Shown here: positions 1-64,000 of the stretch, one piece after another
Layout of the letters: each line of letters begins with the position of its first letter
How positions within the stretch are numbered: the stretch's first letter is position 1
Source of the DNA: a virus
Strand: one strand, 5' to 3'
DNA length: 64,000 nucleotides
IMG/VR virus record: IMGVR_UViG_3300040758_000214
Location: 62,001-126,000 of that record
Translations under genes and position numbers: made by a program
Notes under the pieces: generated by a model
Database searches by the model: none
What the model was told of the DNA's origin: nothing
The model's input: the letters and a program-made list of their open reading frames with translations, nothing else

Positions 1-2543
1 GGCATTAATTGCATTAATCCCTGGGCTCCTCTACTAGATGTAGCATTTGGGTTTCCCCCACTCTCCGCTTGAATGACGGCTTTTACTAAATCACTACCAT
101 TAACTCCCCAATTTTTAAAGTCAAATGTTTTACCAAATCCTAGATCATCAATACTCCATCCTTTTTTTCCAGTCCTAGCAGCTGGATTTTTAGAAGCAGG
201 TGCATTTGGAGCAGGTCTCATATTATTAGGAACTGCACCATTTCCAATATTAACTTCAGGAAATAATTTAGAAAATTGAGATAACCATTCACCACCTTTC
301 CATCCAATTATTGCTCCTCCTAATATACCCATTGGATTCCCACCAGTGGCAACAGCTCCCAAAGATGCACCAATTACAGCCCCTTCTATTTTCATAGATC
401 GTTTACTTAAAAAACTAAAAGTAGATTGAACAACATCTTCAATTGTATCAACCGGATGTTGAATAACTTTCATAGCTCTCATTGCAATACTTTCTATTCC
501 TTCCCACATTCCATTCAATGATTTAGCAATTCTTTCAGGTCCAATATATCCAAATATTCCACCTATTAAAGCTCCAACAGGAGGCCCAAATGGGGGAGCC
601 AACATTCCAATGACCATACCTCTCATTGCACCAAAGAATGCACCTTCCATTTTTCCTAAGAATCCATGGAATCCTCCTTTAGATTGACCATAATCTCCAC
701 CACCTAAATATCCACCTAAAGTAGAGAAACTTTTTTGAGCACCAGTTGCTTTACCACCAAACCATTCATTAGACTTTCCCTCGCCAGCAAAGGCATTCAT
801 TAGGGAATCTACAATTCCTAATATTCCAGCTCCTTTTAAACCACCTCTAGCAATTGCACCTTTATTATTCCATAGACCTTTTGCTCCACCCCATAATCCT
901 TTACCTAAAAATTTTGCTCCGGACCATGCCATTTTACCCATAGCTAAAGGTATAGTCCACTTAAAGAATTTTAAAAGTTTAAATATTTTTTCTCCGCCCC
1001 AAAATCCAGCCTTGAATATAGGACCTAAAAATGGTATTCCTCCTAAGAAACCTTTTACTCCTGAATATAATGCCATTATCATTAAACCTAGATCACTAAA
1101 GAAACCTTTACCTTTTTTATACATAGTATGAACACCTTCTTTAGTTCCTTCGGTTGCATCTTGAATTTTCTTTAATCGTTTATCCATTGTACTATTTTTG
1201 GCAACATCTATATATTCCGCATCAATATATCCGGCTCCACCTGTCAATAATTTTTGACCGCCACCAATTTGACCATATTTTCCTCTTCTAAATTTATTTG
1301 CTATCCAACCAAACATTCCGCCTAAACCTATTGCTGAGGCTACGGCTCTAATTCTTTGATAATTTGTATATGTTTGATTCCCAGGAGGTGCAACATCTTC
1401 ACCTGTAATTTTTTCACTTAATCTTCTTAAGTAGAAAATCATTTGGTCATATCTTTCCATACTTCTTACATAAGTTATAGCTAAAATATTGGCCATATTT
1501 TCTTGAACATTTGTGGAATGTGGTAATTCTCTTTCATACCTATTTCTAACTTTGAATAAGAATTTTGGTATTTTATTAAATACTGAATCTAAGACATGTA
1601 ATCCTGTTGCTACTTTTCTAAAGAATGGATTTTGCATTACATATTTAATTAAGTGAGATTTAAGATCAAGTCCCATTCCAGTCATTGCTAATTTTAAACT
1701 AAATAATGTATTATAAATTTTAGATAACCAACCACCTTTATCTAAGCTAACTTTACTATTCAATAATTGTTCTGTTGAATATTTTCCTTTTTTAAATAAT
1801 TTACTTATTGGAGAAACTACTTCACCAGCATGAACGTATACAACTCCACCTTTAGATATTAATCCTCCGGATTGTAATTTTGGAATATTTTTTGCTCTAA
1901 TACTTGCATTGGAAGGTGAATCAAAATAATCATCGGATTCATTTAATCCTTGTTTTTTTCTACGTCTTCTTGCTCTAAATTCTTCAAATGTAATTGCGGA
2001 TTTAAATCTTTCCCAACCATATCTTATATATTGTCCTATACCAGATAAAGCTCTACCAATATTTTGTTTCATTCTTTCAGCTGCATTTCTAAATACATCT
2101 GTTTCCATAAATTTAGCTGCAAAATATCCAAAGATAGGTGTTGATTGTGATAGAGCCATTGCAACCATATTTTGTTTATTAAAACTCACATCTTGACTTA
2201 TAGCTCTACTATATTGAGCAATTGCATCTTTTGTAGATCTAGCGGTTGCGGATGTAATTTTTATAACACCTCTGGATAATGTATCAATGGTCATACTAAA
2301 TTTACTTAATATTTTAGTTACAGATGATGTAACTTCTTTAACACTTCTATCATTATATCCGGCTTGGTCAATGTATTTATAACTCGATCCCATTGAGCCA
2401 ATATTAGCGGAGGACCTATTAATATCTCTTCTGGTATCCATATTCATTCTATTAATATTCGCAGCGACAGAATTAATATTTGCTACTTCTGCTATTTCAG
2501 CTTTGGATAATGTAGTCTTTACTGGTTTTTTTGGAGGAGCCAT
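1..2543 (-). CDS. Tail tape-measure protein with lytic transglycosylase (SLT) domain, 3' end outside the window
   Basis: The frame is open without a stop from the ATG at 2543 to the left edge (847 codons), preceded by a GGGG-containing ribosome site. The N-terminal part is alpha-helical and polar; the middle is rich in Gly and hydrophobic segments, as in tape-measure proteins that span the tail lumen and insert in membranes. The last visible residues read AVIQAESGGNPNA followed by SRGAQGLMQLMP, the Glu-Ser-Gly and GLMQLMP motifs of soluble lytic transglycosylases; the Glu of AESGG is the expected catalytic acid. The domain would cut peptidoglycan during genome entry. It is the last visible gene of a terminase-led run. 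A separate structural lysozyme is possible, but the length and hydrophobic pattern favour tape measure. Confidence 0.85.
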   Translation of the reverse strand, partial: MAPPKKPVKTTLSKAEIAEVANINSVAANINRMNMDTRRDINRSSANIGSMGSSYKYIDQAGYNDRSVKEVTSSVTKILSKFSMTIDTLSRGVIKITSATARSTKDAIAQYSRAISQDVSFNKQNMVAMALSQSTPIFGYFAAKFMETDVFRNAAERMKQNIGRALSGIGQYIRYGWERFKSAITFEEFRARRRRKKQGLNESDDYFDSPSNASIRAKNIPKLQSGGLISKGGVVYVHAGEVVSPISKLFKKGKYSTEQLLNSKVSLDKGGWLSKIYNTLFSLKLAMTGMGLDLKSHLIKYVMQNPFFRKVATGLHVLDSVFNKIPKFLFKVRNRYERELPHSTNVQENMANILAITYVRSMERYDQMIFYLRRLSEKITGEDVAPPGNQTYTNYQRIRAVASAIGLGGMFGWIANKFRRGKYGQIGGGQKLLTGGAGYIDAEYIDVAKNSTMDKRLKKIQDATEGTKEGVHTMYKKGKGFFSDLGLMIMALYSGVKGFLGGIPFLGPIFKAGFWGGEKIFKLLKFFKWTIPLAMGKMAWSGAKFLGKGLWGGAKGLWNNKGAIARGGLKGAGILGIVDSLMNAFAGEGKSNEWFGGKATGAQKSFSTLGGYLGGGDYGQSKGGFHGFLGKMEGAFFGAMRGMVIGMLAPPFGPPVGALIGGIFGYIGPERIAKSLNGMWEGIESIAMRAMKVIQHPVDTIEDVVQSTFSFLSKRSMKIEGAVIGASLGAVATGGNPMGILGGAIIGWKGGEWLSQFSKLFPEVNIGNGAVPNNMRPAPNAPASKNPAARTGKKGWSIDDLGFGKTFDFKNWGVNGSDLVKAVIQAESGGNPNATSSRGAQGLMQLM

Positions 2544-2556
2544 TCTTTATTTCCCC

Positions 2557-3441
2557 TTATGCTTTACTTGCTAAGAATGAAATCATTTTGTTATATTTAC
2601 TAGATTTATCTGACTCTGATAATATACATATAACTTCTGAAGGAATAAATAATTCTTGAATATGAATTGATGGGACAATATTATTAAATTCTGATTTATA
2701 TACGTCTTTAATAGGATCTAATATATCAGAATATTTAGATCTTGATTTAAGCATATCCATCATTCCATAATGAATATACATCATAACTACATTGCAATAT
2801 TTAAGTAATAAATTTTCAAAATCATCTGTATTTAATTCTGTAATTTTAGAAAAGTTTTCAAATATTATTTCATATAATTTTCTCGTGCTATACATTCTGG
2901 TTAACTCAAAATAATTATACATAAAATTAATAATATTTTTTGTTTCTTTTGTTATATCACCTTTTAACTTAAATACTTTTGTAAAATAAGGAACATAAAA
3001 TTTCAATAATGTTTCACCAAATAATGATATAAATTGTTTAGGATATTCACTTGAAAACATATGAGTTAATTCATGTATAGTTGTTTCTGCTAAAAAATCT
3101 GCATATTTTTGAGTTATAATATTTTCTTTATGGTCTATTAAAATACATATTTTTTTCTCTTCTGGTAAATAAAATCCTACAATATGTTTAGCTTCTGAAG
3201 GTAAATCTTTAAGTTCTAATTCAAATACTCTTAAGAAAACCTTCGTATAATAACACGGGATTAATTTCTTTTTTTCAACTAATCTTATATAATCATTAGC
3301 ATAAGGTTTACTTCTATTACCAATTTTAATAGCATCAATAAATTTTTTAGTTAAAGTTGAAGATGTGTATAAAGGATGATCATTATATTCTGCAACCTTT
3401 TTTAAACTTATATCTATAGCAAGTTCATTAATGTTATCCAT
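2557..3441 (-). CDS. Unknown protein with HExxH (HELTH) metallopeptidase-like motif
   Basis: A 294-residue protein with no recognised family. At about residue 124 it contains TTIHELTHMF, a zinc-metallopeptidase HExxH motif in a helical setting, with several acidic residues downstream that could supply the third ligand. It lies between terminase (1 base away) and the tape-measure gene, so it is probably a virion or head/tail maturation protein. Whether it is an active protease cannot be judged; a structural protein that kept the fold is equally possible. Confidence 0.7.
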   Translation of the reverse strand: MDNINELAIDISLKKVAEYNDHPLYTSSTLTKKFIDAIKIGNRSKPYANDYIRLVEKKKLIPCYYTKVFLRVFELELKDLPSEAKHIVGFYLPEEKKICILIDHKENIITQKYADFLAETTIHELTHMFSSEYPKQFISLFGETLLKFYVPYFTKVFKLKGDITKETKNIINFMYNYFELTRMYSTRKLYEIIFENFSKITELNTDDFENLLLKYCNVVMMYIHYGMMDMLKSRSKYSDILDPIKDVYKSEFNNIVPSIHIQELFIPSEVICILSESDKSSKYNKMISFLASKA

Positions 3442-3442
3442 G

Positions 3443-5092
3443 TTACTCCTGATTATATAAACTTAAAATATCTACAAAGCCTTGATGTTCATCTAAATGT
3501 TCTTTGATATCTTTTATTAATTTATCATTATCCATTTCACCAGAATAAACATCTTCATTCATTCCAATTATATCAGAGAATACACTTTCATATTCAACTG
3601 AATGTTGTAACACTAAAGGTGGATCCCATTTTCTTACATAAAAAGCGCAACCTGTTGCTAATGCTAAATCATCTTTACTTCCAATGTCAGCTTCAACTCT
3701 TCCTTTCTTTTCAGTTAAACCAATTAATTCTAATGCTAATCTTTTTGATTTTACAATTTCTGGGAACTCTGTAATGTAAGAATATAAGGAATCTATAATT
3801 AAAGGTCTTGTTTTACTATTATTACTTAACCCTCTTCTCATTTGGCTACCTTGAGTTTTAGATGTAGTGACTCTTGGATTAACAGCTCCTGCAACCTTTT
3901 CTTTATAAAGCATAATCATATATTCACTATTATCAATTTCTTCAGCAACATTATTTCCATAACCACATGTTGTTTCAATAACACAACATCCAGGATATGT
4001 AGAACATGCTAATTTAACAATTTTAGAAAAATCCATAACTTTACACTTTGTATGATATTCCCATACTTGTTCTAAAGTTTCATAATCCCAAACTGTTATA
4101 GCAGAAAAATCTCCTCCATATTCAGAAGCTGTATCAACTCCTATTAAATAAAATTTTCCTTGTATAGGTTTTTGAAATACCCATATTTCACCACCAAATA
4201 TTTTACTTTTTTCAATTGGATCTACAGTATTATTTTGTAATGATATAATCGTTTTTTCATCAAAGAATGATCCTTGTCCTGATAAGAACTTTAGATCAAG
4301 TTCCTGCATTATTTTCTTTTCATCATTACCTGCAAGTCTTCTTTGTGTTTCATACCATTCTGGATCTTCTGCTAATTCTTTAACATCTTTCCAATGTATA
4401 ATAAAATCTTTAAAGATATCAGTTTTGGCTACAGCTGAACAATATCTTTCATAGAACCATTTTCCTCTACCAATTGTCTTATTAGGAGTAGATAATATAA
4501 CAGTTCCATAAGGAATTCCAGCTTTTTTAGCTTGTCTATGATTTGTAGATAAAGTTGAAATCATCCCCGTCCATGCTTCATCCATATTTGAAATAAATGC
4601 TGCTTCATCTATTATTAATAATGTAATGGCTTTACCTCTAAATGTATTTTCTGGTTTTTGTGGGTTAACACAAGCGGTATAAGTCTTACATCCATTTTTT
4701 AATAAATAAGATTGCTCTGATTCTTTTGTATATTTAGGTCTCATCCACTCTGGTAATTTAGAAATCATAGATCTCATAAATCTAACAAAGTCTGTTGCTT
4801 CAGTAGGATTTTTAGAAAGAACTCCAATAACAACATTTTTGAAAAATACTTGGAGCCATACTCCATATACTTGAACAATTGTAGATATTCCAATTTGTCT
4901 TGATTTTAAAACTAATACATATTTCTCTATATCTATTGTATTAATTAATTCAATCTGAGGTTTATATGGACTAAATAATACATCACCTCCTGGTAATTCA
5001 AGATAAATATAATTTCTACAAAAGTATTCAAATGATGCTTTACATTTAAGAAATTCTTGTATACACCATTTCTTATCTATTTTAGTTGCCAT
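3443..5092 (-). CDS. Terminase large subunit
   Basis: This is the DNA-packaging motor ATPase/nuclease (549 residues, usual length). The N-terminal ATPase has the terminase Walker A form LKSRQIGIST near residue 60 and Walker B LLIIDEAAF near residue 160. The C-terminal RNase H-like nuclease has IGVDTASEYGGD and a late KDDLALATG segment with the acidic metal ligands. It would bind the portal and cut concatemeric DNA. Its start overlaps nothing; about 50 bases upstream is the TTTAGAACA motif, and the two following genes are tightly packed, so this is probably the head of a late transcript. Confidence 0.95.
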   Translation of the reverse strand: MATKIDKKWCIQEFLKCKASFEYFCRNYIYLELPGGDVLFSPYKPQIELINTIDIEKYVLVLKSRQIGISTIVQVYGVWLQVFFKNVVIGVLSKNPTEATDFVRFMRSMISKLPEWMRPKYTKESEQSYLLKNGCKTYTACVNPQKPENTFRGKAITLLIIDEAAFISNMDEAWTGMISTLSTNHRQAKKAGIPYGTVILSTPNKTIGRGKWFYERYCSAVAKTDIFKDFIIHWKDVKELAEDPEWYETQRRLAGNDEKKIMQELDLKFLSGQGSFFDEKTIISLQNNTVDPIEKSKIFGGEIWVFQKPIQGKFYLIGVDTASEYGGDFSAITVWDYETLEQVWEYHTKCKVMDFSKIVKLACSTYPGCCVIETTCGYGNNVAEEIDNSEYMIMLYKEKVAGAVNPRVTTSKTQGSQMRRGLSNNSKTRPLIIDSLYSYITEFPEIVKSKRLALELIGLTEKKGRVEADIGSKDDLALATGCAFYVRKWDPPLVLQHSVEYESVFSDIIGMNEDVYSGEMDNDKLIKDIKEHLDEHQGFVDILSLYNQE

Positions 5093-5135
5093 TCTTTTAT
5101 TTTAATTTCCTTTTAAAAATAGTATGAAGATCCTT

Positions 5136-5152
5136 CTAATATTTGTTCTAAA
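5136..5152 (-). promoter_or_regulatory. Promoter-like motif TTTAGAACA upstream of terminase
   Basis: On the minus strand the sequence reads TTTAGAACAAATATTAG about 50 bases before the terminase ATG, in a stretch with no gene. The same TTTAGAACA nonamer followed by an AT-only tract occurs before the genes at 5396-6628 and 61414-61701. Promoter function is inferred from position and repetition only. Confidence 0.45.
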
Positions 5153-5340
5153 CTATTTTTAAGTATGGATTAATTTACTATATATATTAATACCTGAGAG
5201 TTGAGTTGTTATGTTATTTGTGTTAGGAGTAAAAAATGTATCAATGGAATCTGCTTGTGTATGTTTGTATGAACTATGGAGATGTGGGAGTGCAACACAA
5301 CAAGTAAGAGGGTAAAATAATTTATTTTATATATAGGCAA

Positions 5341-5368
5341 GGGAACTAGATTATTAAATCTAGTTCCC
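5341..5368 (-). terminator. Hairpin terminator after the baseplate-like gene
   Basis: A perfect 12-bp inverted repeat (GGGAACTAGATT, 4-base loop) lies 27 bases downstream of the stop at 5396. On the minus strand it is followed by TTGCCTATATA rather than a clean T-run; on the plus strand by a short T-tract. The rest of the gene-free stretch 5153-5340 shows no reading frame or other signal that I can identify. Confidence 0.6.
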
Positions 5369-5395
5369 TATCGGGAATTTTTATTGTTAATTTTT

Positions 5396-6628
5396 TTAGC
5401 TTGATTGATTAGTTCTCATTAAATTAGTAATACAAGTCGTTTGCCATCCCCCGCCTTGTTTTTGAAAATTAATATCGCTTGACTTAAGAATATATTTTCC
5501 AGACAAATTTGTATGTTCAATAATTTTAGTGTTAAATTTAACTGACTCTCCTACATTTATTAATTGAAGGATAGGAAGATTTCTTTCAATTCCAACTATG
5601 ATAGTTGATAGATTTGAAATTTTTTTTGATATATTTGCTATAATTGAAGTATTTGAATTTTCATATCCAGTTTCATTTATTTCATATGTAATTCTATTTG
5701 ACAATTCTGGATCAAAATCTATGTTATTATTTTTTGATATAAGTCCATTTTTTTGGCATATAGTTTGTAAATCATTTTCTAATAATGTAAATAATTTATC
5801 ACTAGGTTTTGCTATAAATCTTGTAGTTTTTGATATAGTCGAAAATCTTTGATTTCCTACATAATTATTTTTAATTGGAGCATAAGTATAGAAGTTTTTA
5901 CCATCACTACATGTACTTATTATTTTAGAATTATCTTTATCATCTAATGCTAATTGATATATTGTAAATGTTTGATTTTTATTCATTTTGGATGCTAAAT
6001 TTTTTATGTATAATTTATTATCATACTGACAAAATATAATACTGGCTCCGGAGTATAATCCAAATTTTTCATCCAAATATTGAATTGTTTTATATAATGT
6101 AGTTGGAGGAATTAATACTTGATCAATTATTTGAGTATTCTCTCCATCACTATCATATATTAAAGTTGAATTTGATTTCTTGCATAGATCTTGAATTATT
6201 TGTCTTAATGTTTGATTAAGATATACATTGTTTACATGATTAGTTATAGTCTTAAAAGGTTTTCTTGGAATAGTTATAATATTAATTAAAGTTCTATCAA
6301 TTTGTTTATTTTGTGATAATTGATCTTTATTAGTTATACTATAATCATTTCTTATCATCATCAATTCAAAGTCCAATTGTTCTGATACAAAAGATTGTTC
6401 TCTAGTTAATTTAATTGATAATTTAATAGGATCTTGACCATATAATTTAGTAAGAATAATATCATTTGAATCCATAAATAATTCGAGATTAAGTATTTGA
6501 TAAGGAGAATTAATAGATGAAACTAATCTTACTCTATTCAAATCTGCAGAATAATCTTTATCTTTTATTCGTAAAGATATATAGTATTGAACCTTATCAA
6601 ATGACGCACCCTTAATAATATTAGACAT
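5396..6628 (-). CDS. Probable baseplate/tail hub structural protein
   Basis: A 410-residue, mainly beta-strand protein. The first 90 residues (repeated strands, then a LYGQDPIKLSIKL segment) resemble the start of gp27/gpD-like baseplate hub proteins; I see no catalytic motif. It stands alone between two hairpin terminators with its own promoter-like motif 22 bases upstream, in the virion gene zone. The assignment rests on fold-like pattern and context, not on a diagnostic motif. Confidence 0.5.
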   Translation of the reverse strand: MSNIIKGASFDKVQYYISLRIKDKDYSADLNRVRLVSSINSPYQILNLELFMDSNDIILTKLYGQDPIKLSIKLTREQSFVSEQLDFELMMIRNDYSITNKDQLSQNKQIDRTLINIITIPRKPFKTITNHVNNVYLNQTLRQIIQDLCKKSNSTLIYDSDGENTQIIDQVLIPPTTLYKTIQYLDEKFGLYSGASIIFCQYDNKLYIKNLASKMNKNQTFTIYQLALDDKDNSKIISTCSDGKNFYTYAPIKNNYVGNQRFSTISKTTRFIAKPSDKLFTLLENDLQTICQKNGLISKNNNIDFDPELSNRITYEINETGYENSNTSIIANISKKISNLSTIIVGIERNLPILQLINVGESVKFNTKIIEHTNLSGKYILKSSDINFQKQGGGWQTTCITNLMRTNQSS

Positions 6629-6641
6629 ATAATTCTCCTCT

Positions 6642-6658
6642 TTAATATATGTTCTAAA
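6642..6658 (-). promoter_or_regulatory. Promoter-like motif TTTAGAACA before the baseplate-like gene
   Basis: The minus strand reads TTTAGAACATATATTAA, 22 bases before the ATG at 6628 and directly downstream of the hairpin terminator at 6674-6704. It shares nine bases exactly with the motif before terminase. Confidence 0.45.
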
Positions 6659-6673
6659 AATAGAACCAAAAAA

Positions 6674-6704
6674 AAACAGAGAGGGTTTAATTAGCTCTCT
6701 GTTT
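6674..6704 (-). terminator. Rho-independent terminator
   Basis: A 10-bp stem (AAACAGAGAG / CTCTCTGTTT) with an 11-base loop, followed on the minus strand by an unbroken run of nine T. It sits just downstream of the stop of the gene at 6713-7072 and is a textbook intrinsic terminator. Confidence 0.85.
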
Positions 6705-6712
6705 ATTAAACT

Positions 6713-7072
6713 TTATTTCTTTGATCTTTCTATTGTAACAGCAACATGAATTGCCATATCCAAGCCTTCTTTAGTAGGTTCAATTCTAAGAAATGGACTT
6801 TTCTTATTTGGATTATTACAAAAATGTGGGTCGATACTCCCTTGTATTTTTAAATTATCTAATGTAGTATTCTTATACAACATTATCTTATGTCCTTCAT
6901 AATTCTTACAATCAGGATAACATATCTCCAATATTAAAGTCGACCCTACTTGTGTTGAGGATATAATTTCATAATTATTAGGATCAGGATTTGGGAGATA
7001 TATTTTTCTTATCTTTCTTTCATGTGGTTCTTCGTAAGTACTTGCAGATCTATTAAATAATCTAATTCCCAT
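6713..7072 (-). CDS. Unknown protein, 119 aa
   Basis: I do not recognise this protein. It has an Arg-rich N-terminus (HERKIRKIYLPNP), a beta-rich centre with two Cys in ICYPDC, and no membrane segment. It is the last gene before a strong terminator and follows the small gene at 7086 by 13 bases. A small virion or tail accessory protein is possible from the position. Confidence 0.6.
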   Translation of the reverse strand: MGIRLFNRSASTYEEPHERKIRKIYLPNPDPNNYEIISSTQVGSTLILEICYPDCKNYEGHKIMLYKNTTLDNLKIQGSIDPHFCNNPNKKSPFLRIEPTKEGLDMAIHVAVTIERSKK

Positions 7073-7085
7073 AATAAATCACCTT

Positions 7086-7331
7086 TTATCTAATTCTCCA
7101 ACAGCGTATTCCTTCAGGAACAGTTCTAGTAGTGAATACATAAGGACTATTCCTTCTAGCCTCTGCTAATATTCTTGTTTGAATCATTTTTCTGTGATAT
7201 GTATTATTACTTTCACAATTTATAAGAAATGAATCATTTCTTTCCATGATCTGAAAGGGATAAATACTGGGAGTTCTTCTTCGATTTCGGTTAATTGGCG
7301 GAATGTAAATATTCTTTTCAATTTCAATCAT
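7086..7331 (-). CDS. Unknown small basic protein, 81 aa
   Basis: Not recognised. It is rich in Arg, Asn and Tyr with no Cys-based metal site and no hydrophobic helix. A good AGGAG-type site precedes the ATG at 7331. It is paired with the gene at 6713 and lies directly downstream of the structured RNA candidate at 7349-7472, whose closing helix ends 17 bases before this start. Confidence 0.55.
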   Translation of the reverse strand: MIEIEKNIYIPPINRNRRRTPSIYPFQIMERNDSFLINCESNNTYHRKMIQTRILAEARRNSPYVFTTRTVPEGIRCWRIR

Positions 7332-7348
7332 TCAATTCTCCTTTATTT

Positions 7349-7472
7349 TATTTGGTGGCTCGGTTTCTTTCGCACTTCGTTTACAGAACCTTTACGATAG
7401 AAGGTGTAGGGCTTACACGAACTTAAACCGACTGTAACCCGGACCGATAGTTTTGTCTGACACCACCAAATA
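7349..7472 (-). ncRNA. Structured, pseudoknot-capable RNA candidate (strand uncertain)
   Basis: A 124-base intergenic block clearly richer in G+C than its neighbours. Its ends form a perfect 10-bp helix (TATTTGGTGG / CCACCAAATA). Inside, 7360-7366 pairs with 7425-7431 and 7376-7380 with 7417-7421, nested; 7381-7386 pairs with 7432-7437 and crosses the first pair, giving a possible pseudoknot. Small hairpins at 7388-7405 and 7404-7418 are alternatives. The pairing is symmetric, so the strand is not fixed; co-transcription with neighbours favours minus. I could not match it to 5S rRNA, tRNA, tmRNA or a riboswitch. Confidence 0.5.
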
Positions 7473-7477
7473 TTTAT

Positions 7478-8542
7478 TTAGTTTGAAGGATTCAAAATGG
7501 CTAATGCATCTGTAATTTGGGATGGAATTACAAGAACACGTTCTGCAACATCTTCCATTAGAAGTTTAGCATTAATATTCTTTTCAAGGGTTGAAAATTT
7601 ACAAATAGCATTAAACAATTTCCAAGATGAAAGTGTTTCCCCTTCATTTACAACAGTTGAAAGATAATTGGAAATATCAACTCTTCTTTTCTTTCCAACT
7701 TTTTCAATTAAATCCATCATTCTTAAAAGATCATCATCTGTTACTGGAGTATTAAAATTAGTCTGGATTAAACTCAATGCATTCTGAGAAAATGCTTGTA
7801 CATAATTTCCAACCGCCGCAGATAATTCACTATGAGCTGATGTTAAATGAATTTGACGAATTGAACTAAGTTTATTTCTAAATCCAAAAGAAATAGATTT
7901 TTCATCACCTTCTAAAACTACAAACCCAAATGAGATTGTAATAGCTTTACGCCCATTATAACTATTTGTTACAATTACTTCTGGATATACATCCCCAACC
8001 TGAGGAATATTGGATACATTTTGAATAACCATTTCATGATACATATAATCCAATGTTGGAGGAATCATAGTATATTCTCTAAATATTGGAGTCTGTATTT
8101 CAGAAATCATTTCTCTAATTTTATTATTTAATGTATCATTGCCTGTAAATTGATAATTATTAGAAACTATACATACATATTTTGGATTACTTGTTTCTTC
8201 ATTTTCTCCTGCGATTGGTCTGGTATATAATCCTAAGAAAGGTACATCAATACTATCAATGGTTTTTAACTCTTTATAAAACACCTCACCAAAAGAATCT
8301 CTATAATTATAAATTCCTGGTTCTGTTAAAGTTAAACCCATTTCTTCATATGCTTCATTGAATTTTCTGTGCGTTGATGTCGTAGTCGGTGATTGCTGTG
8401 TATCACCTTCAGTAGCTTCACCTTGCTCAATTAAATTATTAATAATATCACTTGCTCTGGTTAAATTTTCATTAATCACTGGTTCATTAATTTCTTGAGT
8501 TGGATCTAAATTAATTGCAGTTTCTTCCATTTTATTCTCCAT
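7478..8542 (-). CDS. Unknown protein, DUF932-like by general pattern
   Basis: A 354-residue soluble protein with an acidic, low-complexity N-terminus (residues 1-60, rich in Glu, Thr and Asn) and an alpha/beta body. The order of strands and helices, with YKELKTIDSIDVPF early and a C-terminal helical part, is loosely like DUF932 proteins of phages and plasmids, but I see no decisive motif. The acidic tail is placed at the N-terminus. It lies alone between the RNA candidate and a run of small genes. Confidence 0.55.
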   Translation of the reverse strand: MENKMEETAINLDPTQEINEPVINENLTRASDIINNLIEQGEATEGDTQQSPTTTSTHRKFNEAYEEMGLTLTEPGIYNYRDSFGEVFYKELKTIDSIDVPFLGLYTRPIAGENEETSNPKYVCIVSNNYQFTGNDTLNNKIREMISEIQTPIFREYTMIPPTLDYMYHEMVIQNVSNIPQVGDVYPEVIVTNSYNGRKAITISFGFVVLEGDEKSISFGFRNKLSSIRQIHLTSAHSELSAAVGNYVQAFSQNALSLIQTNFNTPVTDDDLLRMMDLIEKVGKKRRVDISNYLSTVVNEGETLSSWKLFNAICKFSTLEKNINAKLLMEDVAERVLVIPSQITDALAILNPSN

Positions 8543-8546
8543 TAGG

Positions 8547-8679
8547 TTAGTTGTTAATTCTCAAAAATGAATACCACTTTTCACATGTAGGGCATTTCCA
8601 TAGTTTATATGATTTTATTTGTTCTATTGTTGGATACTGTTCTTCAAAAATTGGATCGTAATGTTCACAGGTTGTCATT
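8547..8679 (-). pseudogene. Small zinc-type protein broken by a one-base frameshift
   Basis: From the ATG at 8679 the frame reads MTTCEHYDPIFEE and then meets a stop after 24 codons. The next frame continues sensibly as QYPTIEQIKSYKLW and KCPTCEKWYSF to a stop at 8547. Joined, they give a protein of about 43 residues with Cys/His and CPTC ligands, typical of small phage zinc proteins. The break is at GAAGAAACAG. It could be a real mutation, a sequencing slip or recoding. Confidence 0.4.
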
Positions 8680-8688
8680 ATATTATTC

Positions 8689-9378
8689 TCATTTATTTAA
8701 TAGAATTGGAGCTACTTTATAAAATCCAGATAAACGAATTATTAAAGTATCAATTCTATCTTCTAAATCACCGATTTTTTCTTCTTGAAATCTTTGATGT
8801 GATTCACTTCCTTCAACTGTAATTCCCTGATCATTTGTATAACTTGTAGATGTATTTATTGTATTATGAACTGAGGTTAGTGTTACCGGAGATGTATGAA
8901 TTCCATTAAAGAATGATTCACTTGTTATAACATAAGAATCACTATATTCAATAATTGGGTCTTTACTTTTTTCATATTGAGCTGTTATAATAATTAGACC
9001 ATCCTCTTCTTTATCTTTTCTATGTTTTCTAACTTCAGAATCTTTTTCTATAAATTTAAATTTATTACCTTTGGATAAATTTCCATTATCAAGAAATCGT
9101 TCTAATTCAATAGATTCTCCTTTTCTTAGTATAAGTCCATCACTGGTTACAGATCTTCCATCTATACTAATTTTTACTAAAGCTCTTCTATTCTCATCTG
9201 TGTTATTTAATTTGATTTTATATTCCTCATCGAATGGAAGTTTTACACTAATATTTTTGGAATCTTTATTATCGTTATAAGTCATTCCTCCATTAGGAAT
9301 ATAAACTTTAACTATAGCAAATGAATAAACAGGAATTAAAAGAATAGAAAGAATTAACGAAAAGATTATTTTGTTCAT
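8689..9378 (-). CDS. Exported protein with signal peptide, unknown function
   Basis: A 229-residue protein starting with MNKIIFSLILSILLIPVYSFA, a clear cleavable signal peptide with an A-x-A-like end. The mature part is charged (many Lys, Asp, Glu), beta-rich in the first half and probably helical at the C-terminus (SHQRFQEEKIGDLEDRIDT). No catalytic motif is visible. It lies directly downstream of a second exported protein (14 bases), suggesting a periplasmic or surface role in the infected cell. Confidence 0.7.
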   Translation of the reverse strand: MNKIIFSLILSILLIPVYSFAIVKVYIPNGGMTYNDNKDSKNISVKLPFDEEYKIKLNNTDENRRALVKISIDGRSVTSDGLILRKGESIELERFLDNGNLSKGNKFKFIEKDSEVRKHRKDKEEDGLIIITAQYEKSKDPIIEYSDSYVITSESFFNGIHTSPVTLTSVHNTINTSTSYTNDQGITVEGSESHQRFQEEKIGDLEDRIDTLIIRLSGFYKVAPILLNK

Positions 9379-9391
9379 ATTTTAAATCTCC

Positions 9392-9667
9392 TTACTTCTT
9401 TTTAGGATCTTTAGCTTTGTCAACTGCGGATTTTAATTTTGCATCTTCTTCAGTTTTAGCTATAGCATCTAATTTTGCTTTGGTTTCTTCTGAGTCTTTT
9501 TGAAGTTGGGTATACTCATTTTTTATAGATGTAAATTGATTGTCTAAAACTTGCATACGATTAATATCATACGCATAACGATATGATAACAATTCTTTTT
9601 CATCCGCAGCTTTAGCTATTCCTGCAATCCCAATTATCAATAATGCTGCAATAAATAATTTTTTCAT
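9392..9667 (-). CDS. Small exported coiled-coil protein
   Basis: A 91-residue protein with a signal peptide (MKKLFIAALLIIGIAGIAKA) cut after AKA. The mature 70 residues are nearly all helix-forming and highly charged, ending in Lys-rich DKAKDPKKK. It would act in the periplasm or at the surface. Its gene forms a pair with the exported protein at 8689-9378. The function is unknown; partner binding through a short coiled coil is likely. Confidence 0.7.
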   Translation of the reverse strand: MKKLFIAALLIIGIAGIAKAADEKELLSYRYAYDINRMQVLDNQFTSIKNEYTQLQKDSEETKAKLDAIAKTEEDAKLKSAVDKAKDPKKK

Positions 9668-9684
9668 TTTTGTTTCTCCTTTTT

Positions 9685-9825
9685 TTAGTTTAAAATTTGA
9701 TATGTTATAAATCCAGCAACCAAAATTCCTAAAATTAACCCATACGATGTTACAGTTTTACTAATTCCTAACATTCCCACAAAAATCCATACTCCAGCAA
9801 TAGCAATACCTGTTCCAATTGTCAT
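9685..9825 (-). CDS. Small membrane protein, 46 aa
   Basis: An intact frame starts MTIGTGIAIAGVWIFVGMLG and ends in YQILN; two hydrophobic helices flank a short polar turn. A GGAG site lies five bases before the ATG, and the start overlaps the stop of the upstream gene in an ATGA arrangement, so translation is probably coupled. It is followed by the two exported-protein genes. The function is unknown; a holin-like or regulatory membrane peptide is possible. Confidence 0.6.
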   Translation of the reverse strand: MTIGTGIAIAGVWIFVGMLGISKTVTSYGLILGILVAGFITYQILN

Positions 9826-10544
9826 ATGAACTCCAAAACTATACTTTCTGTAAATGGTTTAATATAATAATCAAAGTACTTTTGTTTATCAATATCATCA
9901 GTACATAAAATATTAGCAGTTGATTGTGTTATTTCAATTTCTCCATATCTTTTTAAGAATACATTAAATTTATTATCATCTATTGGAATACAGAATAATA
10001 ATGGATCTTCTGAATATAAAAGTTCATCTTTAATTTTTTGTAAACTTTTAAATAATGAAACTTTATCAAGATAATTTATATTTAATATTTTCTTATACAT
10101 ATTATCCATTTCAGAATATTTATGAGAAACTCCTTTAACAAAATATTGATTTTTATCTTTGGCAATATATTTAGATCTATCTATAGAAATTATAAAAACT
10201 TCAAATACATTTTTCAATTCTAAATTTAAGTGATAATCAGTTTTAGTTAATAATCTCTTTATTATAATCCCATCATATTGCCTTATGATTAAATCATCTT
10301 CTAAAATTTCATTTCTCAATAAATATTCTGAAATTGTAGAATTGGTAATATCTCTTAGAACAGAAGTTATTTTTGGATTATCTCGCATCAACAAACCAAT
10401 TTGTGTATTTCTCACTTCCTTATCATTTTCATTTATATTCGACATATTAAATCCAAGACTTTTTAATATTGAATAGTGGCAATGAGAAATATCATAAGAA
10501 TATATTTGTTGAAGGAATAGTTTACAGTTACGATTGATTTCCAT
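9822..10544 (-). CDS. Unknown protein, 240 aa
   Basis: I place the start at the ATG at 10544 (MEINRNCKLFLQQIYSYD) rather than the first ATG at 10613, because the longer form would overlap the previous gene by 86 bases and lacks a better ribosome site. The protein is alpha/beta with many Lys, Asn and Ile and no signal, membrane segment or recognisable motif. Confidence 0.6.
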   Translation of the reverse strand: MEINRNCKLFLQQIYSYDISHCHYSILKSLGFNMSNINENDKEVRNTQIGLLMRDNPKITSVLRDITNSTISEYLLRNEILEDDLIIRQYDGIIIKRLLTKTDYHLNLELKNVFEVFIISIDRSKYIAKDKNQYFVKGVSHKYSEMDNMYKKILNINYLDKVSLFKSLQKIKDELLYSEDPLLFCIPIDDNKFNVFLKRYGEIEITQSTANILCTDDIDKQKYFDYYIKPFTESIVLEFI

Positions 10545-10776
10545 AATCAATTCTTCCAGCTGGGATAACTTCACCTTGTATAATTTTAGGTTCATATGAC
10601 AATTCAGCTTCAACCCAAAAACAATTCACTAATCCATCAAGATCTTCTAACGTATAATCCATACTTTCTTTTTCTGTTTCTTTTGAAGATCCTGCAGATG
10701 ACCATTCACCGTTTTCATTTATTGATACTGCTATTTTTATTTTTGTAGTTGTTGTTTTAACTTTTATAGGTTCCAT
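10528..10776 (-). CDS. Unknown small acidic protein, 82 aa
   Basis: A small beta-rich acidic protein (KETEKESMDYTLEDLDGLV in the centre). No known family or motif. It is closely spaced after the gene at 10789 and overlaps the start of the gene at 9822-10544 by 17 bases, consistent with one operon. Confidence 0.55.
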   Translation of the reverse strand: MEPIKVKTTTTKIKIAVSINENGEWSSAGSSKETEKESMDYTLEDLDGLVNCFWVEAELSYEPKIIQGEVIPAGRIDYGNQS

Positions 10777-10788
10777 GTATTATCCTTT

Positions 10789-11550
10789 CTAATTCTCATT
10801 AAATACATACATCAAAGTATCATCTATTAATAAGAGATGATTAATATCAATAACTCCAATTTCTCTTTCATTAAACCAAGTAACTAAATCTTGATTGGTT
10901 GAAATTTTAGATACATATTTCTGTAATTGTTTATAAAGAAGTTGAGCAGGTTCAATGTTTGCAGGATTAGGTAATTTATTAAGAATACTTTGAGCATCAG
11001 GAAGAACCAATTCAACAACATCTTCTGACTTCTTCATTTTTGTTTTTGCATAAGGAATTAGATTTCCACTCCCATCTTCTATACAAAATACATTTATCAA
11101 TCCTGTTTTAACTCCATATGATTTAATAAAGATATTATTATAAGGAGCTGGTGCACGATAAATAATCCTAAAAATATCATGATTAAATATATTCATTTTT
11201 TCAGGTGAGAAATTCATAACTTTTCTCGATGAAGTTTCTTTGAATATAAATATATCTCTTACTTCTTCATTATCAGCATCTATAGGAAATGAAAAAGCCA
11301 TTGTGTCTCTTGGATCAATTCCCCTTATAGTTAATCTTGTTGAAAATACATGCATTTGTTCAATTCTTGCTTTATTGGATTCAAACCAATCGACTAATGG
11401 GACTGTAGTTAATTGAGGTGCACTTTGATTATTCTCTGTAGTTTCCCTCTGTACTTCAGTTTCTTCTGGTTGAATCATATTCTCTCCCGCGTGATTTGCA
11501 TTAGTATCATCTTCCATATTCTTAATCATCTCAGCTAAATTTTCAGTCAT
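10789..11550 (-). CDS. Unknown acidic-N-terminus protein, 253 aa
   Basis: The first 45 residues are acidic and disordered; the rest is alpha/beta with a Pro-rich turn (YRAPAPYNNIF). I find no motif. The architecture, an acidic disordered head followed by a compact body, is like that of the protein at 7478-8542. The two genes may belong to a common accessory set, but no sequence similarity is evident by eye. Confidence 0.55.
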   Translation of the reverse strand: MTENLAEMIKNMEDDTNANHAGENMIQPEETEVQRETTENNQSAPQLTTVPLVDWFESNKARIEQMHVFSTRLTIRGIDPRDTMAFSFPIDADNEEVRDIFIFKETSSRKVMNFSPEKMNIFNHDIFRIIYRAPAPYNNIFIKSYGVKTGLINVFCIEDGSGNLIPYAKTKMKKSEDVVELVLPDAQSILNKLPNPANIEPAQLLYKQLQKYVSKISTNQDLVTWFNEREIGVIDINHLLLIDDTLMYVFNEN

Positions 11551-11573
11551 TTTTACTTTCTCCTTTAGGTTAG

Positions 11574-11765
11574 TTAATCAAAATCAGAATCTTCATATTC
11601 TATTCTTCCCTTACATCCATTTGAACTATTTGTAAATCCTGCAGTGCATGGTTCACCATTTTCTGGATATTTTGGTCTAAAACCAGATCGTCTTTCATTA
11701 AGTACAAATTCTTCTTTAGTAACTTTTTTTTCTTCTTGATCATAAAATTTTATAAAATATTTCAT
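11574..11765 (-). CDS. Unknown small protein, 63 aa
   Basis: A short protein with a beta-rich N-terminus (MKYFIKFYDQEEKKVTKEEF) and a Cys-containing end (CTAGFTNSSNGCKG). The two Cys are too far from other ligands to call a zinc site. It starts one base after the stop of the frameshifted reading frame at 11762-11942. Confidence 0.5.
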   Translation of the reverse strand: MKYFIKFYDQEEKKVTKEEFVLNERRSGFRPKYPENGEPCTAGFTNSSNGCKGRIEYEDSDFD

Positions 11766-11942
11766 TTAGAATCCTTTAAGGCATCAATCTCTCTTTTATT
11801 ACATTCAATTTTAAGTCCATATGGTCTGGTACAACATCCTGGTCTACAATCTAAAACATATCGATCTTCCCAAGGGTCTTTAATTATTTTTTTTAACTTT
11901 ACATTTATGCTCGGCAATAATAATTATATCATTCTTTTCCAT
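11762..11942 (-). pseudogene. Small Cys-rich protein split by a frameshift at an A8 run
   Basis: The frame starting at 11942 reads MEKNDIIIIAEHKCKVKK and stops just after a run of eight A on the minus strand. A one-base shift in that run restores IIKDPWEDRYVLDCRPGCC and TRPYGLKIECNKREIDALK to a stop at 11762, which overlaps the next gene's start. The joined product of about 60 residues has four Cys. The break lies in a homopolymer, so a sequencing slip, transcriptional slippage or a real mutation are all possible. Confidence 0.45.
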
Positions 11943-11943
11943 A

Positions 11944-12105
11944 TTAATATGATCCTTGACATGGTTGAGCACTAAAACGATTTTTACCATCATTTTTATA
12001 TACAACTTCGTATTCAATTCCTTCAACCATAAATTTCTTACCTATTTCAGGAAGTTTAGGTTTTTCTTTGTCTGACTTTTTAATAATTACTGGTCCATTT
12101 TCCAT
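11944..12105 (-). CDS. Unknown small basic protein, 53 aa
   Basis: I take the start at 12105 (MENGPVIIKKSDKEKPKLPE) behind an AAGGAG site; a longer form from 12132 would add nine residues inside the upstream gene. The product has a Lys/Pro-rich head and a short beta-rich end. No family is recognised. Confidence 0.45.
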   Translation of the reverse strand: MENGPVIIKKSDKEKPKLPEIGKKFMVEGIEYEVVYKNDGKNRFSAQPCQGSY

Positions 12106-12431
12106 TTGTTTTTTACTCCTTCCTTCCTCCAATCTTCAGGATTAATATCAGAACATAATTCTAATGCAGCTCCAGCTAAAGCCATAACTTTTACAAGATA
12201 AGCATATGTATCAACCGGAGCTGAATTTTGCTCATCCCATTCCTTACAAGTTAATAACCAATCTGGTAAATCACGACTCCAATTTTCAACGTAACTTCTC
12301 TTAGCTTTTTCCAAATATATTTCAACGAATTGTAAAAATGATGCTACATTAAAACTAGGATTCTTTCCAAATACTTTGTTTTGATATTCTCTTTCTTTCA
12401 CATACAAATCTAATATCGTCTGACAATCCAT
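12087..12431 (-). CDS. Unknown helical phage protein, 114 aa
   Basis: An all-helical protein with VKEREYQNKVFG, a Trp-rich centre (ENWSRDLPDWLL) and a C-terminal YAYLVKVMALAGAALEL helix. This pattern recurs in small phage proteins of unknown function with a MazG-like look, but the metal-binding Glu residues of MazG are not obvious. The ribosome site AAAGGAG is strong. Its first 77 bases overlap the end of the upstream gene, which is unusually long for this genome. Confidence 0.55.
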   Translation of the reverse strand: MDCQTILDLYVKEREYQNKVFGKNPSFNVASFLQFVEIYLEKAKRSYVENWSRDLPDWLLTCKEWDEQNSAPVDTYAYLVKVMALAGAALELCSDINPEDWRKEGVKNKWKMDQ

Positions 12432-12777
12432 TTATCTCCTTTTCTGATAACACTCTTAGATTTTTTAGTGGTAAATTCTCAATGAAAAAACTTTTAGATT
12501 TTCCTTGTTCTTTTCCTGTTAATACTAAGCATTCAAAATATCTTCTGATATAAGGCGGTGAATAATCATATAAAATTTTTTTATATCTTAAAGTAATTAA
12601 TGCTTTTTGTTTTCTTAAATATTTAGGTATTTTTTCTCTTTGTGTACCTCTAGGATTTGATGTTTCAACAAATTCTACTATATCTCCAACTTTAGTCTTT
12701 CTCGGATTTTCAATTGTATAAATTCTTCCAAACAATATATCTAAAAATGTTTTTAAATTATTAGTGGGTATAAACAT
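12355..12777 (-). CDS. Unknown basic protein, 140 aa
   Basis: A Lys/Arg-rich protein with a beta-barrel-like centre (TKVGDIVEFVETSNPRG, then KALITLRYKKILYDYSP). No family is recognised; the composition fits nucleic-acid binding. The last 26 codons overlap the start of the next gene. Confidence 0.5.
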   Translation of the reverse strand: MFIPTNNLKTFLDILFGRIYTIENPRKTKVGDIVEFVETSNPRGTQREKIPKYLRKQKALITLRYKKILYDYSPPYIRRYFECLVLTGKEQGKSKSFFIENLPLKNLRVLSEKEINGLSDDIRFVCERKRISKQSIWKES

Positions 12778-12779
12778 AA

Positions 12780-12998
12780 CTATTCCTTTACAAAATCACA
12801 ATAATATTCATAATATCTATTTACTCGATTACTAAACACTTTTCCTCTTATTACATCTTTACTCCCACATATAACATGATTTAAAAGTTCATCACATAAT
12901 AAACAATCTTTACATTTTTTACAACCAGGTAAATTAAATGTTCTATCTGGATATATACCTACATTTTCACCAAACTTAATTATTTGTATACTTTGCAT
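12780..12998 (-). CDS. Mini CCHC zinc protein, cluster A copy 1
   Basis: A 72-residue protein with the motif CKKCKDCLLCDELLNHVIC: Cys-x2-Cys-x11-His-x2-Cys with an invariant DEL before the His. This spacing fits one zinc ion in a treble-clef or zinc-knuckle-like fold. It is one of four tandem paralogues here and three more at 46.6-47.3 kb. The role is unknown; RNA, DNA or protein binding are possible. This copy has an extra Cys between the ligand pairs. Confidence 0.7.
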   Translation of the reverse strand: MQSIQIIKFGENVGIYPDRTFNLPGCKKCKDCLLCDELLNHVICGSKDVIRGKVFSNRVNRYYEYYCDFVKE

Positions 12999-13001
12999 AT
13001 A

Positions 13002-13223
13002 TTAATCACCTGTATTTAAAGACTGACAAATATATCCAGAATCTGTCTTTGTAAATACTGTTTTAAACTTTTCTATTTTTTTAGATCCACATATAATGTG
13101 TTCTACAAGTTCATCAACAAAAATAGCATCTTTACATTTTTTACATTGAGAAAAATCTTCAAGAAAATCAGCAGGCCATACCTCATTTTCCCATTCTATA
13201 GCTTGTATAGTTTTCATAATCAA
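13002..13223 (-). CDS. Mini CCHC zinc protein, cluster A copy 2
   Basis: 73 residues with CKKCKDAIFVDELVEHIIC, the same Cys-x2-Cys-x11-His-x2-Cys core as its neighbours, and the shared opening KTIQAIEW. It starts three bases after the upstream stop. The second Met (residue 3) matches the starts of the paralogues better and may be the true start. Confidence 0.7.
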   Translation of the reverse strand: MIMKTIQAIEWENEVWPADFLEDFSQCKKCKDAIFVDELVEHIICGSKKIEKFKTVFTKTDSGYICQSLNTGD

Positions 13224-13441
13224 TCCTTAGTATTTAAATAGAAACACTTATAATGCCTACAATCATCATCTAATTTAAATACTTTATATTTTTCTATCTT
13301 TTCAGATCCGCATATAATATGGCCTATAAGTTCATCAATGAGAATAATATCTTTACAATTTTTACATTCAAAAATAAACTTCATTCCATCATAAATAGGA
13401 AAAACTTTATTATTCCATTTAACGAATTGAATAGATTTCAT
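13220..13441 (-). CDS. Mini CCHC zinc protein, cluster A copy 3
   Basis: 73 residues with CKNCKDIILIDELIGHIIC. The N-terminal MKSIQFVKWNNKV and the core are plainly paralogous to copies 1, 2 and 4, while the last 20 residues vary. It overlaps copy 2 by 4 bases (ATGA). Confidence 0.7.
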   Translation of the reverse strand: MKSIQFVKWNNKVFPIYDGMKFIFECKNCKDIILIDELIGHIICGSEKIEKYKVFKLDDDCRHYKCFYLNTKD

Positions 13442-13443
13442 AA

Positions 13444-13662
13444 TTAATCACCAGTATTTAAATAATTACAAATATAGTCGCCATTCTCATCTAATTTAAA
13501 TATACTACAATTTTTTATCCTTTGAGACCCACATATAACATGTTGTATAAGTTCATCTACAAGAATAGCATCTTTACATTTTTTACAATGGCTACAACAA
13601 TCATGATTGTATCTAATACTTTCAATTTTATTATCCCATTTTGCATATTGTATAGTCTTCAT
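13444..13662 (-). CDS. Mini CCHC zinc protein, cluster A copy 4
   Basis: 72 residues with CKKCKDAILVDELIQHVIC and an additional HDCCSH cluster before it. It is the first of the four-gene array in transcription order and follows the interrupted gene at 13665-14078 by two bases. Confidence 0.7.
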   Translation of the reverse strand: MKTIQYAKWDNKIESIRYNHDCCSHCKKCKDAILVDELIQHVICGSQRIKNCSIFKLDENGDYICNYLNTGD

Positions 13663-13664
13663 AA

Positions 13665-14078
13665 TTAATCACCAATATTAAATTTCTTCAAAGTTCCTTT
13701 GATGTTTTCTTCTAATTCTAATTTGACCATATCATTAAAGACATCAATTCCTTGCTCAGTAAATTTAATTAATTCGTATAGAAAGTTTATTGTAATTTGG
13801 CAATATTGTTCTGGTGTTAATTTTACTATTTTTTGTTTGTCTGGCTTCTGGTTCCAAATATAACTATTACTTAATTCACTTTCAAATTCATTTTTTGGGT
13901 ATAATGTTGAAACTTTTTGATCCCTTAAATCTATAGAACATTCTAAATTATTACTTCATGCTACTTTCATATTTTCGGATATATTTTTAAATATATCTAA
14001 TAAATCAACTCCAACGCCTTTACCAACTAAACTCGGATACATCAAAGAAAGATAATCTATTCCAAAATCAGGATTCAT
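13665..14078 (-). pseudogene. Unknown gene with one in-frame TGA (disrupted or read through)
   Basis: The frame from the ATG at 14078 (MNPDFGIDYLSLMYPSLVGK) is open for 40 codons, meets a TGA at 13956-13958, and stays open for a further 96 codons to TAA at 13665. The downstream part is protein-like, with LTPEQYCQITINFLYELIKF. TGA ends other genes in this window (for example at 54822 and 9822), so a changed genetic code is unlikely. A nonsense mutation, a sequence error or stop-codon readthrough remain. No family is recognised. Confidence 0.55.
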
Positions 14079-14089
14079 AAGTTACTCCT

Positions 14090-14404
14090 CTACTCAATTT
14101 TATATTTTTCAAATATAATTTTTATTGATTGTTTAATTTCTTCTATGGCAGGACTTTGTAAAATATCATTTTCACAATGTAATAATTTTTCCATTAAATC
14201 TACCATAAAATATCTTAATTCATCCAGGTCACCTTTTAAAGTTCCACCGTATCTATTCTTTATAATAGATACTTTATATTTACCATCATTATTAAAATTA
14301 CGTCGAATTCCAAAAACTAAATCTGAACTATACATTTTTTCAGTTGATGTAGATCTTTCGCCAGTATCAATAGCATAATCACCGTGAATCATAATACTCT
14401 CCAA
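14090..14404 (-). CDS. Unknown protein, 104 aa
   Basis: An N-terminal beta-rich part (MIHGDYAIDTGERSTSTEKM) is followed by a helical C-terminus. The 4-residue loop GERSTSTEKMYSSDL is Ser/Thr-rich. No motif is recognised. Its start adjoins the stop of folE2 without a gap, so the two are probably co-translated. Confidence 0.55.
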   Translation of the reverse strand: MESIMIHGDYAIDTGERSTSTEKMYSSDLVFGIRRNFNNDGKYKVSIIKNRYGGTLKGDLDELRYFMVDLMEKLLHCENDILQSPAIEEIKQSIKIIFEKYKIE

Positions 14405-15259
14405 TCATAAGTACATTAATCCTGACAATCCTCCTTCTATTCCTTTCCAATTAATTGCAATTGCTTCTGATGGATGTATTGATTCCTCATGGGTACATTT
14501 TACTAACCAATCAAGAATATTATTATTTGTATCTAAAGAATGACTTATCTTTCGGATTGAGTCTTCTACAAACATTGGATTCTCAGCGGCAATTCTTGCT
14601 ACTTCTTGTTCATCAACTCTTTTTAAAATGGGATAAGGAATTGTTTTTACAGAATCTTCGGTATTACAAATTAATTCTTCTAACCATACTATTTGAGGAA
14701 GATTAACTTCAACTAAAATTTCAGCATAACATCTTTGAGCATGAGGAAATCCCATAGATCCAGTTGATTCTAATGCAGCACAAAGAGATGCAGAACATGG
14801 GCAATATGAAGCATATTGAACTTTAACTTTTTCAAAGAATCTAAATGATTTATCAGTCAATCTTCCTTCAAATGAACATTCATAAAATTGTGGAGCACAA
14901 TGATCACTTAATGGAGATTTTTTATTTAATTGTAAGTCAAATTCAAATTTGATAAAACTATCTGTATCATCATTAACATTTAATTTAAAATCTTCTAAAA
15001 TAGCATGTAATGTTTGATGTTTTAATGGTTCATTTAAATAAGGGATTAAATTTCTATGTAATCTTGACATCGAAATTCCCTTTGTATCTTTATTTAAATT
15101 TGTTGTCATATTCACTTTAGCTACAACTTCATGTTGACCTGTAAAATATGATTCTAGTTTAATTGGAACTCTTACATTTTGTACTCCAACTTGATAGATA
15201 GGAATTTCAATTTCTGGTTTACTACATTGAATGTCCGGTAAATTTTTCATGTTATTCAA
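14405..15259 (-). CDS. folE2: GTP cyclohydrolase IB (FolE2)
   Basis: This enzyme turns GTP into 7,8-dihydroneopterin triphosphate, the first step of folate and 7-deazaguanine (queuosine/preQ0) synthesis. At 284 residues it has the family length. Visible signatures are the VGVQNVRVPIKL opening, the central YCPCSASLCAALESTGSMG with the metal-binding Cys region, and GFPHAQRCYAEILVEV. The cytosolic protein works as a tetramer in known members. A QueD homologue is encoded at 47315-47743; QueE and QueC are not seen in this window, so the product may feed host enzymes or genes outside it. Confidence 0.9.
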   Translation of the reverse strand: MNNMKNLPDIQCSKPEIEIPIYQVGVQNVRVPIKLESYFTGQHEVVAKVNMTTNLNKDTKGISMSRLHRNLIPYLNEPLKHQTLHAILEDFKLNVNDDTDSFIKFEFDLQLNKKSPLSDHCAPQFYECSFEGRLTDKSFRFFEKVKVQYASYCPCSASLCAALESTGSMGFPHAQRCYAEILVEVNLPQIVWLEELICNTEDSVKTIPYPILKRVDEQEVARIAAENPMFVEDSIRKISHSLDTNNNILDWLVKCTHEESIHPSEAIAINWKGIEGGLSGLMYL

Positions 15260-15278
15260 ATTATTTATCTCCTTTAAA

Positions 15279-15314
15279 AAGTACAGGTTAGGTATTTCTA
15301 TCTAACCTGTACTT
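15279..15314 (-). terminator. Rho-independent terminator after the vWA gene
   Basis: A perfect 13-bp stem (AAGTACAGGTTAG / CTAACCTGTACTT) with a 10-base loop lies 46 bases after the stop at 15361. On the minus strand it runs into TTTTTAAAGGAG, so the T-run overlaps the ribosome site region of folE2. Confidence 0.75.
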
Positions 15315-15360
15315 AAACTAAAAATTAGACGTTCTACACGTACTTTACAATAAATGAATA

Positions 15361-17145
15361 TTAGGATGCATCTTTATCTTTATCGGAGTCGTAGAAATTA
15401 GAAACATTTGTTGCGCCTAATTTTGTAGCACCATAATAAGAATTAATACCTCTTGTTACAGTAAATGCTGCTTTACTCACACCAGCAGCGGTTGCATCAA
15501 AATCAGTAATATTTCCTTTCTTAATTCTAAGAGTCTTTTGAATATCTTCAAGATTCTGATTAGCCCCAATGTATGTGAAAGTCCATTTTCCTGTCTCTTG
15601 TAGAGATTCAATTAAATTTCCAATACTTCTTTGATCTCTATATTTCTTAGAATTATTTTCATCACCATCTGTGAGAATTACAAATAAATAATTTGTATTA
15701 TCACCTAATTCCTCTTTCTGATATTTTTCAACAGTTAATCCAATTGCATCCCACAATGCAGTCATTCCCGCAGGTCGATATGTTTCATAACCAATTTTCT
15801 TTAAATCATCACCAGGTTTTCTCCATAGAATAGGACTTCTTACTGAATTTGAAAAGGTCACTAAGCTTACATGACTTTCAATATCATTTGAATTTTCTTT
15901 TATTGCATCAACCTGTTGATTAAATAAATCAATTATTGGATCTTTAATAGTCATCATAGATCCAGATTCATCTAAAATAATAGCAACTTCATTTCTTGCT
16001 TTTCCCGCCCTTACTGCATAATAAGATTCAGAAACTTCTTGTGTTGTTTCATATACTCTCTTACGAATTGAAACTCCAACTTCACCTACACCTGGTTGAA
16101 AAAGAACCATTCTATCCCACTTAGTTCGTTTTCCAGTTTGAATATAATCTCTTTCCCACTTTACATTTTCAAGCCATGTTGGAAGTTTATCATTACCATT
16201 ATTATCCTTCCCAAATTTATGATATGCAAACTCTACTGTGCGAGTTGCAAAAGTCAATTTAGGGATAATTGTGTATGTTAAGAATCTTCTACGATTTGAT
16301 AATTCAATCAACATTTCTTGATTATGCTCATATGTAGGATATGTTGAATTATTATCAGGGACATCTATTGCGACTTCAAAACTCTGAATTTTAATCTTTT
16401 TACCAGGAATTTTTTCAGATGCAGCCCATTCAATTCCAGCTCCATCAGGATATTTTATTCCCTCTTCCAACATCTTTTTGACTTCTGAGAAATAATATTT
16501 TGATTCCTCAGAAAGTCTATTGATTAAAGCTTTCGTCATAAAATAATACTGTCCGTAGAAGCTTATCCATCTATTTGGATGTATAAATTCATTGAAGTGA
16601 ATTTTATTTCCATCACATATATTGTTCTCAAGAAGGAATTTATTTTCTTCAGCGTTCTCGATGAATTGTAGGTCACTCCACCCTTCATGCCACATTCCAT
16701 CAAGATCTGTAATACTGAAGTTCCTATAATCTCCAACATTTTCACTTGTAACAACATTCATATCTTTAATTCTCAAACTGAAGGAAAATGTTTCTTTATT
16801 TGCAACAAGATTAAGAACTTGACCATGCCTATTTTCAGTAGAAATAATTCCCTGACCTTCTTTTATTTTTGTTGCTCTCATCGAAGTATATTGGGGTATG
16901 TTAATTACTGCATTACGCTCAGCTAATTCAAACAGAAAGCAGCTTAAGTCTAAATCTGTAGTCTTAGTTCCATCGTCTGGATCGTATGCTATTCCCGGTT
17001 TTCGGGAATGCATATTGTACCGCCACCAATTTACAACTTCTCCAATTATAGGTCTTATATCTTTTGACCTATCAAGAATACATTCCATTACAGAGTTATC
17101 AAGAATTGTCTTTAATGTGGTTGCTACTTTCTTAGTTTTACTCAT
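15361..17145 (-). CDS. von Willebrand factor A (vWA) domain protein
   Basis: A 594-residue cytosolic protein. The C-terminal third (from about residue 385) is a vWA domain: VAIILDESGSMMT gives the DxSxS metal site, with a conserved Thr region later (YRPAGMTALWDAIG) and VILTDGDEN. The N-terminal 380 residues are unfamiliar, with many aromatic residues, and may be a partner-binding region. In bacteria such proteins often pair with AAA+ ATPases, and an AAA+ gene lies at 20762-21742. A terminator follows it. The PspA-like and DUF2491-like genes are just upstream. Confidence 0.75.
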   Translation of the reverse strand: MSKTKKVATTLKTILDNSVMECILDRSKDIRPIIGEVVNWWRYNMHSRKPGIAYDPDDGTKTTDLDLSCFLFELAERNAVINIPQYTSMRATKIKEGQGIISTENRHGQVLNLVANKETFSFSLRIKDMNVVTSENVGDYRNFSITDLDGMWHEGWSDLQFIENAEENKFLLENNICDGNKIHFNEFIHPNRWISFYGQYYFMTKALINRLSEESKYYFSEVKKMLEEGIKYPDGAGIEWAASEKIPGKKIKIQSFEVAIDVPDNNSTYPTYEHNQEMLIELSNRRRFLTYTIIPKLTFATRTVEFAYHKFGKDNNGNDKLPTWLENVKWERDYIQTGKRTKWDRMVLFQPGVGEVGVSIRKRVYETTQEVSESYYAVRAGKARNEVAIILDESGSMMTIKDPIIDLFNQQVDAIKENSNDIESHVSLVTFSNSVRSPILWRKPGDDLKKIGYETYRPAGMTALWDAIGLTVEKYQKEELGDNTNYLFVILTDGDENNSKKYRDQRSIGNLIESLQETGKWTFTYIGANQNLEDIQKTLRIKKGNITDFDATAAGVSKAAFTVTRGINSYYGATKLGATNVSNFYDSDKDKDAS

Positions 17146-17180
17146 TGTAATTCTCCTTTTTGATTTTTGTTTGATTTGTT

Positions 17181-17348
17181 TTATCCTGCATCATACATTC
17201 TTATATAATATCCACAATTTGAACAACATACATCTCCATCATGCATTGCCATATCATAATTTCTAACTTCTGTTTGAATAGGCGAATCTCCACATTTAGG
17301 ACATTTATCAGGAATTCCCCTTGAGTTTATTCCATGGTTTATTTCCAT
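17181..17348 (-). CDS. Small zinc-ribbon protein, 55 aa
   Basis: An intact frame starts MEINHGINSRGIPDKCPKCG, followed 26 residues later by CCSNCGYY. Two CxxC pairs fit one zinc ion in a ribbon. It ends in RMYDAG. It sits between the vWA gene and the gene at 17362. Its function is unknown; nucleic-acid or protein binding would be usual. Confidence 0.65.
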   Translation of the reverse strand: MEINHGINSRGIPDKCPKCGDSPIQTEVRNYDMAMHDGDVCCSNCGYYIRMYDAG

Positions 17349-17361
17349 TAATTATCCTCTT

Positions 17362-17643
17362 TTAAAATGAATGGCCCCAACTTCTCCAACCAAGTTTGAA
17401 ATACTTTAATAAAATATCTCTTACTTCCCCATTTGTAATTGATTTAAATTGAGAACAATCTATATGTCTATGATTTTTATTTGTAGTTTCACACATTAGA
17501 AGTTTATTATTTAAATCTCTTAGAAAAACTATAGCTTTACTATCTTGATCCTGATCTGGATATATCCAAATTGGATTACAGACACGCTCAGAAAGTTGTT
17601 CCATAATCTCTTCTATTAATTTTTCATCTGTTGTTTCATACAT
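17362..17643 (-). CDS. Unknown protein, 93 aa
   Basis: An alpha/beta protein with a helical start (TDEKLIEEIMEQLSERV) and a Trp-rich end (FKLGWRSWGHSF). It starts two bases after the PspA-like gene and probably shares its transcript. No family is recognised. Confidence 0.5.
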   Translation of the reverse strand: MYETTDEKLIEEIMEQLSERVCNPIWIYPDQDQDSKAIVFLRDLNNKLLMCETTNKNHRHIDCSQFKSITNGEVRDILLKYFKLGWRSWGHSF

Positions 17644-17645
17644 AT

Positions 17646-18395
17646 TTATCCTTTCAATGCAGCTAATCTTGATGATACATCTTTTGGTTTTTCATTTTCA
17701 CCAGATGCTTCTTTTAATGCAGCAGATATATTTTCATCTTCCTTTTCTATATCTGATTTAGTTAAAGATTCAACTCTTAAATTAGCAGCTGCAGCTTCAT
17801 TTCTATCTTTATTTGCTTTAGATTGAAAAGAATTTAATACAACATTTAAATCATTTTTATCTGAACTTAATCCTGCTTTTATTTCAGCCGCATCACTTTT
17901 TAATTGAGACCTTTCTTTTTCAATAGATGCTCTAACCATATCTTGTTTTGCTTTATCAATGGCCTTATGTGCAGCTTCCATCTTTACTGTAAACTCTTTT
18001 AAATACGACGCAACCTCATTATAGATTTCTTCAGCTTCTTGACAATCTTGTTTTTCACTATCAACATCAGGTTTAAGTTCTTCAAGTTTATTTAATAATT
18101 CGTTTAAACTCTTTTCAACATTTGGATCTTGTGTTTCATTAAATTTCTTTTCTAAAATTTCAGCAGCTTTAATTCTTTGTTGATATGCTTTTTCTAAGTC
18201 ATTGTATTTATCTTGTTCTTTTTGAAGGTTATTCCTTGCAGTTGCAACCTTTAAACTTAATTCATCAAATTTCTGTTTAAATACTTCCATCTGAGCTTCA
18301 CTGGCAGTTTCAGGATCGAACTTAACAAGAAAACTTGTAAATTCATTTACTCCATGTTTTACTTCTTCACCAAAAAACTTTTTAAGAAATGACAT
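17646..18395 (-). CDS. PspA/IM30-like coiled-coil protein
   Basis: A 249-residue protein starting MSFLKKFFGEEVKHGVNEF, an amphipathic N-terminal helix, then almost continuous coiled coil to residue 235. Length and layout match PspA/Vipp1 (ESCRT-III-type) proteins, which assemble on stressed membranes. Together with the DUF2491-like gene at 19229-19936 it mirrors the bacterial yjfJ-yjfK pair. Inside an infected cell it could stabilise or reshape the inner membrane. The alternative is a generic coiled-coil scaffold. Confidence 0.65.
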   Translation of the reverse strand: MSFLKKFFGEEVKHGVNEFTSFLVKFDPETASEAQMEVFKQKFDELSLKVATARNNLQKEQDKYNDLEKAYQQRIKAAEILEKKFNETQDPNVEKSLNELLNKLEELKPDVDSEKQDCQEAEEIYNEVASYLKEFTVKMEAAHKAIDKAKQDMVRASIEKERSQLKSDAAEIKAGLSSDKNDLNVVLNSFQSKANKDRNEAAAANLRVESLTKSDIEKEDENISAALKEASGENEKPKDVSSRLAALKG

Positions 18396-18399
18396 TTAA

Positions 18400-18723
18400 T
18401 TATTCTCCTTCATATTTTATTTGAATTTGTTTTAACTTTTTGATATTAATATTAATTATATCATCATCTCCCATATCTTCAAATACAATTAAATCTAAAT
18501 CCTCAATTATTTCTAAACAAATATCTGCTAATTCATCACCAATACATCCAACTTTAAGAGTATTTGTTTTTTCATTTAATAATAAAACAAATTTATTTAT
18601 TATTTCTTCAAATTGTTTATCATTGAGACCATCAGAATATTCTTCTATTTCCAATTTTTTACTTCGTAATATATTCTCAATATCATCAGGAATATAAACA
18701 ATATAATTTGAAGGATAACTCAT
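18400..18723 (-). CDS. Paralogue of the 43-45 kb small-protein family
   Basis: A 107-residue acidic protein opening SNYIVYIPDDIENILRSKK and ending DDDIININIKKLKQI. The ends match the protein at 43936-44322 (CFIVYMPQNITQILESKK and NDKIININTKELRQF), which shows common descent although this copy lacks the FVTNSSST leader. The function is unknown. Confidence 0.6.
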   Translation of the reverse strand: MSYPSNYIVYIPDDIENILRSKKLEIEEYSDGLNDKQFEEIINKFVLLLNEKTNTLKVGCIGDELADICLEIIEDLDLIVFEDMGDDDIININIKKLKQIQIKYEGE

Positions 18724-18735
18724 TTATTTCTCCTT

Positions 18736-18981
18736 TTATTTTGGGGCATCTCTATTTGGACCACCAGGAACAGATACTTGAACACTAGAAGCTAATACTC
18801 CATCGCCAATAATTTCTATACGTCCTTCATCATAATATTGTCCATCTATACTTTTACCATCTTTATCTATTTTTGGGACTAAACAATATTGGTCACAACC
18901 ATATAAGTATTGAACTCTAGCTGTGATAATCCCTTCAAAATTTGTGATTTTATCTTTACCAAGTTTGCCCAATTCAATCAT
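18736..18981 (-). CDS. Conserved small phage-type protein of unknown function
   Basis: 81 residues: LGKDKITNFEGIITARVQYL, GCDQYCLVPKIDKDGK, QYYDEGRIEIIG. This order of motifs (kDkvTgfeGi, GCxQyxl, DEgRle) recurs in many phage and bacterial small proteins that have no assigned role. It is probably a compact beta barrel. It lies between PspA-family genes and DUF2491. Confidence 0.65.
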   Translation of the reverse strand: MIELGKLGKDKITNFEGIITARVQYLYGCDQYCLVPKIDKDGKSIDGQYYDEGRIEIIGDGVLASSVQVSVPGGPNRDAPK

Positions 18982-18982
18982 T

Positions 18983-19219
18983 TTATTTTTCCCCTTTAAA
19001 TTTATATTCCCATTTATTTTTCCATTTTATTACCAAATTATGATAACTTGAATCATATTCTAAAAGTACAAGTATTTCATTTAAAAGACTTTCTAAATTC
19101 TTTACATAATTTAATTCTCTTTCTATTCTAATATTTTCTTTAGTCTTTATACATTCTTCACAATACTCATCTTCTAAAATAAATTTATTATGATTTGAAC
19201 AATAATATCCATATTCCAT
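18983..19219 (-). CDS. Small protein with N-terminal zinc-finger-like Cys/His
   Basis: 78 residues. The first 25 contain YCSNHNKFILEDEYCEEC, a possible Cys/His/Cys/Cys zinc site; the rest is a helical, charged stretch. The role is unknown. Confidence 0.55.
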   Translation of the reverse strand: MEYGYYCSNHNKFILEDEYCEECIKTKENIRIERELNYVKNLESLLNEILVLLEYDSSYHNLVIKWKNKWEYKFKGEK

Positions 19220-19228
19220 AATATTTCC

Positions 19229-19936
19229 TCATATTACAGTAATGAAAGATGGGTCTAAAGGAATACCTATAAGAATTCTTATGTATTCACCTTCATCATC
19301 ATTTTCTTGACTGACTATACAATACTCTGATACATCTTCATTTATTGCTCTACCATAAAAAACCATTTCATGATCAGTCTCCATTTCATTAGAATTAAAT
19401 GGATCAATTGAAATATGTTCCTTCATGTAAATAGGATCAACTTTTTCTCCTCCATGTTCAGGTAAAGTCCTAAGATATGTAATTCCACCTGGAGTATTAA
19501 AATCTTTATATCCTAAAAGTCCATTTTCATCATTTATCCACATATCCCAATCATTAGAATTTTCTGGATAAACTTCATCTATTACTTTTAAATATAAAAT
19601 TTCAATTATATCACCATTAGCCTTATCTTGAACTAATTGAATCATTGCATCTTGGTCATTTTGATATTGTAAATAAAATCTATAAATCTTAAAATCTCCT
19701 CCTAGATTTATATCAATTTGACCAATAGACACAATCTTTCCTTCACCATTAGGAGTCATAACTAAAAGATTATCTTCTCCAGCTAAGATAAAAGGAGTAT
19801 TATCAATTAATACTCCCCTATCTAAAGCAAAATTTAAAGGAAGATTCAAATCAAATCTTTCTTTTTTCTCTACAAAGAATCCTTTTAATCTTTCCATCTT
19901 TCTTTTATTTGCAGCTTTTAATAATTGTAATATCAT
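19229..19936 (-). CDS. DUF2491-like (YjfK-type) protein
   Basis: A 235-residue beta-rich protein. The segments PLNFALDRGVLIDNTPF, VSIGQIDINLGGDFKIYRFY, FLQYQ and MVFYGR follow the pattern I know from YjfK/DUF2491 proteins, which sit beside PspA-family genes in enterobacteria. Here the PspA-like gene is 0.8 kb downstream on the same strand. The biochemical role of the family is not established; an envelope-stress link is inferred from gene neighbours. Confidence 0.6.
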   Translation of the reverse strand: MILQLLKAANKRKMERLKGFFVEKKERFDLNLPLNFALDRGVLIDNTPFILAGEDNLLVMTPNGEGKIVSIGQIDINLGGDFKIYRFYLQYQNDQDAMIQLVQDKANGDIIEILYLKVIDEVYPENSNDWDMWINDENGLLGYKDFNTPGGITYLRTLPEHGGEKVDPIYMKEHISIDPFNSNEMETDHEMVFYGRAINEDVSEYCIVSQENDDEGEYIRILIGIPLDPSFITVI

Positions 19937-20259
19937 ACAAGTCCTTTCAATCCATATAAAATTTCAAAATTCCAATCTTTGTATTTATTAATTATACCTG
20001 TAAATTCTTCTTCTGATATATCAATAAACTTACTTTTATCATCAAAACACCAATCTATAGTAGGGTCTTCGCATATAGTCTCATATACTTGAAAATTTGA
20101 ATTTTCATTATTACTATCATCATGGGCTGAATCATAAAAATTACCAGTCAAAATTATTCTTTTATTAGTATTATTAATAATATTAGTATCAGTTATAACT
20201 ATTACATTTCCATGATATTTAATATTATTTTTTAATGCAGTTGCAATTATTTCACTCAT
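19933..20259 (-). CDS. Unknown protein, 108 aa
   Basis: An acidic alpha/beta protein (IIATALKNNIKYHGNVIVIT at the start). No motif is seen. It overlaps both neighbours by 4 bases (ATGA junctions), so it belongs to the DUF2491 transcript. Confidence 0.5.
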   Translation of the reverse strand: MSEIIATALKNNIKYHGNVIVITDTNIINNTNKRIILTGNFYDSAHDDSNNENSNFQVYETICEDPTIDWCFDDKSKFIDISEEEFTGIINKYKDWNFEILYGLKGLV

Positions 20260-20546
20260 AATTTATCTCCATTGTAGGATCTTTTAATATAATAAGTTCC
20301 AAAAGGTGATATTTTATATTCTTCTCTAAATTTTGGTAACTCCCAATGAGATAATCTATGAACTTGCAGAATAAGTTTATTTTTAGATTCTTCTTTTGCA
20401 ACCAGAACACAGATTAAATAATCACCAGTTTTAACTTTATTATTATATAAACTTATTCCATGAAATTTATCTACATTATTAATATTAACATCCGGTTCAT
20501 CATATAAACATGGATCACTAATGTCATTAATCTTTCTATTTTTCAT
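20256..20546 (-). CDS. Unknown protein, 96 aa
   Basis: A small beta-rich protein with a polar head (MKNRKINDISDPCLYDEPDV) and a central strand set (GDYLICVLVAKEESKNKLIL). No family is recognised. It is the first intact gene of the 19-20.5 kb group. Confidence 0.5.
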   Translation of the reverse strand: MKNRKINDISDPCLYDEPDVNINNVDKFHGISLYNNKVKTGDYLICVLVAKEESKNKLILQVHRLSHWELPKFREEYKISPFGTYYIKRSYNGDKL

Positions 20547-20559
20547 CTATTCTCCTTTT

Positions 20560-20752
20560 TTATTTATAATAGTTTCCATAATATAAACATACGAATATTA
20601 TTATTCCTTTTATTAATTGACCTAAAATTGCACCAAATTGATTTTCTGGTTTATTATGATATTCATTATGTTTATCCTTAATTATTGAATAAATCCCCCC
20701 CTATTAATAACCATATTAAGTAACATGTAAGAATAATTCTAAAATTAATCAT
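20560..20752 (-). pseudogene. Small membrane protein split by a frameshift at a G7 run
   Basis: From the ATG at 20752 the frame reads MINFRIILTCYLIWLLIGG, a membrane helix, and stops shortly after a run of seven G (minus strand, 20695-20701). A one-base shift in the run gives IYSIIKDKHNEYHNKPENQF and then a second helix GQLIKGIIIFVCLYYG to a stop at 20560. The joined product of about 63 residues has two membrane helices. As with the A8 case at 11.9 kb, the break is in a homopolymer. Confidence 0.45.
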
Positions 20753-20761
20753 ATATACTCC

Positions 20762-21742
20762 TTATTTTCCAAATCCTAATTTAGATCCATCATATGAATT
20801 TGGTATAGATTTCATCTTTTTCAATCTTTCAATAGTTTCATCATATTCTCTACCTAGACAAAATATTGCAATGACTAATTCTTTTAAATGGGCTACAGAT
20901 AAATCATGTGTATCTATAACCCATTTTTCAAGATCTTCATCATTCATTTCATCTTGAGATACTCTTGTTCTTAAATAAAATCTTCTTGCTTCAATTGAAG
21001 GCATCCCAATTTTGATAACTTCATCAAAGCGACTGGGCCGATTTACTATCCTAGAATCCAATCGTTCAGGGTAGTTCGTTGTCGCAAGATGAACTACATT
21101 ATTAATTTGATTTTCTCCATCTAATAACGATAAAATTCCCGATTCACCATAATTATTGATTAATTCATCAATATCTTCCTCAACAACGATCAAAGGTCGA
21201 CTTGGCTCTATCAATCTGATAATTCTGAGAGCTTCAGATGCAATATTTGGATTCTTACAAATTAAAACAATTCCTCCTCGTTTAATTATATTTTCGATTA
21301 AAAGCATCACAGTAACTGTCTTTCCGCTGCCCGGCGGCCCCCACAAAATTATCCCTCTTTTGTGTAATTGTTTTCTAGAAATAAATTTATCCCTAGCCGA
21401 CCAGAATATATCAATCGAATTTAATACTTTTGCACTAGCAGAGTCAGGAAGTCTTAATAATTCATCAGTAACCATTACAACTTTTTGAAGGTGAACTCTT
21501 CCATAATCATCTATGGCGGCACTATATGATCCAACTGGCAAATTATTAATTGTTCTCTGTGATGAAATATAAGTATCTCCAGCACTTATTAACCATTGAG
21601 AAAATCCTCCATCATTATGAGGGACTTTACCACATTTAAGAATAGATGAGCCAGCCTCAGTTTCAGGTCCATCACAATTAGAATCATCTTTTTTTATTTC
21701 AGAACCAATTTTTTCTATGAACTCATTTAGATCATCACTCAT
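20762..21742 (-). CDS. AAA+ ATPase (FtsH/Cdc48-type core)
   Basis: A 326-residue protein. The N-terminal 110 residues are polar and not recognised. The AAA+ core has Walker A ILWGPPGSGKTVT near residue 132, Walker B PLIVVEEDIDEL, a sensor-1 region VVHLATTNYPERL and the second-region-of-homology motif RPSRFDEVIKIG that supplies arginine fingers, followed by a helical lid. It probably remodels protein complexes. Possible partners are the vWA protein (15361) and PspA-like protein (17646) downstream on the same strand. Confidence 0.85.
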   Translation of the reverse strand: MSDDLNEFIEKIGSEIKKDDSNCDGPETEAGSSILKCGKVPHNDGGFSQWLISAGDTYISSQRTINNLPVGSYSAAIDDYGRVHLQKVVMVTDELLRLPDSASAKVLNSIDIFWSARDKFISRKQLHKRGIILWGPPGSGKTVTVMLLIENIIKRGGIVLICKNPNIASEALRIIRLIEPSRPLIVVEEDIDELINNYGESGILSLLDGENQINNVVHLATTNYPERLDSRIVNRPSRFDEVIKIGMPSIEARRFYLRTRVSQDEMNDEDLEKWVIDTHDLSVAHLKELVIAIFCLGREYDETIERLKKMKSIPNSYDGSKLGFGK

Positions 21743-21774
21743 TATTTATATCCTTTTTTTTGTTTAATTTTCAA

Positions 21775-22746
21775 TTACAATAACATCCAAACAACAACTA
21801 TTGCTGCGGCAATACCAACTCCTACTCCAATATTTCTTAACAAATGACTTTCAGGTTTTGGTGTAGCCATTGGATCCATCTGAGTAGGAGGATTGGGTTG
21901 ATTATTATTTGCATCTTCTACTGCTTTGGATGATAATGCAACATCTTTCATTGTTGGAGGAATATAATTAGGATCTTTTGGTTGACCACTCAATCCATTC
22001 GCTTGATTATCCATTTGATTCAATTTAGCTTTTAATTCAGCATTATCCTGTGCAAGACGATTTGCTTCATTTCTCCATTGAATCATGTCTGGATCTTGTT
22101 GATGTGAATAATACATCATTGCATATTGACGATCATTAATGTGGTCTAACATGAACCATAATGCCATACCATCCCACATTCCAAAATACGGATATGTATT
22201 ATATGCATAATAAGGCGTTGCATAATGATATCCACCATAAAATGAATTTCTATGGACATAATAAGTTCCAGGTGTTACATGATAAACATTTACAACTCTA
22301 TATGCAGTTTGTCTTGAAGAATTTGAATAATGATAATTAGAAGGTGGAGTTTTAAATTTACTTTGTTCTGCTTTATATGATGATAAAGCTTTTGATGATT
22401 CTGCTTTACTCACTCCAGTATTCATTCTTGATTGCATTGCAGTCTTTGGTACATTTGATGTTGGTTTAATTGCTGCTTTTGCTCCACCTGAATTTCCATA
22501 CCCGGAAGGTTTGGAAGTTTGAACTGCAGATGGTTTAAATGCACTATTTGAATATGACCTTGATGGAGACGTTGGAGCAGAATATGAACGACTTGGACTG
22601 CTATTTGAATATGACCTGGATGAATATGAACTTCCTCTAGAATAAGATCTCCCGCCTCCTCCGCCACCAGAAAAACCTTTAGCGAAGGATAAATCCGAAA
22701 TTGTTAAAGTTAATAAAATGGTTAAAAGTATACTAATGCGTTTCAT
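21775..22746 (-). CDS. Exported Ser/Gly/Tyr-rich protein with C-terminal membrane anchor
   Basis: A 323-residue protein with a signal peptide (MKRISILLTILLTLTISDLS), a Gly run and then Ser-Tyr-Arg-Ser repeats (residues 25-75), a Tyr-rich centre, a short coiled coil near residue 230, and a C-terminal hydrophobic helix (GVGVGIAAAIVVVWMLL). Similar low-complexity exported proteins occur in bacterial envelopes. It is unusual in a phage and may have been taken from a host. No enzymatic motif is visible. Confidence 0.65.
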   Translation of the reverse strand: MKRISILLTILLTLTISDLSFAKGFSGGGGGGRSYSRGSSYSSRSYSNSSPSRSYSAPTSPSRSYSNSAFKPSAVQTSKPSGYGNSGGAKAAIKPTSNVPKTAMQSRMNTGVSKAESSKALSSYKAEQSKFKTPPSNYHYSNSSRQTAYRVVNVYHVTPGTYYVHRNSFYGGYHYATPYYAYNTYPYFGMWDGMALWFMLDHINDRQYAMMYYSHQQDPDMIQWRNEANRLAQDNAELKAKLNQMDNQANGLSGQPKDPNYIPPTMKDVALSSKAVEDANNNQPNPPTQMDPMATPKPESHLLRNIGVGVGIAAAIVVVWMLL

Positions 22747-22767
22747 TTGTTTCTCCTTGAATTTAAT

Positions 22768-25700
22768 TTATTTTTGTATTCCAATTACTGTAAGATAATT
22801 ATGTAAAAGTTTTACAGTTTCTGGACATCCATCTATGACTTTTGTTTCTTTATGATCAGAATCAATCATTTGTTTAATCCATTGGTTCTTCTTATCAATG
22901 CAATCAGACTTTGTAGTTAAGATCTCTCTTAAATTTTCGGTTGCATCTTGCGCTATTAAGCAGGCGAGTTCCATTTCGCCCGCGCGTTGGCCACCAGGAG
23001 GCTTTAAACCCTTATTTAAAATTCCTTTTCGTTTTGTATTTCCACCTCCAATTGGTTGTAGAGTCTTTTTCATATACAGACCAATTCCTCTTGCAGTCAT
23101 TTTGCTTTCAGCAATATGAAGCATACGAAAAAAGTACATCCAACCACATGCAATCATATTCTCAGTAAAACAATCAAATTCAGGGAGATAAACTTTTTGC
23201 TCATATTTACTTCCAGTGAATTCCATTGCAATTTTAAGCATTTCTTTAGTACATGATTCAAATGGGGGTTGAATTATTGTTAACTCTTCAATAAATTCTT
23301 TAGTTACAATTAAGGGGACTCTTTCTATAAATTGACTAGAATACCACTTTCCTTTTGTATTATCTATCATGGAAATAAATGTAATTAAATAACTCTTTAT
23401 ATCATCTTGAGATTTATCAGAATCTATCATTTGAATTAATTGCTTCTTTAAATTTTCTAAGGCTAATCCTAAATGTAATTCAAATATTTGTCCGATATTC
23501 ATTCTAGATGGCACACCTAGAGCATTTATACAAATATCAACATGTCTTCCATCTTCTAATCTTGGCATTTTATCATGTGGAACAATTCTTGAAATTACTC
23601 CTTTATTTCCATGACGATTTCCTATTTTATCTCCTACTGCAATACTTCTTGTATATACTCCATACATTTCTACATACATTCCATTAATTTTCTCATTTTT
23701 ACTTTTATATTTTCCGGTATGAGAAAATTTATCTAAATCATGATCTCTTATAAATTGTAAAGCTTCATCCTTTGGTAATGAATCATAAATAGGTTTTTGT
23801 AATTCTTTTTCATATTCAATTTGACTTTGAATTTTCTTTTCAACCCAATCATTAAATTCTGGTATTTCTTTATTCCATTCATTTGCATAAATATTAACTT
23901 CATTTACACCAACGACTTGTTTCTTAATTGTTAATGGAATAGCTTCTTCAAAGATTGATGAAAAGTCCATTGGTCCACTTGGTATTTCTTTTAAAATTGC
24001 ATAAGGAGTTCCTGCTTTAAGAACTTCAAAATTTAAAGGAGATTTACTTTTTGTTGCTTTTGGATTTGGTAAAGGTTTATAAATCTTTTTCTTTGTTCTC
24101 CTTTCTTCTTCTAATTCATCTTTAGTTCTATAAGGAAGATTAAATAAAACTTTACTCGGTGATAATGTAAATGATAAATCTATAAAATGAATAGAAGTAA
24201 AGACGTCTTTTCCATTTATTAATCTATCAGATATTAAAATTCCATCTTCAAAATTATATCCATCATATGATGTAACTGCAGTTAATAAATTTTTACCAAT
24301 ATTTATTTTACCATTTTTACAAAAACTAGATTCAATTAAAATATCTCCGGCTTTAAATTTATCTCCAACTTTAAAATAAATTGAATCAATTAAATCTAAA
24401 TTTTCAACATATATTTTTCTATAAAAAGTATCAAAAATATCTACGGTTTTATCATCATATACTACAATCATATGATTAGAATCTAAAAATATTACTTCTC
24501 CATTTTGTTTAGCTCTTCTTACAAATTGAGTTTGATCTGTATATAATCCTTCACATCCACTTTGAATCATTGGAATATCAAAATCTGTAAGACAAATTGA
24601 TTGCCTCATTTGAGAAGATGCCATTTGTAATCTTGTTTGGTCATCATGTTCTAAAAATGGAACTAATGATACAGGAATTGAAATAGGTTGTAATTCTAAA
24701 TATTCATCTGTAAATTTTAAATTTGAGTCAAGAATAGTATTTGGAATTAAATTTTGTAATACTCCACAATTTTCTCTATCTGGAGTATCTACAGGACATA
24801 CTCTACCAAACATAGAAGGGGTAATATCTCTTAAATGTTTAGGTACATTTTCTCTATCAAATCCTCCCGGTCCAACTAAACTTGTTCTTGATAATTTTGT
24901 TAATTCATCAATAGGATTAATTGAAAAGTCAAATTGGACTATATCAGACACATTACAATCTGATAATATCTGAGTTGAATTAATATTAAATTTAGGAGAT
25001 TTGGCAGTTCTATTTGACATACAAAAATCAAATATCGTTTTAGAAACCTTAGCTAAAACGATATATTCAAAACATCTAATTCTTTTATTAATATAATTTG
25101 TATCATCTATTTTTTCAGATTGTATTACATCAATCAATTCTTCTAAAATAGATTGAGTTCTAAAGAATTTAGAAGACATAATATCACACTTTAATATAAT
25201 ATCTAAAGCATATATCATATCTTGACCTTTTTGTGTTGGATCATATTTAGAACTAAATTTTCCTAGTTCTTTAATAAAATCATCTTGTGAATAATCTTCT
25301 GATGTATCATAATATCCTTTTAAATCATAAACTAATTTTTCAATCAATGTGTTTGGTGATTCATATTCCATATCTTTTAAACCAAATTTTTGATCTAAAT
25401 AATCTAATCCATAATATGATAATAATAGAAGAGAAAGAGGAACTATTTTATTTAAAAAACTCACTCTAATAAAAGGTTCCTCTTTAAATTCAATCACTGT
25501 AAGAGTTGCACAATTAGTTCTAATCTTAATTGTTTTTCCCCTTGTTACAACAGGAATATCAAACAATTGAAATAATGGAATCTTTCTCTTTCCATTAATA
25601 TAAAAGTAATTCCCATCTATTAATTTTGGAATAGACATTGATAAATTTATTTCTGCAGTAAGTTTTTTAAATTTAATAACAATATTCTTTTTTAATGTCC

Positions 25701-25890
25701 TATCCAATTCTCCTTCCATTGAAAATCTATGATCCCTTATCCCAAAATCAACAATTTCAAAACCAAGTTCTTCAGCTGGAACTAATATTTGTCTAATCTT
25801 ATTTTCTAAATCCTGATATTCATCTTTTCTAATTGTAAATATATTTTTGTTTAAATTGTGCAATTTGTAAAAAGGATTTATTAAGTCCAT
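22768..25890 (-). CDS. RNA polymerase beta subunit (RpoB-type, single chain)
   Basis: 1040 residues. Conserved beta motifs are present in order: VGPGGFDREN with GRVCPVDTPDRENCG (fork loop region), NRHGNKGVISRIVP with MPRLEDGRHVDICINALGVP and SRMNIGQIFELHLG (active-site basic residues and hybrid binding), and GGQRAGEMELACLIAQDATE near the C-terminus (the clamp/switch region). Unlike phiKZ-type phages, the subunit is not split. It is shorter than bacterial beta (about 1150-1340), so lineage-specific insertions are missing. It pairs with the beta' gene at 26281. No alpha, omega or sigma gene is visible in the window, so the phage either uses a minimal enzyme or borrows factors. Confidence 0.95.
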   Translation of the reverse strand: MDLINPFYKLHNLNKNIFTIRKDEYQDLENKIRQILVPAEELGFEIVDFGIRDHRFSMEGELDRTLKKNIVIKFKKLTAEINLSMSIPKLIDGNYFYINGKRKIPLFQLFDIPVVTRGKTIKIRTNCATLTVIEFKEEPFIRVSFLNKIVPLSLLLLSYYGLDYLDQKFGLKDMEYESPNTLIEKLVYDLKGYYDTSEDYSQDDFIKELGKFSSKYDPTQKGQDMIYALDIILKCDIMSSKFFRTQSILEELIDVIQSEKIDDTNYINKRIRCFEYIVLAKVSKTIFDFCMSNRTAKSPKFNINSTQILSDCNVSDIVQFDFSINPIDELTKLSRTSLVGPGGFDRENVPKHLRDITPSMFGRVCPVDTPDRENCGVLQNLIPNTILDSNLKFTDEYLELQPISIPVSLVPFLEHDDQTRLQMASSQMRQSICLTDFDIPMIQSGCEGLYTDQTQFVRRAKQNGEVIFLDSNHMIVVYDDKTVDIFDTFYRKIYVENLDLIDSIYFKVGDKFKAGDILIESSFCKNGKINIGKNLLTAVTSYDGYNFEDGILISDRLINGKDVFTSIHFIDLSFTLSPSKVLFNLPYRTKDELEEERRTKKKIYKPLPNPKATKSKSPLNFEVLKAGTPYAILKEIPSGPMDFSSIFEEAIPLTIKKQVVGVNEVNIYANEWNKEIPEFNDWVEKKIQSQIEYEKELQKPIYDSLPKDEALQFIRDHDLDKFSHTGKYKSKNEKINGMYVEMYGVYTRSIAVGDKIGNRHGNKGVISRIVPHDKMPRLEDGRHVDICINALGVPSRMNIGQIFELHLGLALENLKKQLIQMIDSDKSQDDIKSYLITFISMIDNTKGKWYSSQFIERVPLIVTKEFIEELTIIQPPFESCTKEMLKIAMEFTGSKYEQKVYLPEFDCFTENMIACGWMYFFRMLHIAESKMTARGIGLYMKKTLQPIGGGNTKRKGILNKGLKPPGGQRAGEMELACLIAQDATENLREILTTKSDCIDKKNQWIKQMIDSDHKETKVIDGCPETVKLLHNYLTVIGIQK

Positions 25891-25938
25891 TCATGTCTCC
25901 TTTTGGTTTAGTTAAAGTATGGATTGTATGATTTTCAA

Positions 25939-26280
25939 TTAAATATGACGTTGTGAATAATTGTTACAATAAACCATTATTGCCTCATATAATGCTAATT
26001 TAAAATCTCTATTAGAAGTAGTAACAATCAATGTATGTTCTTTAGTATAATATAACTTAACATCAGTTATTTTATTTCCACAACAACAAATATTCTCACT
26101 AAAATTTATAGATAATCCGATTGAATTGATTCTTTGTATAGTGCTTTCAACTAAGATTGAGCTTCCTAAATAATTTGGAAGATATCCAAAGTTTCCCCAA
26201 GGATCACACCATCTATTTGCAGAATCCTTTATCATTCCAAAAACTTTTTCAGCAATTTCTTCATTTGTAATTTTATTCAT
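25939..26280 (-). CDS. Unknown protein between the polymerase genes (phage ABA-sandwich-like)
   Basis: 113 residues. The layout NKITNEEIAEKVFGM, PWGNFGYLPNYLGSSILVES, then DFKLALYEAIM resembles the phage ABA-sandwich domain, a small fold common in phages with no known role. Four Cys (CCCGNK and others) could bind metal. Its start touches the beta' stop, so it is translated with the polymerase. Confidence 0.5.
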   Translation of the reverse strand: MNKITNEEIAEKVFGMIKDSANRWCDPWGNFGYLPNYLGSSILVESTIQRINSIGLSINFSENICCCGNKITDVKLYYTKEHTLIVTTSNRDFKLALYEAIMVYCNNYSQRHI

Positions 26281-28980
26281 TTAAAACTCCCCTAATAATA
26301 TTTTGTCAAAAATTCCCTCATAGTTTCCAGAATTTAAAAGTCCCTTAATTATTGCAGATTTGGGATTCGAAAAAGCAATAGCAAGTAACCATGACTCATT
26401 TGTTGGAGCACTTTGGATTGAAAGGAACTTCGGTGTAACTTTATCTCTATTTTTCATTAATCTCCATTTATAATGTCCGACCCACATTAATTGCGATACA
26501 ATAGATTCAAAATGAACATGAAGTATTCCTTTGCTATTATTATAAACATCGAATAAATCAGAAACTAAATCTTCAGCAGTTTGGTCTTTTTTAAATTTAT
26601 GGAATAAATCAGACACAATTTTTAAATCACTAATTACATCTGATTGTTCCATATCAACAGATCCTTCTTTAATATTTGCTACACCTGATAAGTGGAAGGT
26701 ACGTAAGGTCAATTGTGTAGTGCACTCCCCCAAAGATTGCGCTCCAAGGATACCTATATACTTACTATCATTTAATTTATGAGTATTTCCATAACATGTT
26801 AGACAAATTTCTGGTGATGTGCAATATATTGGGCTTCTCACTTTTAACATTTGACCAACTAATTCTGAGCATTTATTTAATGTAATTAATTCTAATTTAT
26901 CATTATTTAAATAATATTTATTCACTAACATTTTTGCTTTATTTAAATTTTTAACATATACATTTAAATAATCTTTAGTTTCGCAATCCTTTAAATTTTT
27001 ATTTAATAAAAGATTAACTCCAGTGAATATTAATTTTCTTGATAAATATCCAGAAGTTCCAGTATTTAAAGCAACATCTAATAATCCTTTTCTACAACCA
27101 TAAGTTGAATTGAAGAATTCTTCTTCTGTTAATCCATCAAGTAAATTATTTTTAATTGCTTTAGGATATATTTCTCCATTAAAATTAGATACATATCCTC
27201 TGGTTAAAATCATTTGTTTTGCCTGATCCCAATTTCCACGAGCTCCTGAGTCAATTAAGTACGAATACTCAAAATTTTCTCTTAATGAATTTTCAATTTC
27301 AGGACTTGATAATTTATTAATTTGAGTCATTATATCATTAGACTCATAAATTGAATCTTTCAATTCTTGAACATTTGGAATTTCACAATGATTTAGAGAA
27401 ATAGTAGGAGCAAAAATTGTTGCATATTTGAATCCAACTTCTTTAATTTTATCTAGAGTTTGAACTGTTATATTTTCTGGCCAATTATTTTTAATACCAT
27501 TTAATATTTTTATCAGATTCTTTTTTATAACTATTTCATTTATTACCGGAAAATCTTCTGGCAAACATTCATTAAAGATTTTCATTCCTTCTGTAATTTC
27601 AATTCCTTTATATACAACTTTATTTAATAATGATGAAATTTTATTAGATGTAAGTGCATATAATCCCAATATTATATCTTGAGAAGGAACTGTAGCTAAA
27701 CTTTCATTTGCAGGACTTGTTAAATTTTTAGTAACTATTAATTTATCTAATGTTTCTTGTTTTGTCTTTTCTGTGATGGGAATATACACAGCCATCTGGT
27801 CTCCATCAAAATCTGCATTGAATCCTGAGCAAACTAATGGATGAATTTTAATAACATTATCTAATGAAGTTTTAATTTTAAATCCACAAATACTAAGTCT
27901 ATGAAGAGATGGTTGTCTATTTAACAAACATACTTCACCTTTAACAATTTCAGAGATATCATTGAATAAATCTGGTTTTTTCAATTCGATACAATTATCT
28001 ATAAAATCAATTGCATCATTTAATAATTTAAATTTACTATGTTCTATTAATCTTTTTGCTAATGGTAATTTGAATAACTCTAAAACCATAACATATGGAA
28101 GAACACATTCATCTAAATTTAATTTTGGATCAGGAATAATAACTGCTCTTCCTGAGAAATCAATTCTTTTACCTAATATATTTCCTCTTATTAATCCTTC
28201 TTTTTTACTAAGTTTTGTAACTATATGCGCATATAATTCATTTACATCTTTTTGTAATTGCCTAAAATATTGATAATAGAATTGTTTACTATGTTCTATA
28301 TCTACAATTGTATTTTGCATTGTTTCTTTTTTTGTTAAAATTTGCATATAATATCTATTTATTTCATCTACAATTTGATTATTCTTTTCAGATCCTTTTG
28401 CAGCTGGTCTTAAATCAGGTGGTAAAACTATAATATTTCTTATTAATAATGTATCAATATTATCTCTAATTAATTTCCATGCAGGAATATCATCTGCTAA
28501 TGCTATTGAAATTCCATTAACCATTTCATAAATTGCTTCAGTTCTTTCCCATATTCTACATCCTGCTTTTACATTTTCTAATTCCTTTACTACAACATAA
28601 TCATCTCCATCTTTATATAAAATACTTTTTTCATCTTTTAATAATAAGTCTATAGAATTCATTAAAGATGAGCCACCTAAAGTGGTAAGTAAATCATAAA
28701 ATACTGGATTCATAACTTTAATTGGAATTACAATTTTGGCAAATCTTCTTCTTCTTTCATAACTATTTACAATATCAACTTGACATACATTACATGCTCC
28801 ACCATCTGCTCTAGATATACCAAAGTAAGTTCCACACTGACAAGTATAGTTTCTTAATGGTCCAAAAATCTGTTCAGAAAATAAACCATTAGGATGATAA
28901 TTCTTTTTGTCCATCATTTTAATGGATGAAACTTCCTTTAAATTTTCACAGAAAGCATTGATGTTTAGAAGAGTTGGCAT
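26281..28980 (-). CDS. RNA polymerase beta' subunit (RpoC-type, single chain)
   Basis: 899 residues. An N-terminal zinc site is visible (TCQCG with CNVCQ near residue 60-80). The catalytic loop NADFDGDQMAVYIPIT, with the three magnesium-binding Asp, follows a lid/rudder region (RGNILGKRIDFSGRAVI). The bridge-helix/funnel part reads SGARGNWDQAKQMIL and YGCRKGLLDVALNTGTSGYL. The trigger-loop region reads ILGAQSLGECTTQLTLRTF. The C-terminus is shorter than in bacteria. The single-chain form is closer to cellular RNA polymerase than to the split nuclear-type jumbo-phage enzymes. Confidence 0.95.
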   Translation of the reverse strand: MPTLLNINAFCENLKEVSSIKMMDKKNYHPNGLFSEQIFGPLRNYTCQCGTYFGISRADGGACNVCQVDIVNSYERRRRFAKIVIPIKVMNPVFYDLLTTLGGSSLMNSIDLLLKDEKSILYKDGDDYVVVKELENVKAGCRIWERTEAIYEMVNGISIALADDIPAWKLIRDNIDTLLIRNIIVLPPDLRPAAKGSEKNNQIVDEINRYYMQILTKKETMQNTIVDIEHSKQFYYQYFRQLQKDVNELYAHIVTKLSKKEGLIRGNILGKRIDFSGRAVIIPDPKLNLDECVLPYVMVLELFKLPLAKRLIEHSKFKLLNDAIDFIDNCIELKKPDLFNDISEIVKGEVCLLNRQPSLHRLSICGFKIKTSLDNVIKIHPLVCSGFNADFDGDQMAVYIPITEKTKQETLDKLIVTKNLTSPANESLATVPSQDIILGLYALTSNKISSLLNKVVYKGIEITEGMKIFNECLPEDFPVINEIVIKKNLIKILNGIKNNWPENITVQTLDKIKEVGFKYATIFAPTISLNHCEIPNVQELKDSIYESNDIMTQINKLSSPEIENSLRENFEYSYLIDSGARGNWDQAKQMILTRGYVSNFNGEIYPKAIKNNLLDGLTEEEFFNSTYGCRKGLLDVALNTGTSGYLSRKLIFTGVNLLLNKNLKDCETKDYLNVYVKNLNKAKMLVNKYYLNNDKLELITLNKCSELVGQMLKVRSPIYCTSPEICLTCYGNTHKLNDSKYIGILGAQSLGECTTQLTLRTFHLSGVANIKEGSVDMEQSDVISDLKIVSDLFHKFKKDQTAEDLVSDLFDVYNNSKGILHVHFESIVSQLMWVGHYKWRLMKNRDKVTPKFLSIQSAPTNESWLLAIAFSNPKSAIIKGLLNSGNYEGIFDKILLGEF

Positions 28981-29008
28981 CTCTTAGCTCCTTTATTTAA
29001 TTTTATTA

Positions 29009-29239
29009 TTAAAAATTTTCGATTATATATGTAGCTAATGCATTGAAGTGTTCTTTTACAATTTGTGCTGTGATTTTATGTATCTCGGGAATAATTTCTT
29101 GAACTATTTCTTTTACTTCATCTCTTGTTAAAATTTCTCCTTTTTCTTCAAGAGCTATATTTATTTTACTTTCAATTTCAGAATCTAATAATTCATAAAA
29201 TGAATTTTTTGATTCTATTAATCCTTTATTTTTTTTCAT
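29009..29239 (-). CDS. Unknown small helical protein, 76 aa
   Basis: I choose the ATG at 29239 (MKKNKGLIESKNSFYELLDS) because an AAAGGAG site lies six bases before it; the ATG at 29266 would add nine residues inside the previous gene. The protein is helical and acidic with no motif. It lies directly before the beta' gene. Confidence 0.5.
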   Translation of the reverse strand: MKKNKGLIESKNSFYELLDSEIESKINIALEEKGEILTRDEVKEIVQEIIPEIHKITAQIVKEHFNALATYIIENF

Positions 29240-29408
29240 CAGAAACTCCTTTAACCTGCTTTTCAATTAATTTTTTTGTACGAATCGAAAAAACATCTAC
29301 CATCATTCCGAAAGACTTATTCACAAACTTTTTTAAACTATCAGAAATATCATCAATTAATTCATGAGCTGTTGTTTCTAATTTACTTTTTTCTTTATTA
29401 TCAGGCAT
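29226..29408 (-). CDS. Unknown small helical protein, 60 aa
   Basis: A charged helical protein (MPDNKEKSKLETTAHELIDD) with a hydrophobic patch FGMMVDVFSIRTKKL. It overlaps the E2-like gene by 8 bases and the next gene by 14. No motif is recognised. Confidence 0.45.
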   Translation of the reverse strand: MPDNKEKSKLETTAHELIDDISDSLKKFVNKSFGMMVDVFSIRTKKLIEKQVKGVSDEKK

Positions 29409-29904
29409 ATATCAATTTCTCCTTTTCTACATCATTTTCATCATAACCATTTATGTTCCAAATAAATCTTTTATTATTTTTTTGTTTTTCTTTATGAATT
29501 CTAAAACTAAAATTTTTTGGATCTGATATATTAATAAATTCAAAACAATTCCAATATGATTTATAAAAGGTATTATAATTATAAGTTAAGAATTGATGTT
29601 CTATTATTTCTAAATCAGAATCTATTTCAAATAAATTTTGTTTAAAGAATTCTTGTATACAAAATATATTGGTAACTGGATTTTTATTTGGGTGAGGATT
29701 TTTAAACATTATAGATTCCAAATATCCATTTTTTAATTTTATCTCATATTTATTAATAATGAATTTATAAGGTATTTTTATTATTTCATATTTTTTTTCA
29801 TTCTTAATTAATATTTTAGGAATAATGAAACAATTAACTTTTATATGAATGATATTGATCTTATTTTCAACACTTGCTTTAATCAATTCTATTTTGTTTA
29901 GCAT
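29401..29904 (-). CDS. Possible second E2-like (UBC-fold) protein
   Basis: 167 residues. The segment IPYKFIINKYEIKL, then MFKNPHPNKNPVTNIFCIQ, resembles the core of E2 ubiquitin-conjugating proteins, where HPN precedes a catalytic Cys in a (I)CL context. The Cys in NIFCIQ would be the thioester residue. It is followed by predicted helices, as in a UBC fold. The gene lies 14 bases after a ThiF/E1-like gene, the usual arrangement for an E1-E2 pair. Similarity is by eye and weak; an unrelated alpha/beta protein is possible. Confidence 0.4.
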   Translation of the reverse strand: MLNKIELIKASVENKINIIHIKVNCFIIPKILIKNEKKYEIIKIPYKFIINKYEIKLKNGYLESIMFKNPHPNKNPVTNIFCIQEFFKQNLFEIDSDLEIIEHQFLTYNYNTFYKSYWNCFEFINISDPKNFSFRIHKEKQKNNKRFIWNINGYDENDVEKEKLIYA

Positions 29905-29918
29905 AAGTATATGTCTCC

Positions 29919-30791
29919 TTATGCCGAAATAGTTTGAGTAATAATTTTTACTAAATATTTATTCTGTCTTGCTAAAGGCATACAAACTCTATAAGTCATA
30001 TTTTTATCTATTAACATTGATAAAATCTGTTCTCTAACATCATCAACATCTTTTAATTGTGTCATTCTTATTTCTTTTATATTTTCTTTTTTTTCATCTT
30101 TTAGAGAAAATAATATTGGAAACTTTTTATTTCTTTCTATAATATCGGATACATGAAGATCTAAATCTTCTAATATTTCATCACTATCATGACTTTCAAA
30201 TATAACATTGACTCCATCATTATAATTTTTAAATTCATAAAAGTCAGATTTTGTTAAATCTAAATCAATTGAATATAATTTTTTTAAATCTACTAATTCT
30301 TTAATCATTCCACTTTCAAAATATTGAGTAGCCATTAATGCAGCCATTTCAATTTTAGATTTACTAAGTTCTACAGAATATCTTGTATTTACTAATGGCT
30401 TATATGTAATATTTTTTCTACAATCTAAAACTAAAAAATCCGAATATTGAAAATACATTTTAACATCAACTCTATTATTTCTATTATTAAAATTATCAGT
30501 GCAATCTATAATTAAATCAATATTATTCGGGATTATAGTATGATCTATAAAATTTGTTTTAGAAACAATAACTTTAATATCTTTATAATCTCTAAGTATT
30601 TTATTTCTAATTGGATAAACTTTTCCTTGCCCGATATCATTTTGATTATATAATGAATTAATCAAATTTTTCTCATTGACAATATCTGAATCATATAATA
30701 ATAATTCTTTAACACAACCAGATTTAGCTAAATGATATGAAAAGAAACTCCCCAACGATCCAACTCCAGCAATTAAAATCCTATTAAACAT
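29919..30791 (-). CDS. E1/ThiF-like adenylyltransferase (second copy)
   Basis: 290 residues. The Rossmann start RILIAGVGSLGSFFSYHLAK gives the GxGxxG nucleotide loop (residues 9-14). Downstream are LLLYDSDIVNEKNLINSLY and LIIDCTDNFNNRNNR, typical of ThiF/MoeB/E1 proteins that adenylate the C-terminal Gly of ubiquitin-like proteins. No CxxC zinc ribbon of MoeB is visible. C-terminal residues (190-290) are unfamiliar. It is distinct from the E1 at 32377 and adjacent to the possible E2 at 29401. Confidence 0.8.
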   Translation of the reverse strand: MFNRILIAGVGSLGSFFSYHLAKSGCVKELLLYDSDIVNEKNLINSLYNQNDIGQGKVYPIRNKILRDYKDIKVIVSKTNFIDHTIIPNNIDLIIDCTDNFNNRNNRVDVKMYFQYSDFLVLDCRKNITYKPLVNTRYSVELSKSKIEMAALMATQYFESGMIKELVDLKKLYSIDLDLTKSDFYEFKNYNDGVNVIFESHDSDEILEDLDLHVSDIIERNKKFPILFSLKDEKKENIKEIRMTQLKDVDDVREQILSMLIDKNMTYRVCMPLARQNKYLVKIITQTISA

Positions 30792-30801
30792 AATACTCCT
30801 T

Positions 30802-31035
30802 CTACTGCTTGAAATTCTCCATCCGTTCTACAATATCATTAATTTCGCCTTGTAAAAACTTAACTTCTGACAAACTAAGTCTTCCTAGTTTTAAAAATTT
30901 TCCGTCATTTGATATTCTTGTCAATTGTAATTTAGGGGCTCCACCCTTATAAGAATAAACTTCACCTTTAATATTAACATCATCTTCTAAAGGTTTAATT
31001 TCAAATAATAATTTGTCATCTTCTTGATTATACAT
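30802..31035 (-). CDS. Small PC4-like (ssDNA/transcription coactivator-type) protein
   Basis: 77 residues. The centre reads VYSYKGGAPKLQLTRI and then KLGRLSLSEVKFLQGEI: strands carrying YKG and a long C-terminal helix, as in the PC4/YdbC fold that binds single-stranded DNA or RNA as a dimer. The adjacent RNA polymerase genes make a transcription role plausible. The match is by pattern only. Confidence 0.45.
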   Translation of the reverse strand: MYNQEDDKLLFEIKPLEDDVNIKGEVYSYKGGAPKLQLTRISNDGKFLKLGRLSLSEVKFLQGEINDIVERMENFKQ

Positions 31036-31054
31036 TTATATCTCCTATGTTTAA

Positions 31055-31086
31055 TGAAAAGGGATATTTTTACATATCCCTTTTCA
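31055..31086 (-). terminator. Hairpin terminator
   Basis: A perfect 13-bp inverted repeat (TGAAAAGGGATAT / ATATCCCTTTTCA, 6-base loop) 20 bases downstream of the stop of the gene at 31106. The minus-strand 3' side ends in CCCTTTTCATT. It may end or attenuate the Ubl-cassette transcript before the PC4-like gene. Confidence 0.65.
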
Positions 31087-31105
31087 ATTTTATTAAACAA
31101 CTTTA

Positions 31106-31567
31106 TTATTCGGAATAGATATCTATATGATCAGGCATGTATTCACTTTTGAATTGAAAATATTTTGCTGCTACTTTTATGGGATAACTCTTTGGAACAT
31201 CTATTTTTATTCCAGATTTATCATTTTTCTTTGCTGGACAAAATAATAAATTATTTTGAATGGCTTCTTGTGCAGCTCTTTCTAATTTTTCAGAATCTGA
31301 AATAATAATTTTTTCAATCCAAAATTCAACATTCCTATCAGGGATTATTTCATATGAATTTTCTCCGCTCATTAAAGCTTTCATTGCTCTTCCAAAAGCA
31401 ATATTTCTAGATTTCTTTCTAATATGATTATCTAGAATTGAACAGATAGAAATTCCCCTTGCAATTAATTTTCTATCTGCATCTTCAATTTCACATACTG
31501 TAAATGCATTATTTAGTATGTCAGTTTTTTTATATGAATATCTTATTCTTAGATTACTCACGTCCAT
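31106..31567 (-). CDS. Unknown protein of the Ubl cassette, 153 aa
   Basis: An alpha/beta protein. The stretch GISICSILDNHIRKKSRNIAFGRAMKALMSGE, a strand and an Arg/Lys-rich helix, recurs in small phage proteins as I recall, but I know of no name. It lies directly downstream of the SAP-Ubl gene. It could be a target, adaptor or nucleic-acid-binding partner. Confidence 0.55.
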   Translation of the reverse strand: MDVSNLRIRYSYKKTDILNNAFTVCEIEDADRKLIARGISICSILDNHIRKKSRNIAFGRAMKALMSGENSYEIIPDRNVEFWIEKIIISDSEKLERAAQEAIQNNLLFCPAKKNDKSGIKIDVPKSYPIKVAAKYFQFKSEYMPDHIDIYSE

Positions 31568-31592
31568 ATCTATCTCCAGACTATGTTTTTTA

Positions 31593-31622
31593 GGGATGCA
31601 TTACTTTAATATAATGCATCCC
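31593..31622 (-). terminator. Hairpin downstream of the SAP-Ubl gene
   Basis: A perfect 11-bp stem (GGGATGCATTA / TAATGCATCCC) with an 8-base loop, 17 bases after the stop at 31639. The minus-strand 3' side is A-rich (TAAAAAACA), so it is not a classical terminator; RNA processing or transcript stabilisation are alternatives. Confidence 0.45.
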
Positions 31623-31638
31623 TTCCAATTAATAAAAA

Positions 31639-32283
31639 TTACCCTTTACGGCCACTAGTTTTCAGATATTCAAGATTATCATTTTCCTGAATAACATAAT
31701 TCAATCCTACTTCTTTTCCACACGCAAGGGCACGAGGAATATTGCTACCAATATTCAGAACTTCCTTAAGAAACTCTGCAACCTGTCCAACAGTTTTTCC
31801 GATTACATTAAAATTCCCAGAGGAAGCTCCACAAGAAACATGAATAGTGGATTTAATTCTATCGGATGAAGAATTAGGATTAACAACAGTATTCTTCATT
31901 GTTATTTCCATCGTAGAAATACCACCAATTGACGGACCAGTAACTGTGGATCTTACAGGAGCACTAGCCACACCAATCTTAGAAAGAATAGCTGCAACTA
32001 ATTCATCCTTAGGTTTTTTACTCATTCCAGAAATACTAAGTTCCTGACAAATTTCACGAAGATCAGAATTGGTCAACTCTAGAAGACCTTCTTTTGTATA
32101 ACGAGGAGCTGTAGCAGAAGAAGTCTGATTGTTGGCGGTTGAACCAGCCTTGGATAAAATTGCTTCCATGATAACATCTTTACGTGCTTTACTCATTCCA
32201 GTGATACCAAGACTCTGGCAAATTTCACGAAGCTCACCATTGGTTTTTTCAACTAATTCGCCATAATTATAAGTTCTTGCCAT
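31639..32283 (-). CDS. SAP-like repeats fused to a ubiquitin-like domain (PRTRC-C-type)
   Basis: 214 residues. Two SAP/Rho-N-like helical repeats (about residues 8-34 and 68-95) share ELREICQSLGITGMSK / DLREICQELSISGMSK and would bind DNA or RNA. After a linker, residues 143-214 form a beta-grasp, ubiquitin-like domain: NVIGKTVGQVAEFLKEVL, NYVIQENDNLEYL, ending in SGRKG. Chain-terminal G-x-KG is the end of PRTRC-system protein C, and the last Gly is what an E1 would activate. E1, JAMM peptidase and E2 genes lie immediately upstream. A modifier with its own nucleic-acid-binding head is unusual. The fold call is by pattern, but the operon strongly supports it. Confidence 0.7.
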   Translation of the reverse strand: MARTYNYGELVEKTNGELREICQSLGITGMSKARKDVIMEAILSKAGSTANNQTSSATAPRYTKEGLLELTNSDLREICQELSISGMSKKPKDELVAAILSKIGVASAPVRSTVTGPSIGGISTMEITMKNTVVNPNSSSDRIKSTIHVSCGASSGNFNVIGKTVGQVAEFLKEVLNIGSNIPRALACGKEVGLNYVIQENDNLEYLKTSGRKG

Positions 32284-32376
32284 TTGTAATTCTCCTATTC
32301 ATTTTTTGGTTTTTACTACAATTAAAGTTATCCTTGTATAGAAAGGATTCTTAATTTAAAATTGTATAATTTGGTC

Positions 32377-33066
32377 TTACTTTTTCAATTCTCTAGACTT
32401 TGAATCTACTTTCATTGTTGTAATGTCAAAATATGCTTCTGAGTTTTTATAATTTTCCTGCAATACATTATAAAACGCACAGCACATTAGTGTTGCCGCA
32501 GCTAAATTGGTAAAATATAATTGAGGTTCACCAGCTGCAGATAATTCTTGGCAACTCATTTCATCTGGTGATTTATCATCAGGTTCATCAATTTCTGGAT
32601 GATAATCAGTCAAACTTGGCGTTAAATCTTCACCTCCTTTTCTTACATATATTTGAACATTACCATCTACATAATCATTCCCCCCGGAGATTAATGTAAT
32701 GTTGTTCAAACTTTTTGAATAATCTGATACAAGTTTTCTAGTTTTATGATTATCAACCGCTAAAAATACAGTATCACCATCTTCAATCAAAGTATCAATT
32801 ACATCTTTATTTACATAAAATGGAAATGATTTAAATTCAATATTATTAAATTTAGATTGAAGTTCAAATGATTTCACTTGTGCCTTATTTCCCATATTGG
32901 AAAAATCTTGTCTTTCAAAATTTTTGGTTTCATATTCATCACCATCAATTAAAGTCACATTTGCTTTGGTATTTGAATAATTAATAAACCTTGAAATTTT
33001 TTCTGATAAAATAGATCCAATTCCTCCTAATCCAATAATTTTAATCGTATGGCCAGAGTGGTACAC
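32377..33066 (-). CDS. E1/ThiF-like activating enzyme (PRTRC-ThiF type)
   Basis: 229 residues. IKIIGLGGIGSILSEKI gives the nucleotide-binding loop (residues 12-17). VTLIDGDEYETKNFERQDF contains the DGD..E..N..RQ signature in which Asp, Asn, Arg and Gln bind ATP. Then follow NKAQVKSFELQ and VFLAVDNHKTRK. A Cys in DEMSCQEL (about residue 173) before a helix is a candidate thioester Cys. It would adenylate the SAP-Ubl C-terminus, whose gene lies just downstream. It overlaps the JAMM gene by 26 bases, so translation is coupled. Confidence 0.85.
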   Translation of the reverse strand: MYHSGHTIKIIGLGGIGSILSEKISRFINYSNTKANVTLIDGDEYETKNFERQDFSNMGNKAQVKSFELQSKFNNIEFKSFPFYVNKDVIDTLIEDGDTVFLAVDNHKTRKLVSDYSKSLNNITLISGGNDYVDGNVQIYVRKGGEDLTPSLTDYHPEIDEPDDKSPDEMSCQELSAAGEPQLYFTNLAAATLMCCAFYNVLQENYKNSEAYFDITTMKVDSKSRELKK

Positions 33067-34228
33067 TTATAAGCTCCTCTGTTTCTATAATTTTACTACG
33101 ATCATCTTTTTCTTTTTTGGTTATAAATGTATCATCTTTTTTGCATTTTTTAATCATACCTAATAATTCTTTTTCATCTTTAGCAAACTTTAAATTACAT
33201 TTATAACATGGATTAAAATATTTAGATTGTTGTGATTTAATGGCAGATGATGATATAGTTTGAGGTAAATTAGGTGTATGAATAGTTTTCTTTTGATTAT
33301 ACTCATGATCATCTACACCACCATTAACTCTATTCATATACCTATAAAACCACATATCATTTTCAAGGTCATCATTTATATTTCCACCATATCCACCATC
33401 ACTATAAAAACTATATCCATTATTATGTTGTCCATATCCTCCAAAACTATAAGCTTTTCTGAAATTATATTTCTCAACATTTATTAACCATTTTGGATCA
33501 CATTCTACACTTGATAAATGTTGTGAAATTATATATCCTGTTGTAGTTTTCATTTCCTTTTGATAAACTTTTTCTTTCCCAATTACTTCATATTTTGGTC
33601 TAAACATTGACTTAAAATATTTTGTATATTCAGTTTTATAAACTCCATCAATATAATCCAATGGATCAACTTCAACTCTATAACCATTTGACGCTATGGA
33701 TGCTACAATTTTATGAGTATCAGAATCAATTTCTCCAACAGTAATATGCAAACCATCAAAATCTTCTTCATCATGAGTATCTGTTCCAGAGTGAAAGGCG
33801 CTGAATCCTGGATGACTATGAATTGAACATACTGGTTGATAATTTTTTATAGATATCTGATAATTATCTTCCACATTAACACTTGCTCCTGAAACTGATT
33901 GCTCTGGAATATGCACCTTAAATGCCTTTTTCTTTGGATTATAATAAATAATTGCTAATCCTTCTGCTCTATGCCCATGATATACTTTTTTGAAAAAGTC
34001 AAATATTTGTGCATATATAATTCCAGGAATTTTTGGAATATCCATTGATGCATAACATCCAATATCTTCTAGAAATGATATATTTTTTACTGGAACTAAA
34101 CTATCTATTAATCCCATTTTTTTCTTTAAATATACACCACCTTTAGCGATAATATAACATATATCGTCTTTTGGCATTCCTTGTTCTTTATCAAATGTAT
34201 ATACATTAAACATACTATTATTAGACAT
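33041..34228 (-). CDS. JAMM/JAB-domain metallopeptidase (deubiquitinase-like)
   Basis: 395 residues. The JAMM signature is complete: Glu89 (HRAEGLAII), then CSIHSHPGFSAFHSGTDTHD with His137-x-His139-x7-Ser147-x2-Asp150. Such enzymes remove ubiquitin-like modifiers or mature their C-termini. The C-terminal part has a Tyr/Gly-rich low-complexity stretch (about residues 265-290) and a Cys pair (CYKCN), perhaps for substrate binding. It overlaps the E2 gene by 8 bases and the E1 gene by 26. As the SAP-Ubl already ends in Gly, isopeptidase activity seems more likely than maturation. Confidence 0.88.
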   Translation of the reverse strand: MSNNSMFNVYTFDKEQGMPKDDICYIIAKGGVYLKKKMGLIDSLVPVKNISFLEDIGCYASMDIPKIPGIIYAQIFDFFKKVYHGHRAEGLAIIYYNPKKKAFKVHIPEQSVSGASVNVEDNYQISIKNYQPVCSIHSHPGFSAFHSGTDTHDEEDFDGLHITVGEIDSDTHKIVASIASNGYRVEVDPLDYIDGVYKTEYTKYFKSMFRPKYEVIGKEKVYQKEMKTTTGYIISQHLSSVECDPKWLINVEKYNFRKAYSFGGYGQHNNGYSFYSDGGYGGNINDDLENDMWFYRYMNRVNGGVDDHEYNQKKTIHTPNLPQTISSSAIKSQQSKYFNPCYKCNLKFAKDEKELLGMIKKCKKDDTFITKKEKDDRSKIIETEELISVPLWPYD

Positions 34229-36767
34229 TGAAAAACCTCCAGTCCTTTCTATAAATTCTTGGTAAATAATCTATGGGAATAAATCCACTTAAGAAATTTG
34301 GTAAAACATAAGTATACGTAGATGGTGCTTTGGCATTGGATTCAATAAATCTTTGTGTACATATACCAGACAACTTTTTGGATGAAATATTTTGTGTAGC
34401 ATAGGTATAAGAATCGCATAATGCTGATTGAATATCTATAGACTCTTGTTTTGTTAATACCAATTCTCTAATATTATTTTTATCAATGATTATATCTCCC
34501 GGTTGAAATTTAATATGATCAGTATTTTCAAAAATTGTAACTTTTAATTTCTTATAAACTGGATCCTCCCTATTTACAAATTTAAAATTCTTTAGATTTT
34601 CTTCTTCCATCCAAATTGCAGAATAATTAGAAGTTAGAATTAAAGGATATTTATCTGTATCAACTAATATTGCCATGACTAAATGTGTATCTTTCTTTAA
34701 GAATAATGGAATTTTATTTACAGTTACAATTTTGTCTCCAACTGAAATTCCATTTAGATTAGTTACACATTTCCTAACTTTCTCTACAGAAATTATCATA
34801 GATCTAAAATCAATGTATTCAATACTTTTTATATTACCTTTACAATCTACAGTATCAATATACATTTTAAATGTTTCTTTACAGAAATTAAATCCTGTTA
34901 TATTTCTATGAATAAACATTTCTGGTGGATTATCCCAATCAACATAAATAATATTATCTCCAATTTTAAAATCAATATTAAAACATAATCCTTTTAATTG
35001 TATAGAATTATTATCTTTTAAAATTTCAGATTTTACTATATCTAATCTTTGTTCCATTATAATCGAATCATTATTTCTAGAATTTTTAATCATTAGAATA
35101 ATATTATTATTAGTTATATATAATTTATGATCATTTGTAATTTGGCAAATACTTTCTTTCAAATCATTGATTATAATTGTATTTCCATATGAGAAAATTG
35201 AAAGATTTTCTCTTTCATTCTCAACATGAGGAGCTATTCTATTATCTATATCAGAATGCTTAATATGATATAAGTTTTCTCCTAATTTAAATTGTAAATA
35301 AAATATCCCCCTAATTATTTCTGCTTTTTCAAAAGTTATTATAGCATTTCCAAATATAATTGATGCTCTAGTTCTTGATTTACCTTTATCTACATATAAG
35401 TTTCCTTTCTTAAAATTAATATTATTTATAGTTAAATCTTCTGGATTTATTATTTCTATATTCTTTAATGATTCTAAAATATAATAATCAGTTCCAATTA
35501 AAAATTCTATTTTTCCTCTTCTATTACTTCTAATTTTCTCAATTTTCTTAAATTCTTTAACTTCAGAATTTTTATCAATACAAATTATATCTCCTATTTT
35601 ATAAATTATTCCATTCAATTCATACTCAGTTAAAATATTTTCTTTATTATATGTATTTTTTATTGCAGATAATAAAGAACTATCACTTATTTTATATTTA
35701 ACAAATTCTCCTTTTGAATTCTCTAACATTACTCCACTTATAGTACTAGAATCTATAAATGATTGTTTAGTTGCTGGATCTATTTTTATAGTCCCTAAAA
35801 ATTCATAGATATAATGTTTTTCATCATTAATTACAATTTCATCTCCAATTCCTAATGCATGTTCATCTGTGAAATAATGACTTTGACAATGTGATGTGAC
35901 AGTTTTTGGATCTAATTTAACAGAAGGAATATTACATATCATATCTATAGTATCTTTAAATAAATATGCTCCAGCATTATCAATATTACTTCTATCCCCA
36001 CCATTAAAATTTCTAGTCAAATCTTGTATTTCTGAAATGATATTAAAATTAAATGTTTTCCATTTTGTAGAAAATATAAACATAGGATCAATTGATGTAT
36101 TATATTCCCAATGTAAAAATGATGAAACTTCTGGTACATCATTATACATATTATAAACATATGTAATATCACCATTGAATTGATTAGCCCAAAATGCATT
36201 AATTAATTCTTCTACTTTTTCTCCTAATGATAGATTAGTATTTTTGGCATTATTTGGACCTAAACATACATGACCATTAGAGTCAAGATTTGTAAAATTT
36301 GCATGTAATAAATAATCATGAAATGATGACATTGGGTGTAATCTAAAAAATACTCTAAGTTCTTTAGGGCAATCATCCAAAAATGCAAGGAAGAAAACTA
36401 CATATGGAAATGATAAATTAAAATAATAAGGAGGTTTATTTTTTAGAAAGTCGGAATAACCATACTCTTTTAATCTTCCAGTTCGTCTTAAATTTTCTAT
36501 AACAGTATCGAATTGTAAATCAACACAAATATTTCTTATAGCAGGAGGTTCTTCAATAATTAAATATGTATAATTTTCAATTTGTTTGTAAAACCTACAG
36601 TTTCTAGGTAAAATATCAGATTGAATATTGTTTGAGGCATATAATCTATCATAAAAATCTTTAGTTTTAATATGTTTTACTTCTGAAAGAACATTAAATG
36701 TATCTGAATTTTCTGTTAATGGTTTTACTAAACGAACTTCATTTTGATTAATTAAAATATGTTCCAT
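34221..36767 (-). CDS. Large E2-like protein with C-terminal beta-rich extension
   Basis: 848 residues. Residues 50-175 look like a prokaryotic E2 (UBC-fold) domain: FPYVVFFLAFL, RVFFRLHPMSSFHDYL, NFTNLDSNGHVCLGPNN, with Cys168 in the (I/V)CLG context of E2 active sites. The remaining 650 residues consist of many beta strands with repeated 'GDKIV' / 'GDIIxxD' units, suggesting tandem small barrels for substrate or virion binding. It opens the E2-JAMM-E1-Ubl series. Bacterial E2s of this type are usually under 250 residues, so the extension is exceptional. Confidence 0.65.
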   Translation of the reverse strand: MEHILINQNEVRLVKPLTENSDTFNVLSEVKHIKTKDFYDRLYASNNIQSDILPRNCRFYKQIENYTYLIIEEPPAIRNICVDLQFDTVIENLRRTGRLKEYGYSDFLKNKPPYYFNLSFPYVVFFLAFLDDCPKELRVFFRLHPMSSFHDYLLHANFTNLDSNGHVCLGPNNAKNTNLSLGEKVEELINAFWANQFNGDITYVYNMYNDVPEVSSFLHWEYNTSIDPMFIFSTKWKTFNFNIISEIQDLTRNFNGGDRSNIDNAGAYLFKDTIDMICNIPSVKLDPKTVTSHCQSHYFTDEHALGIGDEIVINDEKHYIYEFLGTIKIDPATKQSFIDSSTISGVMLENSKGEFVKYKISDSSLLSAIKNTYNKENILTEYELNGIIYKIGDIICIDKNSEVKEFKKIEKIRSNRRGKIEFLIGTDYYILESLKNIEIINPEDLTINNINFKKGNLYVDKGKSRTRASIIFGNAIITFEKAEIIRGIFYLQFKLGENLYHIKHSDIDNRIAPHVENERENLSIFSYGNTIIINDLKESICQITNDHKLYITNNNIILMIKNSRNNDSIIMEQRLDIVKSEILKDNNSIQLKGLCFNIDFKIGDNIIYVDWDNPPEMFIHRNITGFNFCKETFKMYIDTVDCKGNIKSIEYIDFRSMIISVEKVRKCVTNLNGISVGDKIVTVNKIPLFLKKDTHLVMAILVDTDKYPLILTSNYSAIWMEEENLKNFKFVNREDPVYKKLKVTIFENTDHIKFQPGDIIIDKNNIRELVLTKQESIDIQSALCDSYTYATQNISSKKLSGICTQRFIESNAKAPSTYTYVLPNFLSGFIPIDYLPRIYRKDWRFFNV

Positions 36768-36803
36768 AATGTATTCACCCTTTCACGATTCAATAATTTG
36801 GTT

Positions 36804-37106
36804 TTATTTTTTAATATAGAATCTTTCTTTTGTTGGTGTTTCTAAATATTCAACTCTATCATATGGAATACTTCTCCATTCTTTCTTTTCTAAATCAAAA
36901 ACTCTAAGGATATTTTGTTTTACTAAATTTAATATTGCTGCTAAATCAACTTTTTTAGGTTGTTTTATTTTTGGAATCAAATCAAATTGTAAAGTACATT
37001 TCATCATCCTTATTGTTTTATCTTTTTTAATAAATCTAATTATCACTTCTGGTTGTGTTCTTATAATCTTTAAAAAATCAATTGCATTATTTATTGGTTC
37101 ATTCAT
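36804..37106 (-). CDS. SH3-barrel protein, DUF2693-like
   Basis: 100 residues. VIIRFIKKDKTIRMMKCTL, FDLIPK, and LRVFDLEKKEWRSIPYDRVE follow the pattern of DUF2693 small-barrel proteins, which are widespread in T4-like and other large phages. The function is unknown; nucleic-acid or protein binding is expected from the fold. It lies between the radical SAM and E2-like genes. Confidence 0.7.
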   Translation of the reverse strand: MNEPINNAIDFLKIIRTQPEVIIRFIKKDKTIRMMKCTLQFDLIPKIKQPKKVDLAAILNLVKQNILRVFDLEKKEWRSIPYDRVEYLETPTKERFYIKK

Positions 37107-37112
37107 ATCATA

Positions 37113-38138
37113 TTAAACTCCTCTTTTTTCTGTATGAAGTATTTCATCTTTATTATCGGACAAGTTCGTGTGGAGAACACAGGTCCAATTACATCTAAGA
37201 CAAAGTTCTTTCTTATCCCTTTTAATTAAATCTAAGAATAAAGGATTTATTTTTCCATCGTAATCCAAGAAATTTGTAACTGAAGCAGATGTAGTATGTC
37301 TTCCACCAATCCTGAGGCATAATCTACATGCTCCATCCGCGTCAATTGTGATATTTGTTAAATTCTTTTCTAATTCACAATCATATTCACTTGGTAATAT
37401 CTCAAATAATTTTGGTAATAATTTATCTGCCATATGAACATCTAATTTTTCATCTATTATTCTTTTAAATATGTCAGATAATTCTTTTGTTGGTTTGACT
37501 AAAACATTTTCATCTGTAACATTTGCAAAATCATAATATGGAGATTTAGAAATATCTATAAATGTAATATCAGATGATATTCCATTATTTGAAAGTTCTT
37601 TAACTAATGGATAAAGATATTTAACATTGTCATTATCAACTGTTATTTCTGCAACCAAATCTTTTATTTTTCCTTTTAAACTCTTAAGTCTATTAAACCC
37701 TGCAATGCATTTTTTGTATCTATCATTGTCTTTAGATATATTAGGATCAAATATTAAAGGATCTACGGAACTTGATAAACCTTTCACCTCTACTTTTTCT
37801 AAAAGATCATTTAATGATTTCTGAACTGAATTTGAATTATTTGTGATAATTGTATAATATATATCATTTGAATTACAATATGCAATTATTTGTGGTAAAT
37901 CATTTCTTAATAAGGGTTCTCCTCCATAGAAAATATGAAAGCAATCTGGGTTATGTTTTTTTAGTTTAGATAATCCCTCAAGTACTGTTTTGGTTGACAT
38001 TTCATTCTTATAAAAATGCCCAATATCAGGATATTCTCTTGGTTTATTTTCATAGTCAGATACTATTCTACAGTATGAACATTTTAAATTACAACGTCTT
38101 GTTAATAACCAATTTACTATTCTTATTTTATCTGCCAT
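37113..38138 (-). CDS. Radical SAM enzyme with C-terminal Cys cluster
   Basis: 341 residues. WLLTRRCNLKCSYCRI gives the CxxxCxxC site for the 4Fe-4S cluster that cleaves S-adenosylmethionine; FYGGEPLLR is the SAM-binding GGEP motif. The C-terminus has CRLCLRIGG and LCLRCNWTC, enough Cys for a SPASM/twitch-type auxiliary cluster, typical of enzymes that modify peptides or proteins. It is too long and differently spaced for QueE, so it does not complete the queuosine pathway. The substrate is unknown; the adjacent Ubl cassette is a candidate partner by position only. Confidence 0.85.
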   Translation of the reverse strand: MADKIRIVNWLLTRRCNLKCSYCRIVSDYENKPREYPDIGHFYKNEMSTKTVLEGLSKLKKHNPDCFHIFYGGEPLLRNDLPQIIAYCNSNDIYYTIITNNSNSVQKSLNDLLEKVEVKGLSSSVDPLIFDPNISKDNDRYKKCIAGFNRLKSLKGKIKDLVAEITVDNDNVKYLYPLVKELSNNGISSDITFIDISKSPYYDFANVTDENVLVKPTKELSDIFKRIIDEKLDVHMADKLLPKLFEILPSEYDCELEKNLTNITIDADGACRLCLRIGGRHTTSASVTNFLDYDGKINPLFLDLIKRDKKELCLRCNWTCVLHTNLSDNKDEILHTEKRGV

Positions 38139-38147
38139 TACACCTCC

Positions 38148-38360
38148 TTATACCATTACTAATTCTTCATTGCATGCCATACAAATAAAAGTTTGAATTG
38201 GTTGCATCTCTTCCTTACCTGTGGGTGAAATTAAAATAGAAATTTTCTTTATTCTTATTGCAGTTATAAAATAAATCCCTTCACATTTTGTACATTTAAT
38301 ATCCGGACATTCTGCTAAATTAATTTTTATAGACTGTTGTGGTTGCATTGCTTGCCCCAT
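38148..38360 (-). CDS. Small zinc-finger protein, 70 aa
   Basis: Two Cys pairs, CTKCEG and CMACNE, 35 residues apart, fit a zinc ribbon with a beta-hairpin insert. It is preceded by a Gln-rich head. It lies 9 bases upstream of the radical SAM gene. Confidence 0.6.
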   Translation of the reverse strand: MGQAMQPQQSIKINLAECPDIKCTKCEGIYFITAIRIKKISILISPTGKEEMQPIQTFICMACNEELVMV

Positions 38361-38379
38361 TTTAACCTCTCTTTTATTT

Positions 38380-38607
38380 TTATGTTAATATTATTAAACT
38401 TATAACTCTAAAACAACAATATATTATTATAACCATATCCATAGCAATAATAATTCCTAAAAATATACCCGTTAAAATCATAAATTTTTTTACGAGTATA
38501 TTTTCTTCATCTTTTAAATTTTTTAGTAGTGAAAATAAACATATAAATAATATCACTCCTATTATAAAACCACCAAAACTACTTCCAACATAATCAATAT
38601 TCCCCAT
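38380..38607 (-). CDS. Small integral membrane protein, 75 aa
   Basis: Three hydrophobic helices are visible (GGFIIGVILFICLFSLL, KFMILTGIFLGIIIAMDMV, IIIYCCFRVISLIIL) with a short charged loop LKNLKDEENILVK. There is no motif. It could be a holin-like or membrane-regulatory protein. Confidence 0.6.
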   Translation of the reverse strand: MGNIDYVGSSFGGFIIGVILFICLFSLLKNLKDEENILVKKFMILTGIFLGIIIAMDMVIIIYCCFRVISLIILT

Positions 38608-38624
38608 AATTTATAAACCTCATA

Positions 38625-38888
38625 TTATTTCTCTTCCTCATCTCCACAACTATTACAAGATATTAATTGTCTACCACATCTTGGGCATCTCTCCATATCA
38701 CATCCAATATGATGAACACCACCAAATTTAATATTACAATCATGGCATCTTTGACTAGGCCCGCCATAATCCGGAGTATATGGAACTTGTGCCATTTTAA
38801 CTCCATCAGGATATTCTATATCTTCAACTATACAACTTATTGTTTTTTCATCCATCATTTCTTGTTTACATGCTCCGCATATTGCCAT
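38625..38888 (-). CDS. Cys-rich zinc protein, 87 aa
   Basis: Twelve Cys in 87 residues: CGACKQ at the start, RCHDCN, then CDMERCPRCG and SCNSCGDEEEK at the end. This is enough for two or three zinc sites, with an HHIGC stretch. It resembles phage zinc-ribbon accessory proteins. It adjoins the SbcC gene. Confidence 0.65.
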   Translation of the reverse strand: MAICGACKQEMMDEKTISCIVEDIEYPDGVKMAQVPYTPDYGGPSQRCHDCNIKFGGVHHIGCDMERCPRCGRQLISCNSCGDEEEK

Positions 38889-38900
38889 ATATTCACCTTT

Positions 38901-41099
38901 CTACTTTTTATTAAAGAAACTCAAAACTTCGTCAGCTTCTATAGAATCTATATGTCTATGACTTATTAAAAATATAGATTTATCCTTTGCTAAATATCTT
39001 AATATCTTAGACACATAACCTATATTTTCATCATCTAATGCATCAAAGATTTCATCAAATAACATTATGTTGAATTTAACATCTTGAACTAAACATTGTA
39101 AATCTGATAATGTTAAAATTGTTGCAATATCTACAACTCTTGTTTGCCCTCCAGATAATTTTTTTCTCATATTTGCTTTAGTTTGTGTGTCTAAAACATT
39201 TACAGAAATCTTATCTCTAAATTCTCCAGACTTAGTTTCTCTCATGGTATCGAAAGATACAATATATCTTCCTCCACTAATTTTCTCAAGATATTCTGAA
39301 ACCTTACTGTTCATAAAGGGAATAGATTCATCTATTAATATATTAGGAATACCAGAAGGAGAGAACCCAATCTTCCAAAATTCAACCATTGTGATTAATT
39401 CTGATTGTTCTATAATTGACTTTTTCAACTCTTCTAATTCTTTAGTCAATTCAACTTTTCTATGAGTTAAAGATTCTAAAATTTCTTCATCAAATTTATC
39501 ACTTTCTTTACTATTTAATTGAGTTTTAATAGATTCAATTGTCAATTTAATTTTATTAAAATTTTCTACTTTTTTTTTCTTTTCAGTATATTGAGTTAAA
39601 TAATTTACTAATTCATTATTTAATTCTAAACCTTTTTGTTTTACTGAATATACATTTTGGGTATAAGTCTTTTCTATTGTTTCTTTACATTCAATTAATT
39701 TATTTGATAGTTTTCCATATGCTTCTTTTAATTTATCTCCAATCTCTTTTATTTTATTTTTAGCATCTTCTTCAATAATATTTAATTTTTCTTTTAAATC
39801 TCTTTCATGTTCTCTTATAAGAATATCTAAATCTTCAATATCATGTAATAAACATTTAACATCCATTGATAAATTAGATTTTTGATCTCTTAATACTTTA
39901 ACTTCTTCATCTTTTTTATTAAGATGATCCTTTATATGTATTAACTTATCTTGCCCCACAACTTGTTGGCATAATTCACAAACAACTTCATCCTTATTCA
40001 AAGTGTCTATTAAACTTTTTATCTCTTTTTCTAATTTACTAATCTCTAAATCTGTTCTTTGAATATTCCTTTTATTATTTTCTAATGATACATTCATATT
40101 ACTTTTTAGTATTTTATATTTATTTACTACTTCTTGTTGAGTTGATAAATCTTTTATTTTATTATTTGATTCTAATTCAATTTCAGATTTTTGACTTGTG
40201 GCCTGATTTTTAAATTCTGATTGTTTTAATTGAACTTTAGCTTCTATATCTTTTATTTGATTTATTTTTTCTTGTTCAAACTTTTGTAATTGATTTTTCC
40301 AATTCTCTATCTCAATTTTTAAATTTGTAATCTTATTTTCAATATTATCTTTTTCTAAATATTTTAATTCTTTATCTAAATTTGAATATGTATCATTTTC
40401 CTGTTTTAATTTGATCTTTAGTTCTTCTATATCTAATTTTTTTCTTTTATTAAATTCTTCTTTTTGTGATATTACATTTTTAATTTGATTAGTAGTTTCT
40501 TGTATTAAATTATTTGTAACTTCTTGTTTAGTTTTAGATTTTTCAAATTCAATTTCTAATCCTTTTAATTTCTTATCTGCTTTTTTATAATAATCTACAT
40601 ATTCTTCCAATTGAAGGATCATTCTGAATATAGCCTTTTGATCCGTATCACCTAAGTCTGTAAAAAACGTTTTGCATTTTTGTGAGAAATAAAGAACATT
40701 CATAAGTAATTTTTGAGGGAGAATTAATTTTTCAATTTCTTCTAAAAATTCTTTATGTCCACGTTTTATATTTTCACCATTTTTTGTTAATATTACTGTA
40801 TTACCAAATTTCTTATGTTCACAATATCTGTCAGCTCTATATTTATCATTTCCTTCGAACCATGTCACCCATGTGTGACAATTACTTCCAATCTTATCAT
40901 TAACACAATCACTTCCAACCAAATCTTTTGAGGTCCTATTGTATAATGTATATGGGAGAATATCGAAAATTGTTGATTTGCCGCTTCCGTTTGGCCCCGT
41001 AATCAACGTAAGGGCCCCAGATCTTATGTCTAAAATAATAGGTGATATATAGTTACAAAAATTTTCAGCTCCAAATTGGATAAAATTTATGCTTCGCAA
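38901..41099 (-). CDS. SbcC/Rad50-like ATPase (gp46-type)
   Basis: 732 residues. The head domain has Walker A ITGPNGSGKSTIFD near residue 37, the ABC signature KKLSGGQTRVVD and Walker B IMLFDEIFDALD near the C-terminus. A long antiparallel coiled coil is interrupted by a zinc-hook CELC. With SbcD (41899-42909) it forms the end-processing nuclease used in recombination-dependent phage replication. An HNH homing gene separates the two. The hook and length match T4 gp46-type proteins. Confidence 0.93.
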   Translation of the reverse strand: MRSINFIQFGAENFCNYISPIILDIRSGALTLITGPNGSGKSTIFDILPYTLYNRTSKDLVGSDCVNDKIGSNCHTWVTWFEGNDKYRADRYCEHKKFGNTVILTKNGENIKRGHKEFLEEIEKLILPQKLLMNVLYFSQKCKTFFTDLGDTDQKAIFRMILQLEEYVDYYKKADKKLKGLEIEFEKSKTKQEVTNNLIQETTNQIKNVISQKEEFNKRKKLDIEELKIKLKQENDTYSNLDKELKYLEKDNIENKITNLKIEIENWKNQLQKFEQEKINQIKDIEAKVQLKQSEFKNQATSQKSEIELESNNKIKDLSTQQEVVNKYKILKSNMNVSLENNKRNIQRTDLEISKLEKEIKSLIDTLNKDEVVCELCQQVVGQDKLIHIKDHLNKKDEEVKVLRDQKSNLSMDVKCLLHDIEDLDILIREHERDLKEKLNIIEEDAKNKIKEIGDKLKEAYGKLSNKLIECKETIEKTYTQNVYSVKQKGLELNNELVNYLTQYTEKKKKVENFNKIKLTIESIKTQLNSKESDKFDEEILESLTHRKVELTKELEELKKSIIEQSELITMVEFWKIGFSPSGIPNILIDESIPFMNSKVSEYLEKISGGRYIVSFDTMRETKSGEFRDKISVNVLDTQTKANMRKKLSGGQTRVVDIATILTLSDLQCLVQDVKFNIMLFDEIFDALDDENIGYVSKILRYLAKDKSIFLISHRHIDSIEADEVLSFFNKK

Positions 41100-41125
41100 T
41101 AGTCCTCCTTCACCTTGAACTTAAT

Positions 41126-41875
41126 TTATTTTACTTTAATTATTTTTCGTCCAAGAATCCATTCTTCATTTAAATAATTATATACTAATTCTCTTTTAAC
41201 CATTTTTGATTTATTTGTTTTAATATTTAAAATCCAACAAAATCCTGAAGTTGAAAATTTAGATTTATCATATAATTCTTTTGCATGGGCAGAAACATGG
41301 GAACTATTGGTCATTAATTCCAAATTTTCTATTCTATTATCATCTTTAATTCCATTTATATGATGTACCACTTCATCTTTAGTTAAATATCTCCCTATAT
41401 GTTGTTCCATTATAAAACGATGCTCCAGTATAAAATTTCCTCTAGAATAAGGGTGATTCTCAATATATATTAAAATATATCCATCACCATCAACAAATCT
41501 TCCACCTTTCCAATTGGGATTTTTATTTCCTTTATTTAATCCTTTTAATGATGCTTTATATTCTTCTGATAATTTTTTATGAGGTTTATGTTTTCCACCT
41601 TTTCTACATTTAGAACATTTTGAACCAGCTAAATGATTATTTGGAAATTGTTCAAATATACCATGAATCTTACATATTATTTTTACTTTAATTCCTTGAT
41701 TAACATACACTGTTTCAGAATAATTAAATAAATCACCATGTATTTCTTTTGCTTTTTTAATAAACAACTCAGTATTATATAATTTACTTGATATAACTGA
41801 CACATGATGATTAAATAAAAATCTATTCTTTTCATTAGTTACTTCCCCACCACAACCACATTCACATAATTTCAT
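41126..41875 (-). CDS. HNH homing endonuclease
   Basis: 249 residues. An N-terminal Cys cluster CECGCGG and a KCSKCRKGGK zinc site are followed by a NPNWKGGRFVDGDGYI tudor/NUMOD-like stretch and the HNH core VVHHINGIKDDNRIENLELM, with His, Asn and His ligands. It is free-standing between the sbcD and sbcC genes, a usual target of homing elements in phages. Confidence 0.9.
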   Translation of the reverse strand: MKLCECGCGGEVTNEKNRFLFNHHVSVISSKLYNTELFIKKAKEIHGDLFNYSETVYVNQGIKVKIICKIHGIFEQFPNNHLAGSKCSKCRKGGKHKPHKKLSEEYKASLKGLNKGNKNPNWKGGRFVDGDGYILIYIENHPYSRGNFILEHRFIMEQHIGRYLTKDEVVHHINGIKDDNRIENLELMTNSSHVSAHAKELYDKSKFSTSGFCWILNIKTNKSKMVKRELVYNYLNEEWILGRKIIKVK

Positions 41876-41898
41876 CTACATTTAAATCTCCTTATCTT

Positions 41899-42909
41899 TT
41901 AACATGCATTAATTATATCCATTCCAACTTTTTTATATTTCTCTTGTAATTCTTTAGGTATTTCCTTTATTCCCATGTACTTTTCTAATTTATCACTCAT
42001 AGTCATACTTGAATTGATCCCGCGATTTGTAATATCATGATCAGTCTTGTCAATAATTATAAAATCATTTTCAATATCCTTTGTATCTATATTTTCAGTC
42101 TTTTTAATTTTAATCAAATGTCCTTCTTTTTGTAATTTTCTACATTCTTCTATAACTTCAGTTCGATTAGCATTAGTCATAGAGAATTCAAAATGTTTTG
42201 TATATCCTTCTATTAATTTTGATTTAATCGTATATTTTTCAGTATCCACAATTAAAAATCTTTTTTCTTCTCCACATTCATTCCATGTATCTTGAACAAT
42301 TGAACCGGGAATATAAACCTCAATATCTGGTCGTATTATTTCCTGCGGTAGGTGATAATGGGAAATTATAACTTTCTTATATTTTCCAATTAAGTCAGAT
42401 AGTTTTATATCACTTACAAGACTTATACCACTTGATAAAATTGATTCTGATAAACCGAAGTGAGAAATCAAATAATCAGCAGAATTACTCTTTACTTTTT
42501 CAGCAACCTTAGTTGAATAAGGCATAAATAATACATTTTCAATTTGCAATTGAGAATCAAAGGGAACTCTTATAACATTTTTTTCTGTATCTAAACATCG
42601 TAAAGCAGATACAACATTCTCAGAACTTTTTGAAGAAAGGTCATGGTTTCCATCGATGCATATTATCTGTAAATCAGAGAAGTCTCGAATAAATGATAAT
42701 AAAACATCAAGAGCGATTGAATAGATGATGTTTTTATTATGAAGCACATCACCTGCAATAATAATAATTTTAATTCCATTTTCTCTACAATATATCCCCA
42801 TACTATAAAGGATATTTTTTTTCTGATACAAACGCTCAGGTAAATTTTCAACAATATTATCGTTTAAATTTCCAGTTAAATGAATATCTCCAGTTATTAA
42901 TGCTCGCAT
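41899..42909 (-). CDS. SbcD/Mre11-like nuclease (gp47-type)
   Basis: 336 residues of the calcineurin-like phosphoesterase family. The metal motifs are in order: GDIHLTGN (residue 7), AGDVLHNK (about 53), CIDGNHDLS (about 85), ISHFG, and ISHYHLPQ. A C-terminal capping region follows. It partners SbcC and would trim DNA ends. The start and the adjoining zinc gene at 42913 leave only three bases between. Confidence 0.93.
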   Translation of the reverse strand: MRALITGDIHLTGNLNDNIVENLPERLYQKKNILYSMGIYCRENGIKIIIIAGDVLHNKNIIYSIALDVLLSFIRDFSDLQIICIDGNHDLSSKSSENVVSALRCLDTEKNVIRVPFDSQLQIENVLFMPYSTKVAEKVKSNSADYLISHFGLSESILSSGISLVSDIKLSDLIGKYKKVIISHYHLPQEIIRPDIEVYIPGSIVQDTWNECGEEKRFLIVDTEKYTIKSKLIEGYTKHFEFSMTNANRTEVIEECRKLQKEGHLIKIKKTENIDTKDIENDFIIIDKTDHDITNRGINSSMTMSDKLEKYMGIKEIPKELQEKYKKVGMDIINAC

Positions 42910-42912
42910 TGA

Positions 42913-43161
42913 TTATTTCTTTCCTTTCTTTCCATTTCCTTTCTTAGGTTCAACTTCTAATTCTATTAAAAATCCTTTATGAACACATTCCATTTTGATG
43001 TCACTTTTTTCAACTTTACAAATAATTTTATATGTTGAAAAACAACTTCTACAAAATGCCTCCATATATAATATATCATCAACTATAGTAATAGTTTTAG
43101 GACCTGTCATATTAGATTTATTACATTCTGTACATATCCATGTTTTTGGTTGAATGTTCAT
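42913..43161 (-). CDS. Zinc-ribbon protein, 82 aa
   Basis: WICTECNKSNMTGPK and AFCRSCFSTYKIIC give two CxxC pairs around a beta insert, a zinc ribbon like those of small transcription-associated proteins. The C-terminus is Lys-rich (KKGNGKKGKK). It directly precedes sbcD. Confidence 0.65.
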   Translation of the reverse strand: MNIQPKTWICTECNKSNMTGPKTITIVDDILYMEAFCRSCFSTYKIICKVEKSDIKMECVHKGFLIELEVEPKKGNGKKGKK

Positions 43162-43172
43162 TTTTATTTTCC

Positions 43173-43610
43173 TTAAAAGTTAATATCTTCATGTTTAGGA
43201 AAATCTCTACTAATTTTGGAATCTTCAATATGAGAATTAAATAAGTTTTTCTGAATCGTTCTTACCATTTCTCCGTACGCGATATTTTTTATGAATACAT
43301 CTTCATCTATACCACAAATATAAAATCCTAAAATTTCACATATTAATACTAATTCTTCTCCATCAAAATAATCAAAAGTATCATTATCTCTAATACACTC
43401 TAAGTCACTTAACAAGTAAGATTTTGCAATATGAATGTCTGTTTCATTTATTTGTAAACATTTATCACAAGTATATCTCTCATTTAAAACTTTTTCATAT
43501 ATTTCATTCCATTTAGATTCAATTTTTTTCGCCATAATTTCACGTGTAATAGTTTTAGGTATAAAAACTATAAATGAGCCACAAGATTTAATATCATTAA
43601 GTGTTAACAT
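43173..43610 (-). CDS. Small-protein family member (43-45 kb cluster), 145 aa
   Basis: The opening CGSFIVFIPKTITREIMAKK matches the FIV-Y/F-xP-xxI pattern of its neighbours, and a central CDKCLQ may bind metal. The FVTNSSST leader is absent. It is probably a diverged paralogue; the function is unknown. Confidence 0.5.
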   Translation of the reverse strand: MLTLNDIKSCGSFIVFIPKTITREIMAKKIESKWNEIYEKVLNERYTCDKCLQINETDIHIAKSYLLSDLECIRDNDTFDYFDGEELVLICEILGFYICGIDEDVFIKNIAYGEMVRTIQKNLFNSHIEDSKISRDFPKHEDINF

Positions 43611-43939
43611 TCTTCACCTCGATATGCCATGTTTATAATCATACCATGATATTCACAAAAGTCATAATATACTTTCAATAGAAATCCAATCTCATCTAAA
43701 AAATCCATAGCAATATAATAATTATTACATTGTTCAACTCCATTTGCATCATAAGTATGAATTAAATTACATTGAATGGTTCTAAGAATATTTATTATTT
43801 TATCTTTATTATATATTTCATAATGAGCTGAAACATGTTCAAATATATCCTTAAATTTTTCTACAAAAAGTTCCACATCACAATTTTCAGGTAAATTTAC
43901 TACAGCAATAGACCCCATTTGTCCATTCATACATTTCAC
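43604..43939 (-). CDS. Small-protein family member, 111 aa
   Basis: GSIAVVNLPENCDVELFVEK at the start is followed by helices and FLDEIGFLLKVYYDF near the end. The order of secondary structure matches the proteins at 43936 and 44908. It overlaps both neighbours by 4-7 bases. The function is unknown. Confidence 0.5.
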   Translation of the reverse strand: MKCMNGQMGSIAVVNLPENCDVELFVEKFKDIFEHVSAHYEIYNKDKIINILRTIQCNLIHTYDANGVEQCNNYYIAMDFLDEIGFLLKVYYDFCEYHGMIINMAYRGEEC

Positions 43940-44322
43940 CTCTTTAATAAGAATAATGGATCTGCTTTTTCTAATTCAATAAATTGTCTTAATTCTTTTG
44001 TATTTATATTAATTATTTTATCATTCCCTCCAGATCCACATTCAGTACTATTAATAACTAATCCTAAATTTTCAAAAATTTCACGACATACTTCAAAAAG
44101 AATATGATTTTCATAACTATATATTTCATCATTTAGTTCAAATTCCGCAATTATTTTATAAATATCTGGCATATCTTCTTCGTCATAATCATTACTTACT
44201 ATTTCTATAGCTTTATCTACAATATCTTTTTTACTTTCTAAAATCTGCGTAATATTTTGAGGCATGTACACAATAAAACAAGTAGAGGAAGAATTAGTCA
44301 CGAAGCTTCTTCTAACCTTCAT
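43936..44322 (-). CDS. FVTNSSST-leader protein, 128 aa
   Basis: I place the start at 44322 (MKVRRSFVTNSSSTCFIVYM) behind GGAGGAGG; an ATG six codons upstream is possible. The leader RRSFVTNSS(S)T.FIV is shared with the next two genes, while the body (to NDKIININTKELRQF) matches the leaderless protein at 18400-18723. So the leader is a mobile or dispensable module. The function is unknown. Confidence 0.6.
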   Translation of the reverse strand: MKVRRSFVTNSSSTCFIVYMPQNITQILESKKDIVDKAIEIVSNDYDEEDMPDIYKIIAEFELNDEIYSYENHILFEVCREIFENLGLVINSTECGSGGNDKIININTKELRQFIELEKADPLFLLKR

Positions 44323-44533
44323 AACCTCCTCCATGTTCAAAGTTAATTTTGGTTATACCTTTTAATTTTGCTTCTTGTAATTCTTTAATTAGTTCATCAA
44401 TATCCATAGATATACTTCCACAATGCTCACATGATTCGGGATATCCATCTATAAGAATTTCTTTATTTCCAAGTGATACAATTATAAAACTAGTGCTGGA
44501 AGAATTGGTTACAAAATCTAAACGTCTTTTCAT
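44312..44533 (-). CDS. FVTNSSST-leader protein, 73 aa
   Basis: It starts MKRRLDFVTNSSSTSFIIVS and then contains CEHCGSISMDIDEL, a CxxC pair. The C-terminus is Gly-rich. The body is unrelated to that of the neighbouring leader proteins. Its last bases form the ribosome site of the next gene (overlap 11 bases). Confidence 0.6.
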   Translation of the reverse strand: MKRRLDFVTNSSSTSFIIVSLGNKEILIDGYPESCEHCGSISMDIDELIKELQEAKLKGITKINFEHGGGYEG

Positions 44534-44545
44534 AAAATTATCTCC

Positions 44546-44911
44546 TTAATTATATTCTATGTCTAAAACTTTAATTTTTGAATTTCCTAACATTTCTCTA
44601 AACTTATTATCATCTTGTTCGCATTCTTCATATAGTAAATAATCAATAGGATCACCATCACTATGAAATGAAATTCTAGAAATAGTATTTCCTTTTTTAA
44701 TTCCATCTAATAATAACTCTTTTGTATTATCTGAAATATCATCAGATTCAACAAAATCTAAAATATCTTCTTCTGTTTTAAATTCGTCTGAAATATGTGT
44801 TGAAAGGTCAACTTCAATCATTAATTTAATTTTTAAGTCATTTTCTTTTCTATATGCAATTATAAAACTGGTACTTGAGCTATTCGTTACAAAACTTTGT
44901 CTTCTTTTCAT
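44546..44911 (-). CDS. FVTNSSST-leader protein, 121 aa
   Basis: It starts MKRRQSFVTNSSSTSFIIAY, then has an acidic alpha/beta body (ILDFVESDDISDNTKELLLD). The leader is nearly identical to that of the 44312 gene, while the bodies differ. Similar 'FVSNSSSSSF' starts occur in proteins of other phages and bacteria from memory; the role is not known to me. Confidence 0.6.
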   Translation of the reverse strand: MKRRQSFVTNSSSTSFIIAYRKENDLKIKLMIEVDLSTHISDEFKTEEDILDFVESDDISDNTKELLLDGIKKGNTISRISFHSDGDPIDYLLYEECEQDDNKFREMLGNSKIKVLDIEYN

Positions 44912-45243
44912 AATAAATTCCTTCTTTCTAATAATTCTTTTAATAATCCTAATTCTCCATCTGTTATTATAAAAACAGAAATTTCAGGATCTAAAATTTT
45001 ATCATAACATATAGTCAATCCTAACGCTTCAAATATCTCACTTGAAGTTACTCCATTCATTAAATATCTCAATCTAGAAAAATCATTTATCTGAATATCT
45101 TTTAAATCTTCAATTATATTTTCAATTTCATTTTCTAATCCTAATTTTATTAATTCATCTTTTCTAGATTCAACTAATTTTATTATATCTAATCCTTCTG
45201 GTACATAACATATATGACAATGTGATGACATATTATTCCTCAC
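44908..45243 (-). CDS. Small-protein family member, 111 aa
   Basis: HCHICYVPEGLDIIKLVESR replaces the leader, and the end ISVFIITDGELGLLKELLE aligns with the DDDIININIKKLKQI ends of 18400 and 43936. It is a diverged paralogue with extra His/Cys near the start, which may bind metal. Confidence 0.5.
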   Translation of the reverse strand: MRNNMSSHCHICYVPEGLDIIKLVESRKDELIKLGLENEIENIIEDLKDIQINDFSRLRYLMNGVTSSEIFEALGLTICYDKILDPEISVFIITDGELGLLKELLERRNLL

Positions 45244-46657
45244 TTAATAATTTTATAACTTGCTCTTCTTCTAATTCATTTTTATTTCCATTAGAATCTA
45301 CATATAAATATCTTATATTCCAATTTTTTAATTTATAAAATTCTAATCTTTTTAATAATGTCCTACTAATATCTACACAAGAAATATCTACAAGATCCAT
45401 CACAAGTGGTTCTATTTTATCTTTAGAAATGCGCAAAATTCTGCCAGTCATTTGGTCTACATTATTTATCGGACTGCTCATGATCAATAAATTCTTTTCT
45501 GGACAATCAACGCCGTCTCTAAATCGACCAGGTGTAGTAAATATAATTTTTTTGCTAAGAACTTCATTTCCCGCACCAGATATAAATTTAGTTTTATCTT
45601 CAGTATTAGTTTTATTGTATAATTCATCTATTAATTTTATTCGTTCTGCCATAAATATAATATTTCGATCTTCTGATATAAATTTATTTAATAATCCTAT
45701 TGCTATTTTCATAAAAGGTTTTGAATTTTTAATCATATTTAAATAACGTGAGCGTTGAAATTTCCCAGCCCAATAAATATATCGTTTTCTAGATTGTACT
45801 ATTTCATAATCAAAAAGTAAAACTACAACTCTTGCATCCATTGTAGATGATTTACCTTCTGGTATAATAATTGGGCCACAGTGCATTTGCATTATATCGT
45901 TCGTATTTTCATGAAAAGGTGTTGCCGACAACCCATAAACTCTTTTCACAGGTAAATGCAAACTACATTCTGAAAATGTAGGAGCGCCAACTGCAGTATG
46001 TAGTTCATCAACTATAAGTGTATGAATTCTTGCATGATTTAATTCAATTAAAAATTCTTGTCTATTTCTTTTCAATAACGATATAAATGTTTGGTCTGTG
46101 CATAATATAATCTTTTTCTTTAATACTTCTTTAAAATTAGAAGATGTAAGTTTTCCCATGTCATTTATATCTATATTAGTAAAATTCAAAAAGCCTTGTT
46201 TTTTTCCTTCAGTATTTACACCCATCCATTGGTCGATTAATGATGTTCTATGTGTAAGAATTAATGTTTTTTTCTTTAAAGTTGCAATAATATAAATTGA
46301 TAGTATCGTTTTCCCTGACCCTGGCGGGCACTGAATAATTCCCATATCATGACTTAACATATATTCAACAGTATTTCTTTGTAATTCATCACGTAAAATT
46401 ATCGAGTGTTCTATTTCAATATCTTCACCATCATTAATTTTATCTTCAATCTTACATAATAAATAATCATGAATAGGGAAAAATCTCGGAATCTTAAGAA
46501 ATTTTTCCCCTTCAATATAGAATTTATAAACTGTATAAGTTGACGTATTATAATCCTTAAACCTTCTTGTTAATTTCTTTTTAATAAATTGATACCATTT
46601 TTCATTTTTATATTCTGTAGGGATTATTATTCCTGATGTCCGTTTAAAAATCAACAT
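45233..46657 (-). CDS. UvsW-like superfamily 2 DNA helicase
   Basis: I place the start at 46657 (MLIFKRTSGIIIPTEYKNEK); an earlier ATG at 46720 would lie deep in the previous gene. Motif I is IIQCPPGSGKTILS, motif II LIVDELHTA, motif III YGLSATPF, and motif VI QMTGRILRIS. Size (474 residues) and motifs match T4 UvsW, which resolves R-loops and recombination intermediates and helps the switch from origin- to recombination-driven replication. It fits with SbcC/SbcD nearby. Confidence 0.88.
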   Translation of the reverse strand: MLIFKRTSGIIIPTEYKNEKWYQFIKKKLTRRFKDYNTSTYTVYKFYIEGEKFLKIPRFFPIHDYLLCKIEDKINDGEDIEIEHSIILRDELQRNTVEYMLSHDMGIIQCPPGSGKTILSIYIIATLKKKTLILTHRTSLIDQWMGVNTEGKKQGFLNFTNIDINDMGKLTSSNFKEVLKKKIILCTDQTFISLLKRNRQEFLIELNHARIHTLIVDELHTAVGAPTFSECSLHLPVKRVYGLSATPFHENTNDIMQMHCGPIIIPEGKSSTMDARVVVLLFDYEIVQSRKRYIYWAGKFQRSRYLNMIKNSKPFMKIAIGLLNKFISEDRNIIFMAERIKLIDELYNKTNTEDKTKFISGAGNEVLSKKIIFTTPGRFRDGVDCPEKNLLIMSSPINNVDQMTGRILRISKDKIEPLVMDLVDISCVDISRTLLKRLEFYKLKNWNIRYLYVDSNGNKNELEEEQVIKLLSEE

Positions 46658-46886
46658 TGCATATATTACTCCTCTTATTTTCATCAAAACATTCTGCCCA
46701 TTCTGGCCTAGGTGAATCACATATAATATGAAATACTAATTCATCTGCTAATATACAATGAATACATCTTTGACATGTTTTAAATCTTCCATAATAATAA
46801 ACTTCTATCCATAAATCAGATTCACCATCTTGCTCATATAAGAAAGGATAAGTTTTATTATTTAAATAATCAAATGTTAATTTCAT
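46644..46886 (-). CDS. Mini CCHC zinc protein, cluster B copy 1
   Basis: 80 residues with CQRCIHCILADELVFHIIC: the same Cys-x2-Cys-x11-His-x2-Cys and DEL as cluster A at 12.8-13.7 kb. The N-terminus MKLTFDYLNN defines a cluster B subgroup. Confidence 0.7.
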   Translation of the reverse strand: MKLTFDYLNNKTYPFLYEQDGESDLWIEVYYYGRFKTCQRCIHCILADELVFHIICDSPRPEWAECFDENKRSNICNVDF

Positions 46887-46888
46887 AA

Positions 46889-47104
46889 TTAATCCTCAGT
46901 TCTTGGACTAAAGCATGTAGTCCACTCTGGATTTTTAGAATGACATATTATATGAAAAATTAATTCATCTGCTAATACACAATTAATACATGTTGAACAT
47001 TTTTTAAATCTATAATACCATTGATTGCCTTTCTTAAAATTAAGATCATCATATTCTATAGGCCAATCATCAGGATTATGTAAATAATCAAATGTTAATT
47101 TCAT
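46889..47104 (-). CDS. Mini CCHC zinc protein, cluster B copy 2
   Basis: 71 residues, MKLTFDYLHN at the start and CSTCINCVLADELIFHIIC as core, followed by a conserved EWTTCF. It is separated by two bases from its neighbour, a recent tandem duplicate. Confidence 0.7.
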   Translation of the reverse strand: MKLTFDYLHNPDDWPIEYDDLNFKKGNQWYYRFKKCSTCINCVLADELIFHIICHSKNPEWTTCFSPRTED

Positions 47105-47107
47105 AAG

Positions 47108-47311
47108 TTAATCCTTTATCTTTTTTTTAAAACAATCATGCCAATCTACATCATCTTTATTGCATATTATATGAAAAATTAATTCATCTGCAAATTCACA
47201 ATAAATACATTTTGAACATGTGTTAAATCTACTATAACATTCATTAACATCCATATTAAATTCGTGTAGATATTTATCAGGAGTAATTAGAAAATCAAAA
47301 GTTATCTTCAT
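47108..47311 (-). CDS. Mini CCHC zinc protein, cluster B copy 3
   Basis: 67 residues, MKITFDFLIT start and CSKCIYCEFADELIFHIIC core, then DWHDCF. It lies three bases after queD and so is probably read from the same transcript. Confidence 0.7.
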   Translation of the reverse strand: MKITFDFLITPDKYLHEFNMDVNECYSRFNTCSKCIYCEFADELIFHIICNKDDVDWHDCFKKKIKD

Positions 47312-47314
47312 ATA

Positions 47315-47743
47315 TTATTCCTCTGTATATGTAGCACACGAATCTTCATTTTCCCATATTTTAACTGAAACTAATCTCATATAATTATTATCATGAGATG
47401 GTTTGAATGATAATCTTAAATGCTCATAAATAAATTGTGATAAATATTCTGCAGTAGGATCTTTAATTAATCTAAAACATCTGGATTTATCTAAAACTTC
47501 ACTTGGAATAAATTCATCTTTTTCATTTATTAATAGACTATGATCTAAACTATCCATAATTGCAGAATCAACTATTTTTTTAAGATCACCAAAATCAATC
47601 ACCATATCTTGAGCATTAAGTTTTTCAGATTTTATTTTGATCTTCACGGTTAGGTTGTGGCCGTGGATGAATTGGCATCTTGCTGAATTTTTACTCAGAC
47701 GATGGCCCACTGGAACTCTAAATGTCTTTTCTACATAATACAT
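47315..47743 (-). CDS. queD: 6-carboxy-tetrahydropterin synthase (QueD)
   Basis: 142 residues, family length. Zinc-binding His are in VGHRLS and FIHGHN; the catalytic Cys is in ARCQFIHGH; the DSLDHSLL and late ENEDSCATY segments give the Asp-His and Glu of the active site. It converts dihydroneopterin triphosphate, the product of FolE2 (14405-15259), to 6-carboxytetrahydropterin on the way to preQ0. QueE, QueC and a DNA-inserting enzyme are not in the window. Confidence 0.92.
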   Translation of the reverse strand: MYYVEKTFRVPVGHRLSKNSARCQFIHGHNLTVKIKIKSEKLNAQDMVIDFGDLKKIVDSAIMDSLDHSLLINEKDEFIPSEVLDKSRCFRLIKDPTAEYLSQFIYEHLRLSFKPSHDNNYMRLVSVKIWENEDSCATYTEE

Positions 47744-47746
47744 ATT

Positions 47747-48091
47747 TTATCTCCTTTCTTTATAATATCCTGACCTATTTCCATAGATATTCATTTCATT
47801 ACTATAATAAGTTCTTGGATTTTGTCTAAACTCTATTTCAATTCCAATTTTATAACACTCATTTCTTAATAATTCAGTCAATCGTTCAATATTTAATTGA
47901 GTTGCTTTTCTATCAGCACTTTCTAAAAATGGACCAAATGGATCTGGTTTTCCACAAATTTCATTGATCCAATAAATAATTCCATTTCCTTTGCATTTAT
48001 CACAACATTTTAAAAGAGTATAAGTATAATATGGAGATACCCCTTCACCATTACAATCAGGACATTTTATTTTACCTTCTTGATCTATCAT
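47747..48091 (-). CDS. Zinc-knuckle 'CxxC...YWI' paralogue 1
   Basis: 114 residues. CPDCNGEGVSPYYTY and CCDKCKGNGIIYWINEI form a DnaJ-like pair of CxxCxGxG units followed by a WI(N/D) helix. A helical C-terminal half follows. It is one of three tandem paralogues (see 48072 and 48491). The role is unknown; a chaperone-like or RNA-binding function is possible. Confidence 0.6.
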   Translation of the reverse strand: MIDQEGKIKCPDCNGEGVSPYYTYTLLKCCDKCKGNGIIYWINEICGKPDPFGPFLESADRKATQLNIERLTELLRNECYKIGIEIEFRQNPRTYYSNEMNIYGNRSGYYKERR

Positions 48092-48494
48092 ACGGATCTT
48101 TCCTTTTAACCGTCATTTCAAATTCTCCTAAATCTATTAATATAGAACTTTCACTTCTTCTATATAAAACAAATGGAGACATATATATTGAATTATAAAA
48201 TAATTCCCTAGCCATTGCATATAATTCTTCTATATTTTTTTGTTTAACTTCTACATCTTTTTTAGATATTCCTCGAATATAATAATCATATTTTGATGCT
48301 ATTGGATTTATACCTATATGCATAGAATCAAATTCTTCTGGATGGTGTTTTTGTTTATTCATCAATTCATCGATCCAATACAATCGTGTGCCTTGACAAC
48401 TCGGGCAAACCCTATGAATTGTATAAAGTGGAGTCATTCCTTCATTATTACAAGTATCACATTTAATTTCGCCATTCTCATTTATTTCAGTCAT
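48072..48494 (-). CDS. Zinc-knuckle 'CxxC...YWI' paralogue 2
   Basis: 140 residues. CDTCNNEGMTPLYTI and CPSCQGTRLYWIDELM match paralogues 1 and 3. The C-terminal SSILIDLGEFEMTVKRK matches paralogue 3 (ATSINFIGKEYEYTIKRK). It overlaps the next gene by 20 bases. Confidence 0.6.
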   Translation of the reverse strand: MTEINENGEIKCDTCNNEGMTPLYTIHRVCPSCQGTRLYWIDELMNKQKHHPEEFDSMHIGINPIASKYDYYIRGISKKDVEVKQKNIEELYAMARELFYNSIYMSPFVLYRRSESSILIDLGEFEMTVKRKDPYDRSRR

Positions 48495-48841
48495 AATTCT
48501 TCACCTGATCCATAAATCTTAGTTCTTAATTTTCTTTTAATAGTATACTCATATTCTTTACCTATAAAATTAATAGAAGTTGCTCCCCTAAAAATGGACA
48601 TTATATTATCAGATTCAAAAATTCTATTAAAGAAATATTCTAACACATAAGTATTTGAATTTTCAACTAATCTTAATATTTCTGTATTAAATGCATTAGA
48701 AGAATTACCCATTAATTTATCGATCCAAAAAGATCTTCCTGCTCCATGACACTGAGAACATACATGAAATGTGGAAAATTTTTCTAAAACATATCCTTCA
48801 CTTTTACATAAATCACATGATTCTAATCCATCTTCATTCAT
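48491..48841 (-). CDS. Zinc-knuckle 'CxxC...FWI' paralogue 3
   Basis: 116 residues. CDLCKSEGYVLEKFSTFHVC begins the unit and CSQCHGAGRSFWIDKLMG ends it. Helices follow and a C-terminal beta pair. It is the first of the three in transcription order. Confidence 0.6.
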   Translation of the reverse strand: MNEDGLESCDLCKSEGYVLEKFSTFHVCSQCHGAGRSFWIDKLMGNSSNAFNTEILRLVENSNTYVLEYFFNRIFESDNIMSIFRGATSINFIGKEYEYTIKRKLRTKIYGSGEEL

Positions 48842-48864
48842 AGAGATTCTCCTAAGTAATTAAT

Positions 48865-49428
48865 TTAACCTAATTCTTCATCATTAATTGTCCAAACTCT
48901 ATTTTCTTTAAGTAACATTTCAGGAGATAATAAAGGATCTTTTCCTTCTAATTGTCTTTTCAACAATCTATCATACAAAACAATATAAACTGCAGCTGCT
49001 AAATTTGTACAGTGATAAGTTGGAATTGAAATAAATCTATGACAATATCTTAAATAACTTGTTGAAATTTGTCCATCTTCAGGACCAAAGACATATACTG
49101 CATTATCTGGATGTTTAAATGTAGTTAATGATTCTGAACCAGGAACTAATTCTAATGCTACGGGAACTGAATTTTCAAATTGATCGAAAGGATAATCATA
49201 TTGTATTAATTCAACTTCTGAATATCCTCTCATTCTCTCTTCCCTTGGTAATCTTTGACCTTCATCTAATCTAATTCTGTTCCCAGAATACCAACATTGT
49301 TTAATTCCAAAGCATGATGCGGCTCTCACACAAGCACCCAAGTTTCTATCATACTTTGGATTATTTAATATTATAGCTGGAGTTATTCCGTATTTCTTTC
49401 CATTTTTTCCTAGTAATTTTTTATCCAT
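48865..49428 (-). CDS. SpoU/TrmH-family RNA 2'-O-methyltransferase
   Basis: 187 residues. Motif 1 is NPKYDRNLGACVRAASCFG, motif 2 VYVFGPEDGQIS, motif 3 FISIPTYHCTNLAAAVYIVL; these build the knotted SAM site of the SPOUT class. Known members methylate tRNA (Gm18, Um/Cm34) or 23S rRNA. No extra RNA-binding domain is attached, so the closest model is a minimal TrmL/TrmH enzyme. In this genome the tRNAs and the 23S-like RNA at 60.9-61.3 kb are possible substrates, by inference only. Confidence 0.88.
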   Translation of the reverse strand: MDKKLLGKNGKKYGITPAIILNNPKYDRNLGACVRAASCFGIKQCWYSGNRIRLDEGQRLPREERMRGYSEVELIQYDYPFDQFENSVPVALELVPGSESLTTFKHPDNAVYVFGPEDGQISTSYLRYCHRFISIPTYHCTNLAAAVYIVLYDRLLKRQLEGKDPLLSPEMLLKENRVWTINDEELG

Positions 49429-49549
49429 TATCGGATCCTTTATTAATTAATTCTTTAATTCTATCTCTGCATAATTTTTTATCTCTTTCATAAACTAGAT
49501 ATTGATACCATTTAATTCTTTTTATTATTTCAAATATTTCTTTATTCAT
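49421..49549 (-). CDS. Small basic helical protein, 42 aa
   Basis: An intact frame MNKEIFEIIKRIKWYQYLVY continues to KGSDNG and a TAA that overlaps the methyltransferase start. It is helical and Lys/Arg-rich. The close coupling with the RNA methyltransferase suggests a shared role, but no motif is visible. Confidence 0.5.
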   Translation of the reverse strand: MNKEIFEIIKRIKWYQYLVYERDKKLCRDRIKELINKGSDNG

Positions 49550-49558
49550 ATATTACCT

Positions 49559-50869
49559 CTATACAATATTATGATAAGCACTTAACACAAATTCGTCAAT
49601 ATTTTTTAAATAATCATAGGTTTGATTTAATTTATTATTCAATTCTGTAACATCATCTTTAACAGTAAGTAATTTTCTTATATTATATTTTTGAAATAAT
49701 TCTTTAATTATTTTATCATCAACTTTTAATTCTTCACTTATTTTTTTAGCTATTTCATCAACAGGGGTATCTGTTTTTAAATATATAGATAAAATAGGTT
49801 TTATCTTACTCAATAATATATTTTCATCTATATTCTTTTTATATCTTTCAATCTCTGAATTTAACATTATAATATTAGTGTTTTTATACATATTATAAGT
49901 ATTTAATAACATTTCATCTACGGACATTATATAAGGATTTATCTTATTTTTATCTACTACAATCATTTCAAATGGTACATTTCCAGATAAAACTTTGTCT
50001 AATTTATTTACAAAATTATTGAATATTTCGTCTCTATTTCTTTGTTTAATTACTTCAAATACTATTTCTGTTTTTCCTGCTGCAGATAAATTATTATATC
50101 CAATATCTTGATTATTTAATTCTTTTTCAAATTTAGATAATATGGTTTCAAATCTATTATCAGGAGGCCATGAATTAACAGAAACTTTACACCTAATTTT
50201 ATCAACTTTATATATTCCTTGAACTTTAATAGATGCTTTTCCTGTAGATAATAATGATTCTAATTCTTCATCTGACGCTAAAATTTTACATTCTGAAATT
50301 GGTTTAATTAATGGTTTTTCTTTATTTTTTCCTATTAAGAATAATAATCTTTTATTTAAATCTTCAATTGTATAACATGGGATATATGTTTTATAACCAA
50401 AACCTATTCCTGTTGTATATCTGGTTCCTAATAAACAAAATGGGAACATTGTTGGTAAATAATCAGGTTCTTTATCTAATTCTGATTCATTCCATGGAAC
50501 ATAATCAATCAATTTAAAAGCCATATCTAAAGTTCTTTTGGATAATTTACATTCAGTATATCTCATTGCTGCTGGAGGTTTAGGTTCTATTCCCCAATAT
50601 GTACCCATATTGCCTTGTTTTTCCAAAAATCCCATATGATACATTTGAACTATAGTTCCATATACACTTGAATGAGGATGAAAATTTCCAAGTGTGAAGC
50701 CCTCAACCTTTGCACATTTTACTAAATGATCTTTTGCTATCATATAACAAGATAATAAAACACGGCGTTCAACCGGGCGTAATCCATCATTTGATAATGG
50801 GAATTGTCTAAAATGATTTACATATTGTCCATATTCTGCATAGAATTCTGGTATTAATTTATCCACCAA
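49559..50869 (-). CDS. Type IIA DNA topoisomerase, cleavage subunit (ParC/GyrA, gp52-like)
   Basis: 436 residues. LSNDGLRPVERRVL and GNFHPHSSVYGTIVQM are the winged-helix region, with the catalytic Tyr in AAMRYTECKLS and GIGFGYKTYIPCY afterwards. It ends after the coiled-coil gate, without the beta-pinwheel of GyrA, as in T4 gp52. With the ATPase subunit (51527-53326) it would relax or decatenate phage DNA. Confidence 0.92.
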   Translation of the reverse strand: MVDKLIPEFYAEYGQYVNHFRQFPLSNDGLRPVERRVLLSCYMIAKDHLVKCAKVEGFTLGNFHPHSSVYGTIVQMYHMGFLEKQGNMGTYWGIEPKPPAAMRYTECKLSKRTLDMAFKLIDYVPWNESELDKEPDYLPTMFPFCLLGTRYTTGIGFGYKTYIPCYTIEDLNKRLLFLIGKNKEKPLIKPISECKILASDEELESLLSTGKASIKVQGIYKVDKIRCKVSVNSWPPDNRFETILSKFEKELNNQDIGYNNLSAAGKTEIVFEVIKQRNRDEIFNNFVNKLDKVLSGNVPFEMIVVDKNKINPYIMSVDEMLLNTYNMYKNTNIIMLNSEIERYKKNIDENILLSKIKPILSIYLKTDTPVDEIAKKISEELKVDDKIIKELFQKYNIRKLLTVKDDVTELNNKLNQTYDYLKNIDEFVLSAYHNIV

Positions 50870-51256
50870 TTACCTCCTAACTTCATCTATCTTCTTTAAA
50901 TCTAATTCTATATTATAACATCCATCTCCACCCATTTTATCTAATATTATAGTTCCTTCTTCTGGATTTCTAAAATAATCTGTTTTATCTAATAATGGAT
51001 GCCAATCTTTTTCACCAATAATATAACATGGATCTGGCACAACAAGTTTCCCTGACCAAATTATTAGTATTCCTTCGCCACTAACATTTCCATTCCATGT
51101 TTTTCTAATTCTCCATTTACAATTATAAGTTCCATTTTCAACATCTAAGATTGTATGGAGATTTTCATTTCTTCTTTCATATTTATCATAATATTTATCA
51201 TCTGATAATAAAATAGTTCCAGAATCAACTCCAATATCTTTAACTTTTAGTTTCAT
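50870..51256 (-). CDS. Unknown beta-rich protein, 128 aa
   Basis: Antiparallel strands with GTILLSDDKYYDKYERR, WRIRKTWNGNVSGEGILI and SGKLVVPDPCYI. The 'vvPDPCY' piece recurs in phage beta-sandwich proteins, but I know of no function. It sits between the topoisomerase genes without gaps. Confidence 0.55.
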   Translation of the reverse strand: MKLKVKDIGVDSGTILLSDDKYYDKYERRNENLHTILDVENGTYNCKWRIRKTWNGNVSGEGILIIWSGKLVVPDPCYIIGEKDWHPLLDKTDYFRNPEEGTIILDKMGGDGCYNIELDLKKIDEVRR

Positions 51257-51510
51257 TTTACGTCACCATTCTCCTTCCTTTTTAGGTCCTCATATGGAGC
51301 AAGTATTCTTCTGTAAAATTCCAATTTACAACATTCTAATTCTGTAATTAAAGATGATGAAATTCTATAAGACATACCCAATTTTTTAATTAATCCTACC
51401 AATATTTTATAGATTACATAATTAAGCTCACCTGGCTCATTAATATTTTCAACTAATAAATTTATTTCATTTTCAAACTTTTCTCTAGCTTCTTTCTTAA
51501 TATACGGCAT
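51253..51510 (-). CDS. Unknown helical protein, 85 aa
   Basis: Almost entirely helical (KKEAREKFENEINLLVENIN and later SSLITELECCKLEFYRRIL). No motif. It overlaps the next gene by 4 bases within the topoisomerase operon. Confidence 0.5.
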   Translation of the reverse strand: MPYIKKEAREKFENEINLLVENINEPGELNYVIYKILVGLIKKLGMSYRISSSLITELECCKLEFYRRILAPYEDLKRKENGDVK

Positions 51511-51526
51511 ATGGTTCCTTTCAATT

Positions 51527-53326
51527 TTATATTTTCCAAATTCCTTCTAATAACTCCCGTTTATGTTCAGATCCTTTAAACAACTCTAATATTTTTTCAA
51601 GATTAGATGTCCACTTTACTTGTATTAAATTTCTTGTTCCTTCATCTAATGTACATATTTTTAATTGTTCAGGATTGAATTCCCCTAGGCCTTTGTAGCG
51701 ACGAAGAGTTATCCCTTTTTCTTTGGCTTTTAATACATCTTCATCTTTCCATAAAGGTATAAAAGTATCACCTTTATGAATTGCATATAGTGGTGTTTGG
51801 GCCAAATAGAACTTTCCTTCTTTTATTATATCTGGAACTAATGTAGCTAATGTTATAGTCATTAAACAAAATATATGATGACCATCTGCATCTGCATCTG
51901 TAGCACATATAATTTTATCATACTTTAATTTATTAATATCAAAATGTGGTCCTGTTCCTGTCCCTAATGCTTCTATTAATTCCTTAACTTCCTTATGTTC
52001 TAATATTTCTTTTTTATTTATTATTGATGGTATTTTTCCTTTAAGGGGCAATATGGCGTGTATTTTAGGATCTCTACATTCAGAAAAAGATCCTCCTGCT
52101 GAGTCACCTTCAACAATAAATAATTCTCCGTGATTAGATGAACAATCCTCTAATTTAGTAAACTTAATTGAAACTCTTCTTCCATTTAAATTATTATTTG
52201 TTTTCTTATGATTTAATTTTTTTCTATAATCATCAAAGAAATTTAAAATATTCTCTAATTGTTGAGGACTCTTATTAAATACACTTTCTAATTCTTGTTT
52301 TAATTTATTTGATAATGCAATAAAATCATCTTTTCTATTATTTAATTTTCCTTTAGATTGACCAGAGAAATCAGGTTTCATTAACTTTAAACTTAAATAA
52401 CACCTAAGCCCACAAAATACATCGCCTGGTTGGAAGTTTTTATTCAATTTTTTTGCTTTACTAATAAAGAAGTCTCTTAATATATCATTAAATACTAATA
52501 CATGAGATCCTCCTTCATCAACAGGTAAAAGATTCACAGATGATATATATTTAGGAGATACAGATCCATTAAATGAATATGTAAATGTAGAATTAAATTC
52601 TTCTGGACCAATTTTTGAATTTAAATTAAATGTTTGTGATATTTCAGTATCAGTTTCATTTAGACATTGAAATTTAAAAAATTCATCTTTTGATGTTTTA
52701 ATAATTTCTTTATTTCCGTCTACATTTAATACAAATGAACACTTAGGTAATTCTAAAGAAGCAACCAATAATCTTTTTCTTAATCTATCAATGTTTGGTA
52801 TTAAACTTTGAAATATACTCTTAGCCGGCTTGAATTGTATTTTTGTTGAAAATGGGACTTGCACTGTAAAATCGTCTTCAATTTTTTGATGTAATTTTGC
52901 ATTTTTGAATACTAATTTTACATGCTTTTGATCTCGATATATCTCTATTATATAAGTATCACATAATGCATTTACCGCAACAAGTCCTATACCATGGAGG
53001 CCGCATGTAGTTTCATATGCTGTTTTCTTATGTTTAAACTTTCCGCCACTATGCAATTTACTAGAGATGATAAATGGGACATTCCCATCAACAGGAATGC
53101 CCCGTCCATTATCGATCACGGAGTAAATATTTTCTTTCAAATCAATTAAAATAGCAATAACATTGGCATGATTAGAAACTGCTTCATCTAATGAATTATC
53201 TAAAACTTCTTCTATAAGATGTGTGGGAGTTTCAGTCGAATCTATATACATCGACGGGTTTACCCTAATATGCTCAATTTCTTCTATTACATGAATATCC
53301 TTTGATGTATAATTATCATTAGCCAT
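51527..53326 (-). CDS. Type IIA DNA topoisomerase, ATPase subunit (ParE/GyrB, gp39-like)
   Basis: 599 residues. GHKL ATPase motifs: VLDNSLDEAVSN, YSVIDNGRGIPVDG and GLHGIGLVAVNALC. The TOPRIM domain has FIVEGDSAGGSFSEC and CATDADADGHHIFC with the metal-binding acidic residues. The C-terminal RRYKGLGEFNPEQL is the conserved GyrB/ParE end. It is a single chain, unlike the split gp39/gp60 of T4, and acts with the subunit at 49559. Confidence 0.95.
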   Translation of the reverse strand: MANDNYTSKDIHVIEEIEHIRVNPSMYIDSTETPTHLIEEVLDNSLDEAVSNHANVIAILIDLKENIYSVIDNGRGIPVDGNVPFIISSKLHSGGKFKHKKTAYETTCGLHGIGLVAVNALCDTYIIEIYRDQKHVKLVFKNAKLHQKIEDDFTVQVPFSTKIQFKPAKSIFQSLIPNIDRLRKRLLVASLELPKCSFVLNVDGNKEIIKTSKDEFFKFQCLNETDTEISQTFNLNSKIGPEEFNSTFTYSFNGSVSPKYISSVNLLPVDEGGSHVLVFNDILRDFFISKAKKLNKNFQPGDVFCGLRCYLSLKLMKPDFSGQSKGKLNNRKDDFIALSNKLKQELESVFNKSPQQLENILNFFDDYRKKLNHKKTNNNLNGRRVSIKFTKLEDCSSNHGELFIVEGDSAGGSFSECRDPKIHAILPLKGKIPSIINKKEILEHKEVKELIEALGTGTGPHFDINKLKYDKIICATDADADGHHIFCLMTITLATLVPDIIKEGKFYLAQTPLYAIHKGDTFIPLWKDEDVLKAKEKGITLRRYKGLGEFNPEQLKICTLDEGTRNLIQVKWTSNLEKILELFKGSEHKRELLEGIWKI

Positions 53327-53329
53327 TTA

Positions 53330-53530
53330 TTACTCCGATTTAAAATCATCACATTTTTCAATTTCATCTGAGATAGTATTTAGTAAAACATGAATTGCAG
53401 TTAAAACATAAATTTCATTATGACCGCAACCTTTAGCAATTTCTCCTGCATAGTTATATGCTTCTTGTATTGACTCTCTTTTAGAAAATAAATTATTTTT
53501 TAACTCTTTTGATAATTCTCCCATTAACAT
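53330..53530 (-). CDS. Unknown small helical protein, 66 aa
   Basis: Helical with ELSKELKNNLFSKRES and GCGHNEIYVLTAIHVLLNTI. A Cys-Gly-His is present but no full metal site. It is 3 bases from both neighbours. Confidence 0.5.
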   Translation of the reverse strand: MLMGELSKELKNNLFSKRESIQEAYNYAGEIAKGCGHNEIYVLTAIHVLLNTISDEIEKCDDFKSE

Positions 53531-53533
53531 TAT

Positions 53534-54832
53534 CTATTCCTCTTTATCTATGTGGATAACCCAGCCAGTCTTATTTACCGCATCTTCTGATCCATTATTA
53601 ATGATCCAAAGTAGCTTACGAGGAAGCTTTGCTCTACTAATTTCATTAAAATTCTCACAATATCCATCAGTGAAACAAAGAACTATATCTGATCCTAGTT
53701 CTTTAGCCCTTTCAAAAGCAGGATATAAAATAGTTCCTCCTCTCCCTAAAACTTTTGGATCAATATCATTAACTCTTTTTACAACATATTCTTTTTGTAC
53801 GATTGTATCTACTTCTAAAACTATAGTTTTACAGTGCCTATCATTCTCAATAATATTCTTTATTCCACTTAATGCTTCCATTAATTGTTTAGTATTAACT
53901 GAGCCAGATGTATCAATAATAATTGTAATTGAGAATGTAAAGTCCCTCACACGTCCAGGAAAGGGAGAAATCTCTGGCACATTCAATGTATCAATTGCAA
54001 AGACCCAAGTTCTTTTTCTATTTATTCTTGTGGATGAATTTTGAAATTTACTAACTCTTGACCCTTTTACTAATTTCCTAATAATTTGATAATAAGGAAG
54101 CTTTGGAGGACCTAAAACTTCATCAATTAATTGTTGAATGTGAGCCGGAAGTTTTCCCCTATTTTTATTAAAAGTTTTAGCTGATTCTTTTACTAATTCT
54201 GTAGTGAAATTTTCAATTTTTCGTGCTATGGTATTTGCATCTGCAGCACTTATTTCACTCCAAGAAGAATGATCATCAATTGTTTGGTCTCCACTTTCAC
54301 CATCTCCCTGACCTTCTCCAGATCCTTGTCCATTCCCACCACTTTTACTTCTTTTTTGCATTAATTCATCATAATAATATTCTGTAGTATGTTTCGGTGG
54401 TAATTGAAATAGTTCTGGAAATAATAATGGCCATTCTTTATTACTAATTACTACAGTTTTAGGAGCTCCCATTTGTTCATTAACTGCGCAATCTGATACT
54501 ACATTAAAAACCTTCATTATATCCATTTTTTGTTTTTCAGATGTAGAAAAGTTTATTAATCTCAATAATCTAGGAATATGTTTATTTAGAAGATGTAATC
54601 CTTCATGTTCTAAAACAACTTGTAATGCTTCATCGCCAGTTCCATCAAAAAAGTTGGGGTTATATCTTAAAGATAAAACCCCATCAGGCTCAGGAGCAAC
54701 TCCCATTATAGATGGAAGATTTTTGTCCTCGATCCTCAAAACTCTAGAGAATAGATATCCCCAATAAGAGCATTTTAGAATCATTTTCGCGATCAGCTCT
54801 TTGATTCTTTTATCACAATTCTCAGTTGTCAT
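53534..54832 (-). CDS. vWA-like protein with HExxH metallopeptidase-type domain (DUF2201-like)
   Basis: 432 residues. The N-terminal half has VVLEHEGLHLLNKHIPRL, the HExxH helix of the 'putative metallopeptidase' domain; a Gly/Ser/Gln-rich linker follows (about residues 170-200); the C-terminal vWA domain has TIIIDTSGSVNTKQL (DxSxS) and VLCFTDGYCEN. This two-domain form is the usual partner of MoxR AAA+ ATPases, as here (55221-56444). Such pairs act in protein complex assembly or metal insertion. The phage target is unknown. Confidence 0.85.
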   Translation of the reverse strand: MTTENCDKRIKELIAKMILKCSYWGYLFSRVLRIEDKNLPSIMGVAPEPDGVLSLRYNPNFFDGTGDEALQVVLEHEGLHLLNKHIPRLLRLINFSTSEKQKMDIMKVFNVVSDCAVNEQMGAPKTVVISNKEWPLLFPELFQLPPKHTTEYYYDELMQKRSKSGGNGQGSGEGQGDGESGDQTIDDHSSWSEISAADANTIARKIENFTTELVKESAKTFNKNRGKLPAHIQQLIDEVLGPPKLPYYQIIRKLVKGSRVSKFQNSSTRINRKRTWVFAIDTLNVPEISPFPGRVRDFTFSITIIIDTSGSVNTKQLMEALSGIKNIIENDRHCKTIVLEVDTIVQKEYVVKRVNDIDPKVLGRGGTILYPAFERAKELGSDIVLCFTDGYCENFNEISRAKLPRKLLWIINNGSEDAVNKTGWVIHIDKEE

Positions 54833-55208
54833 TTTGAAGTATCCTTTTTATTCCCTCGTGAAAATCTAATATAACCTGGTATACTTTTTCATTAAAATCT
54901 TTATCTTTTAGCATTTTTATCATAAAAGATACACAATATCTAAATTCATCAGAAACTCTTGGATATCCATCAACTTTTAAAACAAATAAATATTTAATAT
55001 CAAATGGAACATCTATTAAAAAATTAATCATATTTCTAACTTCTTCATCATAATGTTCTGGTTTATTATTAAATAAAAAATCTAAAAATTCGTTCATTAG
55101 TTTCTCAAGACTTATATTATCTTCTTTTGTAATCATATCTAAAACTTTATCTCTAACTTCATCGTAATTATAAAATATATCATTTGCATTAATTTCTAAA
55201 TTTTTCAT
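54822..55208 (-). CDS. Free-standing duplicate of the MoxR C-terminal domain, 128 aa
   Basis: The protein aligns from end to end with the last 125 residues of the adjacent MoxR-type ATPase: DIFYNYDEVRDKVLDMITKE versus DIFYDYDKKVRNKILQMVEE, and DVPFDIKYLFVLKVDGYPR versus DVPVDTASIFVLQIDGCDR. So a partial tandem duplication has produced an ATPase-less copy. It may compete for the same partner. It overlaps the vWA gene by 11 bases. Confidence 0.75.
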   Translation of the reverse strand: MKNLEINANDIFYNYDEVRDKVLDMITKEDNISLEKLMNEFLDFLFNNKPEHYDEEVRNMINFLIDVPFDIKYLFVLKVDGYPRVSDEFRYCVSFMIKMLKDKDFNEKVYQVILDFHEGIKRILQNDN

Positions 55209-55220
55209 AATTAATTTCCT

Positions 55221-56444
55221 CTATTTTGAAGTATCCTTTTTTCTTGTTTCAATAAGAATGTTATAAAATTTCTCAGTATAATTTTTATCTTTCATAAGAT
55301 CAATCTGTAATTTTGTGTAATATTTAAATTCATCTGAAGTTCTATCACAACCATCAATTTGTAATACAAATATAGAAGCTGTATCTACAGGAACATCAGT
55401 TAAGAATTTAATAATATTTTTAAGTTCATCTTCTTTAACTTGAGGTTTACTTGTAACTAAAAATGTTGAAAAAGATACCATTATATCTCCAAGACTGGCA
55501 TTATCTTTTTCTTCAACCATTTGTAGTATTTTATTTCTAACTTTTTTATCATAGTCATAGAAAATATCTTTTGGATTAATTCCCTTTTTCTCTTTAATGA
55601 AATCTACTAATAATCTTGTTTTATGAATATTTAATAATCCAGATAATAATATTTCTATATCATCTAAATTTTCTTTAACTCCTCCATTCAATTCATAATT
55701 CCATAAAATATTAGAAGCTCTTTCATAAGATGCAGGATTTGCATACACTGATCCCAATTTTTGAACTTCATAATCATAGAGATAATTAGGATGAGTTTGA
55801 ATAAACTCAATTATGTATGGATGGAAATTTGCAGAAATTCCATATTTTAAAAAATCTTCAACTGATACTTCTGTATATATATGAAGCATTCTCCTTAAGC
55901 CAGCCGCATCTTCTATAGTATCAACACTATATTCTTGATCATCAGGGTTATCAAGAGCAACAACAAACCAACCTTTTGGAAAATCCATTAAATGCAATTT
56001 ATTTTCATTTTGGACTTGCCATAATAATTGCTGCAACGAATGATCTCCCCTATTACATTCATCAATGACAAATAAACCAAAACTATTTGGATCTTTTGGA
56101 ACAAAATCTGAATACAACATTTTGAATGATGTTTTTCCATTATCAATAATTGGGAATGGAATAATAAAATCATCTCTTGAAAGGACCGGAGATTTTATTA
56201 TCTTAGTTTCAAATTTAACTTTTAAAATTTCTGATAATTCATTAGCAATTTGACTACAAATTTGTGTCTTACCTACACCTGCTGGGCCAATAATATGAAA
56301 TGCTTGTTTTTCTATATCTCTTCCTTGTTCCCAAGATTTCATTGTATTTATAATATTTGTCTTTATAAGTGATTTAATTTTAGAAATTGTTGCAACTGAA
56401 ATGTTCAATCTTTCAAAGTATTTTTGTTCGTTGGCCTTGCTCAC
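55221..56444 (-). CDS. MoxR-type AAA+ ATPase
   Basis: 407 residues. Walker A is HIIGPAGVGKTQICSQ, Walker B LFVIDECNRGDHSLQQ (the DECNR form typical of MoxR), and the sensor region is WFVVALDNPDDQEYS. The C-terminal 125-residue domain is duplicated as a separate gene immediately downstream. It forms a MoxR-vWA pair with 53534-54832, a chaperone system for assembling or activating complexes. Confidence 0.88.
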   Translation of the reverse strand: MSKANEQKYFERLNISVATISKIKSLIKTNIINTMKSWEQGRDIEKQAFHIIGPAGVGKTQICSQIANELSEILKVKFETKIIKSPVLSRDDFIIPFPIIDNGKTSFKMLYSDFVPKDPNSFGLFVIDECNRGDHSLQQLLWQVQNENKLHLMDFPKGWFVVALDNPDDQEYSVDTIEDAAGLRRMLHIYTEVSVEDFLKYGISANFHPYIIEFIQTHPNYLYDYEVQKLGSVYANPASYERASNILWNYELNGGVKENLDDIEILLSGLLNIHKTRLLVDFIKEKKGINPKDIFYDYDKKVRNKILQMVEEKDNASLGDIMVSFSTFLVTSKPQVKEDELKNIIKFLTDVPVDTASIFVLQIDGCDRTSDEFKYYTKLQIDLMKDKNYTEKFYNILIETRKKDTSK

Positions 56445-56465
56445 AATTCACTCTCCCTTTATTTA

Positions 56466-56497
56466 GGCAAGGGGAGAATTTTATCTCCCCTTTCGCC
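56466..56497 (-). terminator. Hairpin terminator between the SSB and MoxR genes
   Basis: A 9-bp stem (AAGGGGAGA / TCTCCCCTT) with a 6-base AT loop and an outer GGC/GCC pair, 22 bases after the SSB stop. The minus-strand 3' flank is TTGCCTAAAT, as at 5341-5368, which suggests a shared terminator type. Confidence 0.65.
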
Positions 56498-56518
56498 ATT
56501 TGTTTAATTTAGTTGAAC

Positions 56519-57460
56519 TTAAAATTCTACATCTTCAAAGTTAAAGGATACCGGTGGTTCTTTGACTTCTTGTTTTAATGGTTCACTTGATGAAGTAGTT
56601 GTATCATTTCCCACTTCAAATTTATTGGATTCATCAACATGTTGATGATCTCCTTCCTCATCACTTGTATATCCTGATGCCTGAGATGGAGCTCGTTTGC
56701 TATCATCGAATTTTTCGTTAAATTTTTCGATAGTTTTCTTTGCTAATTTTAATATAGATTGAACTTTATCTGCAGATAATTTAGTTCCTTCTTCAAGAGT
56801 AAAAACTGACTTTCTTCCATATTGTGAATCTGCTTCTCCAATTCCAATCTTTGTTACAAATCTTTTATTATTAACAACATTCTTTTCAAATTTCTTTGTG
56901 TCTTCAGTTACTGGTGTAAAAATTGGATCTAAATCCATTTTGGAAAGTTTGTCTAAATATCCTGAAATATTAGAATATTTCATACCTTTCCCTCTAATAA
57001 ATACAAATACTGGTTTCTTATCTTCACTTAAAATAGGATTACCATTTGCATCACAATAAATACCAGAAACAATTAATTGACTTTTACATGGGGCACAAAA
57101 TTCACTATTGGATCTTTCAGATGCATTAGCTCCACATACTCTACCTTTAAAACCATACCAAGGCGGATTTCCAGTTTGATATGAAAAACATTCTGTCCTA
57201 TCTTTTTGAGTCCTTGCATCTCTTATAGATTTAACTAAAACTCTTTTTACATGAGTTATAATCATATGTACTTCATCTAAATTATATGCAACACCTCTAA
57301 CTTGAAAATATCCAGGTTTTTCCTCAATTCCTATATGGTTTTTCCTTCTCTGTCCTGAAATATATACTGAATGAAAAAATTCATCTTCAGGTGCTACAGT
57401 TTCAATTACATTATGCCCGGTTCCCATCAGTTCTGTGTATTCTTCAATCATCTTTGACAT
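56519..57460 (-). CDS. Single-stranded DNA-binding protein (gp32-like)
   Basis: 313 residues. A zinc site is visible in RVCGANASERSNSEFCAPC and the following SGIYC. The core has aromatic and basic residues (ECFSYQTGNPPWYGFKGR), as expected for ssDNA contact. The last 60 residues are acidic and disordered and end in SFNFEDVEF, like the protein-binding tails of SSBs. A terminator follows it. It resembles T4 gp32 in layout rather than in close sequence. Confidence 0.7.
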   Translation of the reverse strand: MSKMIEEYTELMGTGHNVIETVAPEDEFFHSVYISGQRRKNHIGIEEKPGYFQVRGVAYNLDEVHMIITHVKRVLVKSIRDARTQKDRTECFSYQTGNPPWYGFKGRVCGANASERSNSEFCAPCKSQLIVSGIYCDANGNPILSEDKKPVFVFIRGKGMKYSNISGYLDKLSKMDLDPIFTPVTEDTKKFEKNVVNNKRFVTKIGIGEADSQYGRKSVFTLEEGTKLSADKVQSILKLAKKTIEKFNEKFDDSKRAPSQASGYTSDEEGDHQHVDESNKFEVGNDTTTSSSEPLKQEVKEPPVSFNFEDVEF

Positions 57461-57482
57461 ACTCCTTATTACTTGACTAGAC

Positions 57483-58058
57483 TTAGTTGACTTGCTTTCG
57501 ATTTGGTACTAAAGAATAATTTGAATAATTTCTGCCATTTGGTTGTGTTATTATTGAAAATTCATCATTAAACCAGCATTGTAAGTGATGATTCAAAAGA
57601 AAAGTTGATAAAAATTCATGACGATTTTTAATTTCTGGAAAATCAATCTTTTCATTTACAACTATTGTATTGAATTTTCTAATTTTTTCATCTGTTAAAG
57701 TTTCTGTTAATAGTTTCGGATGAGGACAATATATTATAGCTAATTTGTCTCCAATCATCCTAAAGATTTCATTTTTGTAGAAATAAACATTTGTATCTAA
57801 ATCAAATGCTACATTATCACAATTCAAAACTCTTTGTATTGATGTATGTGCTCGGCATAAAAAACCAGATTCTTTTTTCGATTTACATGATTCACAATTC
57901 TCTATATTAATCTTAATACTTTCTCTGGTAACATCTTTTGTAGTTAAATTATTAAAATATGTAAGAATTTTTTTCTTATTTAATAAAAATTTGATTATAG
58001 TAATTGGATAAACATCAGCTTTTAAATTTGCAATAAATCCCTCAGATGATATATTCAT
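57483..58058 (-). CDS. Unknown Cys-containing protein, 191 aa
   Basis: I take the start at 58058 (MNISSEGFIANLKADVYPIT), preceded by GGGGGA at good spacing. The longer frame from 58142 has no ribosome site and runs through an inverted repeat. NCESCKSKKESGFLCRAH gives three Cys and a His that may bind zinc. It directly precedes the SSB gene and may be a replication accessory protein; no family is recognised. Confidence 0.6.
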   Translation of the reverse strand: MNISSEGFIANLKADVYPITIIKFLLNKKKILTYFNNLTTKDVTRESIKINIENCESCKSKKESGFLCRAHTSIQRVLNCDNVAFDLDTNVYFYKNEIFRMIGDKLAIIYCPHPKLLTETLTDEKIRKFNTIVVNEKIDFPEIKNRHEFLSTFLLNHHLQCWFNDEFSIITQPNGRNYSNYSLVPNRKQVN

Positions 58059-58110
58059 GAATTCCCCCAACAATAATTTAAACCAAAAAACTGCTAATTT
58101 TTTTTCAGTT

Positions 58111-58181
58111 TGAGCACCGCTATATCTTAATAAATTAACCATTATAAAAATGATTAATTCACTAGGATATAGCGGTGCTCA
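58111..58181 (-). promoter_or_regulatory. 16-bp inverted repeat and attenuator-like leader
   Basis: TGAGCACCGCTATATC (58111-58126) and its exact complement (58166-58181) flank 39 bases, forming a strong leader hairpin for the transcript of 57483-58058. Just after it, the minus strand can form AAACTG...CAGTTT followed by TTTTTT (about 58088-58110), a terminator-like shape. Together they could act as an attenuator controlling the SSB operon. This is inferred from structure only. Confidence 0.45.
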
Positions 58182-58235
58182 TAGTAATTTTTCACCATGT
58201 GCCGTGCTAATCACAATACTACGAATAACTTATAG

Positions 58236-58361
58236 TCATTCACTTGTAATTCCTAAAACTTTTGCAACCAATAAAATTTTCGATGCCGTTGTCTTGCGGA
58301 GATAATCTTCAATCTTCCTCCGTAGTTTTTTAATTTGGTCAGAATGTTTCTCTTCAGTCAT
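58236..58361 (-). CDS. Possible small basic helical protein, 41 aa
   Basis: An open frame reads MTEEKHSDQIKKLRRKIEDY, then RKTTASKILLVAKVLGITSE. The composition is protein-like and basic, but no good ribosome site precedes the ATG. The rest of 58182-58486 shows no gene; it holds a CCTCCTCCC-rich spot near 58425 on the plus strand of unknown meaning. Confidence 0.35.
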   Translation of the reverse strand: MTEEKHSDQIKKLRRKIEDYLRKTTASKILLVAKVLGITSE

Positions 58362-58486
58362 ACGGAAAAATAATCATAAAATTGAAGACTTAATCAATCC
58401 ACAATAAGTTGAATACCTTTTACCTCCTCCCTTCATTCCCTGATATTTTTTATTGAATATTAATAATTTAATTATCACCCCCTTTT

Positions 58487-59239
58487 TTAGACCATTATTG
58501 AATTATAATGGTCATGAATTAGATTTATTGGTATTTCTAATTTGTATGTATTTCTTAGTCCTAAGACTAATTCTTTTGGAAGAGTATTCTTTTTCATAAT
58601 ATTTAAAAAATTATCATGGTTAAAAATAATACAACTCTTTTTAATCTCTTGATAATCATTAATTCTATGATATTGTTTCCTTCCTTTATCTATTGGATAA
58701 TTGTATAAATGTTTTAATATATTGATGCAATCAATTTTTGTATGTTTTCCTATATGTTTTCTAAAAGATTTTTTATCTCCATTTAAAATATGAAAAGTAT
58801 CAGTTCTTCCTAAGGAATGTGATATTAAATCTGATACTTTATTTCTATATTTTATAGATATATTTTCTAAAGATTCTTCATCTCTTTCAAAAAGAAACTT
58901 TAAAATAATTCTTTTAGTTCTTGAGTTATTAATTCTTCTATTTTTCAAAATTAAAAGATTCTTTAAACTTTTTTCTATATCATCTTTTCTAAGAATTTCC
59001 ATAATAATTCTCATCTCATATTCATCATTACTATGGTCAACTTTATTATGATTGTCTAAAAGTTTATAAATCATTATTCCCTTTAATGAACTATCTAAAG
59101 GAAGAAGCATTGATGATATAAAAGTAGATCTATTGTATAATAAAAATCGATCCAAAATATCATCAATTTCATTGTTAATTCCAACCTCACATAATATTTT
59201 TACAAAATCAAAAGCATCACAATTCATAACCGCTCCCAT
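58487..59239 (-). CDS. Unknown helical-repeat protein, possibly RNA-binding (Ro/TROVE-like pattern)
   Basis: 250 residues, all helix, rich in Lys, Arg, Asn and His. ISIKYRNKVSDLISHSLG and the later KKSFRKHIGKHTKIDCINIL recall the 'KYR...RDLL' repeats of TROVE/Ro60 proteins that hold small RNAs, but the resemblance is weak. The metal-site vWA half of Ro proteins is absent. The position beside a 3-kb RNA-rich zone makes RNA binding attractive. Start alternatives are Met1 or Met5. Confidence 0.5.
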   Translation of the reverse strand: MGAVMNCDAFDFVKILCEVGINNEIDDILDRFLLYNRSTFISSMLLPLDSSLKGIMIYKLLDNHNKVDHSNDEYEMRIIMEILRKDDIEKSLKNLLILKNRRINNSRTKRIILKFLFERDEESLENISIKYRNKVSDLISHSLGRTDTFHILNGDKKSFRKHIGKHTKIDCINILKHLYNYPIDKGRKQYHRINDYQEIKKSCIIFNHDNFLNIMKKNTLPKELVLGLRNTYKLEIPINLIHDHYNSIMV

Positions 59240-59300
59240 TTAAATTTATTTAATTCTATATGGGAATCGAAAAAATAAATCACTTTTCCGACGGATCAGA

Positions 59301-59360
59301 GGAATAACCAATTTTTTTATTAAACGAATTACTAAACTTAGTAGCATTTATTGGTTATCC
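59301..59360. repeat. Inverted repeat (hairpin 1 of a tandem set)
   Basis: AGGAATAACCAAT and ATTGGTTATCCT pair over 12 bp with one bulge. This is the first of four hairpins in the gene-free stretch 59240-59662. No reading frame is credible here. Confidence 0.45.
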
Positions 59361-59389
59361 TATTGGAATTTATATTTATTTGTTCTATT

Positions 59390-59450
59390 ATTTTATGGAT
59401 ATTAGATTTGTAAATATCACAGTATATTACAAAAAGTATATCCATAAAAT
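59390..59450. repeat. Inverted repeat (hairpin 2)
   Basis: A perfect 13-bp outer stem ATTTTATGGATAT / ATATCCATAAAAT, with an inner 7-bp stem TTTGTAA / TTACAAA, makes one 61-base hairpin or cruciform. Confidence 0.55.
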
Positions 59451-59466
59451 TATAATAAAGGAGTTT

Positions 59467-59515
59467 TGAAATGTAACTTTTATATCAATACTCTAATCTT
59501 AAAGTTCACATTTCA
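59467..59515. repeat. Inverted repeat (hairpin 3)
   Basis: TGAAATGTAACTTT pairs with AAAGTTCACATTTCA over 14 bp with one bulged base. It is followed by T-rich DNA on the plus strand. Confidence 0.5.
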
Positions 59516-59545
59516 GTTTTCCTTTTTATCCTAAAATTTTAAGGT

Positions 59546-59575
59546 GGAGGGAAGAGATAGCCTTCTCTTCCCCCC
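59546..59575. repeat. GC-rich inverted repeat (hairpin 4)
   Basis: GGAGGGAAGAGA pairs with TCTCTTCCCCCC (one mismatch) around a 6-base loop. On the minus strand it lies about 90 bases downstream of the 5' half of the permuted tRNA and may end that transcript, although no T-run follows. Confidence 0.5.
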
Positions 59576-59662
59576 CGTTCGAGTAAATTTTCCATTATCT
59601 TTATCATAGATAATATCCAATAACGATTAGAAATCTTTCGTTGAATGTATAATCTCAAGATA

Positions 59663-59750
59663 ATAAGCCAACGCACTACCACTGTGCTACACCCCGATAA
59701 AATTTTTTTTGGCCGGGGCGAATGGACTCGAACCATCGTATTTGGGCAAC
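59663..59750 (-). tRNA. Circularly permuted tRNA gene (3' half precedes 5' half)
   Basis: On the minus strand a tRNA 3' half comes first (59750-59710): anticodon-stem 3' side CCCAA, T-arm GATGG-TTCGAGT-CCATT, acceptor CGCCCCG, discriminator G and encoded CCA. After 13 AT-only bases comes the 5' half (59696-59663): acceptor CGGGGTG, D-arm GCAC-AGTGGTA-GTGC, anticodon-stem TTGGC. The two acceptor strands pair over all 7 positions (one G-U), and TTGG pairs with CCAA. The break is in the anticodon loop, so the anticodon depends on the joining site and cannot be fixed. Joining would need self-splicing or an endonuclease and ligase. Confidence 0.65.
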
Positions 59751-59899
59751 TTTTTTGGATTAATACACCAGCTAATTAAAGTCTATTCTTTTCTGAATTT
59801 GTGGGTCGAAAGTCTGAATTTAAAGATAATCCCAAAGACTTATAACTACTGTATGCTGTGGGAGATTAAAGATAATGATAAGTTTGACCCAATCAAATC

Positions 59900-60649
59900 T
59901 TAAACACCATGAATATATGAAAATATCTTGGCACCAATTTCATCTTGAACTATTTCTTGACAATTTGCTTGTTGCCTTGCTTTCTTGATAGACATGATTA
60001 GTTTATCAAGTCTTCCAATTATCAGAGATTTCTCAGCTGGAGTTAACATTCCACTATATTTGGTAGTTTGCCATTTTCCAGTCGCCACTTGTTCTTCCCA
60101 TTTTTCAACCTGCGCTGGGTGTTTATCAGTGGGAGGAACTAAAACATGATGTTTGAAGGCTTTAGCCGTCTTTATAGTTTCTTCGGGATACTTTGTTTTA
60201 TAAACTCCTTTTCCAATGGTTGTATCTTCTTCCCATGAAATACCAGGAGCCAGAGTTGGAATAGCATCATACATCACTCTGAGCTCATTAAGTCTTGATT
60301 CCATGTTAAGCAAATATGTAGCAGGAGCATTATTGACTATAGCAATTCCATCAACAACAACATCTGCCACAGCCTGCTGGTTTGTTTTTTCTTTTTGAAG
60401 TAATGCATCAAAATATCTTCCAACTGTTTCTGATACATAGTCCAGTTTAGCATGAACTGTAGTGACTATTTCTCGATGCTCAGCTCCAATTACTCCTTGT
60501 TGATCTTCATCTTTAAACATTATGAGTAGCTTGTCATATCCACTGAAATGTTCAGGTTTCTTAAAGGTAGATGTTGCTTCTGCAACTAACTTGTCAGAAA
60601 CACCTTTCAAAGATCCTTCAACTGCAAGTAATTCATGTAATTTTCCCAT
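59900..60649 (-). CDS. Unknown soluble protein, 249 aa
   Basis: A helical protein (MGKLHELLAVEGSLKGVSDK start; STFKKPEHFSGYDKLL; MLTPAEKSLIIGRLDKLIM). A family with this layout occurs in phages and bacteria as an uncharacterised protein to my memory. Its codon and base composition is more balanced in GC than its neighbours, suggesting a different origin. It lies just upstream of the permuted tRNA. Confidence 0.65.
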   Translation of the reverse strand: MGKLHELLAVEGSLKGVSDKLVAEATSTFKKPEHFSGYDKLLIMFKDEDQQGVIGAEHREIVTTVHAKLDYVSETVGRYFDALLQKEKTNQQAVADVVVDGIAIVNNAPATYLLNMESRLNELRVMYDAIPTLAPGISWEEDTTIGKGVYKTKYPEETIKTAKAFKHHVLVPPTDKHPAQVEKWEEQVATGKWQTTKYSGMLTPAEKSLIIGRLDKLIMSIKKARQQANCQEIVQDEIGAKIFSYIHGV

Positions 60650-60685
60650 TTCACAATTCTCCCATTTGTATTAAATTTGAAGTTC

Positions 60686-60829
60686 TTATTTTATTTCTAT
60701 TATCGCAATTACTTTATCATCTACAATTTTTGTGTCAATAACTTTAATATCACGCGATGCATCAGTATTAAAAAATAAATTCAACGCTTTAACATTTTCA
60801 GCATTTGTTATCTCACGTTCTTTAATCAT
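60686..60829 (-). CDS. Small protein, 47 aa
   Basis: An intact frame, MIKEREITNAENVKALNLFF and later KVIDTKIVDDKVIAIIEIK, with a strong AAGGAGG site six bases before the ATG. It is probably a small alpha/beta protein and shares the transcript of the 59900 gene. The function is unknown. Confidence 0.6.
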   Translation of the reverse strand: MIKEREITNAENVKALNLFFNTDASRDIKVIDTKIVDDKVIAIIEIK

Positions 60830-60860
60830 GATTCCTCCTTCTTTATTTGTAAATCAAAAA

Positions 60861-60937
60861 TGGTCCGGGTTACTGGATTTGAACCAATGGCCCTCTGCGC
60901 CCAAGGCAGATGCGCTACCAGACTGCGCTAAACCCGG
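60861..60937 (-). tRNA. tRNA-Pro (UGG)
   Basis: A complete 77-base cloverleaf with CCA encoded: acceptor CCGGGTT/AACCCGG, D-stem GCGC/GCGC, anticodon arm TCTGC-CTTGGGC-GCAGA with anticodon TGG, T-arm ATTGG-TTCAAAT-CCAGT, discriminator A as in bacterial tRNA-Pro. It starts 18 bases after the 23S-like RNA, so both are probably cut from one precursor. Confidence 0.95.
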
Positions 60938-60954
60938 ATAAATACTTAATTTTA

Positions 60955-61320
60955 TCCCCACCCCTACCTTGGGAATTGGATCGTTTCATCAAAGTCCATG
61001 TGGGTATTCCAAGGACGGCTCCACCGAAATTGGCATCCCGGCTTCATTGCCTCCCCACTATCCTATAATGGATCATTCTGATGATTAGGGTATAGAATAT
61101 CAACCGGTCTCAATTTCTACTTTTCGACTAAGATGGTGGAGTCGAAATATTTACTACCCCGATTTGTCAACCCTTTTAGGTCGATGGCTGCCAATACCGG
61201 TCTATTGTCAAGGGTCTGACTTAGATCGACATTTGATCATGAGCTTTGCGCCGTTGTTACAAGGCACGCTCTGACGATGGGGTGTAATTTAATCATACCC
61301 ACACAAGGACAATGATATGA
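60955..61320 (-). ncRNA. 23S rRNA-like RNA (domains IV-V, including L1-stalk helices)
   Basis: A gene-free, GC-richer block whose minus strand is co-linear with bacterial 23S rRNA from roughly E. coli 1850 to 2240 (positions from memory). Blocks: GGCGCAAAGCTCATGATC (61235-61252); CCGGTATTGGCAGCC (61186-61200) for CCGGTAAACGGCGGCC; ACTCCACC...GAAATTGA (61110-61142); and an L1-stalk block (60987-61064) with AGGATAG, GGGAGGC, TGGAGCCG, CCTTGGAATACC, TTTGATG, about 70% identical over 80 bases. Helix 75 is GTGGG/CCCAC here where E. coli has GGTGG/CCACC, a compensatory change. Much is deleted and the peptidyl-transferase 3' half is absent. It may extend only to about 61252. Confidence 0.7.
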
Positions 61321-61413
61321 TTATAGAAATGAATGTTGAATTCCATGATCTAAACTTTAAAACCCTTCATTCTAAAAATTAATATATATAGCAACTCAAA
61401 CTATAATGGATTT

Positions 61414-61701
61414 TTACATCCACTGTTTTTTCTTCTTTGTACGTTTCCATCCTTTAATTCTTCGTTTAGAAACAAGTTCATCATCCCAAGCATTAGGAAG
61501 ATTAACATGTGATCTTCTCAATCTCAATTTAATTTTATATTCTTTACATTCTTCTAAAACATCAAACCATTTTTTTCTTTCTTGTGTAGTTTTAGGATGC
61601 CTCATGTAATGACAACAAGAATTATGATAATGACTAATTCCAGGGACTGGACCTCTTCTAAAGATAAACTTCAATCCTCTTCTTGTATAAAAAACTTTCA
61701 T
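61414..61701 (-). CDS. Small highly basic protein, probably RNA/DNA-binding
   Basis: 95 residues with about 30 Lys/Arg. FRRGPVPGISHYHNSCC and YMRHPKTTQERKKW are followed by a basic tail (RRIKGWKRTKKKKQ). A related small family occurs in other large phages to my memory, without known function. Charge and position between tRNAs and the 23S-like RNA suggest RNA binding. Its ribosome site is partly enclosed in a leader hairpin (61710-61736). Confidence 0.6.
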   Translation of the reverse strand: MKVFYTRRGLKFIFRRGPVPGISHYHNSCCHYMRHPKTTQERKKWFDVLEECKEYKIKLRLRRSHVNLPNAWDDELVSKRRIKGWKRTKKKKQWM

Positions 61702-61709
61702 CTTTAACC

Positions 61710-61736
61710 TCCATTAAGTATAATGAACTTAATGGA
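61710..61736 (-). promoter_or_regulatory. Leader hairpin covering the ribosome site of the basic protein
   Basis: TCCATTAAG / CTTAATGGA, a perfect 9-bp stem with a 9-base loop. Its 3' arm includes the first bases of GGAGG, the ribosome site for the ATG at 61701; its 5' arm contains the stop codon of the leader peptide at 61729-61755. A ribosome on the leader would open the hairpin. Confidence 0.5.
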
Positions 61737-61755
61737 AGAATGTTGGTTTATACAT
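61729..61755 (-). CDS. Putative leader peptide MYKPTFFH
   Basis: Eight codons and a stop behind an AGGAG site at good spacing, between the promoter-like motif at 61780 and the gene at 61414-61701. The layout is like translational attenuators of the erm type, where a stalled ribosome on a short leader exposes a downstream ribosome site. Confidence 0.45.
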   Translation of the reverse strand: MYKPTFFH

Positions 61756-61779
61756 ATTCAAATCTCCTATAGTTTATAT

Positions 61780-61788
61780 TGTTCTAAA
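61780..61788 (-). promoter_or_regulatory. Promoter-like motif TTTAGAACA (third copy)
   Basis: The minus strand reads TTTTTAGAACAATATAAAC, 25 bases before the leader peptide. The nonamer TTTAGAACA is the same as at 5144-5152 and 6650-6658. Confidence 0.45.
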
Positions 61789-61800
61789 AATTTTTATTAT

Positions 61801-62034
61801 TTACTTATATAATGGAGTTCCATCATTACATCTCCAACTTCCATTTGCAATTAAAATTAAATCTATAATTGTCCCGATAAAAAACCATCCGCATGTCAGA
61901 AGATAGATAACACCAGACCCAAGTTTTCCGGTATATAATCTATGCAATCCTGCTATTCCAAAAAATCCAATAAAACAAAATACAAGAGCTAACCAAAAAA
62001 GTTTCTTACTTTCTATTACAGGTTGAAGTTCCAT
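61801..62034 (-). CDS. TM2-domain membrane protein
   Basis: 77 residues. LALVFCFIGFFGIAGLHRLY, then TGKLGSGVIYLLTCGWFFIG and IDLILIANG: two membrane helices joined by the G-x-HR-Y-G loop typical of TM2 domains, plus a Gly-rich second helix. It ends in a short Cys-containing tail. The role in phages is unknown. Confidence 0.85.
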   Translation of the reverse strand: MELQPVIESKKLFWLALVFCFIGFFGIAGLHRLYTGKLGSGVIYLLTCGWFFIGTIIDLILIANGSWRCNDGTPLYK

Positions 62035-62061
62035 TATTTAATTTCCTTTCTGTATAAAATA

Positions 62062-62137
62062 TGGTAGGGGATGTCTGACTCGGACAGACGTATGCCAGAT
62101 TCAAAATCTGGTGCGTTAACCACTTCGCCAATCCCCA
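62062..62137 (-). tRNA. tRNA-Gln (UUG)
   Basis: A 76-base cloverleaf with CCA encoded: acceptor TGGGGAT/ATCCCCT (first pair U-U), D-arm with GTGGTTAA loop, anticodon arm CCAGA-TTTTGAA-TCTGG with anticodon TTG, T-arm GTCTG-TCCGAGT-CAGAC. Oddities: C replaces the usual U at position 55 and the discriminator is A, not the G of most tRNA-Gln, so charging may be altered. Confidence 0.88.
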
Positions 62138-62271
62138 ATAAAAATTTTGGCGTATTCTTATGTTCAGACTGAGAGCCGTTGTTGTCTATCCAAAGTACTG
62201 GAATCTTTATAAGACAGCTTCACCGCAATCTCTAGTAATAAGTAACCTGCATGTTTATACACCAAATCATG
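62138..62271 (-). ncRNA. Structured spacer RNA between tRNA-Asn and tRNA-Gln
   Basis: The 134-base spacer fits exactly between two tRNAs, so RNase P and tRNA 3' processing would release it. Its ends pair over 9 of 10 positions (62146-62155 with 62257-62266). On the minus strand an inner TGTCT/AGACA stem with AAAG/CTTT forms a long hairpin. Size (about 120 bases) and the ATTTGGTG opening of the closing helix resemble the RNA at 7349-7472. I could not assign a family. Confidence 0.45.
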
Positions 62272-62343
62272 CTCCGGAGGAAAGATTCGAACTTCCGACC
62301 TGAGAGTTAACAGCTCCCGGCTCCACCACTGAGCTACTCCGGA
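62272..62343 (-). tRNA. tRNA-Asn (GUU)
   Basis: A 72-base cloverleaf without encoded CCA (CAT follows the discriminator G): acceptor TCCGGAG/CTCCGGA, D-stem GCTC/GAGC, anticodon arm GGGAG-CTGTTAA-CTCTC with anticodon GTT, T-arm GGAAG-TTCGAAT-CTTTC. The CCA must be added by the host. Confidence 0.93.
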
Positions 62344-62349
62344 ATAATC

Positions 62350-62685
62350 TTACAAATATTTCATTGCTAAAACTACGGCTTCTGATATATAACCAATAAT
62401 TTTAGAAGCTAAACTTACATCTGAAATTATTACTTTAATGTTATCTTCTTCGATTTGAAGGGTTGACGCTTGTGCCTTTAAAGCAGCTGTAGCATTAACA
62501 AAATCAATATCATCTTGTATTGTCTGAGTATGTAAAAGTTGTGATAAATAGGAATCGAGTTGACTATATTCCATACTTATTTTCATTATAGCTACAGGAT
62601 CTGTTGAATTTCTTCCTGCTTGAATCAATAAACTTTGAGCTGATCTTATTGGTTCAATTATTTTTAATATATCTTGCTTTGCCAT
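62350..62685 (-). CDS. Unknown helical protein, 111 aa
   Basis: All helical: ILKIIEPIRSAQSLLIQAGR, AIMKISMEYSQLDSYLSQLL, and a final SKIIGYISEAVVLAMKYL. No signal peptide. It follows the lipoprotein gene by 13 bases and may interact with it or with a membrane. Confidence 0.55.
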   Translation of the reverse strand: MAKQDILKIIEPIRSAQSLLIQAGRNSTDPVAIMKISMEYSQLDSYLSQLLHTQTIQDDIDFVNATAALKAQASTLQIEEDNIKVIISDVSLASKIIGYISEAVVLAMKYL

Positions 62686-62698
62686 TTATTTGTTCCTT

Positions 62699-63610
62699 TC
62701 ATTTAGATGGAGTTGTGGCTTTTAATGCATTTTTAGATATTGAAATTAAATTATTTATACTAGGAAGTATATCTGCAGTATTTGCATTAGCAATTGCTTT
62801 ATTTGCAACTAAAATTGCATCTAACGTATTATTCATTTGTTCTGCTGCATTGTCTGAAGTTGTTAAATCAAAATTTGTTTGGGATATTAATCTTTCTCCA
62901 AATGGATTTATTGATTGTAAAATTTTTCTTGATTGCATTATATCAAAGAAACTCATATTACTTTTATTTTCATGACTCTTTGATATAATCCATCTTAGAT
63001 TTATTTCAACTTTATCCATTTTACTATCAATATTTTGAGCAAGACTTGAGTTTTCACTTTTTAAATCTTTTACAATTGTTTCTAAATATGGTTGCATTGC
63101 AGTTGCAGAACTTTTAACTTCTGTAAATTTTTTATGGTCTAAAATCATATCTGTAATAGCAATCATTGCCACTTTAATTCCTGTTGTAATTTCAGAATTA
63201 AGAGTTTGCGTTTTATATGTTTTAATTGTATTACTTATATCACCTACCATTTCAGAATCTAAAGCTGTATCATCATTAGTTGCAAGGACTTTCATTTTGT
63301 CTGCATATAATGTTAAAGTATCCATTAAAGTCTGACGTATTTTTATTTGGTCATCTGTTAAAAGTATAGGATTACATTTTCCTGATATATCAAAAGTAGT
63401 TCCATTTCCATTTGAATATTCAAATGCTTGTGTATAAAATCCTGTAACACAATCCATTGTTTGTACTGCCTTAAAAAAATTCATCTCAGATGTTGCTAAA
63501 GAATGTACCCCAGTACTAAATTGAGCTATAGGGGACTGAATTTGCATAAGTCCGCATCCATTTAAAATTACTGTTAATAAAAAAACATATACTAATTTAT
63601 AACTTTTCAT
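62699..63610 (-). CDS. Lipoprotein of unknown function
   Basis: 303 residues with a lipoprotein signal: MKSYKLVYVFLLTVILNGCG, lipobox LNGC with Cys19 as the lipid site. The mature part is helical, with repeated amphipathic stretches (KTYKTQTLNSEITTGIKVAM and IDSKMDKVEINLRW). It would be anchored in the infected cell's envelope. Phage lipoproteins often block superinfection or alter the surface; there is no direct evidence here. Confidence 0.75.
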   Translation of the reverse strand: MKSYKLVYVFLLTVILNGCGLMQIQSPIAQFSTGVHSLATSEMNFFKAVQTMDCVTGFYTQAFEYSNGNGTTFDISGKCNPILLTDDQIKIRQTLMDTLTLYADKMKVLATNDDTALDSEMVGDISNTIKTYKTQTLNSEITTGIKVAMIAITDMILDHKKFTEVKSSATAMQPYLETIVKDLKSENSSLAQNIDSKMDKVEINLRWIISKSHENKSNMSFFDIMQSRKILQSINPFGERLISQTNFDLTTSDNAAEQMNNTLDAILVANKAIANANTADILPSINNLISISKNALKATTPSK

Positions 63611-63641
63611 TTTATTTGTCCTTTTTGTTTATTGATTCAAT

Positions 63642-63962
63642 TTACCAATAACCATTTAGATGAGTGCGAATTTCTTTTTTTAAGTCATTCTCATCTGTTT
63701 CACGCCATTCACACCATCCCCAATCAGAAAATCTTATTGTATCTGAAAAACTACGATAGAATTTACCATCTTTAAAAGAAAATCGGAGCATATTATGATA
63801 ACCCCAATGATCATGTTTTATTTTATCTTTACAATTACAAGGTTCGTTGAAGTCAAGTATTCCTTTTTCTTTTATCTCTTTTATAATATCTTTTACTTTA
63901 ACGCCTCTAATTGCTTTTCGTTCATATGGAACTTCTTCAACCTCTTCTAATTCTTGTATCAT
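63642..63962 (-). CDS. Unknown protein, 106 aa
   Basis: An acidic N-terminus (MIQELEEVEEVPYERKAIRG) is followed by CNCKDKIKHDHWGYH, a Cys/His-rich loop that may bind metal, and an aromatic beta part (FSDWGWCEW). The family is not recognised. The 38 bases to the right edge hold only its ribosome site and a few codons of open frame. Confidence 0.6.
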   Translation of the reverse strand: MIQELEEVEEVPYERKAIRGVKVKDIIKEIKEKGILDFNEPCNCKDKIKHDHWGYHNMLRFSFKDGKFYRSFSDTIRFSDWGWCEWRETDENDLKKEIRTHLNGYW

Positions 63963-64000
63963 TTAAATACTCCTTAATTATTGATAATCTTCTGTTTGAA

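What the first reader, a model, noticed from the sequence alone, without database searches (positions are those of the whole stretch)
7349..7472. GC-rich intergenic RNA with closing helix and pseudoknot
A 124-base stretch between two genes stands out in base composition and has a perfect 10-bp closing helix and mutually consistent inner helices, including a crossing pair. In an AT-rich genome such a block is probably a functional RNA. It does not match classes I can recognise.
Basis: seen in the sequence. Interest (0 to 1): 0.6.

Follow-up and report, generated by a model that had tools for sequence, protein, structure and literature searches.

The report
Folded RNA between two phage genes
Between two genes of an AT-rich metagenomic phage lies a 124-base RNA with an elaborate fold, which a related phage keeps through matching base changes; it belongs to no catalogued RNA family and its job is not known.

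Summary
Window 7349-7472 is a structured RNA read on the minus strand, like the neighbouring genes. It is 44% GC in a 28% GC window. It has a perfect 10-bp closing helix (11 with a U.G), a linker-free three-way junction, and a crossing (kissing) helix between the P6 hairpin loop and the J1/2 strand.

One homologue was found, in IMG/VR contig 3300050132_000201 (L009), 82% identical and at the same place 3' of the homologous 354-aa gene. Every one of the 8 base pairs that differs between the two is changed on both sides; 7 still pair. The downstream genes are unrelated in the two phages, which argues against a leader for one particular gene. A 150-kb relative (G001) has no recognisable copy, and a distant relative (L043) has an intrinsic terminator at this site.

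Rfam gives nothing, and pattern scans of viral and prokaryotic collections found no third copy. It is not an intrinsic terminator, rRNA piece, tRNA or catalogued ribozyme, and is not alignable with the 62138-62271 spacer.

Most likely it is a self-contained phage RNA co-transcribed with its operon and released from AU-rich flanks as a stable small RNA (about 40%). Rivals: intercistronic cis element, two-state regulator, new ribozyme. Structure is well supported; function is inference.

The parts
7349..7472 (-). whole structured RNA (columns 1-124 of alignment A4; column i = window 7473-i)
7462..7472 (-). P1 5' strand, closing helix (10 Watson-Crick pairs plus one U.G)
   Evidence: pairs with 7349-7359; the two outermost pairs are swapped UA/AU in the homologue, both kept
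7349..7359 (-). P1 3' strand
7442..7453 (-). J1/2 invariant stretch AAACUAUCGGUC, unpaired in the main fold; UCGGU at 7443-7447 can alternatively pair with ACCGA at 7360-7364 (fold B)
   Evidence: 12 of 12 identical in the homologue; alternative pairing appears in the RNAalifold consensus
7432..7439 (-). P3 5' strand (crossing/kissing helix)
   Evidence: pairs with 7379-7386; 3 double compensatory changes and 1 mismatch in the aligned register; a 6-bp shifted register also exists in the homologue
7379..7386 (-). P3 3' strand, in the P6 loop
7425..7431 (-). P2 5' strand UCGGUUU
   Evidence: 7 pairs with 7360-7366, invariant in both phages
7360..7366 (-). P2 3' strand, contiguous with the P1 and P6 3' strands
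7401..7424 (-). P4 hairpin (3 bp, UUC bulge, 5 bp, 5-nt loop)
   Evidence: two double compensatory changes, columns 49/72 and 56/68
7393..7400 (-). P6 5' strand CUAUCGUA
   Evidence: 7 pairs and one A.A mismatch with 7367-7374; in the MFE fold of both sequences
7367..7374 (-). P6 3' strand UGCGAAAG
7375..7392 (-). P6 terminal loop, contains the P3 3' strand
7478..8542 (-). upstream 354-aa gene; its stop codon lies 5 nt before P1; 75% identical in the carrier L009
7086..7331 (-). downstream 81-aa gene with SD AAGGAG shortly after P1; unrelated to the downstream gene in L009
6673..6707 (-). terminator-like hairpin with U run closing the operon, about 640 bases downstream
   Evidence: sequence; same position relative to the next gene in L009

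Best explanation
A self-contained phage RNA. Shown: the minus-strand RNA of 7472-7349 has a conserved fold (P1 closing helix, P2 next to it, linker-free three-way junction P2/P4/P6, and P6 loop to J1/2 kissing helix P3), maintained by paired changes in a second phage. Inferred: it is transcribed as part of the operon of the 354-aa gene, since no promoter-like motif of this phage lies just upstream and a terminator lies beyond the next two genes. P1 brings the two ends together, AU-rich single-stranded flanks on both sides are cut (RNase E type), and a compact stable RNA of about 124 nt is released. It then acts through the unpaired invariant stretches (AAACUAUCGGUC and the P6 loop) on a protein or RNA partner. 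Released small RNA as the mode of action: about 40%; functional structured RNA of some kind: about 93%.
For: Homologue at the same place, 82% identical, compared with 80% for the terminase gene and 66% at terminase third codon positions, so it is constrained about as strongly as a conserved coding gene. All 8 varying pairs changed on both sides, 7 kept; sliding the pairing by 1-3 columns drops pairing from 99% to 39-45%. Outermost P1 pairs covary, so the ends are part of the structure. Unpaired AAACUAUCGGUC identical in both. It follows the stop codon of the 354-aa gene by 5 nt (window) and 8 nt (L009), while downstream genes are unrelated, so it is not tied to one downstream gene. Promoter-like motif TTTAGAACAWATAWTA occurs exactly upstream of the terminase and the next operon, not at the element. 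No U run follows P1.
Against: Only two sequences are known, so covariation rests on one comparison; P2 and P6 never vary. The energy model prefers other nested folds, and the P3 register differs in its best form between the two phages. A 150-kb relative (possibly incomplete) has no recognisable copy, so it is probably not essential to this phage group. No transcript data; release from the mRNA is not shown. No complementary target of AAACUAUCGGUC stood out in the phage sequences searched.
Confidence: 0.4

Rival explanations
1. Intercistronic cis element: the fold sits at the 3' end of the 354-aa cistron and sets differential expression inside the operon, by blocking 3' exonucleases, marking a processing site, or insulating translation of the next cistron.
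For: It lies 5-8 nt after the stop codon in both phages and tracks the upstream gene, not the downstream one. The distant relative L043 has an intrinsic terminator, also a 3'-end structure, right after the same gene.
Against: A simple hairpin would do for protection; conserved unpaired stretches and a kissing helix are more than a stabiliser needs. Relative G001 has no recognisable copy.
Confidence: 0.25
2. Two-state regulator (riboswitch-like or protein-sensing) controlling the next cistron: UCGGU at 7443-7447 competes with UCGGUUU at 7425-7431 for the same ACCGA strand, so the RNA could toggle between a pseudoknotted fold A and an open fold B.
For: Both competing partners are invariant in both phages; the consensus fold on energy is B while the paired changes favour A. 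The SD of the next gene follows P1 closely.
Against: The genes downstream are unrelated in the two phages. Neither fold includes the SD, and no expression platform is visible. Fold B energy is not consistently better (window -20.7 against -23.8 for A; L009 -31.0 against -27.4).
Confidence: 0.15
3. New self-cleaving ribozyme that cuts the polycistronic message.
For: Compact closing helix, pseudoknot and invariant unpaired core, in a position between genes; P1-P2-P6 with a loop-to-J1/2 crossing helix resembles twister in outline (inference).
Against: No Rfam ribozyme model matches at E<=10; only two sequences, so a catalytic core cannot be recognised.
Confidence: 0.1
4. No function: chance GC-rich inverted repeat that happens to fold.
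For: Energy z-score only -2.3; known from only two phages.
Against: Every varying pair is doubly changed (simulated chance 5e-6 for a fixed fold, 0.005-0.013 with the fold re-chosen). Identity 82% against 66% at third codon positions of terminase.
Confidence: 0.06

Closest known systems
Orphan structured-RNA motifs from comparative genomics (for example the candidate sets of PMC2864571 and PMC8040213)
   Same: intergenic, defined by covariation, function unassigned; the second paper reports candidates next to phage domains
   Different: this one matches no Rfam 15 family and is known from two phages only; it was not compared with the full candidate lists of those papers
Small stable RNAs of phage T4 (RNA C and RNA D; recalled, no paper found)
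   Same: short phage RNAs of similar size (recalled 119-140 nt) with unknown role
   Different: those lie in the tRNA cluster; this lies in an operon near the terminase; sequences not compared
Twister ribozyme
   Same: closing helix, stacked inner helices, loop-to-internal-loop crossing helix, optional side hairpin (outline recalled)
   Different: no match to the twister models in Rfam; 0 nt on one side of the first internal loop against 30 on the other; no recognised conserved core
phi29 pRNA (RF00044)
   Same: about 120 nt, closing helix, loop-loop pairing (recalled), coded near packaging genes
   Different: no Rfam match; the phage encodes a large terminase; pRNA is recalled only from phi29-like phages

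Membership tests
any Rfam 15 family | score at or above the family gathering threshold | tested here: not met
   none; best sub-threshold hits (Plastid-rpl20, SNORD46) are chance and differ between the two homologues
intrinsic terminator | GC-rich hairpin directly followed by a U run | tested here: not met
   P1 3' end is followed by AAAUAAAGG; not listed by the scan
tRNA or tmRNA | ARAGORN or RF00005 match | tested here: not met
twister ribozyme | match to the twister covariance models | tested here: not met
twister ribozyme | site-specific self-cleavage | not testable with these tools
   needs in vitro transcription
HDV-like ribozyme | nested double pseudoknot with P3 hairpin directly followed by the P1 3' strand | tested here: not met
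   other sequence and the 5' strand of another helix separate the P4 hairpin from the crossing strand
phi29-type pRNA | match to RF00044 and a phi29-type packaging ATPase | tested here: not met
   no RF00044 hit; terminase belongs to PHROG terminase-large families
rRNA fragment or mimic | similarity to 23S or 16S rRNA | tested here: not met
   no significant hit to 2.3 kb of 23S plus 5S; none in E. coli genomes
T4 small stable RNAs (C, D) | discrete stable transcript during infection | not testable with these tools
   no transcript data
same family as the spacer RNA 62138-62271 | alignable sequence or shared inner helices | tested here: not met
   alignment score below shuffled mean; only the closing-helix ends are alike

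The most novel reading that the evidence does not exclude
A new class of natural RNA with a loop-to-J1/2 kissing helix that toggles between two conserved folds or cleaves itself, used by a phage to divide a late operon.
Probability: 0.15. Interest if true: 0.7.

Novelty: new variant of a known kind. Interest (0 to 1): 0.42.

Why it matters
Phage genomes hold few described structured RNAs of this complexity. Here the fold is supported by paired changes, its ends are exactly known, and it is small enough to transcribe, probe and solve. A role in an operon next to the packaging genes would add an RNA-level control to phage gene expression.

Tried and rejected
DNA similarity in phage, plasmid and E. 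coli collections: chance hits or none. Pattern scans: the 5' end, the 3' strand, the core and P2 with J1/2 in IMG/VR returned only L009 plus chance matches, as judged by the covariance model; the genome-collection pattern scan was empty. Covariance model R1 on the whole 150-kb relative, on the contig of L002 and on the genome of L043: no match. Antisense target of the invariant 12-mer: none stood out. AlphaFold of the 354-aa protein: unusable (pLDDT 34).

Full report
The window is bases 62001-126000 of a 143-kb linear virus record. Genes around the finding run on the minus strand: a 354-aa protein of unknown family (7478-8542), then 81-aa and 119-aa proteins, a terminator-like hairpin, a 410-aa protein of unknown function and the large terminase. 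The finding fills the gap between the 354-aa and the 81-aa gene, starting 5 nt after the stop codon.

Observation. The 124 bases are 44% GC in a 28% GC window, the most GC-rich of the 17 gaps examined. The closing helix is perfect over 10 pairs. Minimum free energy is only modestly low (z about -2.3 on either strand), so energy alone would not prove a structure.

Homologue. A scan with the 354-aa protein found IMG/VR contig 3300050132_000201 (L009), which has the element at 5154-5275, 82% identical, 8 nt after the stop codon of the homologous gene. The genes that follow are unrelated to those in the window. The element is about as conserved as the terminase gene (80%) and far more than its third codon positions (66%).

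Fold. On the minus strand, numbering columns 1-124 from 7472 down to 7349: P1 1-11/114-124; P2 42-48/107-113; P4 49-51/70-72 and 55-59/65-69; P6 73-80/99-106 with one A.A mismatch; P3 34-41/87-94, which crosses P2 and P6 by joining the P6 loop to the strand between P1 and P2. P2, P4 and P6 meet without a single unpaired base, and the 3' strand 99-124 is continuous through P6, P2 and P1. Of 22 substitutions between the two phages, 16 fall in 8 base pairs, each changed on both sides; 7 of the 8 still pair. Control: sliding the 3' partners by 1-3 columns gives 39-45% pairing instead of 99%, and 0-1 double changes instead of 7.

Caveats on the fold. The P3 pairing in L009 has one U.U mismatch in the aligned register, and a perfect 6-bp alternative (GUCUGA/UCAGAC) six bases upstream on the 5' side. 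P2 and P6 are invariant, hence neither supported nor contradicted by change. A competing arrangement (fold B), in which UCGGU at columns 26-30 takes the ACCGA strand from P2, is also possible in both sequences and is the consensus on energy. The minus strand is favoured because two invariant U.G pairs would be A.C on the other strand, and because both copies follow the coding strand.

Distribution. The 150-kb relative 3300031813_000004 (terminase 76% identical) shows no match to the model anywhere in its record. A distant relative in a metagenome contig (L043, terminase 50%) has an intrinsic terminator directly after the same gene and no match. Pattern scans of IMG/VR and of the prokaryote collection gave no third copy. 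Scanning was limited to exact patterns, so distant homologues may exist.

What it is. Rfam 15 gives no family for either copy. It is not a terminator, tRNA or rRNA piece, and it is not a sequence relative of the spacer at 62138-62271. A probable promoter motif of this phage, TTTAGAACAWATAWTA, stands exactly before the terminase and the neighbouring operon but not before the element, so the element should be part of the operon transcript (inference).

How it most likely works. The conserved unpaired 12-mer AAACUAUCGGUC, the precise joining of both ends by P1 and the independence from the downstream gene fit best with a self-contained RNA, cut out of the AU-rich flanks and acting through its unpaired core (about 40%). 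A cis element for the 3' side of the 354-aa cistron (25%), a two-state regulator (15%) and a new ribozyme (10%) are not excluded. No tool here can show transcription.

Noticed in passing
window 61003-61065 (minus strand), inside a GC-rich noncoding stretch of about 450 nt at 60938-61413 directly upstream of tRNA-Pro: 63 nt match bacterial 23S rRNA at 81% without gaps (E 6e-7 in the phage collection, in a record annotated 23S rRNA). From memory the matched part looks like the L1-stalk region. The stretch 61069-61413 folds with z -2.4 and the whole has no Rfam match. A phage RNA carrying an apparent rRNA protein-binding site would be of interest in its own right.
   Followed up: partly
window 62138-62271 (minus strand): Spacer between tRNA-Asn and tRNA-Gln with a 10-bp closing helix UUUGGUGUAU/AUACGCCAAA followed by a U run; folding energy unremarkable (z -0.9), no homologue of the spacer found.
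   Followed up: partly
window 5137-5152 and 6643-6658 (minus strand); L009 7608-7623: Repeated motif TTTAGAACAWATAWTA 15-45 nt upstream of genes, probably a promoter of this phage group; TTAATATATATAG is also shared upstream of terminase in three phages.
   Followed up: partly
window 12780-13662 (minus strand): Four consecutive similar small genes of 72-73 aa with a C-x2-C...H-x3-C pattern.
   Followed up: no
L009 5270-5346: 38-bp tandem duplication covering the SD and start of the gene after the element.
   Followed up: no
window 59240-59538: AT-rich 299-nt gap with very low folding energy (z -5.2 to -6.3 on both strands) and several long inverted repeats.
   Followed up: no
L043 (BPGB01000002.1): A contig filed under a Woesearchaeota MAG carries a terminase and neighbouring genes of this phage group at 50% identity, so it is probably a phage contig binned with an archaeon.
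   Followed up: no
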